IMG/VR virus record: IMGVR_UViG_3300020401_000039
Span: 1 to 36,446 of that record
Length of the DNA stretch: 36,446 nt
Reading direction: 5' to 3' (one strand)
Source: a virus
In this document: positions 1-36,446 of the stretch, piece by piece
Numbering within the stretch: position 1 is the first letter of the stretch
How the letters are laid out: the number at the start of each line of letters is the position of its first letter
Translations under genes and position numbers: made by a program
Notes under the pieces: model-generated
Databases searched by the model: none
What the model was told of the DNA's origin: nothing
What the model saw: the letters and a program-made list of their open reading frames with translations, nothing else

Positions 1-2160
1 TCAACAATTGATGGATATGTTAGTTTTGCTGCTAGTAAAACAGGAGCAACCAACTTCAACCCATACAACACTGATATCAATACAGTTCGTGGACAAGAAA
101 CTGGTTATGCTACTTGGAATCCTCTTGATACAAATTCAAGTTTGACAATATCAAATGGAAATCTAACTGTAGAGGCTCCTACAAGTGGAGGATCTATGAA
201 TGTGAGATCCAATATTTTTGTTGACAGTGGGAGGTGGTATTGGGAATATCACATGGATAATGAATATGGAATTTATGGGGGTATTGCAAATAATTTAGTT
301 GATCTAGGTAGTGCAGCACTCAACCAAGCAGGTGGTGTTTGTATGGGAGGTGGCAACTTATTCAAAGGTACAACACAAACTTCAACTGCTCCCACGCAAG
401 CCGTAGACGGAGATACCATGGGATTTGCTTGGGATGCTGACAATAATAGTATTGAGTTTTTCTTGAATAATATAAGTCAAGGAACAGTGACTGATATAGA
501 TGATGGTTATTATGCTCCAGCAGTCACATGCACTGCATATAATTCACCTGGAGGAAAGATAACTGCAAACTTTGGACAAAAACCCTTCAAGTTTCCACCA
601 CCTGATGGTTTCCAACCTCTGAACTTTGCTAATACACGTCCAGTCAAAGTGTTTGCACGTTCTGATCAGTTTGTAAGTGTTGATTTATGGACAGGTAATG
701 ATAGTACAAGAACAATAGAAACGAGAAATGCTCCAGATTTTGTTTGGATTAAACAGAGGAATAATAATGGTGCTCACATGCTGTTTGACAGTGTTAGAGG
801 TGCCACTAAACGTCTTGTCGCCAACCAAAACCTTACCGAAGGAACTGTACAAGGTGTGACATCTTTCCTATCAAATGGATATCAGTTAGGAGACGATGCT
901 GATTGTAACTGGATTAATAAAACTCATGTTGGTTGGTCTTGGAAGGCTGGTGGAAGCAAAAACACCTTTAATGTTGATGATGTAGGTTATGCAAATGCCT
1001 CTGATGTTGGTATGAATGTTGGTGCTCTGAATAATGAAAGTTACACCCAAGATGCTGTTTATAGTAATAATGTAAGTGCCAGTTCAGGTGGTTTTGGTGG
1101 TGGTGAGGAAGTAACAAAGGGTTTTGATGGAATTTTAACCTCAAAATGCAAGACAAATACTAATGGTGCATCTATTACCATCACATTTTCTCCTGCTATA
1201 AGTGTTTCATCTCTTCTTAGAGTAAGAACAAATTACTCAAATGGTTCTGGTTCTGGCATATCAGTGAATGGAACAGGTTATGGTGTCGCACCATCAGAAT
1301 CTGATGGCGAATTCGTAACTATCACTGGGTTTACAGGATCACTGACATCCATTGTATTAACCGCAGGTAGTAGTTATAATGCAGCTTTTTCTGCTATTGA
1401 AGTTGATGGTAAAATCCTTGTGGATGATGGAGTAACCCCACCTAATATTCCATCAATTGCCCTCACTGGAGCCTCTGTTGGAACACAACAAGGGTTTAGT
1501 ATATTAGCATACACTGGAACAGGTTCTGCTGGCACCTTGTCTCACGGTCTCTCACAAGCGCCTGATCTAATTATTATGAAAGGTAGAAACTTTGCTGACA
1601 ACTGGCGTGTTTATCACAGTCATTTAGATGATACTGAACCAGAGGATTATTATCTGATGCTGGAATCAACCAACGCAAAATCTTCTGATCAAGGTGCGTC
1701 GTTTATGAACAATACTGCACCTACAAACAGTGTATTTTCTTTAGGAACAGATAGTGCTATTAACGGCAGCGCAAGAACTATGATAGCATATTGTTGGCAC
1801 GATGTCCCTGGACTACAGAAATTTGGCAGTTATGTTGGTAATGGTAGCAATGATGGGGTATACATAGATCTAGGTTTTGCACCAAAGATTTTGCTCACAA
1901 AGTCTTCTTCACACGGATCAGACTGGCAATTGTGGGATACATCAAGACAATCTTTTAATGTAAATGCCAACGTATTAACTCCTAACTCTAATGCAGCAGA
2001 AACTGGTACAGGTGGTTATGCAGTGGATATGTTGTCTAATGGAGTTAAATTTAGGATGTACGGAAGTTCATCAAATCAAGGTGGATATACTTATATCTAT
2101 GCAGCATGGGCAGAAGCACCAACAGTCAACTTGTTTGGTGGAAGTGCTAATGCAAGGTAA
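1..2160 (+). CDS. Partial SPRY-domain phage fibre/adhesin protein (5' end outside window)
   Basis: The frame is open from base 1, so the true start lies upstream. At least 719 residues are visible. The N-terminal part reads as a SPRY/B30.2-like beta-sandwich (a 'RWYWEYHMDN' strand followed by 'YGIYGGIAN' and 'GDTMGFAWDADN'). A 'FVWIKQRN..H.LFDSVRG' segment and a C-terminal repeat follow ('ILAYTGTGSAGTLSHGL..PDLIIMKGR', 'KFGSYVGNGS', 'GFAPKILLTK'). This repeat recurs in the large fibre paralogues at 2890, 6475, 8478 and 21478. SPRY domains on phage fibres are taken to be ligand-binding; the target is unknown. It ends just upstream of a late promoter. Confidence 0.75.
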   Translation, partial: STIDGYVSFAASKTGATNFNPYNTDINTVRGQETGYATWNPLDTNSSLTISNGNLTVEAPTSGGSMNVRSNIFVDSGRWYWEYHMDNEYGIYGGIANNLVDLGSAALNQAGGVCMGGGNLFKGTTQTSTAPTQAVDGDTMGFAWDADNNSIEFFLNNISQGTVTDIDDGYYAPAVTCTAYNSPGGKITANFGQKPFKFPPPDGFQPLNFANTRPVKVFARSDQFVSVDLWTGNDSTRTIETRNAPDFVWIKQRNNNGAHMLFDSVRGATKRLVANQNLTEGTVQGVTSFLSNGYQLGDDADCNWINKTHVGWSWKAGGSKNTFNVDDVGYANASDVGMNVGALNNESYTQDAVYSNNVSASSGGFGGGEEVTKGFDGILTSKCKTNTNGASITITFSPAISVSSLLRVRTNYSNGSGSGISVNGTGYGVAPSESDGEFVTITGFTGSLTSIVLTAGSSYNAAFSAIEVDGKILVDDGVTPPNIPSIALTGASVGTQQGFSILAYTGTGSAGTLSHGLSQAPDLIIMKGRNFADNWRVYHSHLDDTEPEDYYLMLESTNAKSSDQGASFMNNTAPTNSVFSLGTDSAINGSARTMIAYCWHDVPGLQKFGSYVGNGSNDGVYIDLGFAPKILLTKSSSHGSDWQLWDTSRQSFNVNANVLTPNSNAAETGTGGYAVDMLSNGVKFRMYGSSSNQGGYTYIYAAWAEAPTVNLFGGSANAR

Positions 2161-2176
2161 TTAGCACCATTGTAGA

Positions 2177-2187
2177 CTAAATAAATA
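2177..2187 (+). promoter_or_regulatory. gp55-type late promoter
   Basis: Overlapping CTAAATA and ATAAATA boxes match the T4 late -10 element TATAAATA. The box lies between two genes, 29 nt before the start at 2217. A purine-rich CTAGGGGGAGAG could be the ribosome-binding site. It probably drives 2217-5331. Confidence 0.7.
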
Positions 2188-2216
2188 AAGAATAACTAGG
2201 GGGAGAGTGAACCCAA

Positions 2217-2888
2217 ATGTCAAGAGTTAGAGCCGATAGATTAACGGATAGGGCAGGCACTGGTGCTCCAACTTTCCCTAATGGTGCTGTGGTAACAGGT
2301 ATTATTACTGCAACTACTTTTGATGGTAATGCAACTACTGCCACCACTGCAACCACTGCCACTACTGCCACTACTGCAACTAATGCAACTAATGCAAGTG
2401 GACTGACTGGGACACCAAACATTGTAGTTGGTTCTGTTCAAGGAACCACTGGTACTTTTAGTGGTAATGTTTCAGTTGGTGGAACACTTACATATGATGA
2501 TGTAACCAATGTAGATTCAGTTGGTGTTGTAACTGCTAGAACTGGTATTGTAGTATCAGCTGGTGGTTTAGACCTCACTGGACCATACAAAGAAAACATC
2601 ACTGCAATGGGTGCATTGGATGTTGACTGCTCAACAGGTAATTACTTTACTAAGACCATCAATGGTAACAGTACATTCACATTTTCTAATGTTCCTTCAG
2701 GGTGTGCTTATTCATTCACACTAGAACTGACACATACAAGTGGAACTGTTAGTTGGCCAGCATCAGTTAAGTTCCCCTCTGATACTGCTCCCACTCTCAC
2801 AACAGGAAAGACACATCTGTTTATGTTTGTCACTGATGATGGTGGAACTAGATTCAGAGCTTCATCACTAGTAGATTACGTAGATTGA
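2217..2888 (+). CDS. Short fibre protein with DVTN module
   Basis: 223 residues. The N-terminus 'MSRVRADRLTDRAGTGAPTF' resembles those of the products at 5787 and 12790. Next come 'GAVVTGIITATTFDG', a Thr/Ala-rich tandem repeat (about residues 39-60), the shared block 'GGTLTYDDVTNVDSVG', and a C-terminal beta domain ('YKENITAMGALDVDCSTGNY'). The last is a fibre motif seen widely in marine phages. No enzyme motif is visible. The gene follows a late promoter and is one base from the large fibre gene at 2890, so the two probably form a fibre/partner pair. The structural call is by composition and context. Confidence 0.7.
   Translation: MSRVRADRLTDRAGTGAPTFPNGAVVTGIITATTFDGNATTATTATTATTATTATNATNASGLTGTPNIVVGSVQGTTGTFSGNVSVGGTLTYDDVTNVDSVGVVTARTGIVVSAGGLDLTGPYKENITAMGALDVDCSTGNYFTKTINGNSTFTFSNVPSGCAYSFTLELTHTSGTVSWPASVKFPSDTAPTLTTGKTHLFMFVTDDGGTRFRASSLVDYVD
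2331..2396 (+). repeat. In-frame 9-bp tandem repeat (Ala-Thr-Thr)
   Basis: About seven degenerate copies of a 9-base unit such as ACTGCCACT sit inside the gene at 2217. They encode repeated Ala-Thr-Thr, ending in Ala-Thr-Asn. The unit is a multiple of three, so copy-number change would keep the frame and alter fibre length. Confidence 0.75.
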
Positions 2889-2889
2889 T

Positions 2890-4866
2890 ATGAGTAACTT
2901 AACACGAGCAATGATGATGGGTGCTGCTGGTGCAGCATCTGCTGATCCCTTATATGTTGAAGATGTATTCAGCACTTATTTGTTTAGGGGTACAAAGCCA
3001 ACCCCACAGAACATTTCTAATGGAATTGATCTCTCATCCAAGGGTGGCATGGTTTGGATCAAAAATAGAAATGCTAATTCTCCAACTGAAGCTTGGGTTG
3101 TCAATGATTCAGAGCGTAATATTGCATATTCTCTTTCAACCAGCAGCTCCCTAGGTGAACAGAATTGGCCTGATGCGATAACTTCATTTAATTCAGATGG
3201 ATTTACAGTTGGAAACGACAATGATAGTAATAAAGCAGGATTTAATATTGCATCTTGGACTTTCCGCAAATGTCGTGGGTTCTTTGATGTAGTTACATAT
3301 ACTGGAAATGGTGTAGCAGGTAGACAAATTGCTCATTCCCTAGGTAGTACACCAGGAATGGTAATTGTGAAAAGAACCAATGGTTCAGATAACTGGACTG
3401 TTCAACATCGTAGCCTGGGTGGAACAAAAAGTTTATATCTTAACTTAAACAACAGCCAAGATACAAGTTCTGCTGAGTGGGCGAACACATCAGCTACATC
3501 CACTGTCTTTACAGTTGGCACATCAGGAAAAACTAATGCAAATGGTGATTCTTATGTCGCCTACATTTTCGCCCACGATGATCAATCATTTGGAACAGAT
3601 TCAAATGAAAGTATAATTAAATGCGGAAGTTATACTGGTGATGGGACAACCTCAGGCAATGTAATAAATGTAGGATTTGAACCACAATGGTTACTACTTA
3701 AAAATGCAGACCAGGCTTCGCAATGGGTTCTATTTGATTATCGAAGAGGTACTCATACTGCATCTCTTCAGGGAGATAATTATTTTCAGGTTAATGCTGA
3801 TGATATAGAGAGTTCATATGACGGAGTTGATTTTAGATCTAATGGGTTTGAACTCAAAAATAATGGTAGTTGGCAAAATACCTTTGGTAATACATTCCTC
3901 TATGTAGCAATTCGTCGTCCCTTTAAACCTCCAACTGCTGGATCAGATGTATATGGAGCCATTGCTTACAGTGGAGATAACAGCAGTGATACATTTAAAG
4001 CTACACCATTTGCAGTGGATATGTTGCTAACACAAAGAACCAGTGGTGGTGTTCCTTATATGTATGATAATGTAAGAGGTGGAACAAGATACATAGCCAC
4101 TAATGGCAGTTCTGCTGAGAGTGGTCAATCTAATGCAATTTATGGATTTTGGAATAATAGCTTACATGTAGGTGATGGTCCTACCATCAATCAGAGTGGT
4201 AGTAATTATCTTTTGAGTCTATTCAAACGTACGCCAGGTGTCTTTGATATAGTTGCTTATCAAGGTGACGCGTCCTCTTCTAATGTAGCTATTAATCATA
4301 ATCTTGGTGTTAAACCTGATATGATGATAGTTAAAGATAGAGAGAGATCAGGTACAAACTGGATTACTTATCATTCTAACCTTACTGCTACTCATTTTAT
4401 AAGATGGAATACTAGTCAGGATCCATCAACTAGTGGAAGTTTGGCCTGGAATGATACTGAACCAACTTCCACACAATTTACTGTTGGAAGCAATGGTTGG
4501 GATACTAACTATGCTGGTAGTGAATATTTTGCTTACCTCTTTGCAACTTTACCAGGAATATCAAAGGTAGGTTCATACACTGGGAATGGTTCATCCCAAA
4601 CCATTGATTGTGGATTTACTACTGGTGCTAGATTGGTAATAATTAAACGTGCTCAAAATGGTGCATCAGGTGATTGGTATATGTGGAATTATTTGAGAGG
4701 TATCAATGCTGGTAATGATCCATACATGAAAATTAACACTTCTGATTCAGAAGTTACCAACACAGACTATATTGACCCTGATCCTTCTGGATTTGCTATA
4801 ACCTCATCAGCTCCTGCTGAAATAAATAGTAGTTCTGAAAATTACATATTCTTTGCTATTTCATGA
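2890..4866 (+). CDS. Large repeat-containing fibre/adhesin protein (paralogue 1)
   Basis: 658 residues. A short Gly/Ala-rich N-terminus precedes 'ADPLYVEDVFSTYLFRG', then about four copies of a ~100-residue module. Module landmarks are 'FDVVTYTGNGVAGRQIAHSLG..PGMVIVKR', 'IKCGSYTGDG..NVGFEPQWLLLK', 'FDIVAYQGD..NHNLGVKPDMMIVK' and 'KVGSYTGNGSSQTIDCGF'. I associate the module with an uncharacterised cyanophage fibre domain (possibly DUF7483). Paralogues are at 6475, 8478 and 21478. The start sits one base after the preceding stop, so it is cotranscribed with 2217. It is a probable receptor-binding or virion surface protein; specificity cannot be read from the sequence. Confidence 0.75.
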   Translation: MSNLTRAMMMGAAGAASADPLYVEDVFSTYLFRGTKPTPQNISNGIDLSSKGGMVWIKNRNANSPTEAWVVNDSERNIAYSLSTSSSLGEQNWPDAITSFNSDGFTVGNDNDSNKAGFNIASWTFRKCRGFFDVVTYTGNGVAGRQIAHSLGSTPGMVIVKRTNGSDNWTVQHRSLGGTKSLYLNLNNSQDTSSAEWANTSATSTVFTVGTSGKTNANGDSYVAYIFAHDDQSFGTDSNESIIKCGSYTGDGTTSGNVINVGFEPQWLLLKNADQASQWVLFDYRRGTHTASLQGDNYFQVNADDIESSYDGVDFRSNGFELKNNGSWQNTFGNTFLYVAIRRPFKPPTAGSDVYGAIAYSGDNSSDTFKATPFAVDMLLTQRTSGGVPYMYDNVRGGTRYIATNGSSAESGQSNAIYGFWNNSLHVGDGPTINQSGSNYLLSLFKRTPGVFDIVAYQGDASSSNVAINHNLGVKPDMMIVKDRERSGTNWITYHSNLTATHFIRWNTSQDPSTSGSLAWNDTEPTSTQFTVGSNGWDTNYAGSEYFAYLFATLPGISKVGSYTGNGSSQTIDCGFTTGARLVIIKRAQNGASGDWYMWNYLRGINAGNDPYMKINTSDSEVTNTDYIDPDPSGFAITSSAPAEINSSSENYIFFAIS

Positions 4867-4869
4867 TAT

Positions 4870-5331
4870 ATGGAACTAAGGGTTAGAGAGACTGGTGAAG
4901 TTATTAGTGAAAGAGATTTACATTATAAGTATCCAAATATCTCTTTCCCTAAACCACTGTCACTATATGTCTTGGACACATATGGACTAGATGCTATTCT
5001 TGAAGGACCAAAACCACAAACTACTCCACCATATGAAACTGTTATAAGACAGGGTATTGAGGAGATTGATGGTAAGTGGTTTAAGAAGTATGCAATTGGT
5101 CCTATCTTTAATAATGAAGAGGATAAGAAATCATATAAATTAAAGATTGACACCAAAGCATCAGAGGATATTAGAAAAACTAGAAACAATTTGATATCAG
5201 AATCTGATTGGATGGGTTGTTCTGATGTTATTATGAGTGATGAGTGGAAAGAATATCGTCAAGCATTAAGAGATATTCCAGAACAAGAGGGTTTTCCACA
5301 TTCAGTAGACTGGCCTACTCAACCATCATAA
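4870..5331 (+). CDS. Phage tail assembly chaperone-like protein
   Basis: 153 residues. The C-terminus carries the signature of phage tail assembly chaperones (Phage_tail_APC type): 'RNNLISESDW' at about residues 107-116, 'EWKEYRQALRDIP' at 126-138 and 'GFPHSVDWP' at 142-150. The N-terminal half ('FPKPLSLYVLDTYGLDAI') is a variable substrate-facing region in this family. The gene starts 3 nt after the fibre gene at 2890, which suggests it helps fold or assemble that or neighbouring fibres. A late promoter overlaps its stop codon. Confidence 0.7.
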   Translation: MELRVRETGEVISERDLHYKYPNISFPKPLSLYVLDTYGLDAILEGPKPQTTPPYETVIRQGIEEIDGKWFKKYAIGPIFNNEEDKKSYKLKIDTKASEDIRKTRNNLISESDWMGCSDVIMSDEWKEYRQALRDIPEQEGFPHSVDWPTQPS

Positions 5332-5334
5332 ATA
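5328..5334 (+). promoter_or_regulatory. gp55-type late promoter
   Basis: ATAAATA overlaps the stop codon of the chaperone gene and lies 21 nt before the start at 5356. An A-rich stretch follows, with no clear Shine-Dalgarno. Confidence 0.65.
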
Positions 5335-5355
5335 AGAAAAAAAGCATAATGTGCA

Positions 5356-5754
5356 ATGACTAGGGCACGAGACTTATCAAGATTATCCAACCCAGGTGCT
5401 CTGAGTGTTGGAGGCAACAATAATATTGGTGTCAATTCAACAGCACCTGTTAGTAGACTGAATGTTGTGGGTGTAGTTAGTGCTACATCTTATTATGGAG
5501 ATGGTAGCAATCTGTCTGGTATTAGTGCCTCTGGATTGGGAACTGCTCTTGGTGAAACTACACCACTGGATGTCTTTTTTAAGACACCAGAAAAGATTAA
5601 CATTGGGTCTGCAACTTCAATTACAATTGAGTCAGATGCAACTTCAGGAAATATTGCCTTTGTAAGAGAGAATATCATTCGTGTTTCTAATGGTAGCACT
5701 ATGAGAGTTGGCACTGGAACAACACTCAGAATGAATATACTGAATCTATTTTAA
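5356..5754 (+). CDS. Small fibre-associated structural protein
   Basis: 132 residues beginning 'MTRARDLSRLSNPGALSVG'. It then has 'IGVNSTAPVSRLNVVGVVSATSY' and 'GDGSNLSGISASGLGTALG', typical of phage fibre beta-prism repeats, and the product at 18279 has a very similar N-terminal region ('RVGINTGVPSTTLEVIGV', 'GDGSNLSNLPASG'). The C-terminus is 'STMRVGTGTTLRMNILNLF'. It appears to form its own unit between two late promoters. It could be a shortened relative of the 18279 fibre. No enzymatic motif is visible. Confidence 0.65.
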   Translation: MTRARDLSRLSNPGALSVGGNNNIGVNSTAPVSRLNVVGVVSATSYYGDGSNLSGISASGLGTALGETTPLDVFFKTPEKINIGSATSITIESDATSGNIAFVRENIIRVSNGSTMRVGTGTTLRMNILNLF

Positions 5755-5760
5755 TAAATA
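5754..5760 (+). promoter_or_regulatory. gp55-type late promoter
   Basis: ATAAATA overlaps the stop codon of the gene at 5356, 26 nt before the start at 5787. AAAGGATC follows as a weak ribosome-binding site. Confidence 0.65.
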
Positions 5761-5786
5761 ACATAAGCAAAAGGATCTGGAACAAA

Positions 5787-6464
5787 ATGTCTGAAATCAG
5801 GGCAAATAAACTTGTTAACGAAGCAGGAACTGGTTCAGTTGAACTGACTCAAGGTGCTACTCTTCCCACTGGAAAAACATTGAGTGGTGCTGGGACTATT
5901 GCAGTTAATAGTTCAGGAACTGCTGCTGGTCTCAGTGGTTCCCCTAGCATCACAGTAACTGATATTGTTGCAACTGGTAGTGTTTCTATTGGTGGAACTC
6001 TAACCTATGAAGATGTAACCAATATTGACTCTGTTGGTATTATTACAGCAAGGAGTGGATTGGAAGTCCTTTCAGGTCTTTCAATTATGTCTGGTGGTTT
6101 GGTTGAAAAGTATGAAAATGCTGGCACAACTCTTGGTGCTCAACCTAACAACCCCATCACTGATGGTAATGTAATCCTGTTTACTGGTAATGAATCAGGA
6201 AGTCTTACCATTAACTTCACTGGTGTGCATTCAACTGTTGCATCAGGTCAAAATGTTTCATTCACTGTTGTTATTACACCTAACAGTTCTGGTGTTATTT
6301 CCACAGTTCAAGTTGATGGTGTAGGTCAAACAATTCAATGGTCTGGTGGTTCTGCACCATCAGCAGGAAGTTCAGGAAGAGATGTATATGTATTCACTAT
6401 CCTAAAAACAGGAACAGGAACCTCTGATTATGTAGTTCTAGGCTCAGCATCCAACTTTGCTTGA
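5787..6464 (+). CDS. Short fibre protein with DVTN module
   Basis: 225 residues. The N-terminus 'MSEIRANKLVNEAGTG' leads to a Gly/Thr-rich strand region and the shared block 'GGTLTYEDVTNIDSVGIITA'. The C-terminal domain ('LVEKYENAGTTLGAQPNN', 'NFTGVHS', 'WSGGSAPSAGSSG') is closely related to the C-terminus of the 18279 product, although their N-termini differ. That indicates module exchange. It is followed 10 bases later by the large fibre gene at 6475. Virion role inferred from paralogy and late promoter. Confidence 0.7.
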   Translation: MSEIRANKLVNEAGTGSVELTQGATLPTGKTLSGAGTIAVNSSGTAAGLSGSPSITVTDIVATGSVSIGGTLTYEDVTNIDSVGIITARSGLEVLSGLSIMSGGLVEKYENAGTTLGAQPNNPITDGNVILFTGNESGSLTINFTGVHSTVASGQNVSFTVVITPNSSGVISTVQVDGVGQTIQWSGGSAPSAGSSGRDVYVFTILKTGTGTSDYVVLGSASNFA

Positions 6465-6474
6465 TAGGTAATAA

Positions 6475-8454
6475 ATGAAAGATCATCACATTAAACAAAC
6501 CCCACTTCAAGGTCTTGAAGGGTCTGGTGGTGGTCTTGCATCTAGACTTGCAGGCGCAGCAGGAGTATCTCCAAAATACTTAGATGATATTTTTAGCACT
6601 TCTTTGTATCAAGGAAATGGTGCGGGCGAAGGAACTGTAATGAAGACTATCACTAATGGTATTGACCTTAGTGGTGAAGGTGGTTTAGTTTGGATCAAAC
6701 AACGTACTGACAGTAGAGATCATAATCTACAAGACACTGAACGTGGTATTGCTTCTATTTTAGAGACAAACAATAACAATTCAGAGATTGGGTTTACTAA
6801 TTGTGTAAGTGTATTCAATTCTGATGGTTTTAGTATGGATGGTAATGTTCAAGTTAATGCTAACGGGGAGGATCACGTCGCCTGGACCTTTCGCAAATGC
6901 CCTGGATTCTTTGATATTGTAACTTACACTGGAGATAGTGTTAACAATCGTACTATCAATCATAACCTTGGTTCAGAACCAGGGATGGTCATTATAAAAA
7001 GACGAGACTCCACATCAGATTGGCCAGTATATCATATAGCAGAAAAGAATGTACGTGAAGGTGCTTTAAATACAAGTTATGATTTTACTTGGAATGCTGG
7101 AACTTGGTTTGACCACAATGGGATGACATCAACTACCATTTCAGTTAAAAACCAAGCTGAAACAAATACAACAGGTGGCACTTATGTTGCCTATATTTTT
7201 GCCCACGATGATCAATCATTTGGGCAATACTCAAATCAAAGTGCTATTAAGTGCGGAAGTTATACTGGCACTGGTAATACTAATGGAGCAACAATTGATT
7301 TAGGATTTGAACCTCAGTTTCTGCTTTTGAAATCCTCTTCTTCTACTACTAACTGGGTGATATTTGATAATATGCGTGGTTTGTCTGCAAAGGGAGTAGA
7401 TGCAGTTTTATATGCAAACTTAGATGGTACTGAGGATGATACTAATCAAAATTTGGTCAAATTAACTAGTAGAGGTTTTCAAATTACTTCTAACTCTGTT
7501 ATTAATAATGTAAGTGAAGACTATGTTTATATGGCAATTCGTCGTCCCAATAAACCTCCAACTGCTGGTTCACAAGTATTTGATGTGAAGGATGTCTTAA
7601 TGAGTGGCACCAATTTAATAGTAAGTACTACATTGCAAACAGTTGATGCTACCTGGAATAAGATTAGAAATGCTAATGGAGATTGGATGAATAGTGACAG
7701 ATTACATAATGGATATTGGACCAGATTTAATCAACTAAATGCAAAACAGTATGATCCTAGTAGTGTTAAATATGATTATTCATATCAAGTTGAACCCTAT
7801 TATTGGTCAGGAAATCAATATCATTCACCATATATGTTTAAAAGGAGACCAGGTTTCTTTGATGTAGTGTCTTATATTGGTGATGGAACCACATCAAGAC
7901 TTGTCCCACATAATTTGGAGGCACCTCCTGAATTTATAATTATTAAGAGAACATCAACCACTGGGGATTGGTGGGTTTATCCAAATAAACCTGGATATAT
8001 GATGTATATGAATAGGGACAACGCTGAAACTACCTATACAGCTTTTGGTACTCATTCTTCTACTGCTTTCCAAACAGAAACAGTTGCAAATAATGACACT
8101 AATCAAAATAATGAAGAGTATGTAGCTTATCTATTTGCATCTCTACCTGGTGTAAGTAAGGTGGGCACATATACAGGTCAATCCAATGATTTTGATGTTG
8201 ATTGTGGATTTACAACAGGAGCTAGATTCATAATGGTTAAACGCACTGACACTGCTGCTGATTGGTATGTAATGGATACAGTTAATGGGTTGGGTGCTGG
8301 CACTGACCTGTTTGTAGCCCCTAACTCTGCTGCTCAAGAATCCAGTCAAGATCTTATTGATTCCATAATCCCCTCTGGATTTAAAGTTAATACTTCAGGA
8401 GGTATGCCTCTTGGTGTCAATGGAGCAACTTACTTCTTCCTTGCTATATCCTGA
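6475..8454 (+). CDS. Large repeat-containing fibre/adhesin protein (paralogue 2)
   Basis: 659 residues. The N-terminus contains 'TPLQGLEGSGGGLASRLAG', nearly identical to paralogues at 8478 and 21478 and probably an anchor or trimerisation segment. The shared modules follow: 'FDIVTYTGDSVNNRTINHNLG', 'IKCGSYTGTGNTNGATIDLG', 'FDVVSYIGDG' and 'KVGTYTGQSNDFDVDCGF'. The segment around residues 375-455 (Trp/Tyr-rich) is divergent from the paralogues and may be the specificity region. No separate late promoter is visible, so it is probably cotranscribed with 5787. Confidence 0.75.
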   Translation: MKDHHIKQTPLQGLEGSGGGLASRLAGAAGVSPKYLDDIFSTSLYQGNGAGEGTVMKTITNGIDLSGEGGLVWIKQRTDSRDHNLQDTERGIASILETNNNNSEIGFTNCVSVFNSDGFSMDGNVQVNANGEDHVAWTFRKCPGFFDIVTYTGDSVNNRTINHNLGSEPGMVIIKRRDSTSDWPVYHIAEKNVREGALNTSYDFTWNAGTWFDHNGMTSTTISVKNQAETNTTGGTYVAYIFAHDDQSFGQYSNQSAIKCGSYTGTGNTNGATIDLGFEPQFLLLKSSSSTTNWVIFDNMRGLSAKGVDAVLYANLDGTEDDTNQNLVKLTSRGFQITSNSVINNVSEDYVYMAIRRPNKPPTAGSQVFDVKDVLMSGTNLIVSTTLQTVDATWNKIRNANGDWMNSDRLHNGYWTRFNQLNAKQYDPSSVKYDYSYQVEPYYWSGNQYHSPYMFKRRPGFFDVVSYIGDGTTSRLVPHNLEAPPEFIIIKRTSTTGDWWVYPNKPGYMMYMNRDNAETTYTAFGTHSSTAFQTETVANNDTNQNNEEYVAYLFASLPGVSKVGTYTGQSNDFDVDCGFTTGARFIMVKRTDTAADWYVMDTVNGLGAGTDLFVAPNSAAQESSQDLIDSIIPSGFKVNTSGGMPLGVNGATYFFLAIS

Positions 8455-8477
8455 TAAGAACCAATAGGAGAAATTAA

Positions 8478-10478
8478 ATGAAAGACCACTATATCAAACA
8501 TTCCCCAATCCAAGGTCTTGAAGGGACTGGTGGTGGTCTTGCGTCTAGACTATCAGGAGGATCATCTGTAACACCAGGTCTTGATAGTGATGATGTGTTT
8601 AGTTCTTATTTGTATAAAGGTAACGGCAGCTCGCAGTCAATCACTAATGGTATTGATCTAAGTGGTGAAGGTGGGCTTGTTTGGTCAAAATTGAGAAATA
8701 CAGCGCCCTCTAATCATATTTTGCTTGATACAGAACGTGGAGGTCGTTACTGGCTTAATAGTGACAATACCAACGGTAATGGGGATCCTGGTGCCACTTA
8801 CATGACCTATAATTCTAACGGTTTCACTGTTGGAAATCAATATAATCTCAATGGAAATAATGAAGAAATTGTTTCCTGGTCATTTCGCCAAGCACCTGGT
8901 TTCTTTGATGTAATAACCTATTCTGGTGATGGTGTAGCAGGTAGGCAAATGCCTCACTCATTAGGCAGTGTGCCTGGATGTATTATTATAAAATGCACTA
9001 CTAACAATGATAATTGGTATGTCTACCATAGATCTGTTGGAGCAACCAAAGCATTGCTTCTAAACGACCCTATGGGTAGCTACACTACTGACAAGTTCTA
9101 TGATACTACACCAACCTCTACACACTTTTTTCTACCTAGTGATGCATCCACCAATGGGGTTGGCAGGTCATTTGTAGCTTATGTCTTTGCTCATGATGAA
9201 CAGATATTCACAGATAATGGCAGTGAAAGTATCATTCACTGTGGTTCCTTTGAGGGAAGTTATGGCACTGAAGTAAATTGTGGATGGGAACCACAATGGA
9301 TTATGACAAAGAGAATTGATGGTTCTGATACTTGGCGCATAATTGACTATACTCGTGGTTTTGGTACTGATGGAGGTGGACTTGTAGGTTTTTATAATTA
9401 CAATAATGCATACCTAGTTCCTAATACAAGTAATGCTGAGGATCATCAACGCAACTTATATGTAACACCCACAGGATTTAAGACCAGTTATTCCACATCT
9501 TATAATACTGACACTCACATTTATGTTGCCATCAGAAGACCAACAAAGAAACCCACTACTGCTAGTGAGGTATTTAAATTTGATATCAGTGGAACTTCTC
9601 TGGTAAATGATGTTGCTTTTACCTCTGGATGGCCTGTTGATTGGGCTTGGACAAAGGAACTTAGTAATACAGATCCCAACTATTTCTTAGCTAAGACATG
9701 GGGTGATACAAGATATTTGTCATCCACTAATGATAATTCTATTAATGGTGGTATTACTAATGGGGATTTTGATTATCAAACTGGTTGGTATGATGTAATC
9801 TCTGCTAACACATCACATATGTTTAGGAGAGCACCAGGATTCTTTGATATAACTAACCATATGGGAAATGGTAATTCTACTCAACAAGTATTCCATAACT
9901 TATCTGTCAGACCAGAACTTATAATTGTCAAGAATTTAGAAGGTTCTGGCACTGCCAGTAGAATATGGAATGTAATTACAGGTGCAAATAATTACAATAC
10001 TTGGGGTGAGTTGTCGAGTAATGGAGCTTTTCAATCCAATAATCTAACCTCTTATTTTGCTTCTACTCCCACAGAATCTTATTGGGAAGCAGGTTCAAAT
10101 AATAATGAGAATACATTTTCATATGTTGCATTTCTCTTTGGTTCAGTAAATGGTGTGTGTAAGATTGGTTCTTATACAGGAACTACATCTCAAATTAATA
10201 TTGACTGTGGATTCCCTGGTCGAGCATCATTTGTGATGATTAAGCGATTGGATGGAACTGGTGATTGGTATTACTATGATGGTGCACGTGGAATGGGTAG
10301 TGGTGCTTCTTATTATCTTCTCTTGAATAGCAATGCTGCAGAGGTGGGTGGTACTGCTTATGTTGTTGAAAGTCAAGTTGCATCTGGGCAACCTGTAAAT
10401 GGATTCTATATTGCATCTGGAAGCACACCACTGAATACAAATGGTGCAAGTTACATGTATATGGCGATAGCAGAATAA
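8478..10478 (+). CDS. Large repeat-containing fibre/adhesin protein (paralogue 3)
   Basis: 666 residues. The N-terminus 'MKDHYIKHSPIQGLEGTGGG' parallels paralogue 2. The body carries the same repeated modules ('FDVITYSGDGVAGRQMPHSLG', 'IIHCGSFEGSYGTEVNCGWE', 'FDITNHMGNGNSTQQVFHNL', 'KIGSYTGTTSQINIDCGF'). A good Shine-Dalgarno (AGGAG) lies 8 bases before the ATG, as expected for an internal operon gene. Tandem placement after 6475 looks like gene duplication followed by divergence of the middle segments. Confidence 0.75.
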   Translation: MKDHYIKHSPIQGLEGTGGGLASRLSGGSSVTPGLDSDDVFSSYLYKGNGSSQSITNGIDLSGEGGLVWSKLRNTAPSNHILLDTERGGRYWLNSDNTNGNGDPGATYMTYNSNGFTVGNQYNLNGNNEEIVSWSFRQAPGFFDVITYSGDGVAGRQMPHSLGSVPGCIIIKCTTNNDNWYVYHRSVGATKALLLNDPMGSYTTDKFYDTTPTSTHFFLPSDASTNGVGRSFVAYVFAHDEQIFTDNGSESIIHCGSFEGSYGTEVNCGWEPQWIMTKRIDGSDTWRIIDYTRGFGTDGGGLVGFYNYNNAYLVPNTSNAEDHQRNLYVTPTGFKTSYSTSYNTDTHIYVAIRRPTKKPTTASEVFKFDISGTSLVNDVAFTSGWPVDWAWTKELSNTDPNYFLAKTWGDTRYLSSTNDNSINGGITNGDFDYQTGWYDVISANTSHMFRRAPGFFDITNHMGNGNSTQQVFHNLSVRPELIIVKNLEGSGTASRIWNVITGANNYNTWGELSSNGAFQSNNLTSYFASTPTESYWEAGSNNNENTFSYVAFLFGSVNGVCKIGSYTGTTSQINIDCGFPGRASFVMIKRLDGTGDWYYYDGARGMGSGASYYLLLNSNAAEVGGTAYVVESQVASGQPVNGFYIASGSTPLNTNGASYMYMAIAE

Positions 10479-10481
10479 GAA

Positions 10482-10489
10482 TATAAATA
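10482..10489 (+). promoter_or_regulatory. gp55-type late promoter (extended form)
   Basis: A perfect TATAAATA is followed by ACTAAAAAT, a downstream extension also found at 12766, 14797 and 18253. The ATG at 10507 is 17 nt beyond the box, leaving a very short leader. Confidence 0.8.
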
Positions 10490-10506
10490 ACTAAAAATGT
10501 ATTACC

Positions 10507-11208
10507 ATGGCACTTGGTAGACCGATATCATTAACCAATAATGTGGCGTCAAGAACCTTGACTGCCACTGCAACTGCTAGTCAAACAGATTTCACCATCG
10601 CTGGTGGTTATAATCTCAACCACATTGATGTTTTTAGGAATGGTGTAAAACTTGCTAGTGGGGTAGATTATAGAGCAACTGATGGAACAACTGTTGTTCT
10701 TGTCACTCCTGCTGCTTTGAATGATGAGATACAGTTTGAACTGTTTGATGATTTCAGAGTTGCAGATGCCATTGTTCCTAATGCTTCACAGCAGACTATC
10801 AGTGGAGACCTAACTGTTTTAGGTGAACTTGCTGGTGCTGCTATTGGCATTCAGTCTGGTGGAACCCAAGTTGCTATTGCAAAGACTCTTAACTTTATTG
10901 GTTCTGGAAATACATTCTTAAATCAAGGTGATGGCACTGTTGACATCAGCATCTCTGGTGGTGGTGCTGGTGGTGGAGGAATTGGAACTGTTGTTAACTA
11001 TGACAATGGTGAGGCAACTCCATTCAGTTATATTGATAGAGATGCAAAGATAACTTCAAACCTTCTCATTGATACCACAAATGCAGGTGTCAACACATCT
11101 ATTGTTGTTTCAGTTATACCCAATATTGAGGTTGTATCTGGTGTAGCACTGACTGTTGGTGCTGGCAAAACTATGGTTATTGATGTCCTTCAAATTGGTG
11201 GTCTCTGA
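10507..11208 (+). CDS. Fibre protein with DFTIAGGY-type N-terminal domain
   Basis: 233 residues. The N-terminal domain, 'ASQTDFTIAGGYNLNHIDVF' then 'RNGVKLASGVDYRATDGTTV', is a recurrent phage fibre domain in marine myoviruses. A coil-like linker 'GDLTVLGELAGAAIGIQSGG' and a Gly-rich hinge ('SGGGAGGGGIG') follow. The C-terminus 'VEVVSGVALTVGAGKTMVID'-like strands resemble the end of the 5356 product. It is first in a late unit with 11208 and 12038, overlapping 11208 by one base. Structural role by similarity of composition. Confidence 0.65.
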   Translation: MALGRPISLTNNVASRTLTATATASQTDFTIAGGYNLNHIDVFRNGVKLASGVDYRATDGTTVVLVTPAALNDEIQFELFDDFRVADAIVPNASQQTISGDLTVLGELAGAAIGIQSGGTQVAIAKTLNFIGSGNTFLNQGDGTVDISISGGGAGGGGIGTVVNYDNGEATPFSYIDRDAKITSNLLIDTTNAGVNTSIVVSVIPNIEVVSGVALTVGAGKTMVIDVLQIGGL

Positions 11209-12038
11209 TGTCAAAGATAGTAGCTAATCAAATCTCCCCAAGAAGTGGAGGAACAGTAACTGTTAATGGTGCTATTACTGGAACAAATGGCACCTTTACA
11301 GGAGATGTGAGTATTGGTGGGACTCTAACCTATGAAGATGTAACTAATATTGATTCTGTTGGTTTAGTTACTGCAAGAAGTGGTTTAGAGGTAGGCGTTT
11401 CTGGTGCTGGTGGGACAATCACAGCAGCAGGTGATGCTACATTTGTAGGTATCATCACTGCTTCATCATTCAGTGGATCTGGTGCAAATTTAACAAATAT
11501 ACCCTCTGCACAATTAACAGGAGCATTACCAGCAATTGATGGATCTGCACTGACTGGTATTGGTGGTACATCAGATGTAAGAACAGCAACATTGGGTGTA
11601 TCTGGTATTTCTACATTCAGTGGTGATGTAGATTTCACTAAGATGCTTCAAGAGAAGATCACTATTGTTGCCAGTAATATTTCATCCTCTCCAAATATTG
11701 ATTTGGAAAATGGAATGTTCCATTATTACAGCACCAATGAAACTACAACTGGAACACCAAATTTCAGGTATAATAGTTCAACTACATTGATGTCTAAAAT
11801 GGACATTGGTGAGACACTTACTGTCACAATGATGACTAGACCTAATAATGCTGGTTATAATGCTTCCTTAAATATTGATGGCCAGAGTGTCAATTTATCT
11901 TGGTTAGGTGGTTCATCGCCTACATCAGCAAATAGTGGTGGATGGGATTTATATACATATCAGATTATTAAGTATGCCAACACTGGAACAATCTCAAATG
12001 ATACCATCATACTCTCTCATATTGTGAACTTTAACTAA
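11208..12038 (+). CDS. Short fibre protein with DVTN module
   Basis: 276 residues. The shared block 'GGTLTYEDVTNIDSVGLVTA' is followed by 'GDATFVGIITASSFSGSG' and 'LTGALPAIDGSALTGIGG', fibre beta-repeat motifs. The C-terminal domain ('QEKITIVASNISSSPNIDLE', 'NGMFHYYSTNE', 'LSWLGGSSPTSANSGGWDLY') is closely related to that of the 12790 product and less so to 14821. Start and stop overlap both neighbours by one base, indicating translational coupling. Confidence 0.7.
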   Translation: MSKIVANQISPRSGGTVTVNGAITGTNGTFTGDVSIGGTLTYEDVTNIDSVGLVTARSGLEVGVSGAGGTITAAGDATFVGIITASSFSGSGANLTNIPSAQLTGALPAIDGSALTGIGGTSDVRTATLGVSGISTFSGDVDFTKMLQEKITIVASNISSSPNIDLENGMFHYYSTNETTTGTPNFRYNSSTTLMSKMDIGETLTVTMMTRPNNAGYNASLNIDGQSVNLSWLGGSSPTSANSGGWDLYTYQIIKYANTGTISNDTIILSHIVNFN

Positions 12039-12760
12039 TGTACTATCCTAAGCAACAACCTGTTAGAAACTTAATAGGAATGGGAGGTGGAGTTGGTTCA
12101 TTTCTGAGTGCTGAACCTCCAGGTAGTGGTGCTGAATATTATTACACAGGAAGGTATCAAAATCTTGCAGAGGGTGCAACTGGAACATTTACAACTGGTG
12201 ACGTCACCACAGCTAATAGTCAACTTATAACAGGAAGTTTTACTGTTGGTTGGGGATTTAGTGGTGCAATAGATGGAATAGTGTTTTCACCCAGTCAAAA
12301 TGTATATCTTGAATCTCTCGCTATGGGTACAACTTCAAGTGGTCCTTGGAATGGTGCTGTAAGAGTTGTAATATGGGGACCATTAGCATCTACTGGCACC
12401 ACTGTTGATGCCAGCAATACAATTTTAATAAAAGACTATCCCTATCCTGCAACTGTTGAGAATTATAGCGCCTCAAATGGATGGATGTTCTGGGATACAG
12501 GAGCTTCAACTCCTTTATTGAATGGTGGAAACATATATGCTGCTGGTGTTGCTTACAATTGGGGAAATAGTTATGCAGGTCTTGCCTGTAATTATTTGCA
12601 GAGTGGTACTGCGAGGGGCACATCAACTATCACTTGGCAAGATAGCACAACAAACACTATAACTTACTACTCCACTCCTTCATTTTCCAGTCCATATGTC
12701 AATAATGGCACTTCTAATAGTTCAGGACAGCTATTTTATTGGAAGTGGAGGAAACCATAA
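12038..12760 (+). CDS. Predicted virion structural protein, tip-like partner
   Basis: 240 residues. The short N-terminus 'MYYPKQQPVRNLIGMGGGVG' matches in style the start of the 13611, 15894 and 19650 products (basic residues, then Gly-rich 'G-GGG'). The rest is Thr/Ser/Gly/Tyr-rich, with predicted beta strands and several tryptophans ('VVIWGPLAST', 'NGWMFWDTG', 'LFYWKWRKP'). No known domain recognised. It is the third gene of a late unit, taking the position that large or Gly-rich fibre proteins hold elsewhere in this region. Confidence 0.55.
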   Translation: MYYPKQQPVRNLIGMGGGVGSFLSAEPPGSGAEYYYTGRYQNLAEGATGTFTTGDVTTANSQLITGSFTVGWGFSGAIDGIVFSPSQNVYLESLAMGTTSSGPWNGAVRVVIWGPLASTGTTVDASNTILIKDYPYPATVENYSASNGWMFWDTGASTPLLNGGNIYAAGVAYNWGNSYAGLACNYLQSGTARGTSTITWQDSTTNTITYYSTPSFSSPYVNNGTSNSSGQLFYWKWRKP

Positions 12761-12765
12761 AACTG

Positions 12766-12772
12766 ATAAATA
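12766..12772 (+). promoter_or_regulatory. gp55-type late promoter (extended form)
   Basis: ATAAATA followed by ACTAAAAAT; ATG at 12790 is 17 nt past the box. Confidence 0.75.
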
Positions 12773-12789
12773 ACTAAAAATACCTAACC

Positions 12790-13605
12790 ATGTCAAAGCT
12801 TCAAGTTGATGAGATAGTAAATAAGGAAGATACTGGTTCAGTTAGTCTACCTAAGGGTGCAGTTGTTACTGGTGTTATCACTGCTACTTCTTTTAGTGGT
12901 GATGGTTCTGCATTGACTGGCGTTGATTCAACTGTATTAAAAGACACTGGTGGAAATACAAAAGTACAAGCAACCTCAACTGGCGCAGTAGTAACAGGTA
13001 TTGTCACTGCAACCAGTGGTTCATTTAGTAGTGTTGATATTAGTGGTAATCTTTCTGTTGGAGGAACTATTACCAAAGAGGATGTAACTAATGTAGACTC
13101 TGTTGGTGTTATTACTGCTAGATCTGGTATTAATGTGCCTGCTGGTGGTATTAATATCAGTGATGGTGGTCTTTTTGTTAATGCTGGTGTTAGCACTATG
13201 AGAGCTGGTGCTGCATTTGATGGTCTTCTGACAGAAGCAGTGAATATTGTTGCCTCTAAGATTACTTCTGGAGCCAATATAGAACTCCAAAATGGAATGG
13301 TTCATTATTATTCCACACAAGAAAATAGCACAGGAACACCTGATATATTATGGAATACTTCTACAACATTGAATAGTATGATGCAGACTGGTGAGGCTGT
13401 AACAGTTACTCTTATAATTTCTCCATCAGCAGGTGGATATTATGCTGGACTTCAAATTGATGGTGCCAATGTAACACCTAATTGGGTAGGGGGTTCTGCA
13501 CCATCATCTGGTGGTACAAGCGGATTGGATATCTATACTTACAACATTATTAAAACTGGTTCTGCAACTTATCAGATCATTGCTAACCACACAAAGACTT
13601 CATAA
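12790..13605 (+). CDS. Short fibre protein with DVTN module
   Basis: 271 residues. The N-terminus 'MSKLQVDEIVNKEDTGSVSL' is followed by 'GAVVTGVITATSFSGDGSAL', the variant block 'GGTITKEDVTNVDSVGVITA' (shared with 18279 rather than 11208), and a C-terminal domain shared with 11208 ('TEAVNIVASKITSGANIELQ', 'NGMVHYYSTQE', 'WVGGSAPSSGGTSG'). The mixed ancestry of its segments supports recombination among fibre genes. A late promoter lies directly upstream. Confidence 0.7.
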   Translation: MSKLQVDEIVNKEDTGSVSLPKGAVVTGVITATSFSGDGSALTGVDSTVLKDTGGNTKVQATSTGAVVTGIVTATSGSFSSVDISGNLSVGGTITKEDVTNVDSVGVITARSGINVPAGGINISDGGLFVNAGVSTMRAGAAFDGLLTEAVNIVASKITSGANIELQNGMVHYYSTQENSTGTPDILWNTSTTLNSMMQTGEAVTVTLIISPSAGGYYAGLQIDGANVTPNWVGGSAPSSGGTSGLDIYTYNIIKTGSATYQIIANHTKTS

Positions 13606-13610
13606 TAATC

Positions 13611-14774
13611 ATGTTTGACCCAAATATTTCCTCTAAAAAAGAAATGCCAATGATGGGCATCACTGGATTAGGTGGTGGTCCTGGTGGATTGCAATTTGCA
13701 GGTGGTAGTAGTGTAATTAATGATGATCCTCTATTATCAAGCACTGGTTTGGTGTTTAGAGGTTTTGATAGTGGTGGAAATGATTTGAAAGGTTATCTTG
13801 GTCCCTCTAAAACTGATTTAAGATCTGTTTATAAAAATAGTTACTCTTGGGATTCTTCTTGGGTTGATGATGATAATTACTTCAATACCACATCTACAGG
13901 AATACAAGTATGGTATGCACCAATAACAGCATCATATAATTTTTTAATGGAGTCTCCAACTCATCACAATACTAGTACAACTGGTTGGAAGTTGGAATTT
14001 GATTACACTTTACAGGAGGGTGATAGAGTCTTCATACTTCCTGGACAGAGATGTTATCCTTTCACAGACGGCAATACTTCTTGGGGTGGTAATGGAGGAA
14101 CTTTTGTTGTGGTAGGTAATAAAAATGAAGCAAATTTAGACACTGATTTACTTGCTCGCAATCCATCAGATGCATTAGGTGTTTGTGGAGGAGCAGCTAA
14201 TTCAACTGGCACTGTTGGAAATGCAACTGGACCTGGTTCTCATCCTTCTGGTAGTGATTTAGAATCTTATTACTCCAATGGTAGTGGAAGAAGTATTGCA
14301 AATTATCATGGTAATGATCCTAATAATAGTGCAGGACCAAGTGGAGGTGCTGGATTCTTAAAAGGTTCTTGTGAGCATGATGATTATTCTAATATTGTTC
14401 ATGTTTATACAGATAAACAAGATTCAACATCATATCTATTTGATGCTGATCCCTTTGTTAGAGGTGGGAGAGGTGGACAAGGATATGTTAATAATCAAGC
14501 AGTCCAACAATCTTTAAGTGGTTTGTATGGTTCTGGTGGATTTGGTGGTGGAGGAGGTCAAAGCACTGGAAATTCCTATAGCTCTGGTGCTGGTGGTATG
14601 ATGGGTGGAACTGAAAATGATAATAGTAACAATGTTTATCCATCTAATTTTAACTATGCCAATGGTGTCGCTCGTATAGGAGGTGGGAGTTCTTATCTAA
14701 ATGGTAGTATAACAGCAACAACATCCCAAGCGTCTGGAACTTCTTATGGATATGTGCGAATTAAATATACTTGA
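13611..14774 (+). CDS. Glycine-rich fibre tip-like protein
   Basis: 387 residues. The N-terminus 'MMGITGLGGGPGGLQFAGG' resembles other partners in this region. A beta-rich central part follows ('SYNFLMESPTHHNTSTTGWK', 'GDRVFILPGQRCYPF'), then a long Gly-rich C-terminal half ('GGRGGQGYVNNQ', 'GSGGFGGGGGQSTGNSYSSG') ending 'YGYVRIKYT'. This layout resembles the glycine-rich receptor-binding tips of phage adhesins, whose polyglycine II bundles carry variable loops. It starts 5 bases after 12790. Host receptor unknown. Confidence 0.65.
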   Translation: MFDPNISSKKEMPMMGITGLGGGPGGLQFAGGSSVINDDPLLSSTGLVFRGFDSGGNDLKGYLGPSKTDLRSVYKNSYSWDSSWVDDDNYFNTTSTGIQVWYAPITASYNFLMESPTHHNTSTTGWKLEFDYTLQEGDRVFILPGQRCYPFTDGNTSWGGNGGTFVVVGNKNEANLDTDLLARNPSDALGVCGGAANSTGTVGNATGPGSHPSGSDLESYYSNGSGRSIANYHGNDPNNSAGPSGGAGFLKGSCEHDDYSNIVHVYTDKQDSTSYLFDADPFVRGGRGGQGYVNNQAVQQSLSGLYGSGGFGGGGGQSTGNSYSSGAGGMMGGTENDNSNNVYPSNFNYANGVARIGGGSSYLNGSITATTSQASGTSYGYVRIKYT

Positions 14775-14796
14775 TTGGAATAGGTCTACAAAACTC

Positions 14797-14803
14797 ATAA
14801 ATA
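14797..14803 (+). promoter_or_regulatory. gp55-type late promoter (extended form)
   Basis: ATAAATA followed by ACTAAAAAT; the ATG at 14821 is 17 nt downstream. Confidence 0.75.
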
Positions 14804-14820
14804 ACTAAAAATTAGATAAG

Positions 14821-15894
14821 ATGTCACAGTTATACGTTGACAACATCAAAGGCAGAACAGGAGGGGCAATCAATGCACCTTCTGGTATTGTTGTATCAGG
14901 TGTTGGAACTTTCTCTGGCAATGTATCAATTGCTGGCACTTTAACCTATGAAGATGTAACAAATATTGACTCTGTTGGTATTATCACAGCACAGAGTGGT
15001 CTTAATGCCTCAGGAGGCAATATTGTTGTTGGGGCAGGTAATATTGATGTTGGGGCAGGTAATATTGATGTAACAGGTAATGTTAATATATCAGGAGTGA
15101 CAACTTCTGGAACTTATGAGGGAGATGCTTCTGAAATAGTTTCTGGTAAGTGGACTCTTGGTGCTGATTCAACAAATCATTATACTTTTACTGGTATTGG
15201 TTTCACAGTAACAACTAATGACCCTGAAATCACCCTACAAAGAGGGATGGTTTATCAGTTTGTCAATAATATGGGTGCTCATCCATTTAGAATTCAATCA
15301 ACAATGAATGGTTCTGCTGGAACTGAATATAATAATGGAGTTACAAACAATAATGTATCTAATGGAACACTGACATTCAAAGTTCCCTTTGATGCACCAA
15401 GTAAGTTATACTATCAATGTACTGCTCATAATGCTATGGGTGGGACAATTAATATTGATGGGGGACCTGTAATTTCATCATCAACAGGTGCTGATTTTGA
15501 TGGATATAAGGTTGAGAATGGATATACTACTGTTAGTGGAGCTAGTGGTACATTAGATTTTGTTCTACTTAATGGACACATTCAAACACATCAAGGAGCT
15601 TCCTCTGGCAATTATGGAGTAAACTTCAGAACTTCTCCATCAGTAACTGTGGACAGCATTATGGATGTAGGTGATGTTATCACTTGCACACTGATGGTGG
15701 CATCATCCTCTCACTATCTGAATGGTACAGTTCAGATTGATGGCAGTTCCTCTAACTTAGATATTGATTATGTTGGTGGTTCTGCACCATCATCAGCAAA
15801 TGGTTCAGGATATGACATTTATACATTCACCATTCAAAAAACTGCCACAACACCAGCATATCACATAGTGGTTAATGCAATGGGAGCTAACTAA
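14821..15894 (+). CDS. Fibre protein with embedded cupredoxin-like domain
   Basis: 357 residues. Residues 1-60 carry the shared 'GTLTYEDVTNIDSVGIITA' block, and a duplicated 'VGAGNID' lies around 70-83. Residues about 110-213 read as a cupredoxin: 'GFTVTTNDPEITLQRG', 'YQFVNN..AHPFRI', 'LTFKVPFDAPSKLYYQC', 'TAHNAMGGTINI'. Candidate type-1 copper ligands are His154, Cys200, His203 and Met206 (CxxHxxM). The C-terminal domain 'VGGSAPSSANGSGYDIYTF' is the same as in the neighbouring short fibres. Function of the domain in a virion is unknown; copper binding is predicted only from ligand pattern. Confidence 0.7.
   Translation: MSQLYVDNIKGRTGGAINAPSGIVVSGVGTFSGNVSIAGTLTYEDVTNIDSVGIITAQSGLNASGGNIVVGAGNIDVGAGNIDVTGNVNISGVTTSGTYEGDASEIVSGKWTLGADSTNHYTFTGIGFTVTTNDPEITLQRGMVYQFVNNMGAHPFRIQSTMNGSAGTEYNNGVTNNNVSNGTLTFKVPFDAPSKLYYQCTAHNAMGGTINIDGGPVISSSTGADFDGYKVENGYTTVSGASGTLDFVLLNGHIQTHQGASSGNYGVNFRTSPSVTVDSIMDVGDVITCTLMVASSSHYLNGTVQIDGSSSNLDIDYVGGSAPSSANGSGYDIYTFTIQKTATTPAYHIVVNAMGAN
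15012..15069 (+). repeat. Direct repeat encoding VGAGNID
   Basis: GTTGGGGCAGGTAATATTGA is present twice in direct succession inside the fibre gene at 14821, flanked by partial copies (AATATTG.., ACAGGTAATG). It is in frame and lies at the junction between the common N-terminal block and the cupredoxin-like domain. Confidence 0.7.
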
Positions 15895-16841
15895 TGCTTA
15901 ATTGGTTTAGAAAAGAAAAACCATTCAGTGGATTTGCTGGTTTTGGAGGTGGATTAAGTCTTCTTTCTTCATCTGGAGTTAATGAAGAGATATTTGATAC
16001 AGCAGGAACATTTACGTGGACAGCACCAGCTGGTGTAACATCTGTTTGTGTTGTCTGTGTTGGTGGAGGTGGTGGAGCAACAGGAGGATACATTGATTGG
16101 GGTCCACCTATTGACTCCCAACCTGGTGGTGCTGGTGGAGGCGCTGGTGGATTAGGTTGGAAAAACAATATTTCAGTAACACCTGGACAAAGTTATACAG
16201 TTGTAGTAGGTGCTGGAGGAGCTGGAGTTGTTAAAAATGTGTCTTCTAATGCTGGCTCTGGTGGTGATAGTTACTTTATTAGTACTGGCACTGTAAAAGG
16301 AGGTGGTGGACAAGGTGGACAATATGATACTGGAGGAACTGGTGGATCATATACTGGTGATGGTGGTGGTAATGGGGGTAATGGTTCAAATCGAGCAGGG
16401 GGCGGCGGAGCAGGTAGTGGTGGTGGAGCAGGTGGATATTCAGGCAACGGTGGTCCAGCAGCAAATTATGTAACTTATGACCCTGCCACAAGCTTTAAGA
16501 CAGGATACCCTGGATCTGGTGGAGGTGGTGGAGGTGGATCCATGGGATGGGGAAACTATGGAAGATCAGGGGGAGGAACTGATATATATGGTCAGGGAAT
16601 TAATGGCGAAGGAGGTGGAACCTCTCCTGTTACTGCAGGTGATCAACCCTCAACACAAAATACAGGAGGCAGACAGGGTTCAAGATATGATGGCACACAA
16701 GTAAGTACTGCTGAATATGGCGGTGCTGGCGGTGGTGGTGTATGGGCTGGTGGATCAAGTGGAAATGCAGGTGCTGTAAGAATTATTTGGGGTCAATTTA
16801 ATGGTTCAGCAGCATCTTTCCCCAATAATGCATCTAATTAA
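15894..16841 (+). CDS. Glycine-rich fibre tip-like protein
   Basis: 315 residues. The N-terminus 'MLNWFRKEKPFSGFAGFGGG' is closely similar to that of the 19650 product ('FFKKERPLLGLGGSGGG'). It contains a Gly-rich domain of the type seen in phage tail tips ('DTAGTFTWTAPAGVTSVCVV', 'VGGGGG', 'YTVVVGAGGAG') and ends 'GNAGAVRIIWG'. It overlaps the 14821 stop by one base, so the cupredoxin fibre and this tip are coupled. Long minus-strand frames here are Pro/His-rich mirrors of the Gly codons. Confidence 0.7.
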   Translation: MLNWFRKEKPFSGFAGFGGGLSLLSSSGVNEEIFDTAGTFTWTAPAGVTSVCVVCVGGGGGATGGYIDWGPPIDSQPGGAGGGAGGLGWKNNISVTPGQSYTVVVGAGGAGVVKNVSSNAGSGGDSYFISTGTVKGGGGQGGQYDTGGTGGSYTGDGGGNGGNGSNRAGGGGAGSGGGAGGYSGNGGPAANYVTYDPATSFKTGYPGSGGGGGGGSMGWGNYGRSGGGTDIYGQGINGEGGGTSPVTAGDQPSTQNTGGRQGSRYDGTQVSTAEYGGAGGGGVWAGGSSGNAGAVRIIWGQFNGSAASFPNNASN

Positions 16842-16846
16842 TTGCA

Positions 16847-16875
16847 TTGACATTTTAATTTAATTCATATATAAT
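16847..16875 (+). promoter_or_regulatory. Consensus sigma-70 promoter
   Basis: TTGACA (16847-16852) and TATAAT (16870-16875) are separated by exactly 17 bases, a full match to the host housekeeping-sigma consensus. The ATG at 16899 is 23 nt after the -10. It lies in a block otherwise headed by late promoters. Confidence 0.8.
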
Positions 16876-16898
16876 GTCACTGAATATATTATAAGCAA

Positions 16899-17519
16899 AT
16901 GGCATTACAATCAGTTTGGTATTACACCAACTTGCCAGGGGATATTGTAGACATCATTGAGAGAGATGTAGCAGACAATTTTGATGAGAGTATTTCTGAC
17001 TCCAGATTACATGGAGATACTCTTAACAAAGATAAAAGAAACTCAAAGAATGCTTGGATACCCACAGATCACTGGGTAGGTGGTTTTTTATGGCATTATG
17101 TTCAAAGAGCAAATAGAGAAAACTTCTTGTATGAACTGACCAATATTGATAATGAGAGTATGCAATATACTCACTATGGTGAGGGAATGTTTTATGGGTG
17201 GCATAATGATGCTGGTCTTGCAACACAATATAAACCTATAAGTTTTGGAAACAGATCAGATGGATTGGCACAAGACTTTCTAAAAACTCAGGTTGAACTT
17301 GTTCGTAAATTATCTTTTTCTCTTCAACTATCTGACCCTGATGATTATGAGGGTGGAAATGTACAATTGATAGATGAGATGGGCAAACATTATGTTGCCC
17401 CTAGAAAGAAAGGGACAATTGTATTGTTTGATTCAAGAACACAACACAGAGTTCTCAAAGTCAAAAAAGGATTACGTAAGTCTATTGTTGGTTGGGTGGT
17501 GGGTCCAAGATGGAAATGA
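16899..17519 (+). CDS. 2OG-Fe(II) oxygenase (prolyl-4-hydroxylase-like)
   Basis: 206 residues. The iron-binding triad is visible as His102-x-Asp104 ('GWHNDAG') and His183 ('TQHRVLKV'), with Arg193 ('GLRKSIVGWV') as the likely 2-oxoglutarate carboxylate ligand. 'LSFSLQLSDPDDYEGGNVQL' is the typical strand before the jelly-roll core. The family couples 2OG decarboxylation to hydroxylation; the substrate is unknown, and neighbouring fibre proteins are an inference from position. It follows a consensus sigma-70 promoter and overlaps the second oxygenase by four bases. Confidence 0.85.
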   Translation: MALQSVWYYTNLPGDIVDIIERDVADNFDESISDSRLHGDTLNKDKRNSKNAWIPTDHWVGGFLWHYVQRANRENFLYELTNIDNESMQYTHYGEGMFYGWHNDAGLATQYKPISFGNRSDGLAQDFLKTQVELVRKLSFSLQLSDPDDYEGGNVQLIDEMGKHYVAPRKKGTIVLFDSRTQHRVLKVKKGLRKSIVGWVVGPRWK

Positions 17520-18250
17520 AAATGTCACCAGAACAAATTTCCATTCAGGAAAGATTAAATACAGGAACATCTTGGACTTATAATGATGAGTTTGAGAAGA
17601 ATGGATATCTAATTTTAAGAGACTTATGTGATCCCAGCACTTTGGAGTGCCCTGTTCCAGAGAAAAGAGGACAGTACAATTACTATGATAATGATATTAA
17701 TAAGTTCAATCATACACCAGTAGAAGCACAGGTAGAAGGGTCTACATCTAGATATTGGTATCCACCTTACAGAAAGACTCATGATTTGATTCGCATAAAG
17801 TTGCAGAAGATCATAGGACGTAAGTTGTATAACACTTATTATTACGATAGATTCTATTTCCCTGGTCAAAGATTAGATAAACACTCTGATAGGGATGCTT
17901 GTGAGATATCAGTCACTGTAAACATTGGAACCAATTTAGAAGGAGAAGATGCTGATTGGCCTGTCTGGATTAAGACACCTGATACATATGCAGATAAGAA
18001 AAAGAAAACTATTCTTGTAGCAGGAGAAAATAGATCAGCAGTTCTAAATCCTGGTGATGGTATGCTTTATAAGGGTTGTGAACGACCACATTGGCGTGAT
18101 CCTATGCCTGGTGTAATTAGACCACCAAAGAGAGGAAGAAGATTGTTTGGTGGACCTCAACCAGTTGAACAATACTATCATCAAGTATTCTTCCATTATG
18201 TTTTGCAGGATGGTATGAGAGCACATTGTGCTTGGGATAGAGCAAGGTAG
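17516..18250 (+). CDS. Second 2OG-Fe(II) oxygenase-like protein
   Basis: 244 residues from the ATG at 17516, which overlaps the preceding TGA as ATGA; ATGs at 17510 and 17522 are alternatives. His123-Ser-Asp125 ('KHSDRDACEISVTVNIG') and His192 ('CERPHWRDPM') fit the HxD...H iron triad. 'FYFPGQRLDKHSD' and 'LNPGDGMLYKG' are typical flanks in phage oxygenases of this type. The C-terminus 'QVFFHYVLQDG' is also family-like. It is divergent from the 16899 product, so this is not a recent duplication. Substrate unknown. Confidence 0.75.
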   Translation: MKMSPEQISIQERLNTGTSWTYNDEFEKNGYLILRDLCDPSTLECPVPEKRGQYNYYDNDINKFNHTPVEAQVEGSTSRYWYPPYRKTHDLIRIKLQKIIGRKLYNTYYYDRFYFPGQRLDKHSDRDACEISVTVNIGTNLEGEDADWPVWIKTPDTYADKKKKTILVAGENRSAVLNPGDGMLYKGCERPHWRDPMPGVIRPPKRGRRLFGGPQPVEQYYHQVFFHYVLQDGMRAHCAWDRAR

Positions 18251-18252
18251 TG

Positions 18253-18259
18253 CTAAATA
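18253..18259 (+). promoter_or_regulatory. gp55-type late promoter (variant, extended form)
   Basis: CTAAATA followed by ACTAAAAAT, the same extension as at 10482, 12766 and 14797. It starts 3 bases after the oxygenase stop; the ATG at 18279 is 19 nt downstream. Confidence 0.65.
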
Positions 18260-18278
18260 ACTAAAAATGTAGATAGCA

Positions 18279-19637
18279 ATGTCATCTTCATCAAATGCTG
18301 CTGAATTAGCCAGTTTGTCTTCTGGGGAGGTTTTTGTAGTTGATAGCACCAACTCAAGAGTTGGTATCAATACAGGAGTCCCCTCAACTACTCTTGAAGT
18401 AATTGGAGTATGTAAGGCTACTAATTTTCAAGGTGATGGGTCTAATCTGAGTAATCTCCCTGCAAGTGGAATTTCTAATGTTGTGGAGGACACCACACCA
18501 CAACTTGGTGGCAATTTAGATCTGAATAGTAAAAATGTTACTGGCACAGGTAATATCAATATTACTGGTAATGCAACTGTAACTGGTCAATTATCAGCAG
18601 CCAGTGGTTCATTCTCTGGTAATCTCTCAGTTGGTGGGACTATTACCAAAGAGGATGTAACTAACGTAGACTCTGTTGGTCTTATCACTGCTAGATCTGG
18701 TATTGATGTAACTGGTGGTAGAATTGTAGGCACAGCAGTAAGTAGTGTAATACCATTTTACTATAATAATTTGAGTGACTTGCCATCAGCAGTCACATAT
18801 CATGGTGCATTTGCTCATGTACATGCAACAGGAAAAGCATATTTTGCACATGGTGGTGCTTGGATTGAATTAGTAAACAAAGAAACTACTGGTGCTATTG
18901 CAGTAGGCATCTTGACTGCTACCAATCTTGGTATTGGTACAGTTAGCCCAGATCAACCCCTAGATATAAGATCAACAAGCACTGTTCCTGCTCAGTTTGT
19001 CACTGAAACTGCTAGTTCAAATGGTGCCACTGTTAGACTTAGAAAAAATGATACTTCAACATTGTCTGCTGATGATGAAATTGGTAGTCTTCAATTTTCT
19101 GGCAGTAATGCCACTGATGCTGCAATATATGAATATGCCAGTATTCAAACAAAGGTAATTACACCAACTGCAGGTTCTGAGGATGGTGTTCTTAATATAA
19201 AAACTACTACTGGTGGTACATCAACAACAAAAATCAGTGTTGATGATACAACAGTCACATTTACTGCAGGATTAGTTGAAAAATTTAAAAATGCAGGAAC
19301 AATTCTTGGTGCTCATACAAACAATGCAATATCAGATGGCAATATAATTCTATTCAGTGGCAATGAGAGTGGTAATAATGTAATCAACTTTACTGGTGTT
19401 CATTCCAAACTATCAAGTGGTGAATCTGTCTCCTTTACTGCTATCATTACACCAAATAACTCTGGTGTAATTAACACAGTCCAAATAGATGGGATTAACA
19501 TTACAGTTAAATGGTCTGGTGGATCTACACCCACTGCTGGATCCTCTGGTCAAGACATATATTCATTCCAAATTTTGAAGACTGGAACTGGCACATCAGA
19601 TTATACAATTTTTGGACAAGCTTCCAACTTTGCTTGA
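18279..19637 (+). CDS. Long modular fibre protein with DVTN module
   Basis: 452 residues. Order of segments: 'VVDSTNSRVGINTGVPSTTL' (fibre-type N-terminal repeat), 'GGNLDLNSKNVTGTGNINIT' (common phage fibre motif), the block 'GGTITKEDVTNVDSVGLITA', a 'HGAFAHVHATGKAYFAHGGA' segment common in marine fibres, 'VRLRKNDTSTLSADDEIGSL' (close to S74-type fibre necks, though no peptidase is seen), and a C-terminal domain near-identical in pattern to that of 5787. It looks like a fusion of modules found separately elsewhere in the window. Confidence 0.7.
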   Translation: MSSSSNAAELASLSSGEVFVVDSTNSRVGINTGVPSTTLEVIGVCKATNFQGDGSNLSNLPASGISNVVEDTTPQLGGNLDLNSKNVTGTGNINITGNATVTGQLSAASGSFSGNLSVGGTITKEDVTNVDSVGLITARSGIDVTGGRIVGTAVSSVIPFYYNNLSDLPSAVTYHGAFAHVHATGKAYFAHGGAWIELVNKETTGAIAVGILTATNLGIGTVSPDQPLDIRSTSTVPAQFVTETASSNGATVRLRKNDTSTLSADDEIGSLQFSGSNATDAAIYEYASIQTKVITPTAGSEDGVLNIKTTTGGTSTTKISVDDTTVTFTAGLVEKFKNAGTILGAHTNNAISDGNIILFSGNESGNNVINFTGVHSKLSSGESVSFTAIITPNNSGVINTVQIDGINITVKWSGGSTPTAGSSGQDIYSFQILKTGTGTSDYTIFGQASNFA

Positions 19638-19649
19638 TAGGAGGGAATT

Positions 19650-20684
19650 ATGTTTAATTTACTTAATTTTTTCAAAAAGGAAAGACCACTTCTTGGATTG
19701 GGAGGAAGTGGTGGAGGACTTAGTTTCTTTGGTGGAGGTGAAGCTGCACGAACAGGTCCAGTCTCAGCATCAGGTGGCACTGAAAGCACCTATTATGATT
19801 ATACAGATGGTGTGACTTATAGAATGCATACTTTTTTCAATAGTGGATCTTTCACTCTGAATGATGGTGGAGATGCTATCAAAATCTTCCTAGTTGGTGG
19901 AGGAGGTGGAGGAGGCATGCTTGGTGGAGGAGGTGGCGGCGGTGGCGTCATTCAAGCATCAACTGCTGCCAGTAATATTGCTCTTGGAACATATACAGTG
20001 ACAGTAGGTAGTGGTGGTTCTGGTGATGTTGGATGGCAAGGTGCTCAATCTAGTGGAACTCCTTCTAGTGTATTTGGTATTGAAGCGAAGGGAGGTGGTT
20101 ACGGGTTGTCTTATTCTGGTTCATCTGCGTACCCAGCACCCTCTGTTGCTAATGGTGGGGGTGGGAAGTATGGAAATGCTGGTCAAGCTGGTGATGGTCA
20201 GACACCTGCCTATACGCAAGATCCTAATTGGTCATCTCAAATGAATGCATCAGGATTTACTGGTGGGGCAGGAGACCCCAGTTGCTGCCCTTGTAGTGGC
20301 GGGTCTGGTGCTGGAGCAAATGGAAATGGATCAAATGGTGGCAGTCAACCTGGCGGATCTGGAGTTTACAACAACTTCTATGGTGGCGGCGGTTATACCT
20401 GGGCTGGTGGTGGTGGATCTGATGGATATTGCAACATGCCTGGTGGTTATGGTGGCTCTGGTGGTGGTGGAGGAGGTTCAGGCCAACTTTACGCTGGACC
20501 TGGTGGAAGTGGTGGTATAAATCCAGGAGGGTCTGGATACCCACCATCTGGTGATGGTAGTGGTGGAGCTGGTGGCACCAATACTGGTAGTGGTGGTGGA
20601 GCTGGGTGTAATGGTAGTGGTTCCACTTCATATCAGGGTGGTGCTGGTGGATCTGGATTTGTTGTTATTAAATATGTGGAATAA
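19650..20684 (+). CDS. Glycine-rich fibre tip-like protein
   Basis: 344 residues. The N-terminus 'MFNLLNFFKKERPLLGLGGS' matches that of the 15894 product. The rest is dominated by Gly/Ser-rich repeats and ends 'GGSGFVVIKYVE', a typical final strand of this domain. A 'CCPCSGG' cysteine cluster near residue 210 is unusual in such low-complexity sequence. The Shine-Dalgarno GGAGGG lies 5 bases upstream. Paired with 18279 in a late unit. Confidence 0.7.
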   Translation: MFNLLNFFKKERPLLGLGGSGGGLSFFGGGEAARTGPVSASGGTESTYYDYTDGVTYRMHTFFNSGSFTLNDGGDAIKIFLVGGGGGGGMLGGGGGGGGVIQASTAASNIALGTYTVTVGSGGSGDVGWQGAQSSGTPSSVFGIEAKGGGYGLSYSGSSAYPAPSVANGGGGKYGNAGQAGDGQTPAYTQDPNWSSQMNASGFTGGAGDPSCCPCSGGSGAGANGNGSNGGSQPGGSGVYNNFYGGGGYTWAGGGGSDGYCNMPGGYGGSGGGGGGSGQLYAGPGGSGGINPGGSGYPPSGDGSGGAGGTNTGSGGGAGCNGSGSTSYQGGAGGSGFVVIKYVE

Positions 20685-20687
20685 ATA
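20681..20687 (+). promoter_or_regulatory. gp55-type late promoter
   Basis: ATAAATA overlaps the stop codon of 19650; the ATG at 20705 is 17 nt past it. It probably drives 20705-23469. Confidence 0.65.
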
Positions 20688-20704
20688 GCAGAAAAGATAT
20701 TGAG

Positions 20705-21286
20705 ATGGCCAATAAGATTTCATACAAATTTAATCTAGACACAAACACCTGGTCAACCACTCCTTTTGATGATGGCAAAAAGATAGGTGATTCTTGGATT
20801 GCCATTGGATTTGAACAAAATGCTGGATACCCAATAAAACTTAACAATGTTAAATATGGTTATATTTTTAGTGAGGTGATACCAGCTGAAGGACGCTGGA
20901 TTCCCCTTGTTGAAGCAAGTTTTCCTCCTGAAAATGTTAAACTTGAATCAACTTATGAAGAGTGGTTGACACCTTTTACAATTTTGCCATCACTGAATGA
21001 TAGAGATTATCATTTGATGGTATGGGCAAGTGTCAATGAAAATTATGTAAATACAGAATATTCTTTTAGAACACCTAGGGAAGAACAACCTTTTAACTCT
21101 TGGACTTACGACTCTGATAAAAAAATATATGTCCCACCAATTCCTAGACCTGAAACAGAGGGGGTACATATTTGGGATGAACAAGAAAAACAGTGGGATA
21201 CTGGTAGAGTTAAGGTGGTGGGACCATATCTTTATAATGAAGAAACTAAATCTTGGGATGCATCCCCTGATTATGAACTATCTTAA
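20705..21286 (+). CDS. Conserved-looking phage protein of unknown function, possibly structural
   Basis: 193 residues, not Gly/Thr-rich like the fibres. An N-terminal half with hydrophobic strands is followed by 'FRTPREEQPFNSWTYDSDKK', 'PPIPRPETEGVHIWDEQEKQ' and 'LYNEETKSWDASPDYELS'. The three Trp-containing 'W-(x)-D/E' turns resemble short C-terminal repeats seen in several cyanophage virion proteins. No enzymatic motif. Expressed from a late promoter and overlapping the Cys-rich gene at 21286 by one base. Function not assigned. Confidence 0.6.
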   Translation: MANKISYKFNLDTNTWSTTPFDDGKKIGDSWIAIGFEQNAGYPIKLNNVKYGYIFSEVIPAEGRWIPLVEASFPPENVKLESTYEEWLTPFTILPSLNDRDYHLMVWASVNENYVNTEYSFRTPREEQPFNSWTYDSDKKIYVPPIPRPETEGVHIWDEQEKQWDTGRVKVVGPYLYNEETKSWDASPDYELS

Positions 21287-21462
21287 TGTTTATTGCAGAG
21301 AGGGAAATAGCACAAGCAAGATTTGATATTTGTAAATCTTGTGAGTACTTCATTAAAGAAGGATCTAGATGCAGTAAATGTGGATGTTTTATGAAATTAA
21401 AATGTAAAGCAAAAATGGCCCACTGCCCTGTCAATAAATGGGGACCAATTAAATCAGTTTAA
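21286..21462 (+). CDS. Small cysteine-rich, probably zinc-binding protein
   Basis: 58 residues with seven cysteines: Cys16, 19, 29, 32, 34, 40 and 47 ('DICKSCEYF', 'SRCSKCGCFM', 'KLKCKAK', 'AHCPVNKWG'). Two CxxC pairs spaced about 10 residues apart suggest a zinc ribbon, with the last two cysteines as extra ligands. The TAATG junction with 20705 implies coupled translation. Located between virion genes, so a structural or assembly role is possible. Confidence 0.7.
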   Translation: MFIAEREIAQARFDICKSCEYFIKEGSRCSKCGCFMKLKCKAKMAHCPVNKWGPIKSV

Positions 21463-21477
21463 TAAACATTTAAAAAA

Positions 21478-23469
21478 ATGGATTTCTCCTTAAACAACAT
21501 CAAACAAACCCCACTTCAAGGTCTTGAAGGATCTGGTGGTGGTCTTGCATCTAGATTATCAGGGTCAGCAGCAGAAAGTAAGTATGTTGATGATGTTTTT
21601 AGTATTGACTCATATTCACCCTCTGCATTGACCACTCAAATCACATCTGGAATTGATTTCTCAGGTGAAGGTGGAATGATGTGGAAAAAATCTATGACCT
21701 CCTCTACAAGTAATTTTGTATATGATACAGTAAGAGGTAACACATTTAGTTTCTATACAGACCTAACAAGTCCAGAGGGAACTAGCACCACTGACCTACT
21801 CTCTTTCAATAGTGATGGTGTAACTTGGGATACTGGTGGACATACTGGAACATATGTAAATTGGTCATTCCGTAAATGTCCTGGTTTCTTTGACGTTCAA
21901 GCAATTACTACGGCAAATACTGGCTCAACTCAGACATTTAGTCATAACTTGGGTTCTGTGCCAGGGATGATACTTATTAAGGGAAGAAGTAATAATAGTC
22001 ACTGGGTGGTCTATCACAAATCCCTTGGTTACCAATATAGACTGCTGATGAGTAGCACCTCAGCAGCTAGTGGTCCTGCTCCAGCTGATTATTTTGGTGC
22101 TGCACCCACTTCCACACATTTCTCTCTTGGTCTTGACTTCTCATATGCTGCTGATTACATGGTCTATTTGTTTGCTGACGATGATTTAACTTTTGGCGAA
22201 AATGGGGATCAAAGTATTATCAAATGTGGAAGTTACACTGGAACTGGTTCAAGCAACAATTTTGTCAATGTAGGTTTTGAACCCCAGTGGATTATGGTGA
22301 AAAGAACTGATAGTAGTGATAATTTTGAGATATATGATAACATTAGAGGAATGTCAATTCAAAATAATGTAAATGTATTGCAACCTAGTTCAAGTTCATC
22401 TCAAATAAGTGATAATCCAGTTCAACCAAAACCAACAGGATTTAATCTGATTAACACAGGAGGTTCAAATAATGCTAATGGGTCAACTTACATTTATGTT
22501 GCTATTAGACGCTCAAATAAACCTCCTACCAATATCTCACAAGTCTTCCAGTCTAACAATGCTCAAACAAGCACCATAACCACACCATTTGTAAATGATT
22601 GGGTATTTGCTAGATGGACAAACTTACCAACAGATGGTTATCTATATGATAGAGTGAGAGGTATTGAACCTATTGGTACTACTAGTAATGTTTCTTATAG
22701 CCTTTCCCCCAATACAACTGGTGCTCAGGCAAGTCATACAACTGGAATCTCAGAGATGAGTCAGTTGGGTTATACTGTGGATAATGCATACAATGGTTCA
22801 GTAACAACATTTTATAATATTAGTCGCAGACCCAAGTTTTTTGATGTAGTCTCTTATGAAGGAGATGGTTCCTCTAATGGCAGTTACACTGTCAACCATA
22901 ATTTACAAGCATCACCTGAGATGATAATTACCAAAAGATACGATGGTTCAGACAACTGGACTACTTATCATACTGGGTTAACTAGCGATAGTTGGCAGAT
23001 TTATCTCAATCAAGCTAATGCTCAGGCAAACGTTGGCAATGTGTACTGGGCTCCAACTGCTACTACCTTCAAACCTCAGTATGCAGGTAACAGTGATAAT
23101 AGTGCTAACCAAAATGGAGGCAAATACATTGCATATCTCTTCTCATCATTAGACGGAGTATCCAAGATAGGTTCATATACAGGAACTGGAAATAATCTTG
23201 CCATAGATTGTGGATTCCCTAATGGAGCACAATTTGTGATGATTAAGAGGATTGATGCATCTGGTGATTGGGTTTACTTTGATATCAATCGTGGTATGAC
23301 ATCTGGCAATAACCCCTATATGTTATTCAACTCAAATAATGCCCAAAACACTGATACAAACTATGAAGTGTTTAGAGATGCTGGTAATAATGGATTTGAA
23401 GTTCAATCAGGCAGCACTGCTCTCAATACACTTAATGGAAGTTATATTTACTGGGCACTTGCTGTATAA
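21478..23469 (+). CDS. Large repeat-containing fibre/adhesin protein (paralogue 4)
   Basis: 663 residues. After 'MDFSLNNI' comes the conserved 'KQTPLQGLEGSGGGLASRLS', then the module series ('FDVQAITTANTGSTQTFSHN', 'IKCGSYTGTGSSNNFVNVGF', 'FDVVSYEGDGSSNGSYTVNH', 'KIGSYTGTGNNLAIDCGF'). The DNA around 21500-21555 is almost identical to 6496-6550. It is the last virion-type gene before the small-gene region. An A-run precedes the ATG and no late box is obvious, so it is probably read from the promoter at 20681. Confidence 0.75.
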   Translation: MDFSLNNIKQTPLQGLEGSGGGLASRLSGSAAESKYVDDVFSIDSYSPSALTTQITSGIDFSGEGGMMWKKSMTSSTSNFVYDTVRGNTFSFYTDLTSPEGTSTTDLLSFNSDGVTWDTGGHTGTYVNWSFRKCPGFFDVQAITTANTGSTQTFSHNLGSVPGMILIKGRSNNSHWVVYHKSLGYQYRLLMSSTSAASGPAPADYFGAAPTSTHFSLGLDFSYAADYMVYLFADDDLTFGENGDQSIIKCGSYTGTGSSNNFVNVGFEPQWIMVKRTDSSDNFEIYDNIRGMSIQNNVNVLQPSSSSSQISDNPVQPKPTGFNLINTGGSNNANGSTYIYVAIRRSNKPPTNISQVFQSNNAQTSTITTPFVNDWVFARWTNLPTDGYLYDRVRGIEPIGTTSNVSYSLSPNTTGAQASHTTGISEMSQLGYTVDNAYNGSVTTFYNISRRPKFFDVVSYEGDGSSNGSYTVNHNLQASPEMIITKRYDGSDNWTTYHTGLTSDSWQIYLNQANAQANVGNVYWAPTATTFKPQYAGNSDNSANQNGGKYIAYLFSSLDGVSKIGSYTGTGNNLAIDCGFPNGAQFVMIKRIDASGDWVYFDINRGMTSGNNPYMLFNSNNAQNTDTNYEVFRDAGNNGFEVQSGSTALNTLNGSYIYWALAV

Positions 23470-23495
23470 CAAGACAGTTTAATAAGTGTCCACCT

Positions 23496-23521
23496 GACCC
23501 TGCAAGTCATCTTGTGGGGTC
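23496..23521 (+). terminator. Stem-loop at end of the fibre block
   Basis: GACCC-TG-CAAG, loop TCAT, CTTG-TG-GGGTC. As RNA the TG/TG positions pair as G-U wobbles, giving a continuous 11-bp stem and a 4-nt loop. It lies 27 bases after the last fibre stop. No U-run follows, so it may be an RNA-end or processing structure rather than an intrinsic terminator. Confidence 0.45.
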
Positions 23522-23549
23522 TTATAGTGTGTGGAGATACACAGAGAGG

Positions 23550-23648
23550 ATGACAACTGCACAGAAACTACTCTTCATTGCATCCTTTATCTGGATGATG
23601 CAGTGGGGCACACGTGTAACATCGCTTGCTATCAATGCACTCTATTGA
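23550..23648 (+). CDS. Tiny predicted membrane protein
   Basis: 32 residues: 'MTTAQKLLFIASFIWMMQWG' followed by 'TRVTSLAINALY'. A single hydrophobic helix spans about residues 7-20. AGAGAGGA immediately precedes the ATG. It overlaps the start of the metalloprotease-like gene at 23635 by 14 bases in another frame. Too short to assign a role; the coupling and hydrophobic profile favour a real small gene. Confidence 0.45.
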   Translation: MTTAQKLLFIASFIWMMQWGTRVTSLAINALY

Positions 23649-23967
23649 AGTATTACCAGAGGAGTCTGCATCTTATTGTAGTGCCACTATTGAATGGTTT
23701 TTGAGGGAGTACCTCTATGACTTTGGAATAGACCTTACAGTGGAGCATCTAGACCTCTCTGATGAAGGTGTAACTGGTTGGTGTATGAAGATTGGAGTCA
23801 ATGAATATGTTATCCAAGTACATAACCAACTTGAAGGTGAAGAATACACTTCTACTATTCTACATGAATTATATCATGTCTATCAACATTTGAAGAAACA
23901 ACCTCAATGTGAAATCTGTGCTTACAAGGCAGAACAGATGCTACTTGACAGGATCATCAACACCTAG
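23635..23967 (+). CDS. HExxH metalloprotease-like protein (cytoplasmic)
   Basis: 110 residues from the ATG at 23635; an in-frame ATG at 23626 is an alternative. The zinc motif is His77-Glu78-Leu-Tyr-His81 ('LHELYHVYQHL'), followed by Cys92, Cys95 and Glu100 ('CEICAYKAE'), of which Glu100 is a plausible third ligand. The size and single helix-motif-helix core resemble minimal zinc metalloproteases common in cyanophages. No signal peptide. Substrate unknown. Confidence 0.6.
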   Translation: MHSIEVLPEESASYCSATIEWFLREYLYDFGIDLTVEHLDLSDEGVTGWCMKIGVNEYVIQVHNQLEGEEYTSTILHELYHVYQHLKKQPQCEICAYKAEQMLLDRIINT

Positions 23968-23973
23968 TAGACT
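23945..23973 (+). promoter_or_regulatory. Sigma-70-like promoter
   Basis: TTGACA (23945-23950), 17-base spacer, TAGACT (23968-23973). It would serve the gene at 24018. The -10 sits inside a 6-bp palindrome (23962-23977). Confidence 0.4.
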
Positions 23974-23977
23974 AGGT
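23962..23977. repeat. Palindrome ACCTAG-TAGA-CTAGGT
   Basis: A perfect 6-bp inverted repeat with a 4-base loop starts two bases before the stop codon of the 23635 gene and overlaps the candidate -10 at 23968. It could be an operator or a small hairpin. Confidence 0.55.
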
Positions 23978-24017
23978 TTGCCTACGATGATAAAGGTAAC
24001 TACGACTCTTTAAGACT

Positions 24018-24212
24018 ATGAAGACTAAATTTGTCACTGTAAGACCCAAGACAAACAGAGCACAGAACAGATTTGCCAACTGTATGGATCTTCTACATTC
24101 TTGTAGAGTGGAGCAGGAGGATGCTGATAAGATGTTCCTTGCTTCTATATCTGGTAGATACTTCTTCTGGATGGATAAAGAGAATGATGAAGACTGGTCT
24201 CTTATCAAATGA
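24018..24212 (+). CDS. Small cyanophage-type protein of unknown function
   Basis: 64 residues, basic N-terminus ('MKTKFVTVRPKTNRAQNRFA') and acidic C-terminus ('RYFFWMDKENDEDWSLIK'). One short helix with Cys22 and Cys29 in between. No recognised domain. I have the impression that similar proteins recur in cyanomyoviruses, but cannot verify. First gene after the candidate promoter at 23945. Confidence 0.55.
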   Translation: MKTKFVTVRPKTNRAQNRFANCMDLLHSCRVEQEDADKMFLASISGRYFFWMDKENDEDWSLIK

Positions 24213-24240
24213 TTAAATACTACTAGTAAGGGAGTGACCA

Positions 24241-24390
24241 ATGACCTACCAAGGAATACCTTCCAAAAAAGAAGTTGAATCCATGGAAAAAGCAACAGAA
24301 GATGCTGGTATTCGTGCTATTCATCCTGACAAACTTGAAGAGTTTGGTGCCCACCTTGTTAACAAATTGAAAAATGGAACTACCACCTGA
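24241..24390 (+). CDS. Small protein of unknown function
   Basis: 49 residues, 'MTYQGIPSKKEVESMEKATE' then 'DAGIRAIHPDKLEEFGAHLV'. Predicted helical and charged. AAGGGAG lies 8 bases upstream as a good ribosome-binding site. It overlaps the next small gene by 17 bases. An ATTAAATAC box at 24212-24220 is a weak late-promoter-like sequence upstream. Confidence 0.55.
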   Translation: MTYQGIPSKKEVESMEKATEDAGIRAIHPDKLEEFGAHLVNKLKNGTTT

Positions 24391-24493
24391 CCTTGAACCA
24401 CAAGATGTTGATGAATACATCAAACATTGTGAAGAGGAAGCAAAACGTTTAAACATTGATATAGTCTATTACATGGAGGAATTTTGTGTATGA
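24374..24493 (+). CDS. Very small acidic protein of unknown function
   Basis: 39 residues, 'MELPPDLEPQDVDEYIKHCE' then a helical 'EEAKRLNIDIVYYMEEFCV'. It overlaps the gene upstream by 17 bases and the one downstream by four (ATGA). Position in a chain of overlaps and reasonable amino-acid content support coding. Confidence 0.45.
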   Translation: MELPPDLEPQDVDEYIKHCEEEAKRLNIDIVYYMEEFCV

Positions 24494-24660
24494 CTGAAAA
24501 GGAAAGACTTATCATTGCTCTAAATCAAATAGACAATGTAACTGCTTTATTGGAAAATAATGAGTGGAAGAATTATCTTTATAATCATCTTTCACCCATT
24601 CAATATGAGTTGCAAAGACAGTTGACAAATCTACAAGATCCACCTAAACTTGTAGAGTAA
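24490..24660 (+). CDS. Small helical protein of unknown function
   Basis: 56 residues, 'MTEKERLIIALNQIDNVTAL' followed by 'LENNEWKNYLYNHLSPIQYE' and 'LQRQLTNLQ'. Predicted two-helix, coiled-coil-like. It starts in the ATGA stop/start overlap with 24374 and its 3' part contains a promoter-like TTGACA for the next gene. Confidence 0.5.
   Translation: MTEKERLIIALNQIDNVTALLENNEWKNYLYNHLSPIQYELQRQLTNLQDPPKLVE
24622..24650 (+). promoter_or_regulatory. Sigma-70-like promoter
   Basis: TTGACA (24622-24627), 17 bases, TAAACT (24645-24650), inside the end of the 24490 gene and 22 nt before the ATG at 24673. Confidence 0.45.
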
Positions 24661-24672
24661 TTAAAGGAGTCA

Positions 24673-24906
24673 ATGAAGTATCTCTATCTTGTAGACCATT
24701 TTATTGGTTTTCCAGCATCAGAATATGGTGGTGTATGGAATGTGGTAGCAGAAAATGATGAGCAATGTTTTGATGTTGTGGTCTGTGAGGATGATGATCT
24801 AAATATTGGTTGTTATGGTAAATTGAGAGAAAACATCAGTAAGGCACCTAGATTTGCTCTTGTTGATGAGGAACGTAGTAGAGTAGTACTGTCCTTTATT
24901 ACTTAA
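24673..24906 (+). CDS. Small cyanophage-type protein of unknown function
   Basis: 77 residues, 'MKYLYLVDHFIGFPASEYGG' then 'VWNVVAENDEQCFDVVVCED' and 'FALVDEERSRVVLSFIT'. Alternating strands suggest a compact beta fold. AAGGAG lies 6 bases upstream. No recognised motif. Confidence 0.6.
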   Translation: MKYLYLVDHFIGFPASEYGGVWNVVAENDEQCFDVVVCEDDDLNIGCYGKLRENISKAPRFALVDEERSRVVLSFIT

Positions 24907-24910
24907 ACAA

Positions 24911-25135
24911 ATGTCAAAAGCAACTGACCCAAACAATCCACTGTATGATCCCAATGACAAGTATCTTGAATACAAGGTAGACCTTCATACTAATGAAGAG
25001 CATTCACCTGATGAATGGGATCCTGCAACAGAAGGTAAACTTTCTGACCCAGCAGAGAGACATCGTGATAAACTTCTTGATGAGTTCTGTGACAACCATC
25101 CTGGTTCACCTATGTGCAAGGTATTTGACGAATGA
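24911..25135 (+). CDS. CP12-like C-terminal domain protein
   Basis: 74 residues, acidic and hydrophilic. The last 20 residues, 'KLLDEFCDNHPGSPMCKVFD' plus Glu, carry Cys60 and Cys69 in a CX8C pair with a Pro between them and an acidic aromatic end. This matches the C-terminal redox loop of CP12, the intrinsically disordered Calvin-cycle regulator that binds GAPDH and PRK. The N-terminal cysteine pair and the AWD_VEEL core of canonical CP12 are not seen. Cyanophages are known to carry cp12. I rate this as CP12-like, not a full CP12. Confidence 0.5.
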   Translation: MSKATDPNNPLYDPNDKYLEYKVDLHTNEEHSPDEWDPATEGKLSDPAERHRDKLLDEFCDNHPGSPMCKVFDE

Positions 25136-25299
25136 CTGACAAAGAGAAAGCAGCATTGGGATTGATGATTGAGAGTGTTCTTAAACCAGACTCCAAACTT
25201 CGTGGATGCGCATACAACCAGGACTGCTATGATGAGTTAATGGAATGGCGTAGTAAGATGTTGGAGATGCTTTATGACCACCAAAGACAAAAAGTTTGA
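25132..25299 (+). CDS. Small protein of unknown function
   Basis: 55 residues, 'MTDKEKAALGLMIESVLKPD' then 'SKLRGCAYNQDCYDELMEWR'. Helical, with Cys26 and Cys32. Starts in an ATGA overlap with the CP12-like gene, so the two are probably translated together, and overlaps 25274. Confidence 0.5.
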   Translation: MTDKEKAALGLMIESVLKPDSKLRGCAYNQDCYDELMEWRSKMLEMLYDHQRQKV

Positions 25300-25405
25300 A
25301 GACTTATGGTGGGAGATGGAGGAAATTGAACCTCTGACCCCACCATCAAAAAAACATTGTAATGAATCTGATGAAGTTCCCACACAAAGCACCAAAAGGG
25401 TATGA
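25274..25405 (+). CDS. Very small protein of unknown function
   Basis: 43 residues, 'MTTKDKKFEDLWWEMEEIEP' then 'LTPPSKKHCNESDEVPTQST'. It overlaps 25132 by 26 bases and 25362 by 44 bases. The overlap with the following gene is longer than usual, which lowers confidence in this entry or in the upstream start of 25362. Confidence 0.4.
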   Translation: MTTKDKKFEDLWWEMEEIEPLTPPSKKHCNESDEVPTQSTKRV

Positions 25406-25643
25406 GTATTGGAGTGATGATTACTCCAAGACAATCAAAAGGATTTGGATACGCAATCTAGGAACATTTACATATACACAAGAACAACCTAGTGCAGTGT
25501 GGGGGTTTTTCAACAGAAAAACTGGCCAGTTTATTTCACCAATTAACTGGAAGAAACCTGGTAAGGTAGTGGATATCAATGATACATCTCCTTATACAGC
25601 AATGCCTCTTAATCTCACACCATTAGAAGCAGCATTTCAATGA
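25362..25643 (+). CDS. Phage protein of unknown function with TG..P..W..P motif
   Basis: 93 residues; ATG at 25371 ('MKFPHKAPKGYEYW') is an equally good start. The central stretch 'FFNRKTGQFISPINWKKPGK' parallels 'FVDKNTGDVYKPASYKAPAK' in the 31591 product, so both seem to belong to one widespread phage family without known function. Four bases overlap the next gene. Confidence 0.6.
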   Translation: MNLMKFPHKAPKGYEYWSDDYSKTIKRIWIRNLGTFTYTQEQPSAVWGFFNRKTGQFISPINWKKPGKVVDINDTSPYTAMPLNLTPLEAAFQ

Positions 25644-25936
25644 GTTACATACCTAAGGTTAATGATTATGTGAGGTGGACAACTCCACTGGGCAGAGTGA
25701 CAGAGGGATGGGTATATTTTGCCTGTGATTTATCAATTAGTATTGAGGTTGGGGTAAAAGATAAACCAAAGTGTATGTACACAAAGGAAGAAAAGCATAA
25801 GAAGATTCATATCTTGGTTGTATGCCCTAGTTTCTTGTGGAATGAGTTAGAATATATCAAAAGCAGGAAATCACATTATGATGATGACCCTGTTGACCTT
25901 TATAAGTCCCAACCATATAGAAACTCTGATCCATGA
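25640..25936 (+). CDS. Phage protein of unknown function
   Basis: 98 residues, 'MSYIPKVNDYVRWTTPLGRV' at the N-terminus looks like a small SH3-like barrel ('TEGWVYFACDLSISIEVGVK'), followed by basic 'CMYTKEEKHKKIHILVVCPS' and a polar tail. ATGA overlaps at both ends place it in a tight operon. A promoter-like element for the next gene lies in its 3' end. Confidence 0.6.
   Translation: MSYIPKVNDYVRWTTPLGRVTEGWVYFACDLSISIEVGVKDKPKCMYTKEEKHKKIHILVVCPSFLWNELEYIKSRKSHYDDDPVDLYKSQPYRNSDP
25893..25921 (+). promoter_or_regulatory. Sigma-70-like promoter
   Basis: TTGACC (25893-25898), 17 bases, TATAGA (25916-25921). The ATG at 25933 is only 11 nt after the -10, so a transcript would be nearly leaderless for that gene. 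Confidence 0.35.
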
Positions 25937-26139
25937 CACAATGTATAGATCCCAGCAATGATGGATATTTCACAGTAACATCAAACAAACCATATAATAG
26001 ACACCATTATAAGATGGTATTCTCAAATGGTCAGTCAGAAGATTATAAAACTTGGGAAGAAGTAAAAATAAGATGGTTTGAAACACCAGGGCAGTTTTTA
26101 TCACATATTGAGGTTATTGACAAGAAAAAAGGATTCTGA
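25933..26139 (+). CDS. Small phage protein of unknown function
   Basis: 68 residues, 'MTQCIDPSNDGYFTVTSNKP' then 'YNRHHYKMVFSNGQSEDYKT' and 'WEEVKIRWFETPGQFLSHIE'. Predicted alpha/beta, basic. Overlaps 25640 by four bases. Its final codons contain the TTGACA of the promoter for the metalloprotease gene. Confidence 0.55.
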   Translation: MTQCIDPSNDGYFTVTSNKPYNRHHYKMVFSNGQSEDYKTWEEVKIRWFETPGQFLSHIEVIDKKKGF

Positions 26140-26145
26140 TAAAAT
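26117..26145 (+). promoter_or_regulatory. Sigma-70 promoter, near consensus
   Basis: TTGACA (26117-26122), 17 bases, TAAAAT (26140-26145): 11 of 12 consensus positions. The ATG at 26164 is 18 nt after the -10. Confidence 0.6.
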
Positions 26146-26163
26146 ACAAAAAAAGATATAATT

Positions 26164-26847
26164 ATGAAAAGAATTAGCATCATTGCATCAACTCTGCTTG
26201 CATTGTCTATCCCTGTAAGTGCATTAGCAGAGGGTGATGTTGGTAGTAAAGTCAAAGGATGGAAAACATATGACTCTCTGGGTTGTATGATGTTGCGTGA
26301 ATGTACTGATGGTGTGAAACCAGTTGTATCTCTGTTAGATGTATCCAAGGAGTATGATAACTGGGAGGACTTTACTATTATTACCTCTGAATTCAATAGT
26401 ATGGTTAACTCACTCAATCAGGTGGGTGTAGGTGTCTATCTTGCTGACTCAAAGTATTTCCCTGTTGGTCATCGTGGTGTATATCACACTGTTGGTAATA
26501 ACTTCTTCCTGAATAGAGATTATATGGATGATCCTGGTGTCCTGATGTCTGTAATGCGTCATGAAGGATGGCACGCAGCACAAGATTGTATGGCAGGCAC
26601 TATCAACAATAGTCTGGTTGCTATTATTAAACCAGAAGAGGATGTTCCACCACTGTGGCGTGGATTAGCAGAGAGAACTTATCCATCTGCTGCTGTGCCT
26701 TGGGAAGCAGAAGCAGGATGGGCAGGTAGAACAGAAGGAATGACTGCAAAAGCACTTGCTGCTTGTGCTAAGGGTAATATGTGGGAGGTTTATGAACCAA
26801 CTCCTAAGACTAAGGAATGGTTGCAGAATAATGGTTTTCTTGACTAA
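26164..26847 (+). CDS. Exported HExxH metalloprotease-like protein
   Basis: 227 residues. A signal peptide is clear: 'MKR', hydrophobic 'ISIIASTLLALSIPV', cleavage after 'SALA' (about residue 22). The zinc motif is His133-Glu-Gly-Trp-His137, followed by 'AAQDC'. Glu183 or Glu181 in 'WEAEAGWAG' is a likely third (gluzincin) ligand. Cys41, 47, 142 and 201 could form disulfides in the periplasm. The 31001 product has the same plan, so the two are paralogues. Target could be cell envelope or host periplasmic protein; not determined. Confidence 0.65.
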   Translation: MKRISIIASTLLALSIPVSALAEGDVGSKVKGWKTYDSLGCMMLRECTDGVKPVVSLLDVSKEYDNWEDFTIITSEFNSMVNSLNQVGVGVYLADSKYFPVGHRGVYHTVGNNFFLNRDYMDDPGVLMSVMRHEGWHAAQDCMAGTINNSLVAIIKPEEDVPPLWRGLAERTYPSAAVPWEAEAGWAGRTEGMTAKALAACAKGNMWEVYEPTPKTKEWLQNNGFLD

Positions 26848-26855
26848 ATTATCCA

Positions 26856-27059
26856 ATGTGGAGACTCTGGGCACTTGCTCTTGGTAGAAAAGAGGGCAGA
26901 AATAAAAGAGATGCTGATAGGATTGCTATCATTCGCACTCTCATAATGGTACAGTTGATTGTTACCAATATGTTCATTATATCAGGGAATGTTAAAAATC
27001 TATTCTTTGACACTAAATATAGTGATTGTCCAGTTAAAATAGTGTCCACCACACCTTGA
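26856..27059 (+). CDS. Small membrane protein, cyanophage type
   Basis: 67 residues. The N-terminus 'MWRLWALALGRKEGRNKRDA' followed by a transmembrane segment 'IIRTLIMVQLIVTNMFIISG' (about residues 25-44) is a pattern I recognise from many cyanomyoviruses, where the function is unknown. A basic cytoplasmic segment precedes the helix, so the N-terminus is probably inside. Starts eight bases after the metalloprotease stop codon. Confidence 0.65.
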   Translation: MWRLWALALGRKEGRNKRDADRIAIIRTLIMVQLIVTNMFIISGNVKNLFFDTKYSDCPVKIVSTTP

Positions 27060-27084
27060 CTGTGAACACTAGATGCTCTATTAT
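27056..27084 (+). promoter_or_regulatory. Sigma-70-like promoter
   Basis: TTGACT (27056-27061), 17 bases, TATTAT (27079-27084). ATG at 27111 is 26 nt after the -10, with AGGAG between. Confidence 0.55.
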
Positions 27085-27110
27085 GTTAATGTAACAACAG
27101 GAGTGTTCCA

Positions 27111-27281
27111 ATGTCTTTCACTGCGTATCCTCAAAAAGCAAAGTATCGTGTGACTCTTGAGATTGATGTTTTGGATGACTTCAACCCGCATAATATTGAC
27201 TGGGAGAAGATTCTTGATGTCCAGGGTAATGAAAGTGTCACAGCATATATTGAAGACCTGAGCACTCCTGATCGTTGGTAA
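27111..27281 (+). CDS. Small phage protein of unknown function
   Basis: 56 residues: 'MSFTAYPQKAKYRVTLEIDV' then 'LDDFNPHNIDWEKILDVQGN' and 'ESVTAYIEDLSTPDRW'. Strand-helix-strand-like pattern. AGGAG stands 8 bases before the ATG. It has its own sigma-70-like promoter. No homologue recognised with confidence. Confidence 0.6.
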   Translation: MSFTAYPQKAKYRVTLEIDVLDDFNPHNIDWEKILDVQGNESVTAYIEDLSTPDRW

Positions 27282-27291
27282 ATTAGTTAAC

Positions 27292-27333
27292 TTTGGTGGA
27301 TATAAATACTTCTAAGATTTACTATCCACCAAA
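27292..27333 (+). promoter_or_regulatory. Hairpin spanning a late promoter and start codon
   Basis: Left arm TTTGGTGGATA (27292-27302) and right arm TATCCACCAAA (27323-27333) are perfect complements. Inside, TAAAT (27303-27307) pairs with ATTTA (27317-27321) after one bulged C, closing a 9-nt loop. The A of the start codon at 27333 is in the stem. The late box TATAAATA lies at 27301-27308, so late transcripts would start past the left arm and escape the hairpin. Read-through transcripts would fold and block the start. Confidence 0.7.
27301..27308 (+). promoter_or_regulatory. gp55-type late promoter
   Basis: Perfect TATAAATA, 24 nt before the ATG at 27333. Predicted start of transcription about 27313-27316, i.e. 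within the loop of the hairpin. Likely drives 27333, 27526 and 28296. Confidence 0.75.
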
Positions 27334-27524
27334 TGGCATATCATATCACTAGACCTAACGCTCTTGATCCTTCTAAGGTTGTCTACTACACAGGTGGTAA
27401 CACTTGGAGTGATAATCCTGCTGATAAGAAATCTTTTACCACCAAGGCAAAAGCAGAAGAACTGTTTCCCAATCCTGATGGACAAAATGGTGGATTTAAG
27501 AATGCAACAGCAGTAAAGAGTTGA
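27333..27524 (+). CDS. Small phage protein of unknown function, late expressed
   Basis: 63 residues, 'MAYHITRPNALDPSKVVYYT' then 'GGNTWSDNPADKKSFTTKAK' and 'AEELFPNPDGQNGGFKNATA'. Resembles small cyanophage proteins with a 'Y..G...W...P..K..Y.T...A' pattern. No Shine-Dalgarno. The start codon is at the base of the 27292-27333 hairpin. One base separates it from the next gene. Confidence 0.6.
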   Translation: MAYHITRPNALDPSKVVYYTGGNTWSDNPADKKSFTTKAKAEELFPNPDGQNGGFKNATAVKS

Positions 27525-27525
27525 A

Positions 27526-28299
27526 ATGAAAACCTTTCAACAATTTCAAGAGGATATTACTCCTGATGAGAATCCTCTCAACCAAGCAAATAAGAACGCT
27601 GAATATCGTCAGAGAAGACAGAAAGTAAAGCAGCGTAAGATGGCACAACATCATACCTCTACTAATATGGAAGAGGTTGAGGTTGATGAGGTCTATGATC
27701 CAGAGATCCAAGGTAGATCTCAGATCAAGCAGACTGGTGATGGTGGACGTAAAGAACCTAAAAGAGATACTGCATCAAGAAGACGTCCAGGTGTAAAACC
27801 TAGGATGAAAGCAATAGGTGGTGGCAAATCTGCACCAGTTGGTGAATATAAAGACAGGAAAGATATTGGTGCAACCAAGGCAAGAAGTGAAAGAGAGTCA
27901 CAACCAACAAAAGAACGTGGTTCTGCTGAGGTTAAGCAGTCATATGCTGATAAAGTAAAAGCAGAGAGAAGAGCAGCAGCAAAGGCAAGAATTGCTGCTA
28001 AGAAAGGTGGTGGTGAGGTAAAGAAAGACAAGACATCTGCCAAGGATGCTGAAAAGCAAGCATCTAAACTGTTGAAGAAGAAAGCAGAGAAAAAGGTAGA
28101 CCCTGGTTATAAACCACGTGAGGCATCAGGATACACTAGAAAGGAGAGAATGAAGATCACCAGAGCAGGTGAACGTGAGTTGAAAGGTATCATGAAGAAG
28201 CAGGAAACTGACAAGTATAAGAAAGCAACTGGTCAGAATCCTGATAGAAAAGGCATGACCAAGATTCTTGGTAGAGTTAACAAGAGGATGAGCACATGA
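27526..28299 (+). CDS. Basic protein with capsid-targeting-like N-terminus (putative internal virion protein)
   Basis: 257 residues, strongly basic and Lys/Arg/Gly-rich with no hydrophobic core, so likely disordered and nucleic-acid binding. The N-terminus 'MKTFQQFQEDI' resembles the T4 capsid-targeting sequence of internal proteins (MK-T-Y/F-xx-F-xx-E). The exact (L/I)xE prohead-protease site is less clear here than in the next gene. Late promoter and adjacency to 28296 fit a packaged, DNA-associated protein. Confidence 0.55.
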   Translation: MKTFQQFQEDITPDENPLNQANKNAEYRQRRQKVKQRKMAQHHTSTNMEEVEVDEVYDPEIQGRSQIKQTGDGGRKEPKRDTASRRRPGVKPRMKAIGGGKSAPVGEYKDRKDIGATKARSERESQPTKERGSAEVKQSYADKVKAERRAAAKARIAAKKGGGEVKKDKTSAKDAEKQASKLLKKKAEKKVDPGYKPREASGYTRKERMKITRAGERELKGIMKKQETDKYKKATGQNPDRKGMTKILGRVNKRMST

Positions 28300-28991
28300 A
28301 ATCTTTCAGCAACTTTATCCAAGAGGCAAGATCTGCTGATGAAATCACAGCAGATGCCAGAGAACAAAATAGAGAGAGAAGTGCAGAGGCAAGAAAGAGA
28401 TTGCGTGCTAAAAGAGATGCAATCAAAGCAAATACTGATGTTAGATTAGGTGGTGTATCACATAATGAAGAAACTATTCTAGAATATTCTGGTCAAGCAA
28501 TCACTAATACCACACAAGGTGGTGGATCTGGGACCAGAGATGATATGGACAGAAAACTGATTGACAGAGTGAGAGGAAGAACTAATGCCAAGAAAGCAAC
28601 TAACAATGTTGCTAAACAGTCAGGACAATCTGTAAAGAATGCCACTGACAATACAGCAGGCACAGGTTCACAAAGAAAACCACAACCTTATAGACAAGCA
28701 AATAAGACTGCATCTGCTAAACCTGAAAAAGGTGGTGCAATCACAAAGACAGGTGATAGGAAACCATCTGCAATGGTCAAGAAACCAGTATCAAAAGCAG
28801 TTGCACAAGTGAGAGTTAAAGTTCATGGTGGAAGACCTGGATTAGGCACAGCACAGAGACCAGATCTTGCTGGTGTTAAACCTAAACCAATGATTGCTGC
28901 TGCTCCACAACAGAAACCAATTGCTGGTGGTAGTCAACAGAAACTGTCTGGTAGTCCACAGAGAAAAGCATTACCTGCTGCAAGGAGTTAA
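28296..28991 (+). CDS. Basic protein with capsid-targeting sequence (putative internal virion protein)
   Basis: 231 residues. The N-terminus 'MKSFSNFIQEARSADE' closely matches T4 internal-protein targeting peptides. 'I-Q-E' followed by Ala (residues 8-11) is a good prohead protease gp21 site ((L/I)xE). The rest is basic and low-complexity ('ARKRLRAKRDAIKANTD', then Pro/Gln/Lys-rich). It overlaps 27526 as ATGA. Prediction: packaged with DNA and processed in the head. Not shown by sequence: any enzymatic activity. Confidence 0.6.
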   Translation: MKSFSNFIQEARSADEITADAREQNRERSAEARKRLRAKRDAIKANTDVRLGGVSHNEETILEYSGQAITNTTQGGGSGTRDDMDRKLIDRVRGRTNAKKATNNVAKQSGQSVKNATDNTAGTGSQRKPQPYRQANKTASAKPEKGGAITKTGDRKPSAMVKKPVSKAVAQVRVKVHGGRPGLGTAQRPDLAGVKPKPMIAAAPQQKPIAGGSQQKLSGSPQRKALPAARS

Positions 28992-28992
28992 A

Positions 28993-29021
28993 GTTAGTAA
29001 CCTCCAAAGGTCTACTATATT
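28993..29021 (+). promoter_or_regulatory. GTTAGT-17-TATATT promoter module, copy 1
   Basis: GTTAGT (28993-28998), 17-base spacer, TATATT (29016-29021), ATG 15 nt later at 29037. Preceded by the TAA stop of 28296, which continues in frame as TAA-AGT-TAG-TAA. Confidence 0.7.
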
Positions 29022-29036
29022 GATTGATACTACATT

Positions 29037-29252
29037 ATGACTCTATTCATTGCCAAGGGTGCCTGGAAGGATCACAGAGGTGCTCGTCATAACTTTCAGA
29101 TAGAATCTGACAGGGCAGAGCGTAGGTTTATTGCCTCACTTGTTGCTGCTCAGTATCCTTGTGAAGAAAAAGATGTTATAATCAACTCAGTCAGACGTCC
29201 ACAATCTGACCACATTTCTAACTTCCAAGGGTATGAAAGACAACCCTATTAA
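29037..29252 (+). CDS. Small cyanophage-type protein of unknown function
   Basis: 71 residues, 'MTLFIAKGAWKDHRGARHNF' then 'QIESDRAERRFIASLVAAQY' and 'VIINSVRRPQS'. Basic, alpha/beta. Monocistronic between two copies of the GTTAGTAACC module. No domain recognised. Confidence 0.6.
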   Translation: MTLFIAKGAWKDHRGARHNFQIESDRAERRFIASLVAAQYPCEEKDVIINSVRRPQSDHISNFQGYERQPY

Positions 29253-29253
29253 A

Positions 29254-29282
29254 GTTAGTAACCTCTGAATGTCCACTATATT
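29254..29282 (+). promoter_or_regulatory. GTTAGT-17-TATATT promoter module, copy 2
   Basis: GTTAGT (29254-29259), 17 bases, TATATT (29277-29282), ATG of the helicase 15 nt later. TAA-AGT-TAG-TAA in frame with the preceding gene. Confidence 0.7.
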
Positions 29283-29297
29283 ACAAGCACACTTTTG

Positions 29298-30476
29298 ATG
29301 ATCACTCTTCGTCCTCACCAGCAGACTGCCCTTGATGCTATGCGTCAGTCTGCACTGGGTCAAATCATTGTCCCCACTGGTGGTGGTAAGACTCTGATTG
29401 CAATCATGGATGCTGTGAAGCGTTTTGAGGTCAATGTTCCCAGAAATATTGTTGTTGTCTGCCCCAGGATTCTTCTGATTGAGCAACTCTCTGCTGAGTA
29501 TCTTGAGCATGTGACTAATGCTAATGTCCTCCATGTTCACAGTGGTGAGACAAAGCATTTCAGAACTACTAAGTCTGATCGCATCAAACTGTTTGTAGAG
29601 ATGTGCAACATGGTGCGTGAGCATACTATTATCTTCACCACTTATCACTCTCTCCATCGTATTGTTGATGCAGATATTGCTGTTGATACAATCTACTTTG
29701 ATGAGGCACATAACAGTGTTCAGCGTCACTTCTATCCTTCCACTGAACATTTCAGTAAGAAGGCAGATCGCTGCTACTATTTCACTGCCACACGCAAGAC
29801 TTCTGTTACTACCAACAAACCAGGCATGAACTGGGTTGAGACTTATGGTCAGGTGATTGCACGTGTCTCTGCTCCCACACTTGTGGATGGTGGTTTTATC
29901 CTCCCCCCTAAGGTCAAGGTGATTGATATGGACAAGTATCCTGTCAAGTCAATCACTCCTTGCATGGATTCACGCAATGTCCTTGCATCTATTGATGAGA
30001 TTGCAATCAAGAAAGTGTTGGTCTGTGTCAAAACTACCAAGCAACTTATCAATCTGTTTCAGACAGACTTTGCCTATCAGTTGTCTCAGCGTGGTTACTC
30101 TTACCTCTACATCACATCAAAGACTGGTGCTGTTGTTGATGGCAAGAAGGTCAACAGAGAGAAGTTCTTTGAGATCTTGAATACTTGGGGCAAGGATCCT
30201 GACAAGAAGTTTGTTGTCCTGCACAGGTCAATCCTGTCTGAGGGTATCAACTGCTCTGAACTTGAAGGTGTTGTCTTCCTCAGAAATATGGATGCTATTG
30301 AACTTGCACAAACTATTGGCAGAGTTATCAGGGTTGGTAGTGATGCTAAAACTTATGGTTGCCTTTGTGTTCCAGTGTACTCCAATGTTGGTATTGCAAC
30401 AGAGAAGTCACTTCAAAGGGTTGTAGATATTGTCTTTGAGAGAGGTGAGATGCTAGACTCTGTTGCAAGGAGGTAA
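29298..30476 (+). CDS. SF2 DNA/RNA helicase
   Basis: 392 residues from the ATG at 29298; an upstream TTG at 29295 is not needed. Walker A 'PTGGGKT' at 26-32, DEAH box at 135-138, motif III 'TAT' at 163-165, motif VI 'QTIGRVIR' at 338-345. An N-terminal 'LRPHQQTALDAM' Q-like segment completes the core. It resembles the restriction-enzyme res/UvsW group of phage helicases, but is shorter than T4 UvsW and lacks an obvious accessory domain, so I do not give a gene symbol. Likely replication, recombination or repair. First gene of a three-gene unit. Confidence 0.85.
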   Translation: MITLRPHQQTALDAMRQSALGQIIVPTGGGKTLIAIMDAVKRFEVNVPRNIVVVCPRILLIEQLSAEYLEHVTNANVLHVHSGETKHFRTTKSDRIKLFVEMCNMVREHTIIFTTYHSLHRIVDADIAVDTIYFDEAHNSVQRHFYPSTEHFSKKADRCYYFTATRKTSVTTNKPGMNWVETYGQVIARVSAPTLVDGGFILPPKVKVIDMDKYPVKSITPCMDSRNVLASIDEIAIKKVLVCVKTTKQLINLFQTDFAYQLSQRGYSYLYITSKTGAVVDGKKVNREKFFEILNTWGKDPDKKFVVLHRSILSEGINCSELEGVVFLRNMDAIELAQTIGRVIRVGSDAKTYGCLCVPVYSNVGIATEKSLQRVVDIVFERGEMLDSVARR

Positions 30477-30479
30477 TCT

Positions 30480-30695
30480 ATGAAGGTTATTAACCATAAC
30501 TCAAATATCCTCCATCCTGTCTCACCAGAGACAGGATTTGTGGTGGGTAAGGATATGTTATATGCAGCAGTTCCTGTTGCTGGCAGCAAGACTAAACTTG
30601 CTATTGTATATCAAGGCAATATCTTGAAAGTGTGCAGAAATAGACAATCTGCCATTAGTTTTATAGATAAGCACAAACGCAGTAAGAAGAAATGA
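30480..30695 (+). CDS. Small basic phage protein of unknown function
   Basis: 71 residues, 'MKVINHNSNILHPVSPETGF' then 'VVGKDMLYAAVPVAGSKTKL' and a basic tail ending 'RSKKK'. A strong ribosome-binding site AAGGAGG lies in the last codons of the helicase gene, so it is translated from the same message. Overlaps 30692 by four bases. Confidence 0.6.
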   Translation: MKVINHNSNILHPVSPETGFVVGKDMLYAAVPVAGSKTKLAIVYQGNILKVCRNRQSAISFIDKHKRSKKK

Positions 30696-30955
30696 AGAAG
30701 AGAATCAAGTCTCTGGGTGAACTCCAAAAGCATCTAAATGCACTGGTTAAGAAACATGGAGAGGCAGCACCCTGTGCTGCTTGGTTAATCACCAGAGATG
30801 ATTACACTACCATTGATGACAATATGAGACAGGTTTCTGTCACTGCACAGCAGGCAAAATCAATGATTGATGATGTCCATCTCTTTGAGTATGTCTACAT
30901 TGATGACCATTTGAGAAGAATTATTGACAATGGTAAGTCAACTAACAAACTTTAA
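30692..30955 (+). CDS. Small phage protein of unknown function
   Basis: 87 residues, 'MKKRIKSLGELQKHLNALVK' (basic helix) then 'KHGEAAPCAAWLITRDDYTT' and 'HLFEYVYIDDHLRRIIDNG'. The pattern of charged helix plus 'AAWLIT' strand is seen in small cyanophage proteins. ATGA coupling to 30480. No motif that gives a function. Confidence 0.6.
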   Translation: MKKRIKSLGELQKHLNALVKKHGEAAPCAAWLITRDDYTTIDDNMRQVSVTAQQAKSMIDDVHLFEYVYIDDHLRRIIDNGKSTNKL

Positions 30956-30956
30956 T

Positions 30957-30985
30957 GTTAGTAACCCTTAAATGTCCTCCACATT
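30957..30985 (+). promoter_or_regulatory. GTTAGT-17-CACATT promoter module, copy 3
   Basis: GTTAGT (30957-30962), 17 bases, CACATT (30980-30985), ATG 15 nt later at 31001. The weakest -10 together with copy 5. Stop codons read TAA-TGT-TAG-TAA. Confidence 0.55.
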
Positions 30986-31000
30986 ACAACACCCTACACT

Positions 31001-31543
31001 ATGAAAAAGTTTCTTACGTCCATTCTTGCAAGTGCATCTCTATTTGTACCTAATGCTGCACTAGCAGAAAATACTTTTGAGGACCATGTAGAGTTGTTTA
31101 ATACTATCAAAGACACTGGAATCACAGTTCTTATCAATCCTAAACTACACTGTATGTATAGTGATATTGATGGTTTCTATCATAGGGATGCTGCTTTATT
31201 AGTTGTTTGTCAGGATAATTCATACGCTGGTGGACCACAAGTTGAATGGACTGCAAATGATTTAGACACATTGCGCCATGAAGCACATCATGTGGTGCAA
31301 GATTGTGCCCTTGGTGGTATTGGCGATGGAAGATTTGAACTACTGTTCAGTGAAGAGGGCAAACTTGCTGAGTTTATTTCTAAGTCATCCTACACAGAGG
31401 AACAAGTTGAGGACATAGTTTCTTGGTTAACAGATGAAGGATTATCAGAGGAAAATATTCTTATGGAGGTTGAGGCATATGTTGTGGCACAAGATATTGA
31501 TGCCACAAGTATCTCTAATAAGATCAAAGAATTTTGCAATTAA
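31001..31543 (+). CDS. Exported HExxH metalloprotease-like protein (second copy)
   Basis: 180 residues. Signal peptide 'MKKFLTSILASASLFVPNAA' with cleavage after 'ALA' (residue 22). Zinc motif His93-Glu94-Ala-His-His97, followed by 'VVQDC'. 'MEVEAYVVAQ' (Glu156/158) gives the likely third ligand, exactly parallel to 'WEAEAGWAGR' in the 26164 product. Cys51, 70, 102 and 179 may form disulfides. Alone between two promoter modules. Probably periplasmic; substrate unknown. Confidence 0.65.
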   Translation: MKKFLTSILASASLFVPNAALAENTFEDHVELFNTIKDTGITVLINPKLHCMYSDIDGFYHRDAALLVVCQDNSYAGGPQVEWTANDLDTLRHEAHHVVQDCALGGIGDGRFELLFSEEGKLAEFISKSSYTEEQVEDIVSWLTDEGLSEENILMEVEAYVVAQDIDATSISNKIKEFCN

Positions 31544-31544
31544 A

Positions 31545-31573
31545 GTTAGTAACCTCTAAATGTCCATCATAGT
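31545..31573 (+). promoter_or_regulatory. GTTAGT-17-CATAGT promoter module, copy 4
   Basis: GTTAGT (31545-31550), 17 bases, CATAGT (31568-31573), then GTAACCAC; ATG 17 nt after the -10 at 31591. Confidence 0.7.
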
Positions 31574-31590
31574 GTAACCACTGACTGATT

Positions 31591-31929
31591 ATGAATCTCC
31601 TTGAAGACAAGACAACTTATCTCACAGAGTGTCTGATTGAAACTCTCAACAATAGAGAGAAAGTTGATGCTATTGAGTCAAATAGAACTGTTTACACTCA
31701 ATTTGAATATGAGGTAGGCAGAAAGTATATCAAAGTCTGGTCCTATCTTGTATCAGACCAGAGACTGAATGGTCGCAGTTGCTATATGTTTGTTGACAAG
31801 AATACTGGTGATGTCTACAAACCTGCTTCTTACAAAGCACCTGCTAAGGGTATCAGATTTCAAATTGACCAACTAGCAGATAATCCAGACATCTGTGATT
31901 CTTTTGGTTCTTTCCTCTACATTCGCTGA
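31591..31929 (+). CDS. Phage protein of unknown function with TG..KP..YKAPAK motif
   Basis: 112 residues. The core 'VGRKYIKVWSYLVSDQRLNG' followed by 'RSCYMFVDKNTGDVYKPASY' and 'KAPAKGIRFQI' is a pattern I recognise in many cyanophage proteins of unknown function. It shares the 'F-x-x-x-TG-x-x-x-x-P-x-x-x-x-x-P' core with the 25362 product. One base lies between its stop and the next ATG. Confidence 0.65.
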   Translation: MNLLEDKTTYLTECLIETLNNREKVDAIESNRTVYTQFEYEVGRKYIKVWSYLVSDQRLNGRSCYMFVDKNTGDVYKPASYKAPAKGIRFQIDQLADNPDICDSFGSFLYIR

Positions 31930-31930
31930 C

Positions 31931-32149
31931 ATGACTTCACTTTACGGACAAATCTTCACTGTTGATGAAAGACTCAACTACATCCTTGAAAATCTCACCA
32001 GAGCAGTAGAAGTGTGCAAAGGAGTATCTGATGACTCTGATGATTACACCAAAACTTATAGCTATGCTACTGGTTGGTCTACTTCTGCCATGAATAGTGC
32101 AATTTCTGACTTAAACTCTATCCTCTCAGATATCAGAGAAGATAGTTAG
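31931..32149 (+). CDS. Small helical phage protein of unknown function
   Basis: 72 residues from the ATG at 31931 (a GTG at 31895 in frame is less likely because it lies inside 31591). 'RLNYILENLTRAVEVCKGVS' and 'SAMNSAISDLNSILSDIRED' are helices flanking a polar 'DDSDDYTKTYSYATG'. Its stop codon TAG is the second stop of the next promoter module, so the module itself ends this gene. Confidence 0.55.
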   Translation: MTSLYGQIFTVDERLNYILENLTRAVEVCKGVSDDSDDYTKTYSYATGWSTSAMNSAISDLNSILSDIREDS

Positions 32150-32173
32150 TAACCTCCAAATGTCCACTGTATC
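32145..32173 (+). promoter_or_regulatory. GTTAGT-17-TGTATC promoter module, copy 5
   Basis: GTTAGT (32145-32150), 17 bases, TGTATC (32168-32173), ATG 15 nt later at 32189. The upstream gene stops at the TAG inside GTTAG. The -10 is poor, but the rest is intact. Confidence 0.55.
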
Positions 32174-32188
32174 ACAACCACACACATC

Positions 32189-32413
32189 ATGAACAATTCT
32201 TCTCAAATCCTTCGTGAACTGCAAGACCTTAAAAAGACTTGGAAGGTTCAGAATTTCAACTTGACTGCAACACAGCAGGCACGTTATGATGAACTTATTG
32301 GTCTTCGTAAGGCATTCATTCAACATTGGAAGGAGACAGATCGTGTCTGGATTGGTCCTTCCAATGCTGGTAATAACTTTGAGAAGGAGGAGGAGAATGT
32401 AGCACCTAACTGA
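32189..32413 (+). CDS. Small helical phage protein of unknown function
   Basis: 74 residues, 'QILRELQDLKKTWKVQNFNL' then 'TATQQARYDELIGLRKAFIQ' and an acidic tail. Two helices with regular hydrophobic spacing suggest a coiled-coil. A T-rich stretch follows to 32453. No function recognised. Confidence 0.6.
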   Translation: MNNSSQILRELQDLKKTWKVQNFNLTATQQARYDELIGLRKAFIQHWKETDRVWIGPSNAGNNFEKEEENVAPN

Positions 32414-32452
32414 TCCCCTTTTTTTACATTATCCTTTTTATTATTCAATTCA

Positions 32453-32980
32453 ATGACTACAACTACTCCTGATCCTGTTTCCAACAATGTTGAGCGTGTT
32501 CTTGTTAGGAATACTGCCTCAGGTTTTGAGCAAGGTATTGCTGCAACAGCAGGATTGCTGACTTGTGGGCCTATTGGTGCCCTTGCATCTTGGGGTGCTA
32601 TTCGTGGACTTCAAGGTAAATGGACCCCTTGGTTTATCCTTGGTGTGCCTAGTGCTGTTGTTATCAATGTGGTGAATATTGCTGCTCTTGCTGTCATTGG
32701 CAGTTCCTCTGGTAGTGATGAATCATCTTATGTTCCCCCTGTAAATGAGTCTACCACCAGTGAATATGTGTCATCTAGTACACTGCCATCTTACAATGTT
32801 GCCACTAATGGTGGTTCAACACTGCAACAAAAGTGTAGAGAACTAGCATCTGCACAAAGTGCAAATGATGTTGGCAGAGTAGCACAGTTGTCGTTCCAAA
32901 TTGGTTATTACCATGATACACCTTGGAACACAGAAGTGGATCAGGATTGTGCATCTGTTGGTGTGAATACTGCCTATTAA
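32453..32980 (+). CDS. Predicted membrane protein with two transmembrane segments
   Basis: 175 residues. Hydrophobic segments at about 28-50 ('GIAATAGLLTCGPIGALASW') and 60-83 ('WFILGVPSAVVINVVNIAAL') are followed by a Ser/Thr-rich linker and a C-terminal domain with Cys residues ('LQQKCRELASAQSANDVGRV', 'DQDCASVGVNTAY'). Topology may leave the C-terminal part outside. No family recognised. Could affect host membrane or superinfection; this is only a suggestion. Confidence 0.6.
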   Translation: MTTTTPDPVSNNVERVLVRNTASGFEQGIAATAGLLTCGPIGALASWGAIRGLQGKWTPWFILGVPSAVVINVVNIAALAVIGSSSGSDESSYVPPVNESTTSEYVSSSTLPSYNVATNGGSTLQQKCRELASAQSANDVGRVAQLSFQIGYYHDTPWNTEVDQDCASVGVNTAY

Positions 32981-32981
32981 A

Positions 32982-33010
32982 GTTAGTAACCTCCAAATGT
33001 CCTCCATAGT
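32982..33010 (+). promoter_or_regulatory. GTTAGT-17-CATAGT promoter module, copy 6
   Basis: GTTAGT (32982-32987), 17 bases, CATAGT (33005-33010), GTAACCAC, then ATG at 33028 (17 nt after the -10). TAA-AGT-TAG-TAA in frame. Confidence 0.7.
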
Positions 33011-33027
33011 GTAACCACCAAAAGATT

Positions 33028-33912
33028 ATGACTCAAACCCATATTGAACATCCAGAAGATCTCATCCTCACAGGTGATCTTAATGTCTTCAACATCCTCT
33101 ATGATGTTGCTTCTATTTCCATGAAGATGGATGGTATCTCATTAGTTTGGGGCACTAATCCTGCCAATGGTAAGTTCTTTGTCTGCACCAAAGCAGCATT
33201 CAACAAGCAGAAGATTCGTCTCTGTTATACACAGGAGGACATTGATATTCACTTTGGACATCAACCAGACCTGGCAGACAAACTATCATTTTGTCTGACA
33301 CATCTGCCCAGGACTGACAGCATCTACTGGGGTGATTTCCTTGGTTATGGTGGTGTCAAGGTGCTCAAACCCAACACCATTTCATATGTTTTTCCAGAGG
33401 AGATTGATGCCTTCTTGGTGATTGCACCTCACACACTTGTGCAACCATTTGATGGTCCTTTGTGTGATGCAGTTTGTGATCCTCTTGCTGAGGTATTTGA
33501 TGACACAGATGCTATCAAGTGGGTACAACCCTCTGTGGATAGGTTATATGCCCCTGCAACCCCTCCTAAAATCAATGCAGATGCAATCCCCTTCCTGAGT
33601 AAGAAAGAGGCAGAGATTGCCAAAAAGTCTATCAACAATGTCATCAAGTCTGGCAAGGAGTTGACTGACTCTATCCTGATTGACATTCTTGGTTCAGTGC
33701 AACTTGCCAATCTGTATCAGTTGGTGATTGAAATCAAGGATGATTTGATGGACAGTATGATTGTCACTGATGCACCTAGATCTTTTATCTTTGATGAGGT
33801 GGAGATTGATGGTGAGGGTTACATCTTCTGTTCAGAAGATTATGGAACTGTCAAACTGGTTGATCGTCCCTGCTTTGCTTTTGCTAACTTCACCAGTGGT
33901 AAGTTCCAGTGA
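33028..33912 (+). CDS. KxDG-motif protein, possible ligase/nucleotidyltransferase-like
   Basis: 294 residues. Lys33-Met-Asp-Gly36 ('SMKMDGISLVWGTNP') resembles motif I of covalent nucleotidyltransferases (KxDG), and 'YWGDFLGYGG' at 100-109 resembles motif III (xxGExxG). 'NGKFFVCTKAAFNKQKI' and 'LPRTDSIYWGDF' are typical of a cyanophage family that I know only as a DUF. The C-terminal half (about 170-294) is distinct, with helical 'KKEAEIAKKSINNVIKSGKE'. The nucleotide-binding reading is an inference from motifs; the fold may be repurposed. Confidence 0.45.
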   Translation: MTQTHIEHPEDLILTGDLNVFNILYDVASISMKMDGISLVWGTNPANGKFFVCTKAAFNKQKIRLCYTQEDIDIHFGHQPDLADKLSFCLTHLPRTDSIYWGDFLGYGGVKVLKPNTISYVFPEEIDAFLVIAPHTLVQPFDGPLCDAVCDPLAEVFDDTDAIKWVQPSVDRLYAPATPPKINADAIPFLSKKEAEIAKKSINNVIKSGKELTDSILIDILGSVQLANLYQLVIEIKDDLMDSMIVTDAPRSFIFDEVEIDGEGYIFCSEDYGTVKLVDRPCFAFANFTSGKFQ

Positions 33913-33917
33913 TTAAA

Positions 33918-33946
33918 GTTAGTAACCTCTAAATGTATCCTATTGT
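33918..33946 (+). promoter_or_regulatory. GTTAGT-17-TATTGT promoter module, copy 7
   Basis: GTTAGT (33918-33923), 17 bases, TATTGT (33941-33946), GTAACCAC, ATG 20 nt after the -10 at 33967. The only copy whose upstream stop (TGA) is out of phase with the built-in stops. Confidence 0.7.
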
Positions 33947-33966
33947 GTAACCACACAAACCACAAA

Positions 33967-34545
33967 ATGCTTTATCAATTTCTTTCTACTTCTTTTCAGA
34001 ATGTTCGCTCTTCAAAGCGTACTGATGAACTGCACAAAGTTCTTCTGGATGAAGTCTTGAACAGCAATTCTGACTGGGCAGAATATGATTGGCAGTTTGA
34101 ATATCAACTGCCAGTTGATGGTTTTGGTGGCACTTTTGACATTGATATTGCTGGATTCAAGAATGGTGAACTCAAAGTTGCTATTCTTGCCAAAGCAATT
34201 AACAGCAATGTGAACAAGAACATCAAAAACTATGCAAACACCACTATTGGTGAGGCAGCAAGGATTTTCTATGCTCCTGGTGTTGAACTAGAAAAAGTGT
34301 TGTTTGTTTCTGTTCTGCCAAGGGTTGCACCTAGATTCAACAATCAAGGTCAAATCACTGGATATGATGATGTTGTATCTGCCAAGAATCGCACCAGGGT
34401 TAATGGTATTCTCCACCTTCAATATGGTGGTGTGGTAGAGTCAAAAGACTTGTATTTTGACATTGAAGATGTTAAAATTAAGGAAAACAAGTCTGACTTT
34501 GATGTGATTGAAGTCACCAATCTTGATGAACTGGTTGTTGCATGA
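33967..34545 (+). CDS. Nuclease-fold-like protein paired with a DNA methyltransferase
   Basis: 192 residues from the ATG at 33967; an upstream TTG at 33943 lies in the promoter module and is not used. 'FDIDIAGFKNGELKVAILAK' then 'AINSNVNKNIKNYANTTIGE' looks like the core of a PD-(D/E)xK nuclease, where the last acidic residue before x-Lys would be Leu (I-L-A-K). The catalytic site therefore appears degenerate, so it may be DNA-binding only. The gene overlaps the methyltransferase at 34542 as ATGA. Function uncertain. Confidence 0.5.
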   Translation: MLYQFLSTSFQNVRSSKRTDELHKVLLDEVLNSNSDWAEYDWQFEYQLPVDGFGGTFDIDIAGFKNGELKVAILAKAINSNVNKNIKNYANTTIGEAARIFYAPGVELEKVLFVSVLPRVAPRFNNQGQITGYDDVVSAKNRTRVNGILHLQYGGVVESKDLYFDIEDVKIKENKSDFDVIEVTNLDELVVA

Positions 34546-35312
34546 GTAAGTTATTCTTAGGTGATTGTATAGACATTATGTCCACACTTCCTGATGGTTG
34601 TGTGGATATGGTTTTTGCAGACTTGCCCTATGGCACCACCCAGAACAAATGGGATAGTTTAATCCCTTTTGATGAATTGTGGGCACAATATAATAGAGTT
34701 GTGAAGATTGATGGTGCAGTTGTTCTCACTGCACAACCACCATTTGACAAGGTGCTTGCTTGCTCAAACCTGAAAGATTTCAAGTATGAGTGGATCTGGG
34801 AGAAGAATAAGGCAACAGGGCATCTCAATGCCAAAAAGATGCCTATGAAAGCACATGAGAATGTGCTGGTATTTTATAGGAAGTTGCCCACATACAACCC
34901 ACAAATGACAACAGGGCATAAACCTATGAACGCAGTTTTGCCCAAGGATAATATCCCAGAACCAGAAGAAAAGAGGAATTATAATCATGTAGAAAAGAGA
35001 CTGGGTAACACTGGTGGCACCACAATCAGGTATCCAAGAGATATTTTGAAGTTTCCAGTTATCAACAATGATGACCCAAAGAAGTTTCATCCAACACAGA
35101 AACCAGTGCAAATGATTGAATACTTCATCAGGACATATTCTAATCCTGGTGATACTGTACTGGATAATTGTATGGGTTCTGGTTCTACTATCATTGCATG
35201 TAATAATACAGACAGAGAATATATTGGCATTGAACAATCAGAGGAATATTACAACAAAGCAAAAGAATGGATTGAGAGTGAGTCTAGACTGACTTCATTC
35301 TTTGGCAATTAA
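34542..35312 (+). CDS. DNA methyltransferase (beta class, N6-adenine or N4-cytosine)
   Basis: 256 residues. The catalytic motif IV 'DLPY' at 27-30 precedes the SAM-binding motif I 'DNCMGSGST' at 208-216, the order of beta-class enzymes. 'FHPTQKPVQMIEYFI' at about 182-196 is the usual conserved segment before motif I. The target-recognition region lies between (about 85-180). A Tyr after Pro (DLPY) fits amino-methyltransferases. Target sequence cannot be told. Translationally coupled to the nuclease-like gene. Confidence 0.85.
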   Translation: MSKLFLGDCIDIMSTLPDGCVDMVFADLPYGTTQNKWDSLIPFDELWAQYNRVVKIDGAVVLTAQPPFDKVLACSNLKDFKYEWIWEKNKATGHLNAKKMPMKAHENVLVFYRKLPTYNPQMTTGHKPMNAVLPKDNIPEPEEKRNYNHVEKRLGNTGGTTIRYPRDILKFPVINNDDPKKFHPTQKPVQMIEYFIRTYSNPGDTVLDNCMGSGSTIIACNNTDREYIGIEQSEEYYNKAKEWIESESRLTSFFGN

Positions 35313-35313
35313 A

Positions 35314-35342
35314 GTTAGTAACCTCCAAATGTCCCCTATTGT
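35314..35342 (+). promoter_or_regulatory. GTTAGT-17-TATTGT promoter module, copy 8
   Basis: GTTAGT (35314-35319), 17 bases, TATTGT (35337-35342), GTAACCAC, ATG 17 nt after the -10 at 35360. TAA-AGT-TAG-TAA in frame. Confidence 0.7.
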
Positions 35343-35359
35343 GTAACCACCAAAAGATT

Positions 35360-35527
35360 ATGACTCTCACACTGACTGAAAAGAATCAACATCAATATGT
35401 GCTCAGGCAGAAGATGCATGAGTACAATCTCAAAGCAGAAGCATGCGCCCAAGAGATTGCAAGACTTAACAGAGAGTATCAATCACAGTTTGAAACTCCT
35501 CTTTTTGATGAAATGTTTGGAGGTTGA
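35360..35527 (+). CDS. Small helical phage protein of unknown function
   Basis: 55 residues from the ATG at 35360 (a TTG at 35339 lies in the promoter module). 'NQHQYVLRQKMHEYNLKAEA' then 'CAQEIARLNREYQSQFETPL' is one long amphipathic helix, coiled-coil-like. First gene of a four-gene unit. No function recognised. Confidence 0.55.
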   Translation: MTLTLTEKNQHQYVLRQKMHEYNLKAEACAQEIARLNREYQSQFETPLFDEMFGG

Positions 35528-35530
35528 TTG

Positions 35531-35665
35531 ATGAGGCATTTCTCTTTCTTTCTTCTTATTCTAGGGGTCACAGTAACAGGATTGGAGATTCAATCCTATG
35601 CCAATGAGGTATGTTATGGACCTGCAATTCCTGAATCTGCACTATGTTCTTTCTCAAAAAACTAA
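35531..35665 (+). CDS. Tiny exported or membrane-anchored protein
   Basis: 44 residues. Signal-like N-terminus 'MRHFSFFLLILGVTVTGLEI', then 'QSYANEVCYGPAIPESALCS' with Cys28 and Cys39 spaced for a disulfide. Three bases separate it from 35360; its stop overlaps the next ATG as TAATG. Role unknown; resembles small phage envelope proteins or a lipid-less spanin-like peptide, but there is no real evidence for the latter. Confidence 0.5.
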   Translation: MRHFSFFLLILGVTVTGLEIQSYANEVCYGPAIPESALCSFSKN

Positions 35666-35877
35666 TGGAATCACAAAAGACCAAATCTCTCCATCTTCTC
35701 AAAGAGGGATTCAAGCAAGAGTTTGCACTAAAAGTATTTGAAGATGACAGATTCTTTGAACTATTGCAAGACATCTCCATTGATTTTGTAGATGATAACA
35801 TTCCTATTGTAGATGATAATGTAAGACATGATCTTGCATTTCTCCTCTGTGAATCAATCAAACTTGGTAATTACTGA
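35665..35877 (+). CDS. Small phage protein of unknown function
   Basis: 70 residues from the ATG at 35665 (TAATG with 35531); an in-frame ATG at 35644 would add seven residues inside 35531. 'KTKSLHLLKEGFKQEFALKV' and 'FFELLQDISIDFVDDNIPIV' followed by 'DLAFLLCESIKLGNY'. Acidic, helical. No function recognised. Confidence 0.55.
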   Translation: MESQKTKSLHLLKEGFKQEFALKVFEDDRFFELLQDISIDFVDDNIPIVDDNVRHDLAFLLCESIKLGNY

Positions 35878-35882
35878 TCATC

Positions 35883-36251
35883 ATGTCATTCAAAACATTT
35901 CTTTCTCTCTCAATTCTTTCTGCACTGACTGTTGGTGTTGTTTCACATATTGCCTCTAATGAGGGTGAATATGAAAGACAGTATTATGCACAACTTACAC
36001 CTGAGTTGGTAACTATCAATGACCCACTGGGAATTGGTGCCACTGATGTAACACTAACAGCAGATTGCACCAATGGAACTATCAGGCAAGATGGAAATCC
36101 TGATTATGGTGTATTGCAGAAACCAGAGCAACATAGAGACGCATATATTGAGAGGATGAGTGATGCTTTCTCTAATCCTGAAAATGTTAATACATTGGCA
36201 GATTACTCTTTCAGGTTCTTTGCAACTCAACTGGAAAGAGTGTGTAATTAA
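35883..36251 (+). CDS. Exported or membrane-anchored protein of unknown function
   Basis: 122 residues. 'MSFKTFLSLSILSALTVGVV' is a signal peptide or N-terminal anchor without an obvious cleavage site. The mature part has Cys in 'TADCTNGTIRQDGN' and at the C-terminus 'LERVCN', fitting a periplasmic disulfide, and 'PEQHRDAYIERMSDAFSNPE'. Last gene of the 35360 unit; third or fourth predicted exported protein in this region. Confidence 0.55.
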   Translation: MSFKTFLSLSILSALTVGVVSHIASNEGEYERQYYAQLTPELVTINDPLGIGATDVTLTADCTNGTIRQDGNPDYGVLQKPEQHRDAYIERMSDAFSNPENVNTLADYSFRFFATQLERVCN

Positions 36252-36252
36252 A

Positions 36253-36281
36253 GTTAGTAACCTCCAAATGTCTCCTATTGT
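36253..36281 (+). promoter_or_regulatory. GTTAGT-17-TATTGT promoter module, copy 9
   Basis: GTTAGT (36253-36258), 17 bases, TATTGT (36276-36281), GTAACCAC, ATG 19 nt after the -10 at 36301. The leader from GTAACC to the ATG is nearly the same as in copy 7. TAA-AGT-TAG-TAA in frame. Confidence 0.7.
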
Positions 36282-36300
36282 GTAACCACACAAACCACAA

Positions 36301-36446
36301 ATGCCAAATCTTGATCTCCTCCTCAAATATGAACAGGGTATCATCAATGATGATGACTTTCTGACACTCTTCCAAGAAATCTTTGACACCAAAGCATATC
36401 AATGGTTGCAGGGTCATTATGGTCGCACCTGTGAGGCACTTTACAA
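36301..36446 (+). CDS. Partial cyanophage-type protein of unknown function (3' end outside window)
   Basis: 48 codons visible. 'MPNLDLLLKYEQGIINDDDF' followed by 'LTLFQEIFDTKAYQWLQGHY' and 'GRTCEALY'. The pattern 'YE-G-x-x-(x)-(x)-x-F-x-x-LFQ...W-LQGHYGR' is one I recognise from a short conserved family in cyanophages and other phages (possibly DUF7417) with no known function. Driven by copy 9 of the promoter module. Confidence 0.6.
   Translation, partial: MPNLDLLLKYEQGIINDDDFLTLFQEIFDTKAYQWLQGHYGRTCEALY

Follow-up and report, generated by a model that had tools for sequence, protein, structure and literature searches.

The window, by which we mean the whole stretch of 36,446 nucleotides analysed here, represents part of a T4-like cyanophage; Synechococcus and Prochlorococcus phages are the annotated relatives closest to it. 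The genes and signals around the hairpin at 27292-27333 are as follows.

27056-27084, plus strand: sigma-70-like promoter TTGACT-17-TATTAT, which would yield read-through RNA
27099-27103, plus strand: Shine-Dalgarno-like AGGAG of the 56-aa gene
27111-27281, plus strand: 56-aa gene (phrog_12516), upstream of the hairpin
27292-27302, plus strand: outer 5' arm TTTGGTGGATA, 11 bp perfect, missing from the predicted late RNA
27301-27308, plus strand: T4-type late box TATAAATA, within the 5' arm of the hairpin
27303-27307/27317-27321, plus strand: inner stem of 5 bp, from the fold (the span 27303-27321 includes the loop)
27309-27310/27315-27316, plus strand: two further pairs, from the fold
27323-27333, plus strand: outer 3' arm TATCCACCAAA, 11 bp perfect, its last base the A of ATG
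27333-27524, plus strand: 63-aa gene (phrog_24339), directly behind the hairpin; it adjoins gp23 in other cyanophages
27526-28299, plus strand: 257-aa gene, starting 1 nt past the stop of the 63-aa gene; N-terminus MKTFQQFQED
28296-28991, plus strand: 231-aa gene, overlapping the stop of the 257-aa gene; N-terminus MKSFSNFIQEA, in the same style as that of the 257-aa gene

The locus and its hairpin

The sigma-70-like promoter that the initial annotation had placed at 27056 was found, and its position is conserved: it precedes the 56-aa gene in 19/19 sequences, always with a spacer of 17 nt and starting 53-57 nt upstream of the ATG. A Shine-Dalgarno-like tetramer stands before the 56-aa gene in all 14 homologues, and terminator calling gave nothing on the coding strand from the promoter to the hairpin. 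For the genes behind the hairpin, we take the N-termini of the 257-aa and 231-aa proteins to resemble T4 internal-protein leaders, and this likeness suggests that the downstream proteins may be packaged. The small 63-aa protein gave a fairly confident predicted model (pLDDT 84) with no significant match in the PDB (best E 0.95). At 142-10478 of the window, four large ORFs share matches to tail-fibre or virion structural families (phrog_19943, phrog_24898), which suggests a row of paralogues.

The hairpin itself is real. A perfect inverted repeat of 11 bp plus 5 bp, lying over the late box and reaching the first base of the start codon, had been described in the initial annotation and is confirmed at 27292-27333 on the plus strand, where the fold adds the two further pairs (11+5(+2) bp). 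It ranks first in the window among inverted repeats no more than 60 nt apart, and its fold of -18.1 kcal/mol compares with -7.55 +/- 2.34 kcal/mol for dinucleotide shuffles (z = -4.5; 0/200 as stable). No comparable stem was present at any of the other TAAATA sites that precede genes in the window, and a search of the window against Rfam gave no match. All nine ATAAATA words of the window are on the plus (coding) strand, from 2181 to 27302; their count equals the chance expectation.

Distribution of the hairpin among relatives

Homologues of the 63-aa gene were collected from at least 77 viral-contig loci and from named phages, and the homologous leaders were reduced to distinct ones, 20 of them behind the 56-aa gene and 47 elsewhere. 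Two settings of the gene are prominent. In one, exemplified by the window, RN05-S and S-B05, it lies directly 3' of the 56-aa gene; in the other, which includes S-SM2, Bellamy and P-TIM68, its upstream neighbour is mostly gp23, the gene for the major capsid protein. The late box is spanned by a hairpin in 20/20 distinct leaders directly behind the 56-aa gene vs 0/47 in all other settings; given that two changes of hairpin setting suffice on the tree of the 63-aa protein, a single origin also being possible, this contrast does not represent 67 independent observations, and we regard the link between hairpin and gene order in these leaders as suggestive. The gap between the end of the stem and the AUG reaches ~7 nt in some relatives.

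The phages with the gene after gp23 (S-SM2, Bellamy, P-TIM68) carry the same 63-aa gene family and a late box, but there a U-tailed terminator 5' of the box intercepts read-through and the box hairpin is absent; a simple detector called such a terminator upstream of the late box in 20 leaders of the non-hairpin group. At one locus (L091) the 56-aa gene lies 398 nt upstream, an extra gene and a terminator-like hairpin intervene, and there is no box hairpin. Terminator flags at two further loci (L061, L062) fall inside the 56-aa gene and look spurious. P-TIM68 is a possible exception to the association of the 56-aa gene with the hairpin, as a homologue of the 257-aa gene there directly follows the 56-aa gene (45022-45100), with TAAATA present and the hairpin absent.

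Covariation of the arms

The TAAATA core is invariant across the 20 distinct leaders. Around this anchor, the upstream arm is 41% identical among relatives vs 65% for the first 36 nt of the gene, and most arm positions are occupied by several Watson-Crick pair types. A MAFFT alignment of the whole set placed the 3' arms out of register, and covariation was therefore tested through arm swapping and in one subgroup. Exchanging arms between leaders weakened the mean fold from -15.1 kcal/mol (native) to -7.7 kcal/mol, and 0/100,000 permutations matched the native total. In the largest alignable subgroup, two-sided changes were seen in 8/11 pairs, with a covariation score of 0.603 vs 0.266 when shuffled and at most 0.195 when slid, and with 87.6% pairing cells vs 68.8% shuffled and at most 60% slid; the subgroup structure was derived from the same sequences, which favours the unslid register, and the arm-swap test is independent of any alignment.

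The covariation of the arms that the initial annotation had proposed to look for in relatives is thus strongly evident, both in the arm swap and in the 8/11 pairs; rather than arms neither conserved nor covarying, we found a conserved structure with covarying arms. By this comparison of leaders the hairpin is conserved as a structure and not as a sequence, and the covariation indicates that its pairs are under selection.

Read-through and late transcripts

The late start was predicted from T4 late-promoter geometry, with the box at -13 to -6, which puts the predicted late +1 at A27314, at the loop, so that late RNA would retain the 3' arm only. In computed folds the hairpin cannot form in RNA from this predicted start, and the fold of the read-through RNA that had been suggested as a check still contains the hairpin in the longer RNA. 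For the 20 hairpin leaders, the computed cost of opening the start region has a median of 13.6 kcal/mol on read-through RNA vs 3.7 kcal/mol on late RNA; for the 47 leaders without a hairpin the values are 3.6 vs 2.7 kcal/mol. None of the 20 late leaders of the 63-aa gene has a Shine-Dalgarno-like tetramer, so that what the hairpin would hide is the leader and AUG and not a Shine-Dalgarno sequence.

We consider it likely that the hairpin shields the start of a late gene on read-through RNA and leaves it open on late RNA. The late gene lies directly behind an early-type transcription unit, and the late promoter itself would form the 5' arm of the hairpin. Read-through RNA from the sigma-70-like promoter before the 56-aa gene would carry both arms, the hairpin would fold and hide the leader up to the AUG, and the 63-aa gene would hardly be translated; the same probably applies to the 257-aa gene, 1 nt further on. 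RNA from the late promoter would start at the loop without the 5' arm and be translatable, and the protein would thereby be made only late. We infer where exactly late RNA starts, that read-through takes place, that translation is blocked and how this is timed. The interpretation of the initial annotation, in which the hairpin silences read-through but not late transcripts, gains support from the covariation, the conserved promoter and the setting-linked hairpin; the inference draws on covariation in ~20 leaders and on a comparison provided by nature, in which the 63-aa gene has or lacks the hairpin according to its neighbour.

The hairpin of the window is the arrangement of T4 e, 49, segB and I-TevI. 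That the T4 lysozyme gene e, soc and gene 49 use this logic, as the initial annotation had it, is borne out by passages of a review (PMC3014915). According to passages of PMC3014915 and PMC2988022, the leaders of e, soc, 49 and I-TevI share the same hairpin logic, and I-TevII, I-TevIII, segB and Aeh1 mobE have related layouts. The likeness to e, soc and 49 extends to a late box TATAAATA in the 5' arm, a 3' arm over the start and a late RNA without the 5' arm, as set out in part of PMC3014915, but in those genes the Shine-Dalgarno sequence lies in the stem, which is so for none of the window's family (0/20); the gene is also a different one, and the window's phage has a cyanobacterial host. I-TevI, I-TevII, segB and Aeh1 mobE likewise present a late gene inside an early or middle unit, with a hairpin only on the read-through RNA (passages of PMC2988022), although these are homing endonucleases and the 63-aa gene is not. 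Those passages of the T4 reviews (PMC2988022, PMC3014915) contain no cyanophage case, and our literature search returned no paper joining cyanophage, hairpin, ribosome binding site and late genes. The locus offers a concrete predicted site of translational timing control, at a start without a Shine-Dalgarno sequence, in phages that are without the T4 middle-promoter activator (PMC2984593).

Alternative explanations

It is unlikely, in our judgement, that the main role of the hairpin is to direct processing of the early mRNA or to stabilise its 3' end, for instance as an RNase site, with the overlap of box and AUG a by-product of tight spacing. The hairpin does lie 45-59 nt past the 56-aa gene in all relatives, where a stem could mark the end of the upstream mRNA or make that end more stable; but the hairpin invariably includes the late box and stops within a few nucleotides of the AUG, it is missing where the 63-aa gene has another upstream neighbour, and an element of this kind needs no promoter inside it.

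A strong stem between two units would also fit an intrinsic terminator that closes the early unit and contains a late promoter, and yet this seems very improbable here: the stem is followed by no U-run (0-2 T in the 8 nt past it), terminators before homologous genes in the same phage family have long U-runs, and no plus-strand terminator was called at the hairpin. We likewise see very little prospect that a dimeric regulator of the late promoter binds the repeat as a palindrome in the DNA, for which the perfect 11-bp dyad over the promoter might speak, since a protein site would keep its sequence and the arms retain their pairing at only 41% identity. A chance inverted repeat in AT-rich DNA can practically be dismissed, in that loose box-spanning folds do occur at ~8% of cyanophage boxes, and equally at control words, but the shuffles (z = -4.5) speak against chance here and the covariation across 20 distinct leaders refutes it. 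Shielding of the late gene start on read-through RNA remains our preferred reading.

Late-box hairpins elsewhere in cyanophages

Ten complete cyanophage genomes were scanned genome-wide for box hairpins, with control words for comparison. The same scan applied to T4 as a positive control returned, among its hits, e, 49, I-TevII, segB and I-TevI, which we presume to be correctly named from ORF length and map position. The ten cyanophage genomes showed no enrichment of strict box hairpins (6/569 boxes vs 18/3012 control words, P = 0.17), nor was enrichment significant under loose, intermediate or strict criteria; the device would thus be confined to particular genes and not be general to cyanophage late promoters. 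Two candidates from the scan, S-SM2 22398 and Bellamy 23795, follow tRNA-like 3' sequence and were dropped, the box of the former being inside an annotated tRNA-Leu, and several of the top hits by accessibility only are terminators just downstream of a box.

An unannotated HNH-endonuclease-like ORF, for which the Pfam HNH match is just below cut-off, lies between tRNA genes in RN05-S (110106-109696, minus strand; L225), and a long stem covers TATAAATA before its ATG, as at T4 segB. A relative in DSL-LC03 has another such stem, and among the related HNH loci of viral contigs there are many whose box is covered by a stem finishing close to the ATG. In L227 (~757-803) and in L230-L240 and L249 (~957-1003), HNH genes have a near-identical late-box hairpin ending at the ATG and upstream sequence that differs, as if the hairpin travelled with the HNH cassette.

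Tentatively, and with more doubt than confidence, late-box hairpins might serve T4-like phages far outside the T4 group as portable insulation modules, brought along or evolved when a late gene or homing-endonuclease cassette comes to lie behind an early unit. If this is true, a stem around a gene's own late promoter would take the place of an upstream terminator, a single rule would account for both the 63-aa gene and the HNH cassettes inserted at different sites, and the same rule would extend to starts without a Shine-Dalgarno sequence.

Stems over a late box were also observed at tail-fibre genes of Sf-CH8 (15792-15829; L223) and S-T4 (L228, ~1384-1430), where the inner stem is common to both phages and the outer stem differs between them. 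In S-RSM4 (96885-96856, minus strand), an 18-bp stem covers TATAAATA before a 63-aa gene behind a giant tail-fibre gene. Because these stems are in late-looking surroundings, such structures may have uses besides shielding from early RNA. The 63-aa gene of S-RSM4 is unrelated in sequence to that of the window.
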